DNA from: Chaetoceros tenuissimus | Taxonomy: Eukaryota; Bacillariophyta; Thalassiosirophyceae; Chaetocerotales; Chaetocerotaceae | Length of the DNA stretch: 64,000 bases | NCBI GenBank assembly: GCA_021927905.1 | Contig: BLLK01000071.1 | Coordinates: 55,344-119,343 of the forward strand | Reading direction: 5' to 3' | Shown: positions 1-64,000 of the stretch, piece after piece | How positions within the stretch are numbered: the first letter of the stretch is position 1 | How the letters are laid out: every line of letters begins with the position of its first letter | Translations under genes and position numbers: made by a program | Notes under the pieces: model-generated | Told to the model about the DNA's origin: nothing | Seen by the model: only the letters and a program-made list of their open reading frames with translations | The model's database searches: none

Positions 1-1
1 T

Positions 2-1201
2 ATCCTTGTAGCTGATGGATCCCTTGTACTTACTGTACTTTCCATCGACGATGCAGCTGGTGAAGTTACTTGTCGTATTGAGAATAATGCAGCAATTGGA
101 GAGCGTAAAAACATGAACTTGCCAGGAGTTGTAGTTGACCTTCCAACTTTGACTGACAAGGATATTGGCGATATTGTTGAATTTGGAATTAAGAACAATG
201 TAGACTTTATTGCTGCTTCATTCGTAAGAAAGGGAAGCGATGTTCAGCTTATTCGTCAGATTCTTTCCGATAACGGAGGACCGCACATTAAGATCATTTC
301 CAAGATTGAGAACTTGGAGGGACTACAAAATTATGGAGATATTCTTCGTTACACTGATGCTATTATGGTTGCTCGTGGAGATTTGGGTATGGAGATTCCA
401 CCTGAGAAGGTTTTCCTTGCACAAAAGATGATGATCCGTGAAGCAAACATTGCTGGAAAGCCAGTTATCACTGCAACTCAGATGCTTGAGTCTATGATCA
501 CCAATCCACGTCCAACTCGTGCTGAATGTTCTGATGTAGCGAATGCATGTCATGACGGAACTGACTGTGTTATGCTTTCCGGAGAGACCGCAAATGGGCC
601 ATACTTTGAGAATGCTGTTAAGGTTATGGTGAATACATGCAGTGAAGCAGAAAGCTCTATCAACTTTGATTCCCTCTATCAGTCTGTAAGAAATTCCACC
701 AAGGCAAGATATACTCACCTCAGTAATCTTGAATCCCTTGCATCTTCTGCTGTAAAGACTGCTATTGATATTAATGCAAGATGTATTTTGGTACTTTCAG
801 AGAGCGGTGCATCTGCTCGTGCAATCGCTAAGTTTCGCCCAAGTATGCCTATTGCTGTATTGACTCCGTCTGCAACCGTTGCAAGACAATGTAATGGTAT
901 CTTGAAAGGATGTTATTCATTTGTGGTTGATTCACTTGAGGACACTGATGCTATTGTAGAGGAGGTTAATACTGAGATTGTTAGCACCGGTGTTGCTAAG
1001 CAGGGAGATCTATTTGTTGTGGTATGCGGAGCAAATCATGGAATGGGAGCAAACAACCAGATCAAGGTAGAGCGTGTCTTGACAAACTACTGGGATGAGA
1101 CTGGTGAATCTGATATGTCAGCTCATGCGAAGGGAAGAGAAGCTCATCATGACCACCTAGGAGAACATTGTGGTAATGTTAAGGGGTGTTCCATCATGTA
1201 A
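2..1201 (+). CDS. Pyruvate kinase, 3' part (5' end outside window), with C-terminal CaaX box
   Basis: Catalyses phosphoenolpyruvate + ADP to pyruvate + ATP in glycolysis. The frame is open from base 2, so the gene starts upstream and about 399 residues are visible. They begin in the B-domain/barrel region (ILVADGSLVLTV, NLPGVVVDLPTLTDKD), followed by the substrate/metal segment MVARGDLGMEIPPEKV, the signature TATQMLESMITNPRPTRAE, and the C-terminal allosteric domain. The protein ends in a His-rich tail (around REAHHDHLGEHC) and the tetrapeptide CSIM just before TAA. That is a textbook CaaX prenylation motif and is unusual for a pyruvate kinase. There is no intron in the visible part. Family assignment is certain; membrane attachment is inference from the last four residues. 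Confidence 0.97.
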   Translation: MLVADGSLVLTVLSIDDAAGEVTCRIENNAAIGERKNMNLPGVVVDLPTLTDKDIGDIVEFGIKNNVDFIAASFVRKGSDVQLIRQILSDNGGPHIKIISKIENLEGLQNYGDILRYTDAIMVARGDLGMEIPPEKVFLAQKMMIREANIAGKPVITATQMLESMITNPRPTRAECSDVANACHDGTDCVMLSGETANGPYFENAVKVMVNTCSEAESSINFDSLYQSVRNSTKARYTHLSNLESLASSAVKTAIDINARCILVLSESGASARAIAKFRPSMPIAVLTPSATVARQCNGILKGCYSFVVDSLEDTDAIVEEVNTEIVSTGVAKQGDLFVVVCGANHGMGANNQIKVERVLTNYWDETGESDMSAHAKGREAHHDHLGEHCGNVKGCSIM

Positions 1202-1493
1202 ATACAACGTTTTTCTCGCTAATCCATAACTTAAGTTTTGTTATAACATTCTCATGCAGTGTAGAAAACGTATTTTTTCAATATCGTCATTTGTAGGTAG
1301 ACAACAGAAAAGGGCCTATTGAGGTGTCACTAAATCAGAACCCTATCGACAATCCTATCATTGAATGCGAAGCATTTTTAATCTTACCACTACACACACT
1401 GCGAATTAATAGATTGTATCATAAAAAGAGTATATTAAAACATATCATCTCCTAACAAATCTACATTGCTAGTCAAAGACAGGAAAAGGAATA
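1202..1493. other. Intergenic spacer, pyruvate kinase to eEF1A
   Basis: AT-rich spacer between two genes on the same strand, holding the pyruvate kinase 3' UTR and the eEF1A promoter. No coding signal or RNA was recognised. Confidence 0.5.
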
Positions 1494-3168
1494 ATGAGTA
1501 ATAAGAAAGATCACATCAACCTTGTCACCATAGGTCACGTTGACTCAGGTATGGAACATACACGTGATATGTTTTACATAAGCATTTAAATCACTTCAAT
1601 CTTTCGCTAATTCATCTCTTCCAAAACAGGCAAATCAACTGCAACCGGTCACTTGATATATAAGCTGGGTGGAATCGACAAACGTACTATTGAGAAGTTT
1701 GAGAAAGAAGCAGCAGAATTAGGAAAAGGATCATTCAAGTATGCTTGGGTCTTGGATCACCTCAAATCAGAACGAGAAAGAGGAATCACAATTGACATCG
1801 CACTAAAGAAGTTTAGCACTCCAAAATATAATTTTACAGTGATCGACTGTCCAGGTCATCGTGACTTCATTAAGAACATGATAACAGGTACAAGGTACGA
1901 GTCTAAAGTAGCAACTTTCTATTTTGTAATTATGATCTAACAGCTCTATGCATTGCCTTAATATTCTAGCCAAGCTGATGCCGCGATATTGGTAAGGCCT
2001 TCTATATCTATATTTTCCTGAGTTGTGTAAAGCAAAACTCACTATCGTGTTGCACATTCTCTAGCTCATCGATGCATGCAAAGGCAATTTTGAAGCCGGT
2101 ATCTCATCTGAAGGTCAGACAAGAGAGCATGCATTGCTTTCGCATACACTAGGAGTTAAACAGCTCATTGTCGCTGTCAACAAGATGGATGATAAATCGG
2201 TTAACTATTCTAAGGAACGTTTTGATGAGATAAAAGAGGAAGTTACTCAACACTTGAAGCATGTAGGCTACAAACCAGAACGTGTGCCTTTCATTCCAAT
2301 CAGCGGCTGGGTTGGAGATAACATGACAGAGAAGTCTAAGAATCTTCGTTGGTACAAAGGGCCAACACTCGTAGAGGCACTAGATAATCTCCATGCTCCA
2401 AAACGCCCTTCGAGTAAACCTTTAAGGGTTCCAGTACAGGATGTTTACAAGATTTCTGGTATTGGGACCGTCCCAGTTGGGCGTGTTGAAACTGGTACTA
2501 TGCGACCAGGACAGCACCTCAGCTTCGCTCCGAGTGGTGTTACAACTGAAGTAAAATCAATTGAAATGCATCACGAAAGCTTGCAAGAAGCTCATCCTGG
2601 AGATAACATTGGCTTCAACGTCAAGAATGTGGGAGTAAAAGATATTCAAAAGGGTCATGTAGCTTCTGATGCCACAAACAATCCTGCAGCTGAAGCAGAG
2701 TCATTCGTCGCCCAGGTCATGATAATGTCCCATCCTTCAAAGATTTTTGCTGGGTATACCCCAGTACTTGATTGCCATACTGCACATGTAGCTTGTTGTT
2801 TTACAGATTTAATGGAAAAGCTAGATCCAAAGACTGGAGAAGTAATCGAAGAAAATCCAACATTTGCAAAGAAGGGTGACGTCATCATTGCAAATATTCA
2901 TCCATTAAAACCATTTTGTGTTGAAGCCTTTTCTGACTTTGCTCCTCTCGGTCGCTTTGCTGTTCGAGATATGAAGAAGACCGTCGCCGTAGGAGTTATC
3001 AAAAGCGTAGTGAAAAAGGAAGCTAGTCAAGATCATCACCATGATCATGAAAAGAAAGGAATGCACAAATCTGTTGACCACGGTAAAGGTGTTGGTCATA
3101 CAAAGAAATTGAGCAATGACCATCATGGAAAGCATTCAAAGAAGTCAGCAATGCACATTGCTCAGTAA
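1494..3168 (+). CDS. Divergent translation elongation factor eEF1A, four exons including a 22-base microexon
   Basis: GTPase that delivers aminoacyl-tRNA to the ribosome. Exons by splice consensus and phase: 1494-1548, 1630-1894, 1970-1991, 2065-3168. Exon 1 ends inside the P-loop (GHVDSGKS). Exon 2 carries [10 protein letters not shown] and the G3 motif written DCPGH instead of the usual DAPGH, and ends at MITGTS. The 22-base exon 3 encodes QADAAIL. Exon 4 holds NKMD and domains II-III. After the normal end of the family (about VVKKE) there is an extra tail of some 45 residues rich in His and Lys, ending MHIAQ. Classical eEF1A rather than EF-like EFL, but with several substitutions. Some diatoms carry both EFL and a divergent eEF1A; this copy would fit the divergent type (inference). 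Confidence 0.93.
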
Positions 3169-3888
3169 AATCTATTCTTTTCGATTCGATTCTATCAGTT
3201 TCATGATTTCGTCTTTACATATTTGTATGCCAGTAATGGCCATCTTTCGTTTGCTTGTCACTACATATCCATCCGGAAACTTGCAATACATATCTATTCG
3301 GTAACTTGATCAAATCCAATTCGAAAATCTACGCTACAAAGAAGAAACATTCGAAGTTATATGGAATCAAATCTTGTTTCTTCATGCATAAACATGACTA
3401 GGAAGTAAGACATAAAAATGCATAAATATGTATAAAGTTGCTACACAGTCAGTTTCAGTAACATTGTTTCCAGCAATTACTATATTGAAATTGTTTTCAA
3501 TGACACTTGTTCATAGATACTTACAGAACTAAATTGTTTTACTCGGGGTTTTTCTAACGGGCGTCTCTTGTAGCTTGTCGCTTGTCGCTCTCTCACGCTC
3601 TAACGGCACAGCAGCACAGCATCAACAGAACAAAAAAACTACATACATCACTACAACAGCTCACACACACTACAACAGCTGGATACCACCTTGGTGATTG
3701 TCATCCAGTTATTTAATATTCTTCGTATGAGAAGACGAGAATCTTGATTGAATGAATTGTAGCATATCAGAAATCTGATACCAACAAGTCGAATACACAA
3801 AGAAAAATCATTTGAGCTTTTTCCTGAAGAGATAAGAGCATTTCCCAGTCAGTCGCAGTTTAGAAATAAAACAAAAAACGGAAACAAT
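3169..3888. other. Intergenic region with CA/CAACAGCT-rich stretch
   Basis: 720 bases without a supported gene. Around 3600-3680 there are short repeats of ACAACAGCT and CACA, probably in the 5' leader or promoter of the downstream ORMDL gene. Nothing else was recognised. Confidence 0.4.
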
Positions 3889-4584
3889 ATGAATACGCCC
3901 ACACAAAATCGTTCGAGAGCAAGTACAAAGGATAGATCGGTCTCTCCTCCAACGCGCCAACGTCTGAAATCAAAAGAAATTCCAAGAAGCTATGCGGGAT
4001 TGTATGGAACTGGTGGAGAGATCAAGCATCAAACTGCAAATTCAGACCTACTTCCTTTTGAGCTAAGTAGGAACTTGAATACAGACTGGCTTCTTTCGTC
4101 AAGTGACTCCCCGACCAAGAGGAGAATGAGATCAGGTGGTTTATTCTGGACCTATATATTTATCATCATATTCATTCAAATAGCTGTCATGACACTACCT
4201 CTTGGAATAGTCACGTTTGAAAATAGCTTCACAGTAACAAATATGATTCATGGTCTAGTAACAATGATATTCTTGCACTGGATCAAGGGTTCGCCTAATT
4301 TTTACGAGCAAGGGGAACTGAATGCAATGACTCTATGGGAACAGCTTCAATCTTCTCCGCAAATTCGTTATAGTAACAACACGAAAAAAGTGCTTTTCAT
4401 AGTCCCAACGGTGCTTTGTTACTTTGCATGCCATTTTTGTAATTATGATAGGAAATTATCATATGCGAATTTAATAGTATGGGCTATTTGCATTATTGCC
4501 AAGATGGAAGGAATGAATGGAGTGCGGATCTGGGGAATCAATAGGACCATTGGTATTGATGATGATTTGCGGAAATGTGAATAA
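3889..4584 (+). CDS. ORMDL-family endoplasmic-reticulum membrane protein
   Basis: ORMDL/Orm proteins sit in the ER membrane and restrain serine palmitoyltransferase, the first enzyme of sphingolipid synthesis. The 231-residue product has a Ser/Arg-rich N-terminal extension of about 75 residues. The ORMDL core follows: a hydrophobic helix (GLFWTYIFIIIFIQ), TNMIHGLVTMIFLHWIKGSP, the WEQ motif (TLWEQLQ), two further membrane segments, and the terminal signature MNGVRIWGINR. Yeast Orm proteins are controlled by phosphorylation of their N-terminal tail; the Ser-rich extension here could serve the same purpose (inference). Intact single exon; start is the first ATG of the frame. Confidence 0.92.
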   Translation: MNTPTQNRSRASTKDRSVSPPTRQRLKSKEIPRSYAGLYGTGGEIKHQTANSDLLPFELSRNLNTDWLLSSSDSPTKRRMRSGGLFWTYIFIIIFIQIAVMTLPLGIVTFENSFTVTNMIHGLVTMIFLHWIKGSPNFYEQGELNAMTLWEQLQSSPQIRYSNNTKKVLFIVPTVLCYFACHFCNYDRKLSYANLIVWAICIIAKMEGMNGVRIWGINRTIGIDDDLRKCE

Positions 4585-5033
4585 AGTTTTGCCACCTCAA
4601 AGTGGAGTACAGTAGGTGAATACTCAATTCAATTTTTAGGTTTTGAAATGATATGTAAAGATTAAAAAGTGTTTTGTTTTTATTACTAGACTCTAGAGTA
4701 TTACAGCAGTTTTGAAGTGCATAATTTCTAGGTGCTTTTATTTGCAAGAAGAATCTATTGTATGACAAGAAAACACCTCACTTCAGTACTAAATAAAGAC
4801 CAAACACTAGCTTTATTCTAAATTCGGCGTAATGGATACTTCACTAAATTGACGTCCCCCAAAAACACAAATTGATGTACAATTGAAACATGTTCGGGGT
4901 AACGACAAGAAGTACGAAAGGAGGCAGTATCTCTGTAAAATCATTCTATGTATTTTTTACTGTTTTGGTAAGTATATTATCACTCAAATAATAATTTGGA
5001 ATCATGATGTATTGTGCGGTATAAAACAAGAAT
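4585..5033. other. Convergent intergenic region
   Basis: Spacer between the 3' ends of the ORMDL (+) and HIT (-) genes. AT-rich, with both 3' UTRs expected here. A small open frame starting near 4883 runs antisense over the HIT 3' end and shows no family features. Confidence 0.4.
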
Positions 5034-5807
5034 TTATCCTGGTGGCCAATTCATTTGTCTTCCTCCAAGAATATGAATATGCAAGTGAAATACACTCTGT
5101 GCTCCCTCTTCACCGTCATTGATTACAAGTCTGAATCCCTTTGGACACTCTTTCTTTCCAATCTCCTGAGCCACATAAATTAAATGCCCCAGAAGCTCTT
5201 TCTGATCTTCTCTTGCTTTCGATAGGGAAACAAGTCCATCTCTCTTCTTTGGAATCACCAAAATATGTACAGGAGCTTGAGGACTGACATCACGGAATGC
5301 AAATGCTTTGTCGTCTTCGTATACTTTATCAGAAGGCCATTCACCACTCAAAAGTTTATCAAAGACAGTATCTGATCCTGCGCCATCACTGGAAGAAAGA
5401 TCAAATGCTTTTGCAGCTTCTTTTGCTTTTGCTACTTCGTCTGACATTTCACTTGAATCAGATGCGAAAAGTCGAATAGGAAATTGTGGAGATTGACTAT
5501 TTGGCTGTGATCCAACAACTCTTTGTGTCTGGACTGCAAAACCAAACGCAGTATAGCGTGAAAGAGAAAAAGATAAAGAAGCAGTGACTGTCACTCGTCT
5601 AAGGAGAGAGTGCATGAGTCTCGAGGCAAGCGTTGTCAGTAATAAAGCCTTTGTTGTGATTAGTTCTTCAAAAACATCCAAAAGCATCAACATCGCAGCA
5701 TCGCAGCATCGCATCAAAAAAGATCCAAAACCCCCAACCCAACATGGGAATACGTGCCAAGCAAACAGCGGAAAGAAAGCCTCTCTTTTCCAGGTGGAGC
5801 CAATCAT
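5034..5807 (-). CDS. HIT-family (HINT-like) nucleotide hydrolase, likely organelle-targeted
   Basis: HIT proteins hydrolyse nucleoside phosphoramidates or dinucleotides. The C-terminal ~115 residues form a full HINT domain: FDKLLSGEWPSDKVYEDD, AFRDVSPQAPVHILVIPKK, and the catalytic triad HLHIHILGG near the end. The longest frame begins at 5807, but its first 64 residues are unlike any presequence. A better start is the ATG at 5615 (MHSLLRRVTVTASLSFSLSR), which gives a ~193-residue protein whose N-terminus resembles a mitochondrial transit peptide. A Ser/Lys/Ala linker separates it from the domain. The domain is certain; start and location are inferred. Confidence 0.9.
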   Translation of the reverse strand: MIGSTWKREAFFPLFAWHVFPCWVGGFGSFLMRCCDAAMLMLLDVFEELITTKALLLTTLASRLMHSLLRRVTVTASLSFSLSRYTAFGFAVQTQRVVGSQPNSQSPQFPIRLFASDSSEMSDEVAKAKEAAKAFDLSSSDGAGSDTVFDKLLSGEWPSDKVYEDDKAFAFRDVSPQAPVHILVIPKKRDGLVSLSKAREDQKELLGHLIYVAQEIGKKECPKGFRLVINDGEEGAQSVFHLHIHILGGRQMNWPPG

Positions 5808-5834
5808 CCAATCATCTAAGTATCATCTCTTTTT

Positions 5835-6020
5835 ACATTGCATACCTTAACTTACACAAACTCTCCTTACTGTGTTGCTAGAGAGTAAGACTACAAAAAA
5901 CTTGATCTGCAAAACACAAAATCTACATTGCATACCTTACTTTCACTTACACAAAATCTCCTTTCTGTGTGTTGCTAGCTAGTAGAACTACAAAAAACTT
6001 GATCTGAAAAACCCAAAATC
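5835..6020. repeat. Tandem duplication of ~90 bases upstream of the EF-hand gene
   Basis: Two adjacent imperfect copies (about 5835-5924 and 5925-6020), each running from ACATTGCATACCTTA through GTGTTGCTAG and ACTACAAAAAACTTGATCTG to AAAATC. The second copy ends about 20 bases before the ATG at 6043, so it lies in the core promoter or 5' UTR. A few substitutions and small indels separate the copies. Confidence 0.85.
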
Positions 6021-6042
6021 CTATTCATTCTACTATTCCAAA

Positions 6043-6723
6043 ATGAAGCTTTCAATATTAACAGCAGCTCTCGCAATTGCATCAGTTACTGCACAGGGAT
6101 ACGATGACTATAATGATTACAATGATTACCAGGAATATGCAGATGGATATGGAGAGCAAGATAATCTTTATGCAGACTATGAAGCCTCGAAACAAGAAGA
6201 TTCAAATGCTGCTGTTGCAGCACCTGTAAAGGGAGGTTTTATGAAATTGTTTGCAGTAGGCGCAGGAGGTTGGCTCGTCGGTGCCAAAATTCATGCAGCT
6301 CGCACAGTTAGAAAAATGAAGACAAAACATATGAAGGATCAAAAGAATCTATATTCACAATATTACAATGATGTTTACAAGCTTCAACAGCAAAATGCTG
6401 AATTAGCATATGTCGTTGAACAGTATCAAGAAGCAATCAATAATGTCGCTGATGAAAGAGAGAAAGATAAGCTTCAAAGAGAGTTTGATGAATTTAAGCA
6501 GCCTGATGTAGACGGTGATGATCGTATCTCTAGAGCAGAATTTAATATGTATGTGAAGAACTATCTGTCAAATTATCCTGGATTGACTGAAAAGGATTAT
6601 CCAAAGTTCGAAGACTTCGATCATGATGGGGACGGTTTCATCGGGTTTCAGGAATATGCACAACAAATGGCTCTCACCGTTCAACAAGCAGAGAAAGAAA
6701 AGGCAAGCAAACTTACTTACTAA
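6043..6723 (+). CDS. Secreted or membrane EF-hand calcium-binding protein
   Basis: 226 residues. A signal peptide (MKLSILTAALAIASVTAQG) is followed by a Tyr/Asp/Asn-rich stretch (residues 20-47). A Gly-rich hydrophobic segment follows (about 63-83, FAVGAGGWLVGAKIH) that could cross or touch a membrane, then a charged helical region (85-150). Two canonical EF-hand loops lie at residues 155-166 (D-x-D-x-D...E) and 193-204 (D-x-D-x-D...E), so the protein should bind Ca2+ as a pair. The specific role is unknown. The tandem promoter duplication lies directly upstream. Confidence 0.85.
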   Translation: MKLSILTAALAIASVTAQGYDDYNDYNDYQEYADGYGEQDNLYADYEASKQEDSNAAVAAPVKGGFMKLFAVGAGGWLVGAKIHAARTVRKMKTKHMKDQKNLYSQYYNDVYKLQQQNAELAYVVEQYQEAINNVADEREKDKLQREFDEFKQPDVDGDDRISRAEFNMYVKNYLSNYPGLTEKDYPKFEDFDHDGDGFIGFQEYAQQMALTVQQAEKEKASKLTY

Positions 6724-7573
6724 ATTATTATTATGAAAACTTTAGAAGCACAAGAATCAATTTTTGTAGAAGTTATGATAGGGTGACGAAAGATGACCAA
6801 GGTGATATCCAATATTTTTTTGAAGCAATGATTTTGCATGCCTGAGGTGATCGCGCCTCCAATGGGAGAAATCCACACTAAAAATTGCTTCTGTTCAATG
6901 ATTTTCTCTGACGGCTTTCATGCAACCACTGCTAAAGTTTCTATCTTTGTTACATGTTGGCTATACACATCAAAATACGCGAATGTCTGTTTCGATCGAC
7001 CTGCTATGCACGCATAAAGATGTTGAAATAATGTGAGCATGTTAAAGACATATGATAGAAGAAATATAACAAAACTTTCGGAGTCTAGATGAAGTACCCT
7101 TGGATTTCTTCATAGCATACACTTTTACATGGAGCTGTCATGGATTACTACTTATTACATCGTTATCGTCATGAAAAAAATATGAAACATGAATGACTCT
7201 TCCTACTTGTGTGCGTAGATTGTAATCCTTTCAAGAAGATTGCATAGATGAATCGGCATGAAGATAGTATCATTACCATCTCTTCTGAAGTAATTGGGTT
7301 CGGTTTCATCTCTGCAGTTGCAGTTGGATTGAATCACATTCTGTCCAAAAAACAACTTTTCCATTCATGCTTCTGAAGGAACAGAAGACAAAGTTGTCTA
7401 TTGTAGGTTCTCTTTTTGGCTGGAGAAGAATTCAATCAGGCGTAAATTCCTATTCTTTGTATTTTAGTACAAAACAGGAGCTATTTTTTTATATACACGG
7501 CTAATAGGAATTAGAAAGTCGCATAAATGATCGTACAGTTTTTTGGCTTCTCGCAAAAAGAACAGTGAACTAC
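6724..7573. other. Long intergenic region before the heat-shock-factor cluster
   Basis: About 850 AT-rich bases. No open frame with family features, no tRNA and no obvious repeat was seen. It must hold the 3' UTR of the EF-hand gene and the promoter of the first HSF. Confidence 0.4.
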
Positions 7574-9058
7574 ATGAAACAAACACAGAGGCTTCTTGTT
7601 CTTCTCACAACCCCTTCTACAAATAAATCAGACTTGAATCAATTAAAATTCACACCAAACATGCACACAGACGACCGCACTTCAATCGCACACGATCTTC
7701 TCCTCCTCTCTCGACAGAGCAACTTCCAACGAGAAAGAGACATGAACATGAGACAGTACGCTTGCCACCAACTCAATTTATCACACAATCAAGAACCCTA
7801 CCACAGTGAAAGCAATCATTGTTCCGAAGGCCATCGCCCTCCTGGACTAACTAACAAAGGATATCAACGAATGTTTGTTGACCACCATTACAATGATATG
7901 GCCAACTCTCCTCTTCACTCCATATCCCTCAAAGAAAAAGAAGCACTCAAATCATACTTCAAAGAAGAAATTATCGGTGCTTTCCCTTCCAAGCTTCAGA
8001 CCCTTCTCCGCATCGTCGAGAAACATGATCTTGACCACATTGTGAGCTGGCAGCCACATGGTCGATCCTTCTTGATCCATGATACAAACAAGTTCGAGGA
8101 TGTCATCATGAGAAAGTACTTTAACAAAGCCCAGATTGCATCCTTCCGTAGACAGCTTAATCTCTACAACTTCAAGCGTATCACTCGTGGTCCTGATGCC
8201 GGATCGTACTATCATGAAGGCTTCCTTCGTGGTCGACCTGTGCTAGCGTGTAGAATACAGAGGATCAAGGTAAAGGGTACCAAGTTCCGTGCGACAAGCT
8301 GTCCTGAGGACGAGCCTGACTTTTACAAGATGAGTGTCTTGCCAGGGGTAGATGAAGTGGATCCTCCGTCATCAAGCGAAGATGGAGAGGAAAAGGAAGA
8401 GGATGTGAAGTCTAAAGGAGACGAGGAAAAAAGTACAGAGTCACGAGCACAGTCAGACAGCAGTGAGACCAAAGAGGAAGATATCGAGGAGCGCAGATCT
8501 CCAGTATCTTTGAAGATACTTGAGCCAGAGAAAAACGGAGTTCCTCCAGAATCGAAGAAGTTTGATGCAGTTTCTGGGCAACCAAGACCTCTTCGACGTG
8601 AGAGCATTCCCCATCCCTTGTCCTCTCCTGCAACCTTGGCATACCGTTCTTCCAAAGATGAGATTTCGCAAGAAATTCCTCGTCATATTCCTGTAGCAGA
8701 GGATTCTTATAATTCTTATAGCGATCGCTTGAATAATGCTGCGCTATCTTACGAAGAAGGTTATATCCAAGCAAAACTTGATACTATAAGAATGCTTCGC
8801 AGCCGAGGTTTGTTGAATGGTCTTCCTCAAGAGTCGATCATGGCAATCATGACCAATAATAATCAAAACGAAGTCTTACCAAGTTGTCCTCCAGTCAGCC
8901 AACATCGTCTGAATCCTATCGTTGTTCCTACAAATCTGTATTTTGCTGATGATCAAGGCCATCTTGGTATGGATTTGAGAACGTTAATGGGACGGCGACG
9001 CGGTCAAGAGGACGCAAAAAGAAATTTCACTCCTCGAATGCATAATAATAGGTGGTAA
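7574..9058 (+). CDS. Heat shock transcription factor (HSF copy 1)
   Basis: Nuclear transcription factor; HSFs are a strongly expanded regulator family in diatoms. First ATG in frame is 7574 (494 residues); a later in-frame ATG at 7667 is an alternative. An N-terminal motif shared with the two neighbouring copies, GLTNKG..RMFVDHHYND, precedes the winged-helix HSF DNA-binding domain at about residues 135-235: FPSKLQTLLRIVEKHDLDHI, SWQPHGRSFLI, the recognition-helix region IASFRRQLNLYNFKR. An acidic Ser/Glu/Lys-rich linker follows, then a C-terminal motif YEEGYIQAKLD also present in copy 2. The usual HR-A/B coiled coil is not obvious. The block 7878-8440 is almost identical in DNA to copy 2. Confidence 0.95.
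   Translation: MKQTQRLLVLLTTPSTNKSDLNQLKFTPNMHTDDRTSIAHDLLLLSRQSNFQRERDMNMRQYACHQLNLSHNQEPYHSESNHCSEGHRPPGLTNKGYQRMFVDHHYNDMANSPLHSISLKEKEALKSYFKEEIIGAFPSKLQTLLRIVEKHDLDHIVSWQPHGRSFLIHDTNKFEDVIMRKYFNKAQIASFRRQLNLYNFKRITRGPDAGSYYHEGFLRGRPVLACRIQRIKVKGTKFRATSCPEDEPDFYKMSVLPGVDEVDPPSSSEDGEEKEEDVKSKGDEEKSTESRAQSDSSETKEEDIEERRSPVSLKILEPEKNGVPPESKKFDAVSGQPRPLRRESIPHPLSSPATLAYRSSKDEISQEIPRHIPVAEDSYNSYSDRLNNAALSYEEGYIQAKLDTIRMLRSRGLLNGLPQESIMAIMTNNNQNEVLPSCPPVSQHRLNPIVVPTNLYFADDQGHLGMDLRTLMGRRRGQEDAKRNFTPRMHNNRW
7878..8440 (+). repeat. HSF near-identical block, copy 1 (partner 11318-11882)
   Basis: Spans the DNA-binding domain and start of the acidic linker. By eye against the partner it shows about six substitutions and one 6-base indel over ~550 bases, with a single silent change across the DNA-binding domain. 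Sequence outside the block is strongly diverged. Confidence 0.9.
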
Positions 9059-9482
9059 AAAAAGAACCGCAAAATTGCCTTCAGCGCACTCGAACTCTAA
9101 GTAATATTATAAAAGTTTCTGCATGAAAATATCATTTTTAATCAAATATCATTTGAAGCGGCGAATTTACCTTTTGCATGTACTATCCACATTCATTTTG
9201 AAGCATCGAAGCATCTCATTTTTTTCTATTCGACCGACGAAGAAACAAAAGCTTTCAATAGTAAGCTAGCTATTTTAGAGGGCTTGTCATTGTCGAAGAA
9301 GTCAACGTCATAAGTATGAGTAAGTACGTATAGTGTGCTTCATTCAGAAAAAACTTCAACTGATCAACATTCATTATTCATTTCGACTGAATCATTAGAT
9401 ATTGATTTAGACAATCTCTGCATTACTTTAAAGTCGAAGCTAGATTGCGACCTTTATTGCTGAAAGATAGACGACTTCAAAA
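9059..9482. other. Intergenic region
   Basis: AT-rich spacer between HSF copy 1 and the LON-like gene; no feature recognised. Confidence 0.4.
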
Positions 9483-10976
9483 ATGGGCACTCCCTATTGG
9501 TTCGCTCTGATGTTCTGTTGGACAAGTTCTTTTTCATCTGCATTCTCGTCGCACCATGCAAGGAAAGATCGTGCTATTGTGTCGATGGAAATGTCTACAC
9601 AATATCGCATGAACAAATCCATAGCAAATCAATTACCGGTCATACCTGTAATAGGACCAATCATAAAAGCTAAGCCATTGATGATTGGCGGGGAAATGAC
9701 ACTAGATCCTCCAACTCCTTTGCAATGGAAAGCATTACAAGAATGTGTGGTGGTTCATAAAAATCAATTGAATAATGATAGTGATCAGAAAGATATGCAA
9801 ACTGCAACAATAGATGCAGCTCCTCTTATTGCTGTAATAGATGATGCTACTGGCTATAAATCAGTTAGTCCACCCTTTACTCAGTTCCGAGAAGGCGGTA
9901 GATATGCGACTCTAGCTGCAGTAGTGGGGATAAATTCAAAGCAAAATAGGGGATTGTTTGATGAAGATGAAGAGAGTTTCTTGGATTATATGGATCTATG
10001 TCCAGTTGATGATGACGATGATAATATTGTACCATTATCATCATCAGTAAGATTAGTTGGTGTTGGTCGAGCAGTGTTACGAAAATTCTTTTTTCGCGTA
10101 CCTACAGAGTTGTGCCCAGATCCAAATCAGCCTGATTATTCAGTCCTCCCAAATTATGATGAAGAAGAGTTCTATGATATAAATGATACAATAAATCATG
10201 GTTATGAAGACAACACGCCGATAGTCATGGCTTCATTTGAGCCATTGGTGGATGATGCTTCGGTGTATTCTATTGCCGATCCAGATAAAATTGGAGAGAA
10301 AGGACAGAAATCATATCGAAAGTCTCCCGTACATGCCTTATCTGAATTGAATAATCTATCAATACGTGTATCCCGATTACACGATGATAGGAAAAAACTA
10401 ATTAATGGCATTAAAACTGCAAAGGCCAGACTAAGATTGTATGATGAAAATCTCAAAGATTTGGATGGACTTGGTGCACTCTTTGAAAGCACAGATGAAA
10501 ACCCAACAAACATTTTGGAAGAAGAAGAAAAGCATATGACTGTTGATGAATTTTTAGCTACTTTCAAAGGAAATATGATGAGGATAGATCCAAGCGAGTT
10601 GCCTCAAAATCAACCAACGCCTTTAGAGGAAGTTGAAAACCTAGAAAATTACGGACTAAATTATTATGGTGCGATTTCAAGTATTCCGCAACTAACTCAG
10701 AATGTAGCTGAGCAGCTTGCTCCATATTATAGTTCAAAATTTCGAAGTCGTGAAGAGTACAATTTGGAGATTTCCAGCTTTGTAGCCTATCGCTGTCTTG
10801 AAGGATATGTTAGCAAGGAAGAAATGTCATGGTCATTGCATTGTACATCGAGTATTGAAAGACTTGCCAAAGCTTATAATCTCTTAATAGAGCATATCTG
10901 GCTTCTCAAAAGTATTGCGAAAAAAATGGCGAAAGAAGTAGAAGCTTGTGGCGAAGAATGTACTGATTTATGGTGA
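9483..10976 (+). CDS. Probable plastid-targeted protein with LON-substrate-binding-like N-terminal region
   Basis: 497 residues. The N-terminus (MGTPYWFALMFCWTSSFSSAF) is a signal peptide ending SSA-F, resembling the diatom plastid bipartite presequence with Phe at +1. Residues ~50-200 resemble the LON N-terminal fold: LPVIPVIGPIIKAKPLMIGG, then APLIAVIDD, GGRYATLAAVVGI, an acidic insertion, and SSSVRLVGVGRAVLRKFF. The rest is acidic or helical (SRLHDDRKKLINGIKTAKAR looks coiled) with a conserved-looking Cys-containing end (CGEECTDLW). There is no AAA+ or protease domain, so it is not a full Lon protease. Clear gene, tentative domain. It separates HSF copies 1 and 2. Confidence 0.6.
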   Translation: MGTPYWFALMFCWTSSFSSAFSSHHARKDRAIVSMEMSTQYRMNKSIANQLPVIPVIGPIIKAKPLMIGGEMTLDPPTPLQWKALQECVVVHKNQLNNDSDQKDMQTATIDAAPLIAVIDDATGYKSVSPPFTQFREGGRYATLAAVVGINSKQNRGLFDEDEESFLDYMDLCPVDDDDDNIVPLSSSVRLVGVGRAVLRKFFFRVPTELCPDPNQPDYSVLPNYDEEEFYDINDTINHGYEDNTPIVMASFEPLVDDASVYSIADPDKIGEKGQKSYRKSPVHALSELNNLSIRVSRLHDDRKKLINGIKTAKARLRLYDENLKDLDGLGALFESTDENPTNILEEEEKHMTVDEFLATFKGNMMRIDPSELPQNQPTPLEEVENLENYGLNYYGAISSIPQLTQNVAEQLAPYYSSKFRSREEYNLEISSFVAYRCLEGYVSKEEMSWSLHCTSSIERLAKAYNLLIEHIWLLKSIAKKMAKEVEACGEECTDLW

Positions 10977-11255
10977 TTTCAGAAGAAATTGCTCGCTTTA
11001 GTAACAGAGTATCCTACAAATATTTACTTGTAGTTTCATTTTCGCTCGCAACCGTTTTGAAGAGTAGTATGGGCTTCTTATTTTTCAAGGGGAATCAGAA
11101 TTATTTGGACATACATATTTCAAAACCTGACACGAAAATTCTGCGAAGCCTGATGATGATCTTCATCGATATCTTGAACCAGAAGCCTCAAAACTCAAGT
11201 ACTCATAAATAGTAGCTAATGAAAATCAAAAATATAATAAGTAATACGACTTCAA
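10977..11255. other. Spacer with short open frames downstream of the LON-like gene
   Basis: An 80-codon frame starts with the ATG at 10970 (overlapping the previous stop) and ends at 11212. The frame of the upstream gene also continues 15 codons past its TGA. Neither shows a recognisable family; they may be remnants of a longer 3' end or chance. Confidence 0.3.
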
Positions 11256-12299
11256 ATGTATAAGTGCAGCAAAAAAGAGCTTGGTCTAACTTCTGCAGGA
11301 AGAATGCGGATGTATGTTGACCACCATTACAATGACTTGGCCAACTCTCCTCTTCACTCCATATCCCTCAAAGAAAAAGAAGCACTCAAATCATACTTCA
11401 AAGAAGAAATTATTGGTGCTTTCCCTTCCAAGCTTCAGACCCTTCTCCGCATCGTCGAGAAACATGATCTTGACCACATTGTGAGCTGGCAGCCACATGG
11501 TCGATCCTTCTTGATCCATGATACAAACAAGTTCGAGGATGTCATCATGAGAAAGTACTTTAACAAAGCCCAGATTGCATCCTTCCGTAGACAGCTTAAT
11601 CTCTACAACTTCAAGCGTATCACTCGTGGTCCTGATGCCGGATCGTACTATCATGAAGGCTTCCTTCGTGGTCGACCTGTGCTAGCGTGTAGAATACAGA
11701 GGATCAAGGTAAAGGGTACCAAGTTCCGTGCGACAAGCTGTCCTGAGGACGAGCCTGACTTTTACAAGATGAGTGTCTTGCCAGGGGTAGATGAAGTGGA
11801 TCCTCCGTCATCAAACGAAGATGGAGAGGAAGAGGAAAAGGAAGAGGAGGTGAAGTCTAAGGGAGACGAGGAAAAAAGTACGAAGTCGGGAACACTTCAA
11901 GCAGTTAGCGCGAAAGGTTTCTCCACCATTGTGCCAACAGCATCAGTTCCCGGTGTGGCATGCAAAGGTAGAAATAGAAAATCAAGTCTCTCTTACATGG
12001 ATCCAAAAAATTCTCTTCAAAGAATCGAAATTTCAAGGGTAGGTTCTAGAAGCAAACAAATTCCCCTAACTTCGCCAAAGCATTCACAGGATTATCCTAA
12101 AACATTTCTTGATGATACCATTCTTTTCCGGAGGGAAAGAAATGAAACTGTTTACGATGCTGCGCGCTGCTACGAAGAAGGTTACATCCAAGCAAAACTT
12201 GACATGCTTCATATGCTTCGACAGCGAGAATTGAGGAACTCGTCACCTCAAGAAACGTTTAAAGGTCTGTTGTCCTCGGATTTCTCCAAATGTAATTAA
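11256..12299 (+). CDS. Heat shock transcription factor (HSF copy 2)
   Basis: 347 residues from the ATG at 11256. N-terminal motif GLTSAGRMRMYVDHHYND, then an HSF DNA-binding domain with the same amino-acid sequence as copy 1 (FPSKLQTLLRIVEKHDL to IQRIKVKGTKFRATSC). An acidic linker follows, then a basic/Ser-rich middle that does not align with copy 1, and the shared C-terminal motif YEEGYIQAKLD. It is shorter than copy 1, lacking most of its N-terminal extension. Because the DNA-binding domains are identical, both factors should bind the same sites while their outer regions differ (inference). Confidence 0.95.
   Translation: MYKCSKKELGLTSAGRMRMYVDHHYNDLANSPLHSISLKEKEALKSYFKEEIIGAFPSKLQTLLRIVEKHDLDHIVSWQPHGRSFLIHDTNKFEDVIMRKYFNKAQIASFRRQLNLYNFKRITRGPDAGSYYHEGFLRGRPVLACRIQRIKVKGTKFRATSCPEDEPDFYKMSVLPGVDEVDPPSSNEDGEEEEKEEEVKSKGDEEKSTKSGTLQAVSAKGFSTIVPTASVPGVACKGRNRKSSLSYMDPKNSLQRIEISRVGSRSKQIPLTSPKHSQDYPKTFLDDTILFRRERNETVYDAARCYEEGYIQAKLDMLHMLRQRELRNSSPQETFKGLLSSDFSKCN
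11318..11882 (+). repeat. HSF near-identical block, copy 2 (partner 7878-8440)
   Basis: Partner of the block in copy 1. It ends abruptly after the codons for the GDEEKST stretch, beyond which the two genes no longer align until a short C-terminal motif. Confidence 0.9.
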
Positions 12300-12899
12300 A
12301 AACTTCATATCAACCCTTGATGACGAACAATTTTTTAAATTTCTTATGATGGTAGTATGTTATATAAAAATATTTTAACGACTAAAAATATTACATTCAA
12401 CAAGTTCTTTGCTGCAACATTATAATATTGAATAGGAAACAATACTCTCAATATTTTCAAATAGGAAACAATATCTCAATATTATCTCTCTTAAAAGTTC
12501 AAGGGAACCAAGAGGAAAAGGTCATATGACCAGTCGCCCTTCTCATTCCTTCATCCTGGAAAAAGGTGATGAGAAGGCCTGGTTAGTTCTGTCGTGATTT
12601 CGTTTGAAGTATGGTTTCTTCTAAGAAATGCATTGTTTCAACATTTCACTTATTTATCTTTTCTATTACTCAAGTTTATGCAATCAAAGAAAATGGTTGA
12701 AATCATTCCATTTATACACAACTGATACAAACCACAGTCCGAAACTTACCAGTACCCTTCTATCGGAGGATCCTTTAATTTCTCCGAAATCGAGAATCAG
12801 AATACCTTGAAGGGAACTGACAACTTTGATCCCGAACCCTCCTTGATAATCGCTGTACCTCCAAATGAACTCTACTTATAAATAAATATAATAATAATC
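12300..12899. other. Intergenic region between HSF copies 2 and 3
   Basis: 600 AT-rich bases. Contains a direct repeat (see 12430-12484) and a 9-base inverted repeat, CCTTCTCAT near 12538 and ATGAGAAGG near 12570, separated by about 22 bases. No gene seen. Confidence 0.4.
12430..12484. repeat. Short direct repeat, two copies
   Basis: Two adjacent copies of AATAGGAAACAATA followed by CTCAATATT, upstream of HSF copy 3. Could be promoter or 3' UTR sequence; function unknown. Confidence 0.7.
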
Positions 12900-13915
12900 A
12901 TGATGAATAAAAGTAATCAAAGCGAAGAATATAACCAACAGAATCTGCCAATCTTAGGAGCCCATCGACCTCCAGGTCTCACAGCCAAGGGTCAGAAGAG
13001 AATGTATGTGGATCATCACTATAATGATAGAAGCTACGAAATATACGAGCCAAGCTCTGGAAAAGAACGTGAAGCTTTATCTCTATACAAACAAGGCCAG
13101 ATGACTGGACCGTTTCCTCTGAAGCTACAGACACTCCTGAATATTGTCGAGAAAAGCAATCTAGACCACATTGTTAGTTGGCAGCCTCATGGACGTTCTT
13201 TCCTTATCAAAGATACCAACAAGTTTGAGTCTATTCTCATGAAGAAATTTTTCAACCAAGGTCAATTGTCCTCCTTCCGTAGACAGCTGAATCTCTATGA
13301 CTTCAAGAGAATCACTCGCGGGCCTGATGCAGGGTCATATTATCATGAAATGTTCCTGCGTGCACGACCATTGCTGGCATTTAAAATGCAGAGAATTAAG
13401 ATCAAAGGTACCAAGTTCCGCGCAACAAGCTGCCTAAACAGGAACCCAACTTCTATCAGATGCCATATTTGCCAAATAGTGATGATATATTTATGCTGCC
13501 TAGAAACTCAAGTTTTCTACAGCAATCAATGAGAAATCCAATTCAAGAATTTCAAGAAGCCCGTGCAAATGTAGTTGCTCGTCAAAGCATTAGCAGTTCT
13601 GGACCTCCGTATCCATTAGCAAATCTCTTTGCAAATGAAGTCAACGATCTCAGCAGAGGTGCCTTGGCTGCAACTCTCGGCCTGTCCAATGATCGCTCTA
13701 AACAAATGTTTCCCAGTTTAAATCCTCCATTTCCCCCAAATCTAGGAGATGTTCAAAGACAGAGTAACATTGCCACTTCGATCGGAAGTTTGAGGACTAA
13801 TATACAACTTGAAAGTTTGGTTAACGAGGCAAAATTGAAGAATAATCAAACCAAAAGAAATAATCTTCTCTCCGATTCTGTATCTAGCAGATATCAGACT
13901 TCTTGGGAAAACTAA
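12900..13915 (+). pseudogene. Heat shock transcription factor (HSF copy 3) with a frameshift
   Basis: Starts MMNKSNQSEEYNQQ, has the cluster motif GLTAKGQKRMYVDHHYND and a complete HSF DNA-binding domain (FPLKLQTLLNIVEKSNLDHI, SWQPHGRSFLI, LSSFRRQLNLYDFKR), diverged from copies 1 and 2. After RATSC the frame is lost: copies 1/2 continue PEDEPDFYKM, and here the matching residues (QEPNFYQMPYLP) appear in another frame from about 13435. A loss of one C in the run at 13433-13434 explains this. The original frame stops at 13532; the other frame stays open to 13915 with a Ser/Pro/Asn-rich tail. Either a recent loss-of-function allele, an assembly error, or a truncated factor that still has its DNA-binding domain. 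Confidence 0.8.
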
Positions 13916-14431
13916 AAATTTTGTTCCAATTTCAAATTCAAAGAAACTTTGTAATCCGAAGGATTGATATGGGATGTACATATATATTATTAGTTGTTTG
14001 ATTAGGTTTTCATTGATTTTGACGAAGGACGATTTTTGGAAGCTATAGAAAGTGTCATTCATCCTTCTACAACGGAAACCGACTACAATTTAAAGTCTAT
14101 ACATATAAGTAAAGATATCATTTTAACATCACTATCTACAACAACATTAACATATTGTATTCTTCATTGTATCGTCTTGCCATTTCTACTCATTGAAGAA
14201 AAAGGAGTCAAGAAGTTCCTTGGAAGAGAAGGCTTCTTAAAATACGTATTTCCAGTCTTATCGGAATCCATCTATTTTAGTTTACTGGGACTAAAATAGT
14301 GATGAGTTTTACGTTAGGAAATTTTTTCCTCATGATTTCTTTGCATTGTACATCATCTCCTTCTTTGTATCTAGTGTACACATTAGTATTAAAAATCATT
14401 TGAGAACATCAAGTTGAATTAGATTTTACTT
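13916..14431. other. Intergenic region with a weak hydrophobic open frame
   Basis: A frame open from about 14036 to 14299 contains one long hydrophobic stretch but no ATG near its beginning. No family was recognised and it may be chance. Confidence 0.3.
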
Positions 14432-14755
14432 ATGTCGAACACATTAAAGGAAAGGCTACAATCGGAAAAAAATGTCAGAGAGAAATCGGAGGTGGACGAT
14501 CGATTAAAAGAGTTGAAGGACCAGAATGAATACCTTAAGCAAAAGTTAGATTTCCTGAAATTGCATGAAAGTCGGAATGCAAAAGAGTGCGAAAGACTAG
14601 TTAAAAGTAACGCTGAACTGAGGAAAGTTCGAGACGACATGAAGGATCAGATCAAAAATATTCTAAATACTCTGGATGAGTGGGATATGTTTCGAAGTGA
14701 AGTTCTATCAATTGAATCAAAAGTCAGAAGTAAAACTTTGTGTATATCAAAGTGA
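14432..14755 (+). CDS. Small coiled-coil protein, unknown
   Basis: 107 residues from ATG 14432. Almost entirely charged alpha-helix with Leu/Ile heptads (LKELKDQNEYLKQKLDFLKL, RLVKSNAELRKVRDDMKDQI), so a coiled coil is likely. Not assignable to a family. It lies downstream of the HSF cluster and could be an isolated gene or the remnant of a larger one; no splice partner was found. Confidence 0.45.
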   Translation: MSNTLKERLQSEKNVREKSEVDDRLKELKDQNEYLKQKLDFLKLHESRNAKECERLVKSNAELRKVRDDMKDQIKNILNTLDEWDMFRSEVLSIESKVRSKTLCISK

Positions 14756-15105
14756 ATAGTAAATTGTACCTACTTTCTTGAAGAAATGTGCCATTAAAAC
14801 AGTCATCTGGGGAATCATCATATATCAATAGTGTCGAAACCGTGCTAAAAAGAGTATGGAGGTCGGAAACAACACAGTCTTTTTCACAATGCTCTTATTT
14901 TACGATACCTTTTCACCCATGCAGATAGAAGTAAGTTATAATTATATACTGACATGAAATGCAAAAATCCCGCATATAGTTTATATTATGTATCAATGTT
15001 TTGAGAGAATGTATATTCATCCATCCAAGTCCAAGGATGAAGCACTTCTTTGGAAAGACAAGATTATGTATTTTTTCACGGCTATGTTCTAGAGTTGTAG
15101 CAGCA
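14756..15105. other. Convergent intergenic region
   Basis: Spacer between the coiled-coil ORF (+) and the 3' end of the protease gene (-). No feature seen. Confidence 0.4.
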
Positions 15106-18100
15106 CTACCCAGAGGTAACCCCACCTCCACAGGAACAACAGGCTTCCGAGGCCGTGTATCCAAAGTTCTCATATCCATGTCCATAGCTAGCACACCGAT
15201 CATCGTCGGCATACCAAGAACACTGATATAGATGAGTAAACATTGCGTGCAATGACAATTACAAGGAATAGATTGATTCGCTTTGACTTACTGTATACTC
15301 TTCTCCATCAATGTCATGCCAATTCTCAATAATGTCAGTGCAAATATTTGCTGAAGTAGGTGATGGTGAAGGAGGTGACGATGTAGAGACTGCAACCATC
15401 TGTCCTCCATTGCAACTACAACAAGCTTCACTCGCAGTTTTGCCAAAGTTTTTATATTCCTCGATAGAACCTAAGTCCTCACAATTTGTGTCTTCTGAAT
15501 ACCACTGGCAGTTATACTCCGGGCCGTCAATATCATGCCATCCTACAGGTGAGTCTTGGCACATCAACGGAGAATCTGTTTCATCAATATCTATGGAAGT
15601 ATCAGTCGCCGTCACTGCCGATGGGAGACTTGTAGGTATATCTTCGTTGCCAGTATCAACATAGTCACCTCCTCCACATGAACAACAGTTTTGATTTGCT
15701 GTAAAACCCATGTTGCTGTATCCACTTCCGTATTGTGAGCAGCGATTGTCGATACCATACCACGTACACTGTAATTATTTTGTTAGATTCGCAGTCACTG
15801 GTTTTTGGGTGTAATGATAAACTTCATGGAAACATACCGTATACTCTTCTCCATCCGCATCATACCAACCGGGGAGTTTATCTATACAAATGAAGCTACT
15901 GCTTTTTGTGGGCGAAGTGCTTGGTGTAGTACTTTCTAGAGTTTGAGATAGGCTACCAGATTGTCCACCGCCACAAGTACAACATGCTTATAGGAAAAGA
16001 GATGAACATCACATCTTTAAACACATTATTCAATATACCAAGAATTTTTCTTACCTTCGTTTGCTGTCTTCCCATAGTTCTCAAATCCATGTCCATATTG
16101 CAAACAATATCCTCCTGCGCCGTACCAGGCGCAATCGTATTGCTCGCCATCTTATAAAATGAAATATGAATCAGACTTGCTTCGAGTTTAGCATATGAAA
16201 CACATCTAATTGCATAACTTACCAGAATCGTGCCAATATACAGGAGAATCTTGACATGTTGTTGGTGTCGGAGTCCCTAATGTCATGGATGATGGGGTAG
16301 AAGAAAGAAATTCCTCTGTGTCGGCAAAGTAGTAGTAGTCTGTAGGTGATGCAGATTTTACTTTGCTTGGACCTTGCGAAGGGGAATCCGTTGGTGTGAT
16401 AGAATGCAACGTCGAAGGTGATTCAGTTGGTAATGCAGATTTGGTTTTGCTTGGACCTTGCGAAGGGGGATCCGTTGGTGTGACAGAATGCAACGTCGAA
16501 GGTGATTCAGTTGGTGATGCAGATTTTACTTTGCTTGGACCTTGCGAAGGGGAATCCGTTGGTGTGATAGAATGCAACGTCGAAGGTGATTCAGTTGGTG
16601 ATGCAGATTTGGTTTTGCTTGGACCTTGCGAAGGGGAATCCGTTGGTGTGATAGAATGCAACGTCGAAGGTGATTCAGTTGGTGATGCAGATTTGGTTTT
16701 GCTTGGACCTTGCGAAGGGGAATCCGTTGGTGTGATAGAATGCAACGTCGAAGGTGATTCAGTTGGTAATGCAGATTTGGTTTTGCTTGGACCTTGCGAA
16801 GGGGATTCCGTTGGTGTGATAGAATGCAACTTCGAAGGTGATTCGGTTGGTGATGCAGATTTGGTTTTGCTTGGACCTTGCGAAGGGGATTCCGTTGGTG
16901 TGATAGAATGCAACGTCGAAGGTGATTGAGTTTGACTCAATGTAGGGCTCAAAGTTGGGGTCTTTGTGGGTAATAGAGTTGCACTGGTTGGCGAATGTGT
17001 CTCGACTACAATATTTGTGGGAGAGTTTGATGGACCAGGTTCATCTATAGATTTCTTGCATTGACAATACGAGCCGTCTCCTATACATTCATCTCCAGAT
17101 TTTGTTACGCAAAATGTATTCTCACAACAGCTGTTTGTATCAAATGTGCAGTCTGTAAATAGTGGTAAACAAGACGATACTGGCTTCATCCACTCTACCA
17201 AATCACCACATTCACTGCAATTATTTTCCGATTCCCCACACCACCCACTCTTACAAGTCAAGTATTTTAAATCAAAGCAACACTCCATCAGTGGAGAAGG
17301 TGCATTAGAAGGAGCATCAGTTACGGAATGAGTTGGCGCCGATGTGGAACTTTCCGAGTTTGGACACCAAGCTGGAAACGTTTGCATTTCAGAGTCATTA
17401 CAGACAACATTAGTAATCCATAGCTTCGACATTCCTATTCTGCTATAAACTCCCTGTATAAAATATATTTCTATTGAGATAATTGCTATGAACCAAAGCA
17501 AGTAGAAATAGGTGCTATACTTACAGGGTATTCCGGTTTAGCGCAACCTCTGCCCCAAGACGTCACTCCTGCAACAACGTTGTTGTATCTATCAAATAAT
17601 GGTCCTCCAGAATCTCCTGCACATGCATCTCTTAGATCGGCTCTTGCACACAGCATATTGTTTTTAATCCTATGAGGAGCAAGCAAATAATCATATTTAC
17701 AACTTTCATTACTGATGTAATCAAGTTCGACATGTTGCAAATGAGAAGCTGCTGAATTTGGATTATTATATTCCTGAAGACCAAGTCCTGAAAGTCAATT
17801 AAAGGTCAGTATAAAAAAAGCTAAAATTTCAAGGAATAGCTGAAGCTGCGTGAGTTTCTTACCAATTGCCCAAACCTTTTGCACATAACTCTCATATGAC
17901 GAGGATATAAGTTCCATGTCAATATTTACCGGCTGGATTGTACTCTCTCCATCCAATCGAACTATGGCAATATCATATTCTGAAGTCGCCTTGGCATAAC
18001 CCGGGTGCTTAATGAAATCCCTTCCCCTGAAAAATTCCACATATTGACCACCATTGTCACCAACTTTGAATGAACCTGCCAATGCACCGATATGATATCC

Positions 18101-18570
18101 ACCATATGTCTTGAATTGATTATCAATGCAATGAGCTGCAGTCAAAACATGACTTGGTGATATCAGTGTACCACCTATGTCAATATTTTTTGAAGTAAGA
18201 ACTTAATTTCATTCACGATTTCTAATATAGGAAAAAGGGTTACTCACCACAGCCTGCCCAAACTGGTTCAGAATCTCCGTATTTCTTCACTGCTCTAGCA
18301 AACCTGATCAGGAAGCAAATTACAAAGGTGAAATCTTCATCAGAGATTATCATTTTAAATCATGATGCGACACATTATGGCGAATTTCTACTACATAGAA
18401 ACAAACAACATTCCTTACCACGGATATAAACCAGGAGGTACATTATTACCACCGATAATACGAGGAGTTATGAAGAATCCAAGTCTTCGCTCTTCAGATT
18501 TCTCAGCGGCTTGGGAAGCTGCAGCGGTAGCACAAAGAACTGCGAACAAACGAAATAAAAATATTTTCAT
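15106..18570 (-). CDS. Secreted trypsin-family serine protease with Pro/Thr/Ser repeat and four Cys-rich modules
   Basis: Nine exons by splice consensus and phase: 18570-18419, 18303-18248, 18174-17863, 17787-17525, 17453-16223, 16150-16055, 15986-15838, 15768-15292, 15222-15106 (950 residues). The signal peptide MKIFLFRLFAVLCATAAASQA is followed by propeptide activation site RIIGG and an S1 domain with a full triad: TAAHC, EYDIAIVRL, GDSGGP. After the catalytic domain comes a Cys-rich region (CCFDLKYLTCKSGWCGES), then a stalk of about seven 28-residue repeats. The end has four modules of the form W(H/Y)DxDGxEYxCxWY...C...NxGxTAxEACCxCGGG. Predicted to act outside the cell, with the stalk and modules as spacer and anchoring or binding units (inference). 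The module introns fall at similar positions, suggesting module duplication. Confidence 0.88.
16363..16950 (-). repeat. Coding minisatellite, 84-base unit, about seven copies
   Basis: Exact 84-base period (units begin at 16363, 16447, 16531, 16615, 16699, 16783, 16867) within exon 5 of the protease gene. Each unit encodes 28 residues of the type TLHSITPTDSPSQGPSKTK plus SASPTESPS. Copies differ by only a few bases, so the array is young or actively homogenised; length variation between alleles is expected. Confidence 0.95.
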
Positions 18571-19005
18571 TGGTCTTTGGCAAACATGGAGATGTAATCG
18601 ATTACAGTTATACCGAAATATATATCTCATTATACTATCAGGCTGTCGTCTTGTTGGAAAGCAATTCTTCGACTGAGAAGCCCAGCAGATTATTTTTGTG
18701 AAAAGTGGGTTCCTCTATTCCAAGCGCGACTCGACTGAATCGACGACAAAATAAATCATCTATGACGTCATTACACGAACTGAGCTTCTCAATAGGCTTC
18801 GCATCCAAATTATTTGATATTTCAAATGTAGATTTCATTTGATGATATAATATTTTCAAATATCCACTTCCACCTTCTCCTAATATAAATACACAGGAAT
18901 TACTTTATTCAGATAAAGGAGGCTCATACACATAACTAGAAATTACCCTCTTACAAAACTCGAGTGCTTCAACAAACGTCATCCTTTTTATTAATACATG
19001 TGATT
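18571..19005. other. Intergenic region between the two protease genes
   Basis: Holds the promoter of the first protease gene and the 3' UTR of the second, both on the minus strand. No additional gene supported. Confidence 0.4.
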
Positions 19006-20478
19006 TTATTTTCTTTCATTATTTGAACAATATCCACATGTTCTTTGGCAAGTTAGTAAAAACCTTCTGTGTCTGCATCTCTTTTCTGGTTTTCTTTGTA
19101 CGTATCTACAGCGCCGCCTCCTTCTTCTTTTGTTATTTATCACGAAATGTCTCTTTGAGTCGGAGCACACTGCACAATTATTGCAAGCAAGTTTACAATG
19201 ACTGCGGACACCAGATATCGAACACAGACTCTGATTTTCTCGTACAATAGAGCATGGAATGAGCTCGTTATTGACAACTAGATCTAGATTTGAATCCTCG
19301 CATACCCAATCAATTTCGCGATCACCTGTCCTACACCAATCTGGTTTCATATTTGAACTATAGTCCTTGCAGACATTGTCTTTGATCCATGAAAACTACG
19401 AAGGAGTCGAGTCATAATATTGATGAGAGACCGATTGAAAATGGTATATGACAGATGTCAATTGTACTATTTGTATGAACCAGAGACGAGAGAAACCTAC
19501 TTACCCCTTTTGATATCCTACTATAAACTCCCTACGAAATTATTTCATGTTAAAAAGTGATATTGCATAAAAAAAGTGAAGAAAAGTAAACGATTGGAAC
19601 TTACAGGGTGCCATTTTGAAGCGCAACCAAAGCCCCACGACACCAATCCAACGAGTGTGTTGCTTTCTTCATCCCAAAGCGGTCCGCCACTGTCTCCTGA
19701 GGGGTTTTGGGGGGCTTAGAATTATTGCACAAGGATCATTTTCAAAAATGTGTTCCAATATTGACTTACCCTGACATGCATCTTTACCTTGTCCAGCAGC
19801 ACATAACATATTGTCCTTAATTTCATGAAATGTATAACCGTAATCATTTACGCATCTAGAATTTGATATGTAGCCGACATCAACATGTTTCAAATGGTTG
19901 GAACGTCTTCCTCCTTCTTCTGTCAGACCAAAACCTGCAACCCACATTTTTTCCCCGTCAACATAATGATCTGCTAATGAACCATTGTCTATGTTAACGG
20001 GATGAATTGAAGAACTTCTCTTCAACTTTACCAAGGCAAAATCGTTGTGAAGGCCATGAGATTTGTATTCCGGGTGTACTATCTTTTTGTCAATCTCTAT
20101 GAATTCAACATGTTGATTGCAATTGCTACCTTCCTTGTATCCCGGACAAAGTGCTCCAACTTGATACCCTTTCATATTTCCATGAATGCAATGTGCTGCT
20201 GTCAACACATAATCTGCAGCTATCAGATTCCCTGAACAACCATCCCAGTTCCCATTCTTTTCAATCGACCTAGCAATCCATGTATATCGATCTTTTGGAG
20301 CATTGATACCTCCAACAATTCTTGAGGTGATACCATTGAATATGTTTGTTGTTGTCGATTCTGTAACATTTGCTAACGCATCTCCTTTAGGTAAAAAAGC
20401 AATGAATACTCCCAACAAGAGTATGCGTATATTTAACAAATGCATAATTATTTCTGATAGCTTGTCTTTAATATTCAC
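19006..20478 (-). CDS. Secreted trypsin-family serine protease with ShK-like Cys-rich tail
   Basis: Four exons: 20478-19770, 19696-19605, 19531-19505 (27 bases), 19395-19006; 405 residues, or 394 from the likelier ATG at 20445 (MHLLNIRILLLGVFIAFLP, signal peptide). S1 domain with RIVGG activation site, TAAHC, NDFALVKLKR, and GDSGGP split over the exon 1/2 junction. The 27-base exon encodes GVYSRISKG, and its 5' intron sits at the same codon as in the neighbouring protease gene, supporting a tandem duplication. The tail has a Cys-rich segment (SGVRSHCKLACNNC) and a basic ShK-like segment ending CQRTCGYCSNNERK. The intron after the Cys of the S1 N-lobe in the neighbour is absent here. Confidence 0.88.
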
Positions 20479-20817
20479 TGAAGTACATGTAGCATTATAT
20501 GTTGCAATGTTGCCAGTCCATTGCCACTTTCTAATATTATAACACGCGGTGCATTCTACTTCGTTGCTCGTTGGTGTGAAAGTGATAAAAAAGTCCGCTG
20601 TTCCTCCTCATTCCCTAGGACATAGCCTTCTCCCTCATTCCAGCTGTCGTTCTAGAGACACCACAGACAATTTAGAATTGTTTTAGTCGTGCCAACAGGT
20701 GAAATTAATATAAAAATGAGAGTAAAGTTATACAACTCGTAGTAGAATGTAGAATGTAAATTGTCCGGAATCTTGTTTAGCCTTATATTATTTCATTTTT
20801 TCATTTTGTTTCTTTAT
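20479..20817. other. Intergenic region
   Basis: Promoter side of the second protease and 3' side of the SET gene. Nothing further recognised. Confidence 0.4.
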
Positions 20818-22050
20818 TTAGTAAATCAAATCAGGAAACTTATTTTTCATAAATTCAATTCCCTTCATTAGTACTTCTACCCTGGCCGCGAGATATCGTT
20901 TCAATATATCATCATTATTATCGACAGCCCAGTTAATTCCTTCTTTAGCTTCATAGATGGCGCCATCCACAAAAGATGCAATAAATGAAAACACCTCTTC
21001 TTCAATTTCATCTGAGATTGGTTTTGCAAAAACAGCAGTCTGTGTCAGAGTATCGTCCATCAGGAGTTTTTCCATGACAACTGATTCTGGGGTCAAATAA
21101 GATCGCAACAGAGCTAACGATCCACTATCCAAAGCTCCGTTGTTATCTATGGTTACTCGCACTGGTTCTTTGCGAATCATCCGAACATCCACAAATTCTT
21201 TATTATATGGATTTTGATTGGAATCAACGAATCCATATTCACACAAAGTCTCGAGATTCGAGAAAGATCCGTAGGAAATAAATACTTCATCACCCTTTTC
21301 GAATTTTTTGTCGACAGACAAGAAGAGTTCATCCTCCAATATACTTCCTCTTGTTTTGGATGAGAAATCATGATTTAGCATATCCAAAACAGGAGTCATT
21401 GCGTATCCTTTATCGAGTAAGAAATTTGCTCTAGAATTTACACATGCCAATGCCCATTCGTCAATATTCATTTCTTTACATTTTTGTTTGGAAGCCATGG
21501 CTTTTTGATAAATATACCCTCCATCAAATTCACTGACTTTCTCTAGTTTGTCCTGAGACCAAAATCTTGGCATTGATTGAAGTGAATCAGAAGTTATCTT
21601 TGGTAGCACATTAATGTAAGCAGCAAATTCGGACTCATCACCAACTCTTTTTTCCTCTGCTAATCTTATAGCTAATGCCTCGGGAGATTCTGCTACAATG
21701 CAGGCTTTTAATGGTACTCTCAGGATAGGTCCGTCTATAGTCTCTGGGCGCTCGTTATCTTTGGAGTACTTCATAAATCTGTAGTCGTCATTTTTCAAAT
21801 CTAAATCAAGTGGAGTTATAATTCCTTTCTCAATGCACCAATCTTTAAATGATGACAAATCGCCATTATTTGATACAGTTGTGGCCCTGATGGAAGATAT
21901 TGCACGCAAACATTTTCTTGAGCTGCTGCCATAGAAATTCAGAAATGCTGGTGCTTGGAATGCATGAGAATGTTGGAGGGCCATTATGAGAAGAACAAAA
22001 GTTATCAATGTCACTGCATCGTCTCTTCTTGACTTTTTGTAGTTCATCAC
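20818..22050 (-). CDS. Plastid-targeted SET-domain protein lysine methyltransferase (Rubisco LSMT/SETD3-like)
   Basis: SET enzymes of this group methylate lysines of non-histone proteins; plant members act on Rubisco large subunit or plastid aldolase. 410 residues. The N-terminus has a hydrophobic signal peptide ending SHA-FQAP, a close match to the diatom ASAFAP plastid motif, then a Ser/Arg-rich transit stretch. The SET core is recognisable from FKDWCIEKGI through NSRANFLL, PVLDMLNHD, the binding motif GDEVFISYGSFSN and CEYGFVD, followed by the LSMT-type helical C-terminal region. Single exon. The substrate cannot be read from sequence. Confidence 0.88.
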   Translation of the reverse strand: MMNYKKSRRDDAVTLITFVLLIMALQHSHAFQAPAFLNFYGSSSRKCLRAISSIRATTVSNNGDLSSFKDWCIEKGIITPLDLDLKNDDYRFMKYSKDNERPETIDGPILRVPLKACIVAESPEALAIRLAEEKRVGDESEFAAYINVLPKITSDSLQSMPRFWSQDKLEKVSEFDGGYIYQKAMASKQKCKEMNIDEWALACVNSRANFLLDKGYAMTPVLDMLNHDFSSKTRGSILEDELFLSVDKKFEKGDEVFISYGSFSNLETLCEYGFVDSNQNPYNKEFVDVRMIRKEPVRVTIDNNGALDSGSLALLRSYLTPESVVMEKLLMDDTLTQTAVFAKPISDEIEEEVFSFIASFVDGAIYEAKEGINWAVDNNDDILKRYLAARVEVLMKGIEFMKNKFPDLIY

Positions 22051-22351
22051 AAAATAGAAAGTGGAAGATATGGTATAAACTATACTGGCGACGAAAGGTC
22101 TGTAAAGAATACCGCAAATACTATTTCTATTTCATCTACGAGTAATAGCAGTAGTGAAGGTTATATTTTTGTGGGTGATGAGTGATAATGATAAGGATTA
22201 ATGATGATGATAGGTTGATGTTGACAGTTAGGCAGTATGTCACCAGCTAAGTGGTGACGTGTGAAGAGGTGATAACTGACCACAAAAATCTACTACGTCC
22301 GTCATTGGAAAAATAGATCTTGTCTCGGGGCTAGTTTATCTATTTTTATTT
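22051..22351. other. Intergenic region
   Basis: Contains GATGATGAT/TGATAATGAT-type low-complexity sequence around 22175-22215. No gene. Confidence 0.4.
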
Positions 22352-23767
22352 TTAAGATATAATGCAGAAGTTGCATTTTCTTTTGTTTGAAATTTGGTGT
22401 AATCCCGAAAGTTCCCTGTCATACAGTTTGATTAAATAGTCAATACACTCCCCAGAGTTCATACCTTCAACGATTCCAAAAATATACTGCATAGATTGTG
22501 TCAAGTCCATCACAACTGGATTTTCACACCATTCCAATATCTTGCTTTCAGGGATTCCATTCCCAAGTAAAATCCTACCGAAATTATCTTCTGTCACAGT
22601 CGTGCCACACCAGTGTATTCTATCTGATAAAGCTGCTAATGCACTTCCAGATGTGTAAACAATATTTGAACAATTTCGATTTCGACAGGTACTACCTTCA
22701 GGTGCGTGATCCAAGATACCCATACTTTCATACCTGTCATAAATACTGCTACGAATAGTATCTCCATTCGCTTGAGACGGATTAAATTCTGTATCCAGTG
22801 ATGCATCTCCAATCGCATCTGATATAAAATCTTTCCAATTGAGAATATGTGAATCCCAGGCGAAAACGTATACATGAGAGGACATGTCTTTATGCAGATA
22901 CTCAGATCTTTTCAGCATGTAAAATCCATTCAAAATGTAGTACATTTGTCCATTTACATTCATTTGAGCGCAGTCACAGCCAGGAAAGAATCGATACTTA
23001 CTTCCACTTGAGGCATTCTGTTCTTTTGACGAACTGGAAAGAATTCTGCATTTGTGCCAAGATTCATAAAGTTTCTGTTCATCCCATTCAAATTTTATCA
23101 TTGCTTCTCGAGCATTGACAATTCTATTTTCACTCTTGACTACATCTAGTTTTTCGTCAAATATTTTTTCAAACTCTACCCCGTACTCATTGCTAGATAG
23201 AGCAGATCGGCCCTTCACAATCATGGCATATTTAGCCCATATATTATTATCACAAAGACCTCTCTGTGCTACGAACTCGCTGGGTATGTCATATTGTGCA
23301 ATGATTCCACCACCTTCCAAACCCATGTTATCAATATGGGCAAGTAAAACACTTTGAACAGTGTCTCTCATTGCTTGCGTATTTGCGTGTGGATGGATAC
23401 TCAGAAAGCCAATGTTGTATGGAGAATCATTTCGAAGATTGTAATCCAATAAATATCTGTTCATTATTCGCACAGAGCTAATGGTATGACTACATTGGTC
23501 GTCATTAAAGTGACCCAATAGATATTGATGGCTTAATCCCAATGCTTGGGCCTCGTCTACAACATCTTTTTCGCACAGAGGGCTCACTATTTCGGAGTTA
23601 TCACGTGAATCTCTTGAATTGATCAGATTTATAGGCATTGGTGATTGAGGAGTAGCTGGAGGAGGTGAAGATGTATCTATATGAATGCTATTGTTCTCGT
23701 AATCTCCCTGTAAAAGTGAGAATCTGAAGGGTTCGTTCGGGCTGGTTTCCTCTTCTTGTTGGCTCAT
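22352..23767 (-). CDS. Uncharacterised protein with possible NDK-like region and C-terminal CaaX box
   Basis: 471 residues, single exon. After a Ser/Pro-rich N-terminus (about 1-110), residues ~115-230 begin GFLSIHPHANTQAMRDTVQS and resemble the start of nucleoside-diphosphate-kinase-like ferredoxin folds, but a catalytic NDK His motif is not evident. A second conserved-looking region contains YYILNGFYMLKRSEYLH, VYVFAWDSHILNWKDFISDA and RIHWCGTTVTEDNFGRILL, reminiscent of an uncharacterised algal family. The protein ends KRKCNFCIIS: a CaaX box preceded by a basic run and an extra Cys, predicting prenylation and membrane attachment. Function unknown; the NDK resemblance is tentative. Confidence 0.7.
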   Translation of the reverse strand: MSQQEEETSPNEPFRFSLLQGDYENNSIHIDTSSPPPATPQSPMPINLINSRDSRDNSEIVSPLCEKDVVDEAQALGLSHQYLLGHFNDDQCSHTISSVRIMNRYLLDYNLRNDSPYNIGFLSIHPHANTQAMRDTVQSVLLAHIDNMGLEGGGIIAQYDIPSEFVAQRGLCDNNIWAKYAMIVKGRSALSSNEYGVEFEKIFDEKLDVVKSENRIVNAREAMIKFEWDEQKLYESWHKCRILSSSSKEQNASSGSKYRFFPGCDCAQMNVNGQMYYILNGFYMLKRSEYLHKDMSSHVYVFAWDSHILNWKDFISDAIGDASLDTEFNPSQANGDTIRSSIYDRYESMGILDHAPEGSTCRNRNCSNIVYTSGSALAALSDRIHWCGTTVTEDNFGRILLGNGIPESKILEWCENPVVMDLTQSMQYIFGIVEGMNSGECIDYLIKLYDRELSGLHQISNKRKCNFCIIS

Positions 23768-24271
23768 TCTGAATTGCGATCAATTGGTGTCTGTCTACAC
23801 ACAAAGTCAAGTCTCGGAAATCGCTATTTTTGCTTTGTCGCTGAGTATCGAGTACCTTTTTGGTTCGTTAAATTACAACAAGATTATGCAGGTTGATATT
23901 CTCTTCAAAAAGAATTAAATGACTCAACTGATGAGTGACTTGACTTGATGTATATGTATGTATGAGGTTTGAAGTGTTTGCTGTTTTTGCCATCTTTCCT
24001 CCTCCTCCTCTCTCCTCTCCTCTGTACTTACGAAAATTGTACCTCACGCACGTAGGTACATTAGTAATGGTGTCAACAAATAAATAATGTCCTAATATGA
24101 TGTATTTAAATGATGACATCTCAGTAGTGGTATCTACGTGCTGCATACACGCCTCTATCTAATCATCAACATCCAACATCAAAGCTCAACCAACGAAATT
24201 GACACAACCACAACAACCAACTCCAAAAAGTTTCATTAGCACTCATCACCTACAAAGATGAAACAAAGCAA
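23768..24271. other. Divergent promoter region between the CaaX protein and Obg genes
   Basis: Roughly 500 bases shared by two divergent genes, with a CCTCCTCCTCTCTCCTCTCCTC pyrimidine tract near 23999-24020. A five-codon upstream ORF precedes Obg (see 24258-24275). Confidence 0.45.
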
Positions 24272-24275
24272 ATGA
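24258..24275 (+). promoter_or_regulatory. Short upstream ORF overlapping the Obg start (ATGA)
   Basis: ATG AAA CAA AGC AAA TGA: the uORF stop TGA (24273-24275) overlaps the Obg start ATG (24272-24274) as ATGA. Such an arrangement can allow termination-coupled reinitiation or lower the translation of the main frame. It matters only if the mRNA 5' end lies upstream of 24258. Confidence 0.4.
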
Positions 24276-25893
24276 AATCCATAATTGGAAAGATACATCA
24301 AATTTTATCACAGCCAAGGACCAGTCAATTGAGTCTTTTCTCTACACTAGCTGTCATAGATCCTCGGGCGTCGTCTACAAGTAAAAAGAAATCATCTAAA
24401 CATCGCAAGCAGAGGGGAGGGCATTATAAATTTGTAGATAGGGCCAAATTAAGAGTCAACGGAGGTTCAGGGGGCAAAGGATGTATCTCTTATGAATCCA
24501 AATTAGGATCATTTAAGAAGCGACCAGATGGTGGTCATGGTGGTAGAGGTGGAAATGTTGTCTTGGTTGCAGATAAAGCAGAACAGAGTCTAAACCTACA
24601 AGCACATCATTTTAAAGCTGAAGATGGACAGAATGGTTCTTCGCAACAAATGCACGGAAGAAATGGGAAAGACAAAGTCATCAGAGTGCCATGTGGTGTC
24701 ATTGTGAAGAGGTGAGAAATGTTCTTTTGTTGATTGAAAAATGTAATGATATCTAGTATCTCACGATAAATGTTAGAGTTCTAGAGTACAATGAGTATTG
24801 GGACGAAGAAAATCAAGTGGTCGGAGTGTATGGCGAAGAGCACGATGAGGAATACTCGGACTTCGATATTGAAAATGAGTATTCATTTGAAAATGTTGGA
24901 GTTGGTGAAAGTGAGTCCATCATAAATAATCAATCAGTACCAAAAGACTATGACGAAGTTGTAAATCAAGAAGTAAAGAGTGAGGAAGATGGAATGTATC
25001 ATTGGGAAAGTGATTCCCAAGCAATCAATGATTTTGACGAGGATGAAAATGATGTACTAATATCGTCAACCGATATGCTTCAAGATGGTGAAAGAGAGAA
25101 AATTGTTGTGGCTGATTTGGACAAGCCTGGAAGCTACATTGTAATTGCCAATGGTGGCAAAGGTGGAGTTGGTAATTGTTCATTGGCAAAACGACAACAT
25201 ATACCTGAACTTGTTGCGAAAAGTGGAGAAAGGGCCCAAGGGAAACCCGGTGATATTATGCATCTGGAACTTGAGTTAAAGCTCATTGCAGATATAGGTT
25301 TAGTCGGGTATCCTAACGCTGGGAAATCGTCTTTGTTGGCCGCAATGAGCAAAGCTCAACCAGAGATTGCACCATATCCATTCACTACTTTGCACCCTTT
25401 GGTTGGTATGCTCGAGTACAGAGATGGTTTCAGAGCTATCCTTGCAGATGTCCCTGGAATCGTGGATGGGGCATCTGTTGGTAGAGGTCGCGGATTTGAC
25501 TTTCTCAGGCATCTTGAACGTACGAAAGCACTTATGTACATTGTTGACGCAGCTGGTGTTGATGGAAGAGATCCACTCCATGATCTGACTACTCTAGCAT
25601 GTGAAATACAGTCTTATGGTGGAGGAGATATGCATCAACGACCAGCATTGGTTGTAGCCAACAAACTCGACTTGATTCCGGATTTAGACGTTCAAGATGA
25701 AATGCTATTAGAAATTAGTAAAGTTGCACTCGATTGTGGTATAAATTTTGATGGAGAAGTTCATGGTATATCAGCTGGAGTAACTGGAGAAGGTTTGGGA
25801 TCTCTTTCGAAATCCATTAGGTCGATTGTAGAGGCCGGTGAAGATTTACAAGTGTCCAAAAATGAAGAAGCATTTTACAACTTTAAATTTTAA
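24272..25893 (+). CDS. Obg-family GTPase, organellar type, with acidic insertion
   Basis: Obg GTPases assist large ribosomal subunit assembly. Two exons, 24272-24711 and 24777-25893 (518 residues). The basic N-terminus (to about residue 50) suggests mitochondrial or plastid import. The Gly-rich Obg fold follows (KLRVNGGSGGKGCISY, KRPDGGHGGRGGNVVLVAD). Right at the intron the fold is interrupted by a strongly acidic insertion of ~95 residues (EEHDEEYSDFDIENEYSFEN...) before it resumes at KPGSYIVIANGGKGGVGN. G-domain motifs are complete: GYPNAGKSS, FTTLHP, DVPGIVDGA, NKLDLI. It ends without a C-terminal Obg extension. Confidence 0.95.
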
Positions 25894-26838
25894 AAAATGT
25901 TGTATTCAATGACCTGCATTGATTTCTTTTATATATTGTGTGTAATTGGACAATTACACATGAGATTCTCTAATGCAACCGAGATAAAGGAGAGAAAGGC
26001 GAAGCAGAAGCGTAAGGGATGTAAAGCCAAGGAACAGTGCAACTGTTCCAATAAAAAAAACATGCAGACCATATTGGAATCAAAATTTTCCAAAACGTCG
26101 CAAGCACCATCTCATGCGCAATACAACATATACGTATATATAGTAGCATCTTACACTACTACTTGTGCCGAAAGGGCGTTAAATCAGATATCCATGTGAT
26201 CTATATCTGCCAATGACAAAAGAAGGAATCAACCACGCGAGAATCAAACCCAAAACTTTGCACAAAAAAATGCATAAACTCCGCGTGTCGTGCAATGCCC
26301 AGTTCCTCTGTTGAAAAAGAAATAATGAAACGGAGAATAAAAGGATGAGGTAAAAGTTGAATGAACAGCTTGCAAAAGGATGGTGGGTCTATTTTAGCTG
26401 ATGAAATGTTTCGAGTCCCATGTTTGCCACCACCATCATCAATCTTGCTCCATTAGTTTCACTGGAGCTAGCTTTCCTTCGACAATGCTTTTGCTCAGCT
26501 GCTTGGCTGCACCCAGTGTAACATTTAATGTATTTTGTGTGGTTAGGTGTAATGTATGAAATTTGTAACAATAATAGGAGTGTCACTGTTAGAAATTTTG
26601 ATGATTTTTTTTATACCATCAAAGTACTTAGGTAAAGGGTGTCAACAAAACTTTGATGATTTTATTTATACTAAGAAAGTATTTACTGTAATCAGTCATA
26701 CTCACAACTCATAAAAATTTATATAGCGTTCAACGTACAAGACGAAAGTCGAGACTTACTTTTTAAAATTTAGAATTGTGAGAGATATTGCGTCAATGAC
26801 ATTCTCGTGGGATTAAAACATTCATCAGCTAAAATATT
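25894..26838. other. Long intergenic region upstream of the tRNA
   Basis: About 945 bases. Small open frames lack family features. An imperfect direct repeat lies at 26597-26690. The region otherwise holds the Obg 3' UTR. Confidence 0.4.
26597..26690. repeat. Imperfect direct repeat, period about 55
   Basis: TTTGATGATTTT..TTTATAC followed by AAAGTA..TTA occurs at 26597 and again at 26652. The copies differ at several bases. Unknown significance. Confidence 0.55.
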
Positions 26839-26911
26839 CACCGAATGTGGGGATCGAACCCACGACCACACGATTAAGAGTCGTGCGCTCTACCGACTGA
26901 GCTAATTCGGC
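26839..26911 (-). tRNA. tRNA-Lys (anticodon CUU)
   Basis: 73 bases on the minus strand folding into a full cloverleaf: acceptor GCCGAAT pairing with ATTCGGT (terminal G-U), D arm GCTC/GAGC, anticodon stem CACGA/TCGTG with loop CTCTTAA (anticodon CTT), variable loop TGGTC, T arm GTGGG/CCCAC with TTCGATC, discriminator G. No intron, no encoded CCA. Internal boxes A (TAGCTCAGTCG) and B (GGTTCGATCCC) match the Pol III consensus. Confidence 0.98.
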
Positions 26912-26982
26912 TGTTGCGACACAGTTTGCTACCACAAAATATGTTCTCTTCCAAAGTATTTTGTAGAGCATGTTCCAAAAAC

Positions 26983-28808
26983 TTATTCTAGTTTATCTTT
27001 ACTTTGTAAATCATTATCTCCATGCTCTGAAACCTCCTCCCCTACATCTTCTTCTTTATGACTTGTCTCTGTATAAGAGTATCCAAATTCATTGCACCGA
27101 CTCTTGTCAACACGATAAATATAGGCTTGAATAAGAAATATGAAAAATACAATGTCGTCCCGTAACGTCATAATTTTATGCTTGGAAATCGTGCTTTTGG
27201 TTAGACGCAATTCATACATAAAATGACATATACAGCTTTTTTACCCTAAACTCTCACCTTCAATGGACTCTCAATCATGAACGCAAATATGTCATCAATA
27301 AATGTGTTGAAAATTTTGTAAAGAAAGACTTTGACTGGAAGATGAGCTACCGACTTTAATCTGTAATTGATGTAAAGCTGTGGACATAGGGTGATGAAAC
27401 CAAACGTATAAACTGCATTGGCTAAATTTGATATTGCCCAAGACCAAAGACTTGTGTACACATAAAACTTTTTTGTGTAAATGGCAGATCCCAATACGAT
27501 GGGATAAAGAAGCAGTGCTAGATAAGTTCTTGCAATGCCGTCATAGTTGACAGTGTCTTGTTCCAGTTGTGTCCTCACCGGTTGGCCCCTAAATTTTACA
27601 AAAGGAAATGAAGAAATCCTGACTGGATTCAAAAACTTTGTACATTTCCAAAATTCAAGAGCTACCCCAGAGCCGATGCTTCCCAACACTAACCAGCTTG
27701 TGCCCCCTCCGTCACAAAGATAGAGAAAAATGATTAGTTGGCATACGAATCTTCCGAGTACTGTTGAAAAAGATACACCTCCCATACTCTTTCTTCCGAC
27801 ATAGAATCCGATTTCGTCACGAAATGCAGCATAATCAAGATATACATGAATAAATGAAATGATTTGCGTCAAGATAAATCTGTACATGTATTCGTCTGAA
27901 ATCATATGTCGTAATTCATCCAACTCATTGGGTCCCAAAACCTTTTCCGCCATTTCAAACCCAAGTAATAATTGTCTATGAGCAACATGTCTTTGTGGAG
28001 AAATGATGCTGAGTTGAATTGAAACATTTATAGGTGGCCTTGGATTTCTCTCCTGTTCTTCTGGAGGTGCTAGTTGAATTTGTGATGAATGTTTCAATGC
28101 AACATCATCCACATGGAAAGTTGGTCTATGATATACTATTCCATCCTTGCTATTTTGAATCAATTGTAATCTAAGACCATCTCCCCTCATCGGATTGCGA
28201 ACAGGATAGACTTGGCCATCTGCAACAAGGCGGAGAACAATGGGTTGCCTATGATATTTGTAATGTGGGACCTTGTCTTTACCACCCCTCCATTCCACAA
28301 TTCTAGTCAATTCAACTATAGTTCTAACGATGGAATCTGTGTCTTCCGCTGTTTGACCATTATCATCCAACCGCTTCAGGACAAACATTGCTTTGAGTTC
28401 AGTAGGTCTTTTTTCAAGTTCAAAAGGGTGATCTTTGTCCACTCTTATCCTAGAAAATTCTGGAAAGTCTAGTGTACAATTAGTCTTCTTCCCTCCAAAT
28501 TTAACTTTAGTAAATATTTTCGACGCTGAAATAGTGAATTTCATAGGATCACATGTCGATAGTAATTTCCATTCAGTCTTTGGTCTTCCTCTAGTTCTAC
28601 TCGTATCTCGTACTGCATTTTCTATATATATTTCGAGTAAGAAATCTGTTCCTGCTTTTCTTTTCAACGAAGAAAATAAGGGAAATGCACATGGATTTGC
28701 TATTCTCATGTCATTATCACAGAGGTCAACTGGCTGAGATGAAATGATAAAGTAGTAAAGAGTCAAAAAAAGATAACCCGCTAGAAAAAGGAATGAGATT
28801 TGCATCAT
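26983..28808 (-). CDS. CLPTM1-family multi-pass membrane protein
   Basis: Two exons, 28808-27258 and 27180-26983, giving 582 residues. Matches the CLPTM1/CLPTM1L family of ER/Golgi membrane proteins: an N-terminal membrane helix (MMQISFLFLAGYLFLTLYYF), a long lumenal region with the NPCAFPLFSSLKRK start, then the typical polytopic C-terminus (SLWSWAISNLANAVYTFGFI, PQLYINYRLKSVAHLP, FNTFIDDIFAFMIESPLK). The second exon carries the family ending MTLRDDIVFFIFLIQAYIYR with RVDKSRCNEFG, followed by an acidic tail. Joining SPLK to HKIMTLRDD across the 77-base intron restores the family sequence. CLPTM1-like proteins have been linked to receptor retention and lipid scrambling in animals; the role here is unknown. 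Confidence 0.93.
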
Positions 28809-29529
28809 TAACTATATCTGGATTCGTTCCTGCACTTAGTAGCTAGAAGTGGTGATGCAATATACTCGTACGCTGATAGAAGTAAAGTCCCTTGTTGATG
28901 ACACACAATAGAGGTCTATGATACCACAAAAGCATAAAGTAACGATGTAGCAGATGAATAATGGAATGATTGAACTATTGCCCTTCGTCCTTTTCAGACA
29001 GTCCCTCAAGACTCAAAAGGCACTTTCACTTTTTTCTTTTTTGGGATTTACATGTTGCTTATCTAGTTTTCGTCAATTATTAACAAATGAAAAAACTGAA
29101 ATACCACAGATAATACACAGAAAAATAGTAGGATTATGTAGTGTATTAGGTGTAGTATTGATATTGATATTGTTATGGTGAGAGAAGGTGGTTGAACATC
29201 AAGCCTATACAATTCGCTCTATGAAACATACAGTCTATTTGTGACACATCAATGACATTATCATCAACGCCATGCCTAATTTTAGTATCTTTTATCTTTT
29301 GTACCAGCTGACAAGATTGAATATCTCAACGTCTCAACGGATATAATCTTGACTATTTTCTATCCCAGAAATCCCGATTCGATTCAGACTATTTTAACCA
29401 TTTGAGCGATAATGTTTTCACCAGCCATCCAACTACTTTTTCTCACAAAGCAAACCTCCAATACTGCACAAACACGAGAAGTGTTTCACAATCTGTAAAA
29501 TTTCGCTGTTTACAATCAAAAAACTTTAC
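28809..29529. other. Divergent intergenic region
   Basis: Between the CLPTM1 gene (-) and the giant gene (+). Contains only the small hydrophobic ORF listed at 28954-29181. Confidence 0.4.
28954..29181 (+). CDS. Possible small two-helix membrane protein
   Basis: 75 codons from ATG to TGA. The product would have two hydrophobic helices (about residues 24-42, LSLFSFLGFTCCLSS, and 60-75, LCSVLGVVLILILLW) joined by a short polar loop. No family recognised. In the divergent promoter region of two larger genes, so it may equally be chance. Confidence 0.3.
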   Translation: MNNGMIELLPFVLFRQSLKTQKALSLFSFLGFTCCLSSFRQLLTNEKTEIPQIIHRKIVGLCSVLGVVLILILLW

Positions 29530-32500
29530 ATGAGCTTCTTCTCTTTTATTCAAAATAGAGAAATGTGCAAGATGAGAATAGCTCTCGTGATTTTTCTCCT
29601 ACTTGCTACTGACAAAGTACTTTTTACTGGGGCCTCTCTGTCTTCCCCGGATGATAAATCATCATCTTTTGAGACAACCCAACAAGTGCTAGTCACCAAT
29701 GTAACTAATACAGATGCAGGCACAACCCCGATTGCTCTTGAAGATGTTCCTGAAGGAATTGATGAATTCTTCTCAGATGGAGATACTGACCTTTCCACAG
29801 TTGAATCCGGTGTTTCTAGATCTAGAGAGCTCTTTTCATATGAAAAACCATTCTCTTTTGTATCGACATTCTTTTTTGATGGCAAATCTGAATATGTTTG
29901 TTTGAAAGCTAGATCTTTAAAGAAAGGTTCCACATTCCACATGAGACCTTGTCCAAATATTTTCAATTTTGGTCATCAATTCACCTTTGATACTTATACT
30001 GGTATTTTAAGAATGGCTGCTGATAGAACACTTTGTGTTCGTTGGAATCAGACTCGTGTCTACCTTGACAAATGTGAGGAAGACACTGTCAATAACAAAT
30101 TTGAATTGAAATGGAAACGTATTCGTGCTTTAGAGAAGGGTGGTGACTCCCAAAAATGGCTATTGGGGGTAAATCCTTCGCAAAAGTTTGAGAAAGTGCG
30201 TCTTTTCCTAAAAGATGGACCAAACGATAATCCTTCTCTATACAGTTGGATGGTCAGGAGATTTCATGACGATCGTCTGTCAATGTTTCCTTCCCCGACC
30301 CCCTCATTAGAACCAACCTCCACTTCCAAACCCAGCTCGTCTCCAACTCTTTGCAAAGATGAAGAAGGCTGGGTTGTGGGTGGTCAGTCTATTTATCGAG
30401 GAATGAATTGCACTCAGCTTGCATCTGAGACTGAAGATTGGTGCAGTGCGATTGGAAATATTCCAGATCATTCCTATAACGGGAAAGGTATTCACGAAGC
30501 ATGTTGTATCTGTGGTGGTTCTACTTATACAACAACATTTCCTTCAACTGTGCCTTCTTTGAAGCCTACGATGTCGTCTTTCCCAACAATCAAGTATGAA
30601 CCATCTGCCCACCCAACCGATCAACCATCCCAGTGTGTGGATGAGGATGGATGGAAGTTTGAATTTGGAGGAGTTGATTTAGGATGCCGTGCAGTTTCTG
30701 AAAATCCAACTGAGTTCTGTGAGAGATTTAGTTCTATCTTTTACATGGACAAAAACACATACAATGCATGTTGTGTTTGTGGTGGAGGTAATCATGTATC
30801 TGTCAAACCAAGCACAGTACCATCGACTAGTCCCACATCTTGTCCATCTTCTCGCCCTACTAGTAGTCCTGAGCCAACTAAAACTGCATCAGTCTCGCCT
30901 TCAGTCTCACCTAGTGTATCTCTTGCTCCTTCTAACTACCCAACTGCAGAAGTGGGATCAAAATTTGACGGCGATAACTGTAATGTTGATTCAGAGTGTC
31001 GAAATGTTGGGGTGAGCTTCTGTTTGCCAAACACCGATCCTCTTATTGATGCTCGTAAGATCTGTAAGGCTCCTGATGTAAGTGTTATTTCATAAGTTGA
31101 TTGATATGCCTACTATTTGAATTATCTTCATAACACTCATTTTGAAACATATTATTTGTTTGATAGACTGAAAACACCCGATTTCTAGAGAATTTTAGAG
31201 ATCCTTCATTGAGAATAGTCAGGAGAAGGTCAACTGTAAGTATTATCCATGATAAACATCTATCGCCATATTGTTGCTTATGTAAAGTTTCTCATTACCT
31301 ATGAATAATTTTTATAGGAAATAGACACTACAATCATGCAAGACTTGTTAGATTCTCCGTACAGACCATATGCAGACATTCATCAAGCTCATAGAGGTGG
31401 AGTTTTGAAGAGCTTTGCTAATTCTGGGAAATTCAATATTATTGGACATTCGTGGGGAGCAATCAAGTTATCGAGTTCTTACTTCATTACAGAAAATACA
31501 TGGCTAAAAGTTAGATTTTCTGTGAAGGAAAAATCAGAAGGCCATGCATTGTGCCTAGATTTTGATGCTATCGCTAGTGATTCTCGCAAATGTATTTTTC
31601 TTGGAGGATCAAGTTTCGATTATACTGATCAATACAATCCAACATCTGGTATTGATTTACAGAATTCTAAGATCGTGAATCTTGCTTTGGGGATGCAAGC
31701 TACCCAGTCTTCTACAAACGTTCATGGAGTCAGTGACGCATCTAAAGCAATTGATGGATTCATTGATCCCCAATACAAGGAATTTGTTGATTTTGAGAAG
31801 AATTCTGTGTCATTGACTAGTGATGGAACAGATGAATGGTGGGAAGTAATGCTACCAAGCATTAGAGAAATTTCCAGATTGATTGTTCATAAAGCAACCG
31901 AGTTTGAGCTAGACAAATTGAACATTAACATATGTGTCAATGATTGCTTACATCATAAAATATTTACCAAGAGGATTGAGACGCAAGATAAAGTGATAGA
32001 TATTCCATTGACTGACTTAATATCTGGGAATAAAATCAGGATTGAAAAGATTGGTGCCGGGATACTTGGTTTGGCTGAGGTACTTGTTTTTGGTCCAGCT
32101 GTAGATTTATCAAGCGAGGTAGAGTACAACTTTCCAGTTGGGAATATGCTTGAAGAAGGGATTAGTTTTGGCTATCCCTTATGGAAAGGTATCAAGGAGA
32201 ATCTTGCTACAGTGGTCATCAAGAAATCAAGTGCATGGCGTTTGAAAGTTGACCTAGTTGACATGGCTCATTCACATTGGTATATTGGTAATATCAAATT
32301 TTTTTCCGACCAGTCTGCACTCAATGAGATTGATATCAGTGGTGGTGAAATAATACATACAGAGTCAGAAGAGCCTATCTTATTTGGACCGACAGAAGCC
32401 TTTGCTGTCGACGCGTACTGGAAAGCAACAGCAAGTGACCCTATTTACATTGGTGTGAAGAATCTAAATCCTGTTGTGGTTAATGCTGTCATGTTCAAAC

Positions 32501-35500
32501 ATGCACATATTCAGAATTGGGTTAGAAAAATTACTCTTCAGAGGCTGGATGAGGATGGGGAGTGGGTGCATCAATTTGACATTTTTCCAGATGAACCTCA
32601 GATCTCAGAGGCTCCTTCATCTGGACCGAGTGTCTCTACTTCACCCTCTTTGATGCCTTCAAAGGCACCATCTACTATTCCATCTGATTCGATGTTCCCA
32701 TCAATGGCTCCAAGTTTTTATCCAACTTCACAGCCTTCTCTAATCCCAAGTAGTTTCCATTCAAACCAGCCATCAAATTTGCCATCTACAAATCCTTCAC
32801 TATCGACGGGACCCTCATTATCAAGTGCACCATCAGATCGGCCATCAACATCACATATGCCTTCTAACAGCATTGCTCCGTCAGTAATTCCAAGTGAGTC
32901 ACCATCTAACCTTCCTAGTCTTTCCCCTTCAATGGTGCCGTCAAATGAACCAAGTAAATCTTCATCTTTGGAGCCGTCATTTGACCCGTCATCTGAGCCG
33001 TCATTACTTCCATCTTCGGAGCCGAGCCGTATTCCATCTTCAATACCTTCACGGATTCCGTCAAGCAAACCTTCGTTGTTTCCAACCACTGGGCCATCAA
33101 AAAGTTTTCTTCCGAGTCTCTCAAGTGTTCCGAGCAAGGAACCATCAGTGCAGCCTTCGTTTTCAAATGCTCCAACTATTATTCCTTCGACGCCACCTTC
33201 CATCTCAGATTCGCCTTCATACTCAAGCATTCCATCGAGCGCACCATCTTTGAGTTCGAAACCTTCTTTGACACAATTACCGTCAGCAAGCCCTTCTTTG
33301 AGCTCATTCCCAAGCTCCGTTCATTCTAGTATACCATCTAGCTCAACGTTGCCATCTTCATCCACCAGTCCATCGACTGCTCCAACATCATCACCAATGC
33401 CATCATTTATCCCAAGTTTGTCAAGTGTACCCTCTACTGTGCCAAGTGACATCCCCTCGGATATTCCATCTAACATCCCATCCGATGTTCCTTCCACATT
33501 ACCATCCTTGTCTTTAGAACCAAGCACAATGCCAACCATTGCAATAGATGGAGTACTTGAAACAAAGATAACTTCTGGGGTATCACTGGACACCAATCTA
33601 ATTGTGACAGATGTTATTGTTGAATTTACTGATATTCCTGGAGCTTCAGTAACAGTGTCGCTGTACAAAGATGGGACAGATGAGTGTACGATTAAAACAA
33701 GCACAGTAGTAGACGATTTTCTACATGTAGCCATGCCCCCAAACTGTATAGGGAATGAATTGTTTGTGTTTGGCAGTTCTCCAACTCGTATCCAGGTCTT
33801 TGGGAATCCTGATGAAGCTTCTGAGGCAGTATATAAACGTCCAGCAATCAATTATGTTGCATTAATTCAAGACTCTCGTAGTGACAATCTCAGTGGCGAT
33901 TCTTCTTTTACCGATGTTGATTTGTATGAAGATTTTGAAGCGAGTGAGAAAACTGGAATGGTATGTATAAATCTGGCACGTCTTGTTTGCTGTCAAAATT
34001 GATCTCATCATCTTAATCTCACCATCTCAATCTCATCATCTTGGAAATTTCACTTTTTAGTTTCGACCTTTGATCATAAATGGTGTTCATACATCAAGTG
34101 CAATTTCCTATGCAAATGTAGGGCCTTTTGATCAGGACTTTGGAGGAGAGATACATGTTGCTCCTGACTACTTAAGCGCAACTTTATATGGCAATGCATG
34201 GAAGGCTTTCAAGCTTGAAACACCATACCCTGTCACCGAACAAACAAGGATTCGATTTTCGTTTGAAGTAGGAGATGAAGCTGAAGGTCACGCACTGTGT
34301 CTAGAGGATGACATTGATGAAAATCCTTTTTCTGGAAAGAATGTGCGTTGTATAATGGTTGCTGGAAGACAGTACAGTCAGTGGAATCATGTTATTCGAC
34401 AAAATATTGCTTTGTTGAGACCAGCACATCACAACTTTGACTTGAGCAGTGGGAGCACAGTATCTCTTGCCGATAAAGCTGTAGATGGCAACATGAATAC
34501 CTTTACAAATACTGGACTACCTGATAATAATGAGGCAGAGACTGATTTTCACATTGAAATTGAAGCAGGGTATCTTATCACTGAGGTTAAAATTTTCAAT
34601 CGTGTTGATGCCTTTGTTGAGCGATTGAAACACTTTACAATATATGTGAAAAACAATGATGTAGAGCAATCAGTTTTATTCTCGAGGACTTTCACAGAAA
34701 TACCTCCGAATGGGGTAGTCCATCTCAATGACATCGATATAAATGAGGAATTCGTCTCCTCAGAAGGGTTAAAAGTGGGAATGTCTATAAACAACATTGG
34801 AAGTGAACTTGGTTTTCCACACATGATAGGAGAGTTCCAAGTGTTTGGCAAACCAATGCACGATGAGGACAAAAGTTTTGACTTTCATATTGGTGATTTA
34901 TTCCCCGAAATTGGTTCTCAAATCTCATATGTTGTTTTGTTACAAGACAATGATGCTAGGCAATTCCAAGGTCGATCAAAATTCAGTAATATTGAAATTT
35001 ACGAAAGCTTAGACTCAGAGAATATTTACGCTCGTCCCATGGTATGTACATTACATCTCATTAGCATTTGTCAACTTGCACTTGAACCAATAACTCTAAC
35101 TACAAATTCTCATCAATAGGAAACTTTACGGGATACAAATCCTGAAGCACCTAGATCTCATGTCAACTTTGGTGCACTTACTGTTCCAGAGTTGATGCAA
35201 TCTGGGTATGGCTGGGAGGACGTTAAGAGCCATTACCCTGTTCGCACAGAAGGATGGCAAATTACTCACGATATATTTCAAGATCCAAAAAGTGATTGCT
35301 ACTTTGCTGATGTGACTACTTATGGTTTTAATGGACTCTATCCCGACGGAACAATTTACAACAACTACTTAAAAGACACATTTGGAAGTGTGTCAAATGA
35401 CGGTGGTTTTGAATTAGCATCAGGTCGGAGTGTTGATCTGTTTTGCTCGGCTGGAGCGGTAGGGTACATCGAGGAGCAGTACTTGAACAGCTTCGAAGAT

Positions 35501-38500
35501 TCTCTTAATCAGATTTACGCTCATAGCCAATATAATCAAAACATAGCATCGAGAGGTGTTCCCAGTCAGTCCACAAAAAGTAGCGGTGGTTCAGGGCCTG
35601 AGAAGGCAATTGATGGTATAAGAGGGGTATACAGTCCTTTAGATCTAGAAGGTGAGGGGAAAAATTGGCAATCGCATTTAATAATATCATGATAAATATA
35701 TTTGTGCTAAATTTCATCTTGAACAAAAATTTGTGCTCACATATTTATTATTAAAAAGGTTATCCTCGATATCCAGACGATTTCTTCTGGGCAATAAGTG
35801 ACAATGCTCGCAAGTCTTATGAAAGGGGAGGTGATACATGCGAGAAGTGGGATGATGGCTCATCTGTAAGTAAAAGTCATTGAATAAGCCTTTTCCTCCG
35901 AACTGGAACTAACCTCATTTTTGTTCTTATTGGTGACCAGGATGGAAAGCTCAAAGATAATGCCCTATGTTGGAAGAAAGGCAAACTTAATCCAGGAATT
36001 ATGTTCTTCAATGATTTTGACGACGAAAAGTACATTATCCAGGTGCTGAAGTGTACAAGCCTCAATGAAAATAACTCATACAGTGACAATCATCTTTGTG
36101 TACCAAAATATTCACAATACAGATTTACATGGATAAACAATGGGAATTTGCCTGGTGGAAATGCGAGATGTTTTCAATATCCACAAGAAGATGTATCTGG
36201 GTGGCAGGACAACTTTCTTTGCCAAATACCTTATGAAGTAACTGGAGCAATAACCGGGGAGAAAGAAGAGGGTATGGACATGCCGTGGTGGAAATTAACG
36301 TACGAAGTCATGTATAGAATCTCTGAAATTCGAATTACTCCGTCGGTGTTGAATACTAATGAACTGAAACTTGCAAAACAATTCAAAATGACCATTATGA
36401 AAGGTGGAACAGAGGTATATACTTATGAGGGAGAATTGAATGGAAACGTTGTTATCAATCATGGGATGCCTGTAATTGGAGATCAAATTAAGATTGAACT
36501 TACAACACCTGGAGAAGCTGGCCTCAAAGTGTTAGGTCTTGACGAAGTGGAGGTCATTGGTGGTTTGGATATGCAACAATATATTGATGATTTTAAATTC
36601 AGCATCCCCGAGGTTCCATTCAATAAAACAGCAACATGCAACGATGACATCGAAAAGATGAGGTTCCAGGCATTCATTTGTGATTTGGATGAGGATGTAT
36701 TCTATCGCGATACTAGTCCGAATCCTGACGTATGGTGGTTTCCATCTTCTCTAGTTCAACCTCAGGATTTTTATGACGAGATACAAGCATATTTGGAATT
36801 AACCTATGCAGACGACAAACACTTAAAGGCATGGATGATTGAAAGATTTCAAGAAGTTAATTTCAAACGTCTCGCTTCGTTGTACGGTTACAAATATGAC
36901 AGCGTGCATAGCAATCAAATTATAGAATTCCAATCCATGGATTCACACCAAAAAAACGTACGGTGTTCACCTAATTCTGAAACTCTGTCCAATCAGAAGT
37001 ATTATTGTTTTGAGAAGAATGAGAGTCCAAAGATCACTCTAACATATACGAACGGGGAGGAAGAAAATAGAAAATACAAGATCTTGGGTCCAGAAATAAG
37101 GGATCAAAATAATTACGGGTTTGTAGTAACTGGGGATGTCTCGACAAATCAGATGTATCCAAAGTATATCTCCAATGGAGAAAGTGACACTATCAATTTC
37201 AGCAAAGAATGTTATGAGGCTTTCATAGAACTTTTAGATTACAATCCAAAACAACCCCTTCCTGTTGTGAAAGAAAATGGTGAATTACCAGAAAATTGCA
37301 AGAAGAGTGGGCATTGTGTTGTACATTTCTGTGACAATGACAAGTTAACTCTGAGTGCATCTACTAGAAAATCTCCAACAAGGTTTAAAATATGGTCGAA
37401 TAAACGTGGAATGAAGGATTCTATGATTGATGAAGATGGACAAGAAACAGCTAACAAAGAGTATTGTCTACAACAAGCTCAGACATCTGGTAATTGTCAA
37501 TCTGCTCATTTGCAATTTACTGCTCCACCAAACGAGACAGTTTTTAGTCAACAGAAAAGACGAGGATCAATTGCAATCGAGGAAATCAATCCAAACTCTT
37601 CTTCTCGGATAAGTAGAGATTGTTTCGATTTCCCATATGAGTGGAACTTTGTGAATTATCAACAGAGAAGCTCTGGAACAAGTGACCCTAGTAACTTCCA
37701 CGATGCAAGTTTTGAGACTCCTGCTTCAATAGTTCATCAATCTCAAGTTGAGCATATTGATATTGCAAATGATGTCGGTGGGGCACTTGCAGTTTACTAT
37801 ACATATGACGGAGATGGCGATCCTTTCTCAATTCGAGCGCAAGTTTGTATGGAGGACGGGCTCGCTACTATTCTACCTTTTGAAGCTTCAATACTGAAAG
37901 AAGAAATTGGTCTTTTGAGTACTCGAACTGCGGCAATATCAGACAGTGGTACTGTTGTAGTTATTGAAAGTGGCAACATCCTGATTTTTTTCTTGTTTGA
38001 TGCAGTTACCAGTACATGGTTTGAGTCCACTAGAATCGACGACTTCAAAATCCAAAGCAAGACAATTCTTCATGTAGGACTCAGCACTCATGGTCACTTC
38101 ATCGGGATCCTTGTTGAAAGCAATAACAAGAAAGAATTGTTCCTGTATCAAAAAGACCTCCTTGGACTGGACTATAGTCAAAAGTTTCCAAGTAGGAACG
38201 AATCAGCGATGGTAAACAGCAGTTTTGATCAAGTTTCTGTTTATGCATCTGAGTCTGGTGTAGTATCGATCCAAGTCCGAGACAAGAACCAAGATACAAG
38301 TTATGTCGATCCTGTCACTTTTGAAGTAAGTTCGTGCGAAATGTTTTTCACCGTATTTTCATGTTTCTGATCCTTCTTTCATTTCAATGCAGTTCCATTT
38401 CGTTTGTGCGGATACCAATTCAGCCTTTTTAGAAGGTGGATGCCAATGCCGACGAGGTTATGTCCTGAAGAACCAAGATAATGTACTAAAAAAATACATG

Positions 38501-41500
38501 ACTGAAGATCCAGAAGATGTATGTGTCCAACAGGTACATGCAAATATGCTCGAAGTGAAATCAAATTATGCTATTTTTCCATTGCATCGAGAAGGGACAT
38601 ACAATAAGATGAGAGAAGATACTTCAAACTTCGAAATTGGTGATGATGGTGTAGAAAGAGTGGTAGGAGGAATCAAACTTGAAATGAGGAATGCAGATGG
38701 TGGTTTTGATGATATATCATTTGCGGACTCCAGTAAAATTGAATATGAAAATGGAAAAGATGATTCTAATAGCCCTGTTGATCTTGTTCTTGAAAATCTG
38801 AAGCCTGGAAAATTGTATGTACTGACTCTGAGGTACTACGAAACATTTTTAGCGATCCGTTTTGTCACTGAATGCACATGCGAAAGATCACATGCATTGA
38901 ATGAAAAGACTGGAGCTCCTAGCAATTTCAAAATTGTTGAACAAAAACTAGGCAAGGTCTTCTTTGAATTCATTGACAACTCTTTATGTGAGAACGTCTT
39001 TACTTTTGTGAGATACTCGGAGTATGAGGAATTTTCTTACACAATAGAAAGTGCTGTGTCCTTTGCATCGCTGAAGCTTGGATCCAATGACGACTGTGAT
39101 TATGAGATAATTGATGGAGAAGAAGAAGCGGCTGATAATCTCAACCTTTCTAAGCTCACCGTGGGACACACTTACGTATACTGTGTGAGAGCACAGTCAG
39201 ACAAGGGCTCATATATGCCAAATCCTTATGACACCACTGAAGATAGCGCGGATCTTAGCCATTCAGAGCAAAATTGCTCTCCACATACTATTCAATGGGA
39301 GGCCTCTATTAATGGAGTTATTACCACAGAGCCTAACGCGGGCTTACTTCCAATTGAAGATGTTGATGTTGAATACCAGCTCTTGTCAACAAAGTATGAG
39401 GTGTTATCCTGTGATGGATGTTCTGGGAAACTTACCACAAAAGCTGGTGGAGGGTTTGAGATATCTTTTAATGTCATCCACCCATACTTGAAAGGAGTTA
39501 CTAACTTAGATGAGATACCAGTTCGGATTTCATTTTCAAAGACAACAGAGGGTAAGGAGACTATCGAGCATAAATTTCTATGCAATAATGGTGAATTCGA
39601 TTGTAGTCAGAGCGGGCTGATAGTATATCTAAAGCATCTTGAGTTCAACAAAAAGGTTCATACCTACGATGCAACAACGGTGATGCTTGCAGGACAAGTA
39701 TTTATTGATGACACTGTTTTCCCAGGTAATTATGGATGCCCAATATCAAATGCAGAAGTGAGAATATTCCACATGACGACAGACAACACTACGGAAATAC
39801 TTTCTGAGGCTTTCACAGATGGAAATGGAAACTATGAAGGTATGTAATTTCTTGCATCAATCATATGTCTAAAATTATTTATCTAACTGATCTCTGACAA
39901 TTATAATAGCACCTGTTGTGATAGGAGCATCTGTCAATCTTATTGAGATCGTCTATCACGACCACAAGTTCATGGCTGCAAAACATAACAACTACGACTA
40001 TGATCATGGTGTTTTAATCATAGCGGGAGAGTTATACACTGGAAACGACTTTGTAGATGTATCCCAGGCACAAATGTATCTTGAAGGTAAGTCTGTCAAA
40101 TTGTAAGATTTTATTTACTTAAAGTACTTTCTTGCTAAAAAATAATAAAAAATCTCAGTCGCAGGTGGAATGTGCAACGAAGTATTGGGGAAAGGCACAG
40201 CTACAATATCTATCCTAGGATGCGAATGGCCAGGTAAAACTGTAGTACAAGAAACTTATCGACAAAGAATTGGAAAACTTCCAGCTGCAATACTTGAAGT
40301 GCAGATTAGTGAAATTCTAGATGAAAATGATAGAAGAATTATTCCTATCTGGGAGTTTTTCCAGAGTCCACCACTTTTACGAACCATCAATTTACTTGAT
40401 ACTTCAGTGATACAAGGGCTTATAGAGGATGAAGAAGAAAGTGAGTTCAAGGCAGACACTGGGACTACGAAGGATGATTTTACGAGTCCGTTACAAGATA
40501 ATGCAATGGACGAAGAAGAAACTATCCGATTCCAATATGATGGTGATTTGAAAATGTATGTTTCTATAGAGAGTCCGTCTTCGTACGATCAAAAAGATTG
40601 CTATGCTGACAGATCTTCTGACTGGGACTCGTTTCATGTCATTGATTACATGACTGTATTCAAAGTCAGGATCGATCTTGAACATGAAATATTGAAAGAT
40701 AAAATTTATTGTGACATGGTTGATGACAAGTACCAGGTAATTGTAGAAAACAACATTGGAATGGATCAGAATTCCGGTTTCTCTGCTTTTTATGAAAGTT
40801 TGGATTACAGAACAAGAGCAGCATTGAAGTTGTGTTCCAATATTGCGCCTCCAGTTCCAGACGGAGCTTCAGCCTCTGGTCCATGTATTTATTCCATTTC
40901 ACATAATGAAGAAGGTAGAAAGGCTGGGGTAGATACTTCCTTCGCAACTGGACGTCCAAACCCATTCAGTCCATATACAAGAAACATGTTTTTCTCTGTT
41001 ACAGCACCAGATCTATCTGAGGACATTAGGCACAAAGCAGTTTTTTTCATTGAAGGTTTATACAAAAAGGGCCCTGGTAATAGTTTTGTGCTTCCTACTT
41101 ATGAACCAATCATGGTTTTGAGAGATCCACCGTAAGTTACATTCGCGATTTTTTCAGAAACTAATGTTCCATGGACTCATGACATTTTTTATTTCAATCA
41201 TTTTCTGTTGCAGAGGTGGATCATCATATGCATCATACGAAAATGTAGTGACAACAACAAAGATAGTGACATCTTCACTTGCTGTAAACGGAGACGCATC
41301 TTTAAGTCTGACAGTATCTGCTGGTACATCTTTTGATGGAGATTTATGTACAGGTGGAGGATTCGGAGCTATCGTATTATTCTGCACTGGTGTGGCTGAT
41401 GCTGAATTTGAAGGGGAAATACCTCTCGGTGCAGAGATCGCCACAGATTTTATCAATGAAGAGAAAGAGGCATCCAATTCATACTCGACGGTGTGGTCAT

Positions 41501-44500
41501 ATACCACCAGTGATGAACCAGCTCGTGCTGGTCCTGAAAGCGACGTCTTTGTAGTTCCAAATCTAAGTGTAATGTTTGAAGAGGTATTTATCGTTGCATG
41601 GAATAAGAACAAATGTCAGCCGAAACTCGAAGAAGAAACAAATCAGTTTGCCAATACAATTATTTTTGATGTGAATAGCGACGGTTCAAAACCTGCATTA
41701 TCTTTCTATTCAAGATACCATCTGGACCTTGTCACTATACCTAACCTTGAAGAATCTATTCTTTCTCAGCAGAAGACGATTGCGACTATGGAAGATGGGG
41801 AGATTATATGTTGCCCTTCTCGACCAGGTTCATGCCTAGGTTCCCTTGACAAAGGTAGAAGTGGAAGAATATGTGTTTCGTCTGACTTCGATACAGAACA
41901 AAAGAAACTTCAGACACTTGAAACTGCACTAACAGGGTGGAAAAAAGCCATCGCAGATGAGGAGCTGGCAAAACAAAAAGCAATTGAAAGTAATAACCCA
42001 ATTAGTGACTGGTTTAGCCATTCGAATGTGGATAAAGTCACATCTAATCAAGATGTCGTCAATGACTTGAATATTGGAGCAAATGAACATTCTGCACCTC
42101 TAGTCCCAGCGGAACTCATCCCGAATGCTAAAAAGCTTGCCACAGCTAGCGCACTTTTACAAGATAAAGAAGGTGGAGATTCTCTTACAAACACTATGCG
42201 TTTACAAATAGCAGGTGATGCAGGAATGTATGAGATGTCTCTTAGCAAGGAGGCAGCAGCATCGTATACAGAACAAAATTGTAATTTCTTAACGCCTGCA
42301 GTTCTTGGAGGTGTGGCTGGTGCTGCTGGAGCTGGATTAGCATTTGGCCCATTACTCCCCTTTGCAGCCGCTGCTCTAATTATGGCCCCGGTAATTTCAG
42401 GGTGTAATTATGATTTGAATCTATCAGCAGGAATAGGAGGTGCGTTACTTTTTTATGTTTTACTAACGTTGTTCTGAGACTTGTACTAATGTCGTTCTTT
42501 GACTTAGGTCTCGAGGGAGATTTAGAGTTTCCTGGCGTAAAACTGGGTCTTGAGGCCGGTTTCGGTAAGTTTTACAATTTTTGGAAAAACCTTTAAATTT
42601 TTATGTTTGGGTTTTGGTTAGGGTTAACCGTCAAGTTAAACGAGTTACCCCTACCCCTTGTCCATCCGAAGAGGAACAGATACTAACCATTGTCATTGTC
42701 TCATCCAATCATTCCAATCCTAGACGTAAATATCAACATTCAGCATTCGAGCACAATCACATCTGAGAAAGGCGTTGAGTCAGGCATATCATTTGGATTA
42801 GCAGATCCTGATGATGGTGATGAAATCATTGTAGACATCTACCACGATCCTGTTTACAACAGTTTTGTTTTCAATACAGTAGGTGGAGTGACGAAATGTA
42901 GATGGGAGCCAGGAACTGCAAAGGGAGAGGATCCTCGTATATCCATTCTTACAAAGCCTTCACAGTTTATCTTCCCGGATGAAGAAATGATTTTTGGTGT
43001 AGAACTAGGTAAGTCAATTACCATTCATCTATCATTTTCCTATTTCTAATTTTCGAATCCAAGAAACTTATTCATAACTATTTGTGTATTCTTTTAGCAA
43101 ATCTTGGAGATCATGTATATTCGTATTTCCTGGTCGGTCAAGACGTAGATACTGAAACTTCTGCCCTTCAGATGATTTTTGATAATGGTAATACTCTCGA
43201 TTATGAAGGTATCAGTATCAAATTGAATAAAGAAGAGCCAATTCCTCGGCACATTCGTGTTGTCAAAGGAGCAAATGATTTTACTTTCAAGCCAGTAAAG
43301 CTAGCTTTGAGGAGTGCATGTGAATTTGCTATGGATTACGAAACATATCCTATCGTGGAAGAACTTTATAATCACGTAGATGCCAATGGACAGAAGAAAT
43401 TGAAATGGCTCGAGCCTTGTCCAACTGTTCAATTTGCTGGAGAGCTCAAACGAGACCAAAGTTTCTCAGTGAACACCCAATCAACAGATAGGAACGTATT
43501 ATCAGTGACAGTTTTCAACCCAGAAGCAGGGAAGAGGAAGACATTCAGAGATATGATGATTCCAAATGGAAGACTTGAAAAAATTCAACTACTATACAGA
43601 GAAGTGGGCCAAGTAAATTGGAAGAATGCCAAGGGAATGACTGATGACGGCCTTCTGTTTGATGTGGACTTCACTCAACAAACTGAAGATGAATATGGTT
43701 ACGTGACAATGGAATGGTACATTGGTGGTGGCACTCTTCCTGATGGTAGATACCAGCTTGCAGTGGAGTCAAAGTGTGCTGATGTTGGTAGGTGCAAAAT
43801 GACAATTTAGGAGAACAACATTTTCAATTCTGCAACCATTTCTTACACTTTGTCATTTTAGGTGGACCAGATGAATTTTTGTTTCATAGAACAAATATAA
43901 TTTCAGGAAATATCGATTTCAATCCTCCAGAGCAATTTGGATATACTTTACCCCTCAGTCAAAGAGTTTTCTTTGGCCAGGAAATGAAAGTGATCTTCAC
44001 AGAACCAATCGATTGCGATCTACCGTTGACATTTGACATTGAAATGACAGTAGAGGAAACAAGAAATGACCCAGAAATTGTATTGAAGAAGGAAGATTTG
44101 CTGCTCATTTGCGAAAATAGAGTCTTAAAAATACAAGTAGACTATACCAGGATTAATCCTCGTATATTGAACGGAAGAGATTTTGTAGTAGAAGTTGGAA
44201 GAATTGGCGGTGAAAGTGCCTCGTACATAGCAGATAGGAATGGCAACCCTATTGATCATCAGACAAAGGGAAACATTCGTTTTGCGAAACAGTTTGTGAA
44301 TGCAAATTTGCGTAGATCACTCACTGAATTTCAATTAACAAAAAGAAATGAATCTGTTGAATGTATTCAGAAGAGTGAATTTGATCACGCCAATGATTTG
44401 AACTTGGAGCTTGGACATCTTGTCGGTATGGATAATCAAGACCGGTTACGAGTTTCTGATATATCATGCAACCAGTCAAAGTCAAGCATTACTGCAAAAG

Positions 44501-45087
44501 TAGAGATACTTCCATCAAGTGGCGGCAGAAAATTGTTGAAAGGATCAAAGACGAGTGAAGAAGATATTTCCACAGATCTCATGTTGAAATTGAGCGATTC
44601 TTTGTTACATCGTGAGGGACAATTTAGGCGCCTTCAAGATACAGACAAGACACCAAAATATGTCATAAGTCAGTTGCGAATTATTCCCGACGAAGAAGAT
44701 GTAAAGAAGTACTCTGCAACAGAGACAGAAAAGAAAGAAGAACAACAGATACTGTCAAGTTTGATAGGGAATGAGTTTGGTCAGCCATCTCTAGTTGCAT
44801 TTGCCGGAAATATCAACTTGAAGAAACAAATGACATCTGAAAATAAAAAAATTGATAAACTGGAAAATTTGGAGAAGATATTGCTTGAAGAAAGAAATGA
44901 GATAGAAGAAGAACGAAATAGACTGAGAAAAGAGAAAGAAGAGGACCTTACAAATCTTGTCCGGGAATTCGAAAATAAAAGGAGTGGATTTGATTTGAAG
45001 GAGGTCTTTGTAATGCAGGCTGTATTTCTATTTATAGGCTGCATGTTAGGAGCAGTATCAATATTCTTATGGAGAGGAAATAAGTGA
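29530..45087 (+). CDS. Giant multidomain secreted/type I membrane protein (15 exons, ~4,770 residues)
   Basis: Exons: 29530-31077, 31167-31235, 31318-33960, 34061-35041, 35120-35651, 35759-35865, 35941-38325, 38393-39839, 39910-40086, 40159-41131, 41214-42439, 42508-42564, 42724-43008, 43098-43787, 43862-45087. The signal peptide is best read from the ATG at 29572 (MRIALVIFLLLATDKVLF). In order: a ricin-like trefoil region (YVCLKARSLKKGS), two Cys-rich ACCxCGGG modules with Pro/Ser linkers, and a discoidin (F5/8C)-like domain (NLALGMQATQSSTN). A ~300-residue Pro/Ser tract follows, then two more discoidin-like units, an EGF-like CQCRRGY segment, FN3-like regions (LENLKPGKLYVLTLR) and a carboxypeptidase-regulatory-like segment (TDGNGNYE). 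Last come unknown modules, a coiled coil, and a single C-terminal membrane helix (VFVMQAVFLFIGCMLGAVSI). Probably an extracellular adhesion or cell-wall-associated protein (inference). Confidence 0.85.
32600..33540 (+). repeat. Pro/Ser-rich low-complexity coding tract (PSxxPS)
   Basis: Within exon 3 of the giant gene, about 300 residues of degenerate repeats such as SEPSLLPSSEPSRIPSSIPS. Typical of extended, probably glycosylated stalks in diatom secreted proteins. Unlike the protease minisatellite, the DNA is degenerate, so this tract is old. Confidence 0.9.
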
Positions 45088-45252
45088 ATGGATTTAGAGT
45101 TGTCTTGTAACAAAAAATTTAGTAAAAAGATTTATGTTTTATTCTATTCATCAATGAATACGAGATCAATACAGTACTCTCGGGAATAACGACACGTCAA
45201 ATGGATCGACATTTATTACAAATGATTCAGTACCCAAAAACTCAATACTTCC

Positions 45253-46839
45253 TTAAACTTTCTCATGTTCTTGCTCTGCAACAAATGCAAAATGCAGATT
45301 ATAAGATGTCATCTTCCGGACATTAGAAAACCGATAGCCATTTTCAAATAGTACCGGGCACCGTTTTGCCTGAAGGCGTTCAATGTGATATACGTGAGGA
45401 ATATTCCTTCTACCTCTTCTGATAGCCCCTGCCTCGGGAAACCAGGCGTTGGAGCAAAGTTTGCATTCTAAAAACCCTCTTTGTTCTGCCGATAAATATC
45501 CATCTTCACCCTCTGTCAAAATTCGTATCCTAGCATTGACTATGATTGAATTCGTTTCAAATCCCACAGTTGTAGAGATGATAATTTCTATACCACGTTC
45601 TACTATACGCTTCGGTAATTCAAGTTCTTGTTCAACCTTCACAAGGTCTGAGTGAACTGGAACTGTTGCAAAAGGGGAAATATATCGATCATCTTCAACC
45701 ACAATGACCCCATTATTCAAACATTTGACATAATTTTCAATGTACCGCAAACATTGATCGTTCTTATCTTCCCCAATTGTGTCGTCATTATAAACTGGAT
45801 GCAAAATACTCTGTCTGTATAAAGCTCTCAATTTTCCATTGAGATAATTCACAAAGACTGTCCTAGGCGCATTAGAATTGGGAGTCCTTGTAAGCACCAA
45901 GTGATGATTTATGGTCCCTTCGTTACCATCTTTCAGCACCCACTCGTCACTTAGACTAACATCAATAGCATCCCTAGTAGAAAAGAGTCTACAATTCTGA
46001 CAATAAACTTGTCGCCGCATATTGTTTTCTCTTGGACCATCATATATGTAATAGCCGAAGAAACCATTTGTCAGATCGAGAGCATTTATAGTGCTACATT
46101 GTGAAGTCATTTGACCATCACAAAATGCAAAAATTGCTTCTGCAGCAATAATATTTTGGCTGTATTTACACTTGCCAAATCTACCATTGTAATGTCTTAC
46201 GCCACTCGCAAAAGAAGCCTTTAACGATTTACCAAAGCGACCATTATTATCAGCCCAAAAAGCTATGGCATACCAAACTTTGGCCGCACGAAGGAAAAAG
46301 GGACCATTGGCGAATCGAGAGTCAACTTTTACAATATCATCATCTTCGCAATCAGGCTCTACATCTTCAAGATAATCCAATACTTCAAAATCATTTGGCA
46401 AATCAAGGGAATAAAATAAGTCACTGACATCTTTCCATGATTTCCACGCTGCATATGCTGAACGAACAGTACATGTGGAACTCTCATCCGAGAAGTGATA
46501 ACCAAATATTGAATATCCATTACTTTGATTGCGAGTTTTATGTTGAGAGTGAATACGTAAAGTTTCAAGTGAGAAACTGGTTCTACATGTATCATGGAAT
46601 GAGAAGCCAAAGTCATTCTGAAGTGGATATTTCCAGATAATGTTACTTTCAGATTCTGTTAGGAAATGATGCCAAAATGAATTCGTAGTTATGAGGTTCA
46701 CTAGATCTCTGGAGGTCAGGAATGATGCAACATGTTCTATGAGATCATCGGAAATACTAGAAAAGAAGTCAAGGGCAGCATCAGCACATTCTGGAAGCAT
46801 CGTGCAGTTAACTTTCACATCTTTGTGCTTCGATGTCAT
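45253..46839 (-). CDS. F-box protein
   Basis: 528 residues, single exon. An F-box lies at about residues 25-75 (FFSSISDDLIEHVASFLTSR, NLITTNSFWHHFL, IIWKYPLQNDFG), predicting a substrate adaptor for an SCF-type ubiquitin ligase. The remainder has no recognised repeat family such as LRR, Kelch or WD40. It contains an acidic patch (DVEPDCEDDDIVKVD), two NGRFGK motifs (NNGRFGKSLKA and YNGRFGKCKYS) and CxxC pairs (YCQNC, CKLC) that could bind zinc. Convergent with the giant gene; stops 165 bases apart. Confidence 0.85.
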   Translation of the reverse strand: MTSKHKDVKVNCTMLPECADAALDFFSSISDDLIEHVASFLTSRDLVNLITTNSFWHHFLTESESNIIWKYPLQNDFGFSFHDTCRTSFSLETLRIHSQHKTRNQSNGYSIFGYHFSDESSTCTVRSAYAAWKSWKDVSDLFYSLDLPNDFEVLDYLEDVEPDCEDDDIVKVDSRFANGPFFLRAAKVWYAIAFWADNNGRFGKSLKASFASGVRHYNGRFGKCKYSQNIIAAEAIFAFCDGQMTSQCSTINALDLTNGFFGYYIYDGPRENNMRRQVYCQNCRLFSTRDAIDVSLSDEWVLKDGNEGTINHHLVLTRTPNSNAPRTVFVNYLNGKLRALYRQSILHPVYNDDTIGEDKNDQCLRYIENYVKCLNNGVIVVEDDRYISPFATVPVHSDLVKVEQELELPKRIVERGIEIIISTTVGFETNSIIVNARIRILTEGEDGYLSAEQRGFLECKLCSNAWFPEAGAIRRGRRNIPHVYHIERLQAKRCPVLFENGYRFSNVRKMTSYNLHFAFVAEQEHEKV

Positions 46840-47268
46840 TTCTTTGGAAAAACCAAATGCTCCTCATGTGGGTCTAAATCTTGAAATAAAGCTACTTGAA
46901 GGTACCGGAGTATTATGATAAACGTTTGGCTGGATGTAAGTAGATGTGAAGAAGTGTGTATGATTACCAGCACTTAGTTGCCGCAGTGCTTCTTTTCTCT
47001 CATCTCATCTTTTTCCCCGTATGTTGTTATCTGCAGACATCAACAGTAAAATTTCTTGTGTGTACTTCGTAGGTACGTACATGCACCGAACAAAAGGGAT
47101 CCTATGAAGTGTCAATGACAAAATATCTTCATATCTTCTCATTTTTAAAAAATTTAAATTTAAACCTCGCCTTCCTCTTCAGATGCAGACCTGGAAGATT
47201 GCAAACAAAAGGTAGACCACAACCATCCATAAAATTCATTATCCAAATACTCTCTTCTTTTTTCCAAG
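46840..47268. other. Divergent intergenic region
   Basis: Shared promoter region of the F-box gene (-) and the secreted KEPT-repeat gene (+). No gene in it. Confidence 0.4.
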
Positions 47269-48287
47269 ATGAAATTCAGTACCTCAATCGCTCTCTCTTC
47301 ATTATTCACCATTGCTCATGCGTTACCTGACCAAATCATCAACAATAGATGTTTGGATAATGTTAGTGGCATTAGAAATCAAGTAAGTATCATTTTGAAT
47401 CAAGTCACCGTCCTCTCAACTCCACACATTCAACTCAATAACTGAACTTTGTTCATAGGTAAAGATCCAATGTAGAGTGCCTAATGCTGAACTCTTTGGC
47501 AATGGACAAGAAGGAACCTACAATTGCTTCAATCCAACCGATGTAGGAGAATGCAAGACCATCAAAGTAAAAATTCAGTACAAGATGATGAATGTGAATA
47601 ACAACATTGATACAACACTCATAGCTAAAAAGACCACCTTGAATTTCAATGGAGCTGAGCTGATTGATTTAGACAATAACTTTGAAATCGGTCGAAATAG
47701 CAACCATAAAGAAAACGAAGAAGTTGAAATCAACACTTGTGACAGACACTACGTGGATCTCACCATGAAACTTCAGCCAATTATTCCAAATGGGGAGGGG
47801 ACAATTGCAGATGATCAGTGGCGCAATAGCAAATGTAAGTGTTGCTTTCATTGTGATTTCTTCCGATCACAAGATACAATTTTTCACTTGTTTTCTTCTC
47901 AATATAGGTGGAATCGGAGGAATCATCTCTCTTTGTGGAGATAACTGTGAGAACACTGACCCTCCTGCAACCGATGAATGGGATACTACAAAAGAGGGAA
48001 ACTACATGTACAATGTAGATGAGGGCTTTCCAGGACCGAGAGACGATTTTGATTTCGACGTTGATGGTAGACCACGCGGTGCTACTAAAGATAAGGATTT
48101 GAAGGATCCTAAAGCACCTTCTATGGCGAAGGATGTGATTGTAAAATCACCATCTGTCGGTAAAGGATCCAAGGAACCAACTCTTGGAAAGGGAACGAAA
48201 CAACCGACTCTTGGAAAGGGAACAAAGGAACCAACAGTAGTGAGAAATTTGCAAAGTAGAAAAGGAAGAAAAGTGTTGAGAGCGTGA
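47269..48287 (+). CDS. Secreted protein with C-terminal GKGTKEPT repeats, unknown function
   Basis: Three exons, 47269-47382, 47459-47834, 47908-48287 (289 residues). The signal peptide MKFSTSIALSSLFTIAHALP is followed by a region with several Cys (VKIQCRVPNAELFGNGQEGT, CDRHYVDLTMKLQP) that may form a small disulfide-bonded beta domain. A Gly-rich hydrophobic strand CGIGGIISLCGDNC comes next, then a basic, low-complexity tail with tandem units (KGSKEPTLGKGTKQPTLGKG). This style of secreted protein with K/P/T-rich tail is common in diatoms; the function is unknown. Confidence 0.75.
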
Positions 48288-48754
48288 GGTATTCTTTGTT
48301 GCCATGGAATCATTTTTGCTCTAGGTCAATCATGAAGGGTTGAGATTTACAACTTGTAACCTCTATTACCAAATTGAGGAGTTGTGATGTTTTTTCGCCA
48401 AATGAATGAAAGCTCTAGATAGGTAAAATAACAGTTATGTTCACCTTATAAATGGTTTGGCATACTCCATCACAATATTACTTTTTTGTATACCAAGTAA
48501 TAATTGTATAAAAGAAGAGTAGGTCACATAGTTCAAAACAGTGTATAACAAAATAATTTCTAGTTTAGATTCAAGGATTGGTTGCAACGTCAAGATTTGG
48601 ATTTGGTAAAACAGAAAGAAAGTAGATGTTGCACTACCTATTCATCAAACTGTGATATCACATACAGAGAGTCTACAGTGAAATCTATTAGTTCATCTCA
48701 ATATGGTCATTCATACTTCTCATCCAAACCATTCACAGCATATCCAAGTTTTCC
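48288..48754. other. Convergent intergenic region; 3' UTR of the DsbA-like gene (minus)
   Basis: Holds the 3' UTRs of two convergent genes. If the DsbA-like gene encodes selenocysteine, a SECIS hairpin should lie here on the minus strand. By eye I found only weak partial matches, for example a 6-bp stem AGTATG/CATATT with an AA-containing loop next to ATGA and GA near 48680-48725. Its stem is too short to call. Confidence 0.4.
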
Positions 48755-49519
48755 TTATTCATTTGATAATTCATCAAAGATGCCTACAAAAGTAGATTTA
48801 CTCTGAGCACCAGAAAGGCCGTATGGTGCTTGATTCCATCCATCAGACGATTCATCCTCAATCCCAATCACAAAAAAAGGGACTCCCGAGATGCGATACT
48901 GTCTTCTACCCTTTTCAATTTCAGCCTTGACATCATCTTCACCATCATTGCTTTCCAAGTAAGATCTCAAATCTTCTACATCTTCGACTCCTAATGTTTC
49001 TCCAACAGATAGGAGAGCTGGAACTAGACTAATGTTCTCACCTTTTTCATACAATGCTTCAAAAAGAGCTTCGTTACTGCGATTTGTATCAATATTGCAT
49101 TTTTCTTGACAATATTTGACAAACCGATGAGCTTTCAAGGTATTGGGCCAGCTCTTCCAATTGGCAAAATTAGCACCTGATTTTCTGCCTTCTTGCTTTA
49201 GGTGACGAGTCCATCCTGAAGATCCCCATCTACGTATATTATACGCTTCGAATTCTTCTCCATTGACATTAGTATTTGGATCAATCATGTATGGTTTCCA
49301 CTCTACGTCAATCTTAGTGGTTGCCTTTTGAGCAAATGCTTGAATGGCACTCGTCAGCCTCTTTTGACCGACATGACACCAAGGTCACGCTAGATCGCTA
49401 AACACTTTTACCTTTATGCTTGTCGCCATTGCTTCTGTTTGTTGAATCGCTACTGTTGATAGGAATACCAAGACTGCAGGTAATAGGAGAAAAGATGGTC
49501 TGGGAGAAATCAAGCGCAT
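48755..49519 (-). CDS. DsbA/FrnE-like thioredoxin-fold oxidoreductase with in-frame TGA (candidate selenoprotein)
   Basis: Reading from ATG 49519: a signal-type N-terminus (MRLISPRPSFLLLPAVLVFL), then IKVKVFSDLA-(TGA)-PWCHVGQKRL. FrnE/DsbA2 proteins read FSDxxCPWCxxGxxRL at this place, so the TGA at 49387-49385 (codon 45) stands exactly at the first catalytic Cys. The frame is open before it (44 codons) and after it (209 sense codons to the TAA at 48755). The family C-terminal half is intact: helical insert, then the cis-Pro motif GVPFFVI near residue 215 and the terminal GAQSKSTFVGIFDEL. Predicted 254 residues with Sec45. Role: thiol-disulfide or isomerase chemistry, possibly in the secretory system. 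The alternative is a Cys-to-stop mutation. Confidence 0.8.
49385..49387 (-). other. In-frame TGA at the active site (candidate selenocysteine codon)
   Basis: TGA followed by CCT TGG TGT (Pro-Trp-Cys), replacing the first Cys of the CPWC motif. No other in-frame stop occurs between the ATG at 49519 and the terminal TAA. Confidence 0.75.
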
Positions 49520-49893
49520 TCAGTAGCTCACACTTCCACCAAGTTAATTTCTTTTTGACGTGTACCTAGGTCAGGTAACCGAACTAATCTAATAGTTGTT
49601 CAAATTCAAATGAATAGATACTCTTATACTTTTGAACTTCTCATCTCATCAGCCATCAGCTGCAGGCTGCAGACGTCATTTTTACGAAATTTGTTCTTTT
49701 TCTCTGGGGGTATGGAAAGGGGGTTAGGGTTGGGATCATCTCTCAGCCACCAAAATCATGAGCAAACGCCACAAACAAAAAGAACAACCGAAAATGAAGT
49801 TGAAAGTAATAGGAATGAAAGTCCGTGAACAACAACAATCTAAATCAACTCTCATTAGCACATATATATTTTTTCGAGAAAAACTATTCAACA
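49520..49893. other. Divergent promoter region
   Basis: Between the DsbA-like gene (-) and the BUD22-like gene (+). Short inverted GCAGGCTGC/GCTGCAGGC-type sequence near 49660; no gene. Confidence 0.4.
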
Positions 49894-51003
49894 ATGCCAC
49901 CCAAGAGGAGATTCTATAAAAAGAAAAAGAAGTCGGGAGACCCTGAAGAAATCCATAAGGAAGAAGCAGCATCCAAGTACTCTAGCCTCATATTCCAATC
50001 CAAGAAAGCTATACGAAAAGAAGCAAAGGTTGTAAAATCGTTTGAATGTCAAAAGATTATTCGGAAAATAAAATCTTTGAAGGATGAGGATGCAGCTAAA
50101 AATAGCAATGATGACTCCAAAGTAGAGGCTGCTGCTAAAGACCAAATGGATCAACTGGATGAGAAGCTAAAGACTTTGAAGGATTTTGATATTGATCATC
50201 TCGTTCATGAAGTTTTGAGAAAAGCAGGAATAGAGGAGAAAGAGGAATCACCAGAGAAGAAAGAAGACGATAATGATGACAATGCTACTAAAAACGAAGC
50301 TGTGGAGCTTGATGATTTCACAAAGAAATTGATCAAGTCTATGATGAAGCATAAGCGCATGTCATCTGCTTTAGAGTCGATCAGAGAGAAATTGATTGAT
50401 TACAATACTTGGCTGGCTCGGAAAGAGGATTTTCTAAAAAATGGTGGTAAAAATGCAAAAGAATCAGATAAGACTGTAAAAAGTGATGATAAAAGAGCTG
50501 GAAAGAAGCGGGGCAGAGACCTTGATCTGGAGGGGCATGATGGAGGAGCGGGAATGTTTATCGAATCATTGTCTGGTCATATTGCAGTAGATGAAGATGA
50601 TGTTTTAGAAGGATACGAAGGATTTGAGGCATATGATGGTGAGGAAGATGACATTGATGATTATATTGCGCAACCTAAGAAAAGGAACAGACCTGGACAA
50701 CGGCAAAGGAAAGCAAAGGCCATGGCCATCGAAGCTAGGGAGGCAGGTAGACATTGGGATAATTCCATAAATAGAAGAAAAAAGAAGAAACGCGTCGATG
50801 AGGATTTTGGTGCCAATAAGCATGAATCAGCTTCTGGTCTAGACAAATCCAAAGAGATCAATGTTGCCGAAGTTGCTAAGATGGGAAAAGACTGGAAAGA
50901 GGAAGGAAAGGCTCATCCTTCCTGGGCTGCAAGAGAGGCTCAAAAGGCGAAATCTGGTCTTGGTATTGTTGCTTTTGCTGGAAAGAAAATTACATTCGAT
51001 TAA
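49894..51003 (+). CDS. BUD22/SRFBP1-family nucleolar protein
   Basis: 369 residues from the ATG at 49894 (MPPKRRFYKKKKKS). Bud22 in yeast is needed for 18S rRNA maturation and small-subunit assembly; SRFBP1 is the animal relative. The N-terminal half is helical and charged with the conserved start of the domain (KAIRKEAKVVKSFECQKIIR), and the middle is acidic/basic low complexity with nuclear-localisation-like runs. The C-terminus HPSWAAREAQKAKSG...FAGKKITFD is the family signature (HPSWxA...xGKKxxFD). Single exon. Confidence 0.85.
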   Translation: MPPKRRFYKKKKKSGDPEEIHKEEAASKYSSLIFQSKKAIRKEAKVVKSFECQKIIRKIKSLKDEDAAKNSNDDSKVEAAAKDQMDQLDEKLKTLKDFDIDHLVHEVLRKAGIEEKEESPEKKEDDNDDNATKNEAVELDDFTKKLIKSMMKHKRMSSALESIREKLIDYNTWLARKEDFLKNGGKNAKESDKTVKSDDKRAGKKRGRDLDLEGHDGGAGMFIESLSGHIAVDEDDVLEGYEGFEAYDGEEDDIDDYIAQPKKRNRPGQRQRKAKAMAIEAREAGRHWDNSINRRKKKKRVDEDFGANKHESASGLDKSKEINVAEVAKMGKDWKEEGKAHPSWAAREAQKAKSGLGIVAFAGKKITFD

Positions 51004-51366
51004 TCCATTCAGAGTCTTCCTAATTATTACCTAAACTGAAAGTACTGAATAAAAGTGTATTTAAGTTAATAACGAATCGAGAATGCGATTCTACCAAGCG
51101 ATAGCTGATCGCATGATGCCACTCAGCTTTTCGTATCTGATAGCTATGATAAAGAAAAGACAAACTGCATTTTTGGTTTCTTTGAATAATTATGTATGTG
51201 CAATCACAACCATTGGTATTTAATTCTTTCCGCAACTTTATCTTCCTCATGATTTGACTTGCTCGTATGTAAATTAATGTAGTATATCCAAGTAATGAGT
51301 GATAGATGATAAATGTACTGCTGTTCTACTGAAGACCCAAACTTGTATTCATGACTGCTTTCAACT
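51004..51366. other. Convergent intergenic region
   Basis: Between the 3' ends of the BUD22-like (+) and duplicated membrane protein (-) genes; no feature seen. Confidence 0.4.
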
Positions 51367-52902
51367 TTACTGAAAAGCTAGAGCTACCAAGGAGAAAATT
51401 CCATGCAACAAGTAAAATACAGAACCAGCGACGTAACAGTCGATTCCTCTTCCGTACTGGTCTGTTTGAGAAACCAACTTCTTGATGGTATCTTCGACAA
51501 GAGGCTTGCAGGCATCTTCTAGAACGCTATTTACGCCTGTTAGATTTAGACAGCCCTTCACCGCTTCCGTTTCATTTTCTAAAGTAGGAAAAGTTGCAAG
51601 CATGAGACTACCAGCTGTCAAGAACATCAACGCACCAAGCAAACCAAAGCCAATAGATGCGAAAGTGGTTGTACTAGCCTTCCGGTCTCTGGTCAGATAT
51701 GACATGACCAACATAATCTCTGAAATAATCAAAACTGCTGCACCAAAAATCCATAATGCGTGACCAGTGTCAGGTTCATCTTCTTTAAGAACCTTTGGGA
51801 ACAAAAACAAATCGCCTACAAACCAGAAGATCACTCCTACCATAGCGACATAATGGCTTGAAGCATGTTTGCATGAGAACTTGTGATCCTTGATAGCATC
51901 AATAAATGTTGCAAGGAATAAAAGTATCAAACCGAACAAAAAGAAAGCAGCAGTACGATTGTTTTCTGGCATTGGGTCAAGAAGCTTCTCAGGAAGTGTG
52001 CCTGAATTCATAATATCTTCAGTCTCATAGTGTTTCTTATCAGAATGAAAATATGAAGATGCACAGAGGAAGCAGACACCCATGATGATTCTAAAAATAC
52101 AGGAAAAGAAACTTCTCGATGCCTCGGATAAAATGCCTAGTTGTCCAGGCGACTGGTTAATTTCGGTCGCAGTTGGCACTGGTTCGAAGGCAACAGCAAT
52201 CATGGAGCAAATTCCATGAACTAAGTAAAATACCGCACCAGCAACATAACAGTTGGCCCCTGCAACTTGATCTTCTTGTTCGAACATGAGGAAGGCACCA
52301 CTCAAGAACAGAAAAGTACCAACGAAACCAAAGAAAAGAGATGTAAAAGACATTAGACCAGCCTTTGTGACTCTGAGGGCTTGAAACATTACCAATTCTG
52401 CGACGATCAGAAACAGTGAGCCTCCAACCCATAGAGCATGTCCAGTGGTGGGTTCTTCTCGCTCATACACTTCCGGAAAGAAGAACAAGCTACCAACAAA
52501 CCAGAAAAAGATTCCTATCAAGGCGAGACAGTGGCTGGTGAGGTATGTGCATCCAAAATTTTTATCTTTGATAGCATCAAAAATGGTTGCTAGGGAAAAC
52601 AAGAGGAGACCGAATATGAAAAATCCTCCAACTCGATCATCATCGAGTGATTGTTTGTCGGTGATTTTGTCAAATGTCTCGACTTCGCTGAGAAGATAAG
52701 TTGCACCACAGACAAAGCAGACACTCATCAAAGTTCTAAATATAGAAGAAAGAAAATTTCTTGCAGCTGCTCTGTTGAAAAGAACCACATCAGCTAAATC
52801 TTCTTTAGTTTGGGACTCAATATCCTTTTCATTTTGCATGGGATTTTCTTGAGGATTCCCTTTGAGGAGCACCTCCTCCTCTTTCTTTTTGTCAGTGGTC
52901 AT
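51367..52902 (-). CDS. Internally duplicated multi-pass membrane protein (YrhK-like)
   Basis: 511 residues, single exon. Two homologous halves (about 45-245 and 262-510). Each starts with a SxxFRxxMxVCFxC helix (SSIFRTLMSVCFVCGATYLL; SCIFRIIMGVCFLCASSYF). Each then has FxxFGLxLxxLATxxDAIKDxxFxC, GxxFWFVGxLFxFP, GHALWxxG and a final CYVAGxVFYLxHGIxS. About five helices per half. The FWFVGSLFFFP region recalls the YrhK domain (tentative). The second half carries an extra ~50-residue Cys-containing insertion before its last helix. No transport or enzymatic signature recognised. Confidence 0.8.
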   Translation of the reverse strand: MTTDKKKEEEVLLKGNPQENPMQNEKDIESQTKEDLADVVLFNRAAARNFLSSIFRTLMSVCFVCGATYLLSEVETFDKITDKQSLDDDRVGGFFIFGLLLFSLATIFDAIKDKNFGCTYLTSHCLALIGIFFWFVGSLFFFPEVYEREEPTTGHALWVGGSLFLIVAELVMFQALRVTKAGLMSFTSLFFGFVGTFLFLSGAFLMFEQEDQVAGANCYVAGAVFYLVHGICSMIAVAFEPVPTATEINQSPGQLGILSEASRSFFSCIFRIIMGVCFLCASSYFHSDKKHYETEDIMNSGTLPEKLLDPMPENNRTAAFFLFGLILLFLATFIDAIKDHKFSCKHASSHYVAMVGVIFWFVGDLFLFPKVLKEDEPDTGHALWIFGAAVLIISEIMLVMSYLTRDRKASTTTFASIGFGLLGALMFLTAGSLMLATFPTLENETEAVKGCLNLTGVNSVLEDACKPLVEDTIKKLVSQTDQYGRGIDCYVAGSVFYLLHGIFSLVALAFQ

Positions 52903-53400
52903 GTCTTTCGTGTATTCTCTGGTTAGATCTTTTGTATGAAGTTATATTTCAACTTTTGTATTATTATTATTTTATAAGCAAGTGAAATAGAGAATGATTC
53001 TCAAATTGAGTGAGAAAGTGATTGAGGGGTTCTTATTGGGAAAGGTTGATGTCAAAATGATTGAAGGGTTCGTTTGCACTTTCATGATTGGCTGTATTGG
53101 AATGTCAAAGAACCAAAAAGATATTTACAAACCGTTAATTAACGTACTCATCAGTTTGCCAGGTCGGGCTTCGAGAATACTGGAAGTACGTGCATACCTA
53201 CTACATAGAGAACACTCTCTGGTAAAAAAATAAAAAACTAGTTACCAGTACATTTGGAAATTGGACGAACTTTCACAATGCAAGAATTCATAGGAGTTTC
53301 TGCATAGACATTCAACATCCTAAAAGCTTTAAAAACTATTACTCATCTCTCTAACAGCCACATTCAAGCCAAGAAAACATTCCTTATCAAAAAGTGAGCC
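52903..53400. other. Intergenic region
   Basis: Upstream of the membrane-protein gene and downstream of the pseudouridine synthase. A 79-codon frame at 52994-53233 has no family features and was not called. Confidence 0.4.
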
Positions 53401-54533
53401 CTACTGGGCTGATTTTAATGCAGCTTCCACCAGTGCCATTTCATTCTCTGTTAGGTGTGCCCAATCACCTGGTCTATTTAGACTATGACCACTGCTTTGC
53501 AATTTTATCCCCATGAATTCAATTCTGTGCAATCTAGTTACAGTAAAACCTAATGCCTGCATCATTTTTCTAATTTGTCTATTGCGGCCTTCTACAATAG
53601 TCATTTGGAAGCTACATGGACCTATCCTTTCTACAATAGCGGGTTTAGTCTTTGCGATTAAAGTATTTTCTTCTATTGATCTACCTTTCCTTTGCGCCAC
53701 AGTTCTAATTGTAATTCCATCCTAGTTATTAAAACAATGAGAATATCTTGATACTTGTAATGCTCAATAAATCTGAAATCACTTACCCTCAGTCGTTGCA
53801 AGTCTGACTCTTCCAATCTCCCATCTACCATGACCTTGTATACTTTTGGTTGTTTCTTCTCTCCTCTCAAGACATTGTTCACAACTCGACCATCAGAGGT
53901 GAGAATAATCAGCCCTGACGTTTCTTTATCCAATCTGCCGATGGGATATACCCTGTGCCTGGGCATATATCCATCTTCCATGATTGCATCAATGATATTA
54001 TCTTTCACGCGTTCATCAGTAGTACATGTGACTCCAATTGGTTTGAAATATTTCACATATTCAAAATTAGATGTAAGTAGCTGATCATTGTCATTCATTT
54101 TTCCATCTTTTGAAGAATCTTTTGACTTTGAATTCCCATCTCTTGAAATATTCCGTATTTTATTAGCTTGAGGTTTCTCTTCTACTATAGCATTCATCTT
54201 CTCCCAACCTGTGACGATCTTTCCATCAAGTCGAATTACATCTTTGAAAGGAAAGACCTTGAAGCCACCCTTATTTGTAACTAATTCTCCATTAACACTA
54301 ACTCTGCCATCTTCAATCAGTGCATCAGCTTCTCTCCTTGAATGTGTAGCTTTGAATACTTTGTTGAGCCTGATTCCTTCTGTTTCTATGTTTGATGCGT
54401 CACCTGTTTGCGAATGAAATAAGCAGTGCGATTTTATTCTATTGGAAAAATTGTGGGAGAATGGATAATTGAAGGCGTCCACAATTCCAGATAGCTGGAT
54501 GAGAAGAAAGGCGAGTAGATAGTTTATCTGCAT
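53401..54533 (-). CDS. Plastid-targeted rRNA pseudouridine synthase, RsuA/RluB/E/F family
   Basis: Isomerises specific uridines in rRNA. Two exons, 54533-53787 and 53721-53401 (355 residues). Signal peptide ending VDA-FNYPF, a diatom plastid-type motif. S4 RNA-binding domain at ~53-105 (IRLNKVFKATHSRREADALI, GRVSVNGELV). A Lys/Ser-rich insert is followed by the synthase domain: KPIGVTCTT, the catalytic motif GRLDKETSGLIILTSDG with nucleophile Asp202, and in exon 2 VEGRNRQIRKMMQALG, the family's other signature. The C-terminus LHRIEFMGIKLQ is standard. The 65-base intron joins QRLR to DGITIRT. Confidence 0.95.
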
Positions 54534-54839
54534 TATATTTCACGTCATTACGAGTTATAAAATCTAATTCAAGATAGTTAGCTTATTAAAGGGGTAAGGG
54601 CACCAGTTAGTATGGACAGTACGTACATTTCTTCAAAAGAAAGCAGTGATGATGGTTGGCCAAAACGCTTGCGCTGGCGTACAGCGTACAGACTGTGTGT
54701 TAGGGCAGTTGCAGTGGGCACAGTGTGTACACTGTGTGTACATTGGGCGAATCTTTTTTTACCAAAATTCTTGAAATTTCCATTCTCGTTCTTTTCTTGT
54801 TTCCAAAACAAAACCAAAGAAGAGTACTATTTCTCCAAC
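54534..54839. other. Divergent intergenic region
   Basis: Promoter region between the pseudouridine synthase (-) and the acidic protein (+), with GTGTGTACACTGTGTGTACA-type repeats near 54720-54742. The frame of the downstream gene is open from 54612, but the ATG at 54840 looks the better start. Confidence 0.4.
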
Positions 54840-55790
54840 ATGGCGTCCGAAGAAGAAAGAGCGAAAATTCTAGCAGAGTATATGGCAGCTGCAGATAAAG
54901 ACGATGGTGACGACGAAGAAGCAGAATTTCAAGACTTTGATGACGAAGATGATGCCAATTCGTTTGACGACAGTGACAGTGACGATGATGGTGGTAACCA
55001 TGCTTCAAATGGAAAGCATAAGGATGAAAACTATGCTGTCTTGGATGGCAGTCTAAGCTTGAATGATGAAGGTCGACTTGTCTTTTCGGGGCTGTGGTGC
55101 ATGAAGAAAGATCTGAAGCCAACTTCTGCTTTACCCGATGATGCTTCGAAAGAAAAGAAAAAGACGAAATTCAAGTTGAAATCTAAGCAGTCCTTTACTG
55201 GCAAGAAATTTAGTTTAGCAAATCCTTTGTTGGCTGATAATAAGCCAAGAACCATGATCTTTGACGGTTTTTTCACGACGGACAAGACTGATACAGTTCA
55301 GCCACATAGAAAGATAAAGGAGAAGGATGTTGAAATTACGTTTTCACAGGGAGTGAAAATGAGAAAGGCATCATGTGATCTAGGTTCTGAAGATAAGAAT
55401 AAGAATAGTAGTAGCACAGAAGGAGATTGTATTGTTGTCAAGGGAAAGGGAACTAATGAATTTGGTTCTTTTGTCTTGGAAGGATTGTACGAGACAGTCT
55501 CAGACTCGAAGCAAAGCCAACATTTAACTTGCAGTAAGAGATACAAATTCGTTGGTTCTACTAATGACGACTATGATAGTGAAGATGACTATGAAATCAG
55601 TGGCGATGAAGCGGCAGATTTGTCGGAACTCGTTGGCCTTGCTGATGATGCAGAACTAAGTGTAGAAGAACTTCGTAAGAAATACTATGGAGGCGGGGGC
55701 GCTGATGATAGCAAGGAGGAAGTCAAATCTCCAGCGGCAAAGAAAGCAAAGATTATTGATGATGATGACGATGACGATTGCGGGTTCTAG
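54840..55790 (+). CDS. Highly acidic, probably nuclear protein, unknown
   Basis: 316 residues from ATG 54840. Asp/Glu-rich N-terminus (DDGDDEEAEFQDFDDEDD). A central region of ~200 residues with beta-rich, repeated-looking phrases (LDGSLSLNDEGRLVFSGLW, IFDGFFTTDK, SFVLEGLYE) may form a small beta domain. A second acidic stretch is followed by LSVEELRKKYY, a basic run PAAKKAKI that could be a nuclear localisation signal, and a poly-Asp end. The acidic plus (S/P)xEELxxxY combination recalls chromatin-remodeller or histone-chaperone segments, but that is only a resemblance. No family assigned. Confidence 0.7.
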   Translation: MASEEERAKILAEYMAAADKDDGDDEEAEFQDFDDEDDANSFDDSDSDDDGGNHASNGKHKDENYAVLDGSLSLNDEGRLVFSGLWCMKKDLKPTSALPDDASKEKKKTKFKLKSKQSFTGKKFSLANPLLADNKPRTMIFDGFFTTDKTDTVQPHRKIKEKDVEITFSQGVKMRKASCDLGSEDKNKNSSSTEGDCIVVKGKGTNEFGSFVLEGLYETVSDSKQSQHLTCSKRYKFVGSTNDDYDSEDDYEISGDEAADLSELVGLADDAELSVEELRKKYYGGGGADDSKEEVKSPAAKKAKIIDDDDDDDCGF

Positions 55791-56151
55791 AGTGGAGATT
55801 GCGATCTTTTGGGGATGACAGATGACAGTAAGCAGCACGTTTAAATATAAAGTTTTGTCTATTATTCAACTTCTTATAATGCTGCAATGCACAAATTACA
55901 TGAAGATGATGGTGATAGATAACCAGCAGATAAAGTACAATATAAATCTACCTAAGGGTTTCTTGACGAATATGGCCCCTGATTTGCTCTGCTCAAAGTG
56001 ACAAGGGCAACTGAGAGGAAATAGTCAAAGGTTGAGGCAACGAGGATGAGTCAATTTCATCCAAGGCCACTATGAAGCGCACAAAATACCGTTACTCATA
56101 CGTAGACTAGTAAAGTAGTAATATCAATTTCGATAGTGATATCAATACTTA
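55791..56151. other. Convergent intergenic region
   Basis: Between the acidic protein (+) and pirin (-) genes; no feature recognised. Confidence 0.4.
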
Positions 56152-57387
56152 TTACAAATCTGATTTTGCATCAGAGTTTGAGGAGATTTGCTCATTGTCA
56201 ATACTTTCTCCAGTTGGTAAAGTTTCAACTCCGTCAATCAATGCGAAGCGACCTTTGGTGTGTGGAAAAACCATTTCGTCGCTATCCCATGGCCAGCCAC
56301 CAAACTTTGTTGAATGATAATCATCAAAAGCTTGAGAAATTTCTGCCCAAGTATTCATCACAAAAGGCCCATGTTGAGCAACCTTTTCTTCAATAGGGCG
56401 CCCTTGAAGCATCAGGAATTCAACGCTACCGTCATCATGTACGTTGTCCTCGGATTTTGGTACATGAATGTTGACTTCTTGGTTTGAATCAAGTTCAAGA
56501 ATCACTTTCCTGTTTATTATTTCTCCATTTACCTGGACTCCAATATTTGCTCCCTCCACCAAATATAGCGAACGACTTACATTTTCTACTTTTGATTTGG
56601 GTATTGTTAATTTTCCGCCTCTGTGAATGGTCAAATGCAAAACTGCCACATCATTTTGAGGATCCGAAGCCCACGAATTCTCAGGTGGTCTATTTGGATT
56701 CAAAGTAACCACTTCGTTATCATCTTCATTCTTTTCTTCTGCTTTTTCATCTCTTTCACCATCTAAAAAATATTCACCAAACCAAACAGTCACAGTCGCC
56801 TTTTTATCTGTCGTGAAATACTTTGGAATGTCATTCCTCCAAAACATAGCAAAGGAAGGATCCACCATTTTGTTTTTTCCAGCTAGGTTGAGCCATATCT
56901 GAAAGAAACGCGTAGGATTAGGCTCATCTGTATTCACTAATGGAAACATCTCACCATGTACAACTCCCCGTCCTGCTGTCATCCATTGGACATCTCCCTT
57001 TCCATATCTTCCTGCATTGCCCATACTATTGAGTTTTCTCTAAATATTAGAACAAATGAAACTCAAAATGTGATAACTATGCGATATTAAAACAAATGCT
57101 CACCTATCAGCGTGATCGATGATACCTTCAATTGTTGCAGTAATTGTTTCAAAGCCTCTATGCGGATGCTGTGGAAAACCAGGAATGCGGTGGCCGTGAT
57201 ACATTCTATATTCAGAATCAGGATCAAAATCATGTCCGTTCCCTCCAGGAAAAGGAGCGTGCATAGTACCTTCCATTGGACCTTGAGGATAATTATCTTT
57301 GTGATAAACTACGAAAAGAAAAGGGTCAAGCGTCGGCATAGGTCCAGCAGATGGCATGGAAATAATTTTTAGAATTCCTGAAGACAT
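56152..57387 (-). CDS. Pirin-family cupin protein
   Basis: Two exons, 57387-57104 and 57025-56152 (385 residues). Pirins are iron-binding bicupins, known as transcription cofactors or quercetinases. The metal ligands of the N-terminal cupin are present: His74 and His76 in FPQHPHRGFET, and His118 and Glu120 in WMTAGRGVVHGE. The DxxGxxGxxxxGDVQWM signature is restored across the intron (DHADSMGNAGRYGKGDVQWM). The C-terminal cupin carries the family phrase RPIEEKVAQHGPFVMNTW. An acidic insertion (ERDEKAEEKNEDDNE) makes the protein ~90 residues longer than human pirin. Cytosolic or nuclear; no presequence. Confidence 0.95.
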
Positions 57388-57938
57388 GATGATGTGTGAT
57401 GTTTGCAGTCAGTAGAATCGAATCTAGCCCGAGCTGGATATGAATATACAAACTTATGTATGAACTAGGTGAAATGAGAAGAAGATTGTAAGAAGAAATG
57501 AACAGTGAACTCGACTTCTTGTTTTTGTCAATTTTTTTTGTGTTTTTGTTTTTCGTTTGTTGTTTGTGGTTTGTTGCTGTATGGTACTTGTTTTACCGTA
57601 CGTCATAGTACTAGAATCATGAAGAATCATTATCCATCGTTTGTCAAATACGACTTACAAAATGAGTGGTCGCGGCGGCGGCGGCGAGCAGACGAGAGAG
57701 TACTTTTAGTCAATTACGTAATGCATTCTTTCCACTTTCCATTTTCATGTTGTCTAATCAATATGAAACGTCAGTTGTATTCATGAATGCAAGCATGTAA
57801 TGAATAACCGGAGGGGGGTCCGTCATGTTGGGTTGGGACTAGTTGGAAGTTGTGAAGTTGACAGTTCCCCCAAGTGGCACAATACAGGCTGCATACGCAG
57901 TACGAGAAGTATTATACAGTGATGAAATAAAGATTAGA
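57388..57938. other. Intergenic region
   Basis: Promoter of pirin and 3' side of the following minus-strand gene. Contains a T/G-rich tract (57525-57575) and a GCGGCGGCGGCGG run at 57671-57683 within a 15-codon ATG frame. No supported gene. Confidence 0.4.
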
Positions 57939-60900
57939 TTATGTTGTAATTTTCATAACTTTGTTGTAGTAGTCATTGATAGTGTATACCTCATCAAAGT
58001 CATAAAATAGGTCACCAGTTACTTCCCAATCTTTGGCAAAAAATTGCATGGAAAAGCTTCCTTCACCTATAGAGAACAGATATTGAAGATCGTCTGATAC
58101 GTATGTATACTTGTTGGAATTTTGCCTCTTTTTCAAAATAGGTATCATTTGATTTCTATCTCCAAACTCAATAACAGTACTATCGGTATCTTCTTCAATG
58201 ACTTCAATAGAAGTGTGTGGAACATCAAAAATATCTCCTAGAATATTTGTACATCTCGTCATTTGATGTATACGAGGTCTGATGCGAGCTCTAACTTTGT
58301 AAACTGGGAAGAAGTCTTCACTATATGGCGAAAGATAAGTTTTTCCCGTTTCTAGTTTGATGACAAGGACATGGGTGAGTTCATTATGCTGAAAGTATTG
58401 TTCTTCTTGTTTAGATTCATCGTAGAGAGTAATCCTCACGTAGTCATCATCTTTTCTTAACACATTGGATGCAGCAATGACATCACTACTGAATAAAAGA
58501 TTTTCGTACAACGACGCAGAATGTGGTACAAGGAACTTGTGAAATGTTCCGTCTGTAACGCTTTTTCCCATGGTGTCTACAGTGATACTCTCAAATTTCT
58601 CTGTTTCAAATCCAAATTCAGAAAGAAAAGGTAAAATCTTGTCACTCTCCATTGAAGTTCTGATATGAATATAGTCTTTTGTTTTGTGGGACAAGTCTTC
58701 ATACGTGAGATATTCTTCATAATTTGCCTGCTGAAGATGTCTGTCCCAGTTTTCATTTCTGGAGGTTGGATTATATTGGAACATCGTAGGAAACCAAGGG
58801 TTGTTGTTTTTGAAGAGAGATACTAATTTCATTCTCTGATCAAGGATTGTACGATATCTCTCTTGGTTACGTGTGAAAGTGACATCAATGAAATGTTTAA
58901 ACTTTGAGTCATATTTTGGATGCAAATGTAATGTGTCAGAAATACATGTATCATTGAATGAAACAAGTACTGTTTCCTTTGTTGTGTTCCTTTGAATCTT
59001 CGAAAACATTGCATCAAAGCACGGGACAAATTGCATCAACCGATGGAAAAGAGGTTTTAGGTAGAGACAGTCATATGCATAACCAATCGTGAACAGAAAC
59101 GCTCTAGATGAATTCCAATTTGCTGTGCATCTATTCTCTTTTAGGACGAAGGCATAAATTTTGTAAACTTCAAACAAAAGCTGCGATCTCATGTTGTCTA
59201 CCATTTTTGCGTACGCCTTCTCAGTGTTTTGTCCTGGCCTAGGCATGATAGGTGAGATTTTATCTTGTTCACCAAGGTAAGGCAAAATCTTTTCGTCGAG
59301 ATCAAAAAATAAGTCGTCATCAAATTTCAATTGTAATTGAAATAGAGTCATTGCCTCATCTGATGCGACACTGACGTCATTGTCTTGCGCTAAGTCTTCT
59401 ATCTCTTGTTGGATAGTTGGACTCTCTTCATCAACTTCGTCACCATTCTCCTCTTCTTGATCTTCATTGTCGAAGGAATTCGTAGCAGTTTCGTCTTGTG
59501 TGTTGAGGTATTCATCATCGTCTTTGTCTTCATTAGCAATAGTTGCTTTTTCTAGAGGTGAAGTTTCTTCTTGTATAGAAGATTCATCATCATCAGGTTG
59601 GACATAAGACACATTTGTTCTACTTCTCAAAGATCGTCTTGCCGGTTGTGTGTTGTCTTCTTGAGTTTCATTCTGAGTTACATCTGTAGTCGTTTCATGG
59701 AGCTCAAGTTCATTTTGTTGTTTATTTGGTTCTGTCTTCTTTCTCCTGTAAAGATAAAAGAAAATGTGAGAATGTTGAGTTTGAGATGGGACATTTCCAA
59801 AATTTTTATTGAAAAAAAATTTTGGAAGGTTCATAACCTATCTTACTTTGTTGAAGGAGTAACAGGATTCTTATTTTCGTTTCTATTGAAGAAGATTGTG
59901 TGAGCAACTTGCAAATAGAAAGTACACAGGAGATTTAAATACAAAACTTACTTCCTTTTTTCTGCAGCCTCTGTACGCAATGGGAACGAACATGTTAATC
60001 TGTCTTTGTGTCTGTTTATGTACGCGACAACATCGCCAAAATTAGATGAAATTATTCCAGGATCCCCTTTTACATGTCGATGGAACCGCAGTTGCGTGGA
60101 CTCTATAGTAACATTGTCCTTGTGAATTGTATTGAACCAGTCTAACAATATTTTGATCGGATCTAGAGTTTGGTCTTTGTCAGTATTGTTAAAAATCTGC
60201 TGAATGAAATTTTTTGGGTCAAGAGACAAGGTTTTATTTCCAAGGACTATCTCTTGTTTCAACATGCACGAATCAAGGTATGCATCATTATTTTCCAATC
60301 GACGTTGATATATCTCTTTATTCACATCTCCTTTTGACAGTTCAGCATTCAACAATAAATTCATTATTGGAAGAATCTGTACATGGATGTTTTCAATTGT
60401 TAATACAAAAACAATATATCTCAAGTATGAGAAAAGAACCCTATCAGCTACTACGACGGACCCAATTTTTGGTGCCAGTAGAACAGGTACGTTCGTTTTT
60501 TCTTTTTCTGTTTCCTTTTTCTTTGTCTGGTTTTTCTTTTTCTGGTTTTTCTTGTCTTCGTTTGAATCTTCTTCTTGCTGAGTAAGACCTTCTCTACAGT
60601 GAAGAGAGTGGATAATTGAATCTTCGTAAGCATCATTTCCATACTTATTAGCTGGATGTGTAAGTTTTGAATCAAGGTCTTTAGTGTCAACAAGTTTGTA
60701 GAGAAGTAGCAATTGTTTCTCAATATTGCATCGAAATATGTATCGCAAGATCCAGTTTGTTTGATGTTGGGCTGTATCAGTAAAGTATGTATTGAAATAC
60801 TTGAGTAGGAAGTCAGTAGCATCATACGCAAGCGACTGAATCAGCCCAAGCCTAACATTGATTTGAACTGTTAAATTTCTGTAAAATAAGTTTCAACGAG

Positions 60901-62622
60901 AAAGAGATTGTCTAGAATACATACCGATATGGGGTGAGAGTAGAAGATTCTTGCATGTATGTCATTGCCGGAAGTATTTCTTTTGTCATTTTCGGGGAGA
61001 ATATAAAAAGTCGCCCGAGGGAAAATAACATAGCACACTGTATTGGAAGTTTTATGTTGTCTTTGCTTCCATATTTCATATTCAAGTCGTGATGTTTCAA
61101 TGCATTCTTGATATGAGACACAGTCAATGCTTGGAAAAGAACTGGGTACCAAATTAAATTGTCAAAAGCCTGTAAAGAAGAAACATTTTGGAGATGTTAG
61201 TATTTGGGAGTATGTATGCCTTTTTCAATTTCATAATTGTTCTACGTACTCCAGGATAGCTTTTTTTTATATCTTCTCTACCAGTGAAATGAGTGGTTAG
61301 CTCTTTCTGCCCCATTTTAGTACGATGAAGAGCCGAGAGACACCAGTTTGCAAACTGGTCATTGTAAAAAAACTGAACCAAAAAGGTTTGAAGAATTGGT
61401 GTTAATGCTGCATCCTTGAAAATTTTTCCACTGTGTGTTGCATATAGTAAGCATGTTTTGTTGAAACCACTTTTTTTTTACTCGGTTCGTCACAATTCAA
61501 TACAGAAAGATGATTGTGGACAGTAGCTAGACTGTTTGTAGCAAACAAATTGTAGCAATCATATAGGGAATGTCCTACTGTTTGTTGTTTCATCTGCATA
61601 ATGTGTCCAGAATAATTCTGCGTGATCAACATCAACTCACGAAGTTGGTAATGTTGCACACGTACATCTTCTCTAAAGAAAGATACATTGATGAAAACTT
61701 CTTGATCATTGTTCATAATCTGATTTTTGAAGTTTTCTTTAGAAGCCAAAGACGACATGAGTTTCCAGAGTGACTTGGTTCTGTGAGAACCGTCAGTGAA
61801 TCCTAAGAAGTAGTGTCCCTGAGAGAGATATGTAAGAAAACATCTACAAGCTGTGATAAAAATTGCTTTGTGTTTACTTACATCTTCTTGATTTTCGGTT
61901 TTAAGTAGTTTTTGCATTGACAATTTGAGTCTTTGAAGAGTATCAATATCTTTGAATTCATTGCTATATGCCATGAGTTTTTGAAGAGCTGATTTAGTTT
62001 GTGATTTGTTCCACTGGACCAATCCAAACATTTCCTCTGCACGATTAGTAGAGTCAACTTCAAAAAGATTGAATGCAACATTTCCTGTTCCACTCGGCTC
62101 TGTTTTGAGTTCAGTCATAAGAATTGCGTCAAACTCAGTAGACACAATACCCTTGCCATCCACAATCCATTTGCTAAATGCATCATGAAGGTTGGAAAAG
62201 GAGACACCATCACTAGAATGGTGATGGTTTACATTAGGCTGCAAGTATGTCTTGTTGTCTACAGAAGGAAGTAAACCAAGGAGAATAGGGATCTTTACTT
62301 TGATTCGCACAGTTTCAAAGATGTCGCCAAAAGTGTGATTAACACTGATGCTAGTTGGAGTAACAGATCTTACGCTGCTTGGAGATTGTACTTGAGTTTC
62401 AGTAGTCATCATGTAGAGTTTATTTGTGTTATGGTTATATAATTCCCTTCGGAAAACTATGACAGTAGAATAAATTGATTTCCAATTTCCAAGTGTTTCT
62501 ACAACCTTAGCTTCAGTTGACCAATCTCCAGACAATGACTGTCCAGATGCCTCTTGTTCACATTCGGCAATCATGCAATCTCTGCATGCATCGCATTCCG
62601 GTTTTGTACCATCATCCACCAT
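57939..62622 (-). CDS. Large unrecognised protein, six exons (~1,404 residues)
   Basis: Exons: 62622-61882, 61818-61482, 61407-61250, 61169-60925, 60878-59952, 59745-57939; phases agree throughout. Starts MVDDGTKPECDACRDCMIAE, with a CxxCxxC...C cluster that could bind zinc. Long stretches without a recognised domain follow. Exon 5 contains a Lys/Glu/Gln low-complexity run (KKNQKKKNQTKKKETEKEK). Exon 6 opens with a basic SLRSRTNVSYV segment and an acidic stretch (NEDQEEENGDEVDEESP), then ~430 residues of globular-looking sequence with many Phe/Tyr. No signal peptide or membrane helix. The first intron (61819-61881, 63 bases) is in frame without stops and could be retained. The 61408-61481 intron borders are the least certain. 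Confidence 0.6.
59795..59839. repeat. Hairpin plus GAAGGTTCATAACC motif in an intron
   Basis: TTCCAAAATTTTT...AAAATTTTGGAA forms a hairpin directly followed by GGTTCATAACC. About 22 bases of its right side match 63915-63936 with one mismatch. Lies in the intron between the last two exons of the minus-strand gene. Confidence 0.55.
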
Positions 62623-62928
62623 TTCAAAAGCTCTGCAAATCAAAAACGTTCATTCTTTATAGTTTGTCGTCTAACGCATTCTCTAACATATTATATTCTC
62701 GAACAATAACAAGTTATTTCACAGCTATAATGTTTTTGTTTCCAACGCACGAGAAATCTTTTGTGTTGTGTGCGTTGGAGAAAGTATAAAACTTTTTTAT
62801 TTGGATGAGCGAGCGTTGAGCAACTCCGAGGGAAATGAGGGAAAAAAACGACGATTCTAACTTTTTTGGTGCACTCATATTTTATCAAAAAGTATAATTC
62901 GTTTTGTCAATCTGTCAACATATCAATC
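62623..62928. other. Divergent promoter region of two unrecognised genes
   Basis: 306 bases between opposite start codons. A splice acceptor-like TGATTTGCAG just upstream of 62622 (minus) suggests that a 5' UTR intron, or an additional upstream exon, may exist for the left gene. Confidence 0.45.
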
Positions 62929-64000
62929 ATGAAAGTTTCTGGATCCCATGTTAAGTCTCTTCTTGAGCAACTTGAAACCATTGTTAAGTTTCAGTTTAAG
63001 GTAAGTTGATTTGTCTTTGTTAATCATCCATCATATGTGAAAGTTCAAAACTAAACAAAATTTAAATTCAAAGACTTTTGAAGCGGAAGGTTTTGAACTT
63101 GATCATGTCTCTGCCAAAAAAGTGAAGGACTTTGGGAAACATTCCTATGTCATGGATTGTACTTCCAACATTCGTGAAGCTGAGTTTCTCAGTTCAAGAA
63201 AGGACCTTTTGGTGAAGCTTCTTTCCCATCTCGATGATGTGCATCTTGACCAGCTTATGAGTAGTCTTGTCAAGAACTTTGCTTCAGTGAGCATCGCCCC
63301 TGTAGCAAATTGGGTTGGATTCGATTCTCTTGAAAGTATCCAGAGTCTTGTTGCTTCTGCAAACAACCAGGAGTCTAAGGTGAAGGTTCTTCATCAACTT
63401 CTATGTGTCGATTCACTTCCTGATTTCAAGACTTGCGAAGACTTTGCAAAGTCAAGAAAAAAAGACACTGAATACAAGCTGCTTACTGCTCCTATTACCG
63501 AAATGATGAAGGGATTTGCAAAACAAGGAGCAGATTCTCTTGCTAGCATTACAAAGAATACTATCATGCATTGTCAGGATCGTGCCTTTGCAAAATTAGC
63601 AACCAACTTTGCAGAGTTTGTGCGCAAGAATCTATTTCTTTGTTTTAGAGAGATTGATCTGAAGACTATCATCAAAACTCTTGAAAACGATGAAATTTCA
63701 CTTCCAAGTGTTTCAACCATGAAAAGAGGAGAAGCTCTCAAGTTTTATTGTTCGTTGTTGTCCCTCTTCAAGAAATTCTTAGTTGTTGATGAGTCCAGTT
63801 CCTTTTGGAATCTCCAAGATGCGTTTGAAGACAATGTTGTGTTTTTCGATGTACAGATTTCAGAGTAAGTACATTCATAGGTTACAAACCCTTCAAAAAA
63901 TTTTTTTGAATAACAATTTTTGAAGGTTCATAACCTGTTGATCTCATTTCTAACTTATTTCATTTAAGTGGAAACGTGAACAATTTGGCAACAATCAGAA
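62929..64000 (+). CDS. Unrecognised intracellular protein, 5' part (continues beyond window)
   Basis: Exons 62929-63000, 63074-63864 and 63969 onward, with phases 0 and 2 agreeing. Starts MKVSGSHVKSLLEQLETIVK; the visible ~300 residues are mostly alpha-helical, Leu/Lys/Ser-rich, with no signal peptide, membrane segment or known motif (examples: LLSHLDDVHLDQLMSSLVKN, GEALKFYCSLLSLFKKFLVV). Strong GTAAGT donors and a continuous frame support a real gene. Function unknown. Transcribed divergently from the other unrecognised gene. Confidence 0.65.
63880..63935. repeat. Imperfect inverted repeat in an intron
   Basis: GGTTACAAACCCTTCAAAAA and TTTTTGAAGGTTCATAACC are nearly complementary arms around an AT-rich centre, inside intron 2 of the 62929 gene. 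The right arm recurs at 59816-59839 inside an intron of the neighbouring gene. Confidence 0.6.

Follow-up and report, generated by a model that had tools for sequence, protein, structure and literature searches.

A predicted selenocysteine-containing DsbA/FrnE-type gene, with a candidate SECIS element, in the diatom Chaetoceros tenuissimus

INTRODUCTION

DsbA-like proteins that carry selenocysteine (Sec) in the active site are a known family in algae, bacteria and marine invertebrates. Sec-DsbA proteins with a UXXC motif were reported from bacteria of the Sargasso Sea (PMC1088965), then from Ciona and amphioxus in a paper whose available passages cite Micromonas and bacteria as earlier cases (PMC2874816), and also from other work on marine invertebrates (PMC3473315). 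DSBA is further listed as one of the Sec proteins with the widest distribution in algae, in an account that gives 20–44 selenoprotein genes for diatoms (PMC7539508). An earlier note on the DNA analyzed here, made from the letters alone, had mentioned reports of Sec-containing DsbA-like proteins, and these four papers, as far as their accessible text goes, bear this out.

The text passages of the algal survey place Sec-DSBA in algae, as here, and name no diatoms with Sec-DsbA (PMC7539508). DsbA is not named in the accessible part of the 2007 selenoprotein list of Thalassiosira pseudonana (PMC2375036), and the term “seleno” is absent from the main text of the Chaetoceros tenuissimus NIES-3715 genome paper (PMC8613185). 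None of the titles listed by a literature search on Chaetoceros and selenoprotein contains either word.

The gene described here lies in a 64,000-nucleotide stretch of C. tenuissimus contig BLLK01000071.1, referred to below as the window. It shares with the eukaryotic Sec-DsbA genes of Ciona, amphioxus and Micromonas the DsbA family, Sec (here predicted) in place of the first CXXC Cys, and a SECIS (here a candidate) in the 3′ flank, as far as the available passages describe them (PMC2874816). It differs from those systems in its diatom host and in belonging to a set of three diverged genes of one genome that all bear the TGA, with U-P-N-G in one case; in addition, the apical loop of its SECIS candidate is read here as AA, whereas Ciona intestinalis and amphioxus have CC (PMC2874816, same passages). 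The bacterial DsbA-like selenoprotein of COG2761 has the same UXXC motif, but in the portion of that report available its SECIS follows just after the UGA, whereas the candidate described here is eukaryotic in form and lies in the 3′ flank (PMC1088965). Since Sec-DsbA proteins with UXXC are already in print, the window gene adds to a known family. For this predicted diatom member a SECIS candidate is now located.

RESULTS

An open frame interrupted by a single TGA at the active site

The minus-strand frame runs from ATG 49519 to TAA 48757–48755 and encodes 254 residues with a single internal TGA, at 49387–49385, in the context FSDLA-U-PWCHVGQ. This agrees with the earlier note, which had described the frame as open except for one TGA placed at the first Cys of a CPWC site; in the PDB sequence match, the TGA falls opposite the Cys that opens CPWC in FrnE. 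Intact family sequence on both flanks, including the cis-Pro loop, had been claimed as well, and we find that homology spans the TGA and that GVPFF, with Pro214, is intact. Downstream of the TGA the coding sequence is undamaged, being open to the TAA, with homology up to residue 248 of 254. The conventional ORF list holds only a 177-residue piece from ATG 49288, so that an ordinary ORF call gives a protein lacking the active site. See Table 1 for the coordinates of all features.

TGA also works as an ordinary stop in this DNA. Of the 29 ORFs in the window that reach 257 amino acids or more, which are open frames rather than proven genes, 18 end in TAA, 6 in TGA and 5 in TAG. The GC content of the window is 36–41% across 4-kb blocks. 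The placement of the internal TGA is more than chance, as it falls on one particular codon of 254 and on the same column in two diverged relatives.

The N-terminal extension reaches a hydropathy of up to 2.69 over 11 residues, and its pLDDT is below 50 at residues 6–8, 10–15 and 19–24 of the AlphaFold model. A second in-frame ATG at 49429 (Met31) marks the start of the conserved part. Because the hydrophobic stretch precedes Met31 and the conserved part starts there, the protein may exist in a secretory-route form as well as in a shorter one. The hydrophobic N-terminus suggests a secretory or plastid-route location for the protein.

Table 1. Features of the selenoprotein gene candidate and its 3′ flank (window positions)
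Feature	Position	Strand	Basis or remark
Predicted DsbA/FrnE-type selenoprotein gene (254 residues, predicted Sec45)	48755..49519	-	Frame and homology
TGA codon 45, predicted Sec, first residue in C/U-P-W-C	49385..49387	-	TGA column shared with L002 and L003
Cys48 of U-P-W-C, predicted resolving residue	49376..49378	-	Cys in 80/80 kept (best 80 of at least 513) bacterial relatives
cis-Pro loop proline 214 (GVPFF)	48878..48880	-	Pro in 80/80 kept bacterial relatives (70/80 carry the cis-Pro search pattern)
N-terminal extension with hydrophobic stretch, signal-peptide-like	49430..49519	-	Hydropathy and pLDDT
SECIS candidate, 43–97 nt after the stop	48658..48712	-	Pattern fitting 8/9 of the genome’s Sec genes tested
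SECIS core GAATGAC	48712-48706	-	T of ATGA at 48709
SECIS helix II, 9/10 positions paired	48705-48696 with 48670-48661	-	
SECIS apical loop AA	48693-48692	-	
SECIS 3′ TGA	48660-48658	-	

Assignment to the DsbA/FrnE branch

The Pfam family PF01323 (DSBA) covers residues 37–222 across the TGA (E 3.6e-22), scoring 79.5 bits at a cut-off of 25.6. No NCBIfam model reached its cut-off for the window protein. The closest match in a PDB sequence search is FrnE of Deinococcus, over residues 30–248 (E 1.8e-19). For an AlphaFold model we put Cys at the TGA codon (mean pLDDT 89.7), and in a Foldseek search against the PDB the FrnE structures rank 1–5 (best E 3.2e-15). The modeled fold is a thioredoxin fold with a helical insert, FrnE being nearest, and the hallmarks of DsbA/FrnE are present, namely UPWC in place of C-x-x-C and a GVP cis-Pro loop. 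Within the thioredoxin fold, sequence and model thus assign the window protein to the DsbA/FrnE branch, and it is predicted to be a disulfide-exchange enzyme. COG2761, the group of the bacterial DsbA-like selenoprotein, we take to be the FrnE group. FrnE of Deinococcus radiodurans (PDB 5cnw and 5cp1), the closest solved protein in both sequence and fold, has the same CPWC site; it carries Cys where the diatom protein has its predicted Sec, and the diatom protein has a hydrophobic N-terminal extension beyond it.

Relatives and the TGA column

Bacterial relatives were collected by an alignment query of the genome_contigs set, of which the best 80 of at least 513 were kept. Among these 80, the column of the TGA is Cys in 80/80, as is the column of the second Cys. 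The query combined two search patterns, one for the active site, in which the first Cys is obligatory, and one for the cis-Pro loop. Since the active-site pattern requires that Cys, we checked the kept relatives for bias by pattern: 11/80 match the active-site pattern, and the other 69 came through the cis-Pro pattern alone, with Cys in 69/69. In 5/80 the matched region contains a stop, which comes before CPxC in L055, L074 and L102 and late in L089 and L091. When genome_contigs and viral_contigs were scanned with the protein only, no relative could be confirmed, and the alignment query of viral_contigs gave none. Four phage records match weakly, at 23.5–24.7% identity.

We also searched the diatom’s own assembly (41,027,912 bases, 68 contigs). 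It holds three matches to the window protein, the window gene included, each with exactly one internal TGA. The motifs at the shared column are U-P-W-C (window), U-P-Y-C (L002) and U-P-N-G (L003). Identity to the window protein is 28% for L002 and 25% for L003. The match of L003 is weak (E 5.2e-4 in the search with the window protein), and its part after the TGA scores 23.4 bits, below the Pfam DSBA cut-off of 25.6. Random stops at other positions in homologues had been named in the earlier note as an argument against Sec. We find instead that L002 and L003 have their TGA at the same column.

The third TGA-bearing DsbA-like gene, L003 (1324–2235; G000:C54), carries U-P-N-G. As its resolving Cys is gone, it would be a Sec-only enzyme. 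We give roughly even weight to a broader proposal, in which the three would form a family of Sec-DsbA/FrnE enzymes with different N-termini and probably different compartments, L003 being Sec-only and monothiol-like, with a selenenyl intermediate resolved by another thiol.

Sec machinery and other Sec genes in the genome

The machinery set searched comprised tRNA-Sec, SepSecS, selD and selB. Five tRNA-Sec matches lie above the Rfam cut-off, and ARAGORN reads the anticodon TCA in three of the five. SepSecS (E 5.6e-113) and selenophosphate synthetase (selD/SPS; E 1.5e-75) were matched with no stop inside. The best selB match, L033, was rejected as eEFSec, as by its signature it reads as a presumed organelle-type EF-Tu; L035, which we take to be eEFSec-like on the same kind of evidence, was used in its place. 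The earlier statement that diatoms possess Sec machinery therefore holds for this genome, through tRNA-Sec, SepSecS, selD and the eEFSec-like L035.

The genome holds other Sec genes as well. These include a SelT gene with CTSUG, three GPx genes (ASKUG, ASRUG and ASEUG), two MsrA genes (ASGUFW and ALGUFW) and a SelM gene with CSGUA. Each of the nine Sec genes used in the SECIS work has its TGA at the redox position. A further MsrA candidate, L027, was rejected as a Sec gene: its first exon reads GCFW, with Cys, followed by a GTAAGT donor, and for this reason it was counted as a control.

A SECIS candidate in the 3′ flank

An initial scan for SECIS elements, filtered strictly on minimum energy, gave no candidate for either GPx gene. 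The scan was then relaxed and rebuilt from the sequence downstream of the remaining Sec genes. Side-by-side reading of these 3′ flanks shows a common element in which [GT]AATGA[CT] is followed by a helix and, on its 3′ side, by TGA. The resulting descriptor places the core at most 200 nt from the stop and sets the helix energy at −4 kcal/mol or lower. It fits 8/9 Sec genes and 0/12 control genes of the same genome, with the qualification that it was written after all nine Sec genes had been seen; the pattern is the same when the window gene is left out. One of the 12 controls has a core without a helix. The one Sec gene missed is MsrA L029, which has a GAATGAC core and no helix partner by the descriptor. 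GPx L021 (ASEUG) stands outside the nine-gene count because its match is partial and its frame stops early. The controls were 12 fetched genes without Sec, including MsrA L027 and leaving out the selB matches L034 and L035; for L024–L026, L030 and L031 the control stop was the first in-frame stop past the match.

The earlier note had found no clear SECIS by eye. We correct this, as the descriptor locates a candidate at 48712–48658, whose form recurs in most other Sec genes examined. It contains an ATGA core, helix II, GA and apical AA, while helix I is not established. An Rfam search of 47000–49600 at E ≤ 10 returned no SECIS_1 match. A search of the whole genome with RF00031 also gave no match, with 133/890 candidates scored; given that the genome has clear selenoprotein genes, this is weak evidence either way.

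Across both strands of the window, two matches to the descriptor reach E ≤ −6. The one after this gene scores best (−7.9), and neither reaches E ≤ −8. Dinucleotide-shuffled windows give 0.67 matches per window at E ≤ −6 and 0.20 at E ≤ −8. We also shuffled the 70 bases after each core. The helix p value is 0.012 for the window gene, the weakest among the eight fitting genes, and 0.0005–0.009 for seven of the other eight Sec genes; Fisher’s combination over those other eight gives 3e-12, with L029, which has no helix, entered as p = 1. The folding energy of the window element is ordinary (z 0.89 for 86 nt and −0.13 for 60 nt). Over the 86 nt, the structure of minimum energy differs from the SECIS fold.

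DISCUSSION

We consider it very nearly certain that the frame encodes a selenoprotein of the eukaryotic kind, belonging to the DsbA/FrnE branch; in this reading a downstream SECIS directs Sec at TGA codon 45, Sec45 would attack and Cys48 would resolve. The earlier note had proposed Sec at this codon, a proposal now supported by the SECIS candidate, the TGA at the same column in two genomic relatives, Cys in 80/80 of the kept bacterial relatives, and the Sec machinery. In the proposed mechanism, the SECIS 43–97 nt downstream of the TAA, which we infer to be present in the mRNA, would recruit the Sec-specific elongation factor and Sec-tRNA. Codon 45 would then be translated as selenocysteine; on the sequence evidence, Sec is almost certainly inserted there. 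By analogy with established DsbA chemistry, Sec45 would most likely make the attack in thiol/disulfide (selenenylsulfide) exchange at the U-P-W-C site, and Cys48 would resolve the bond.

Chance nonsense mutation, code reassignment, an intron and editing were all rejected as readings of the TGA at codon 45. TGA is one base apart from the Cys codons, and a nonsense mutation or sequencing error could in principle turn an ordinary Cys-type DsbA/FrnE gene into a pseudogene or an artefact. However, the diverged L002 and L003 have TGA at the same column, the remainder of the frame is intact, and a SECIS-like element follows the gene, which makes such an event very unlikely. The frame is open whichever residue the TGA encodes, and another residue could therefore be supplied without Sec machinery, by general TGA reassignment or programmed read-through. 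Against this stand the long window ORFs that end in TGA (6/29), the SepSecS and selD matches with no internal stop, the tRNA-Sec genes in the genome, and the redox position of the TGA throughout the nine Sec genes; we regard this explanation as still less probable than a mutation or error.

Removal of the TGA by splicing or RNA editing, leaving Cys in the mature protein, has a precedent of sorts in that introns do occur in this genome, as in MsrA L027, where the GCFW exon is followed by a GTAAGT donor and TGAs lie within the gap. In the window gene and in L002, however, motif residues directly border the TGA on both sides, which leaves no room for an intron and makes one that excises the TGA not credible. 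Editing would have to act on the same codon of three genes, a less simple account than the insertion of Sec in an organism equipped with Sec machinery. This is the least probable of the three alternatives, to the point of being negligible. Sec insertion at codon 45 is the reading we adopt.

Read in this way, the locus gives a diatom a predicted disulfide enzyme with Sec, which may follow the secretory route. The SECIS form appears to be specific to this genome and was missed by the Rfam search. Marine algae are known for large selenoproteomes, and the gene is in line with this.

The tRNA-Sec matches also deserve comment. The five tRNA-Sec-like genes of this one genome (L004–L008) are non-identical; several such genes occur also in the diatom Fragilariopsis cylindrus. 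In L007 (1501–1586; G000:C34:1126986-1127071) the anticodon reads from the loop as TTA rather than TCA; position 33 is C, the base following the acceptor stem is A, and ARAGORN makes no call. If active, L007 would decode UAA; its non-G73 base suggests a pseudogene by the G73 criterion, as given in the available part of PMC5330540. L008 (1501–1598; G000:C54:1808110-1808207), likewise with no ARAGORN call, is 12 bases longer than the others, and its extra bases lie in the anticodon loop, at the intron position. An intron-bearing tRNA-Sec is described from Daphnia, where the same portion of that source presents it as the first in eukaryotes (PMC5330540).
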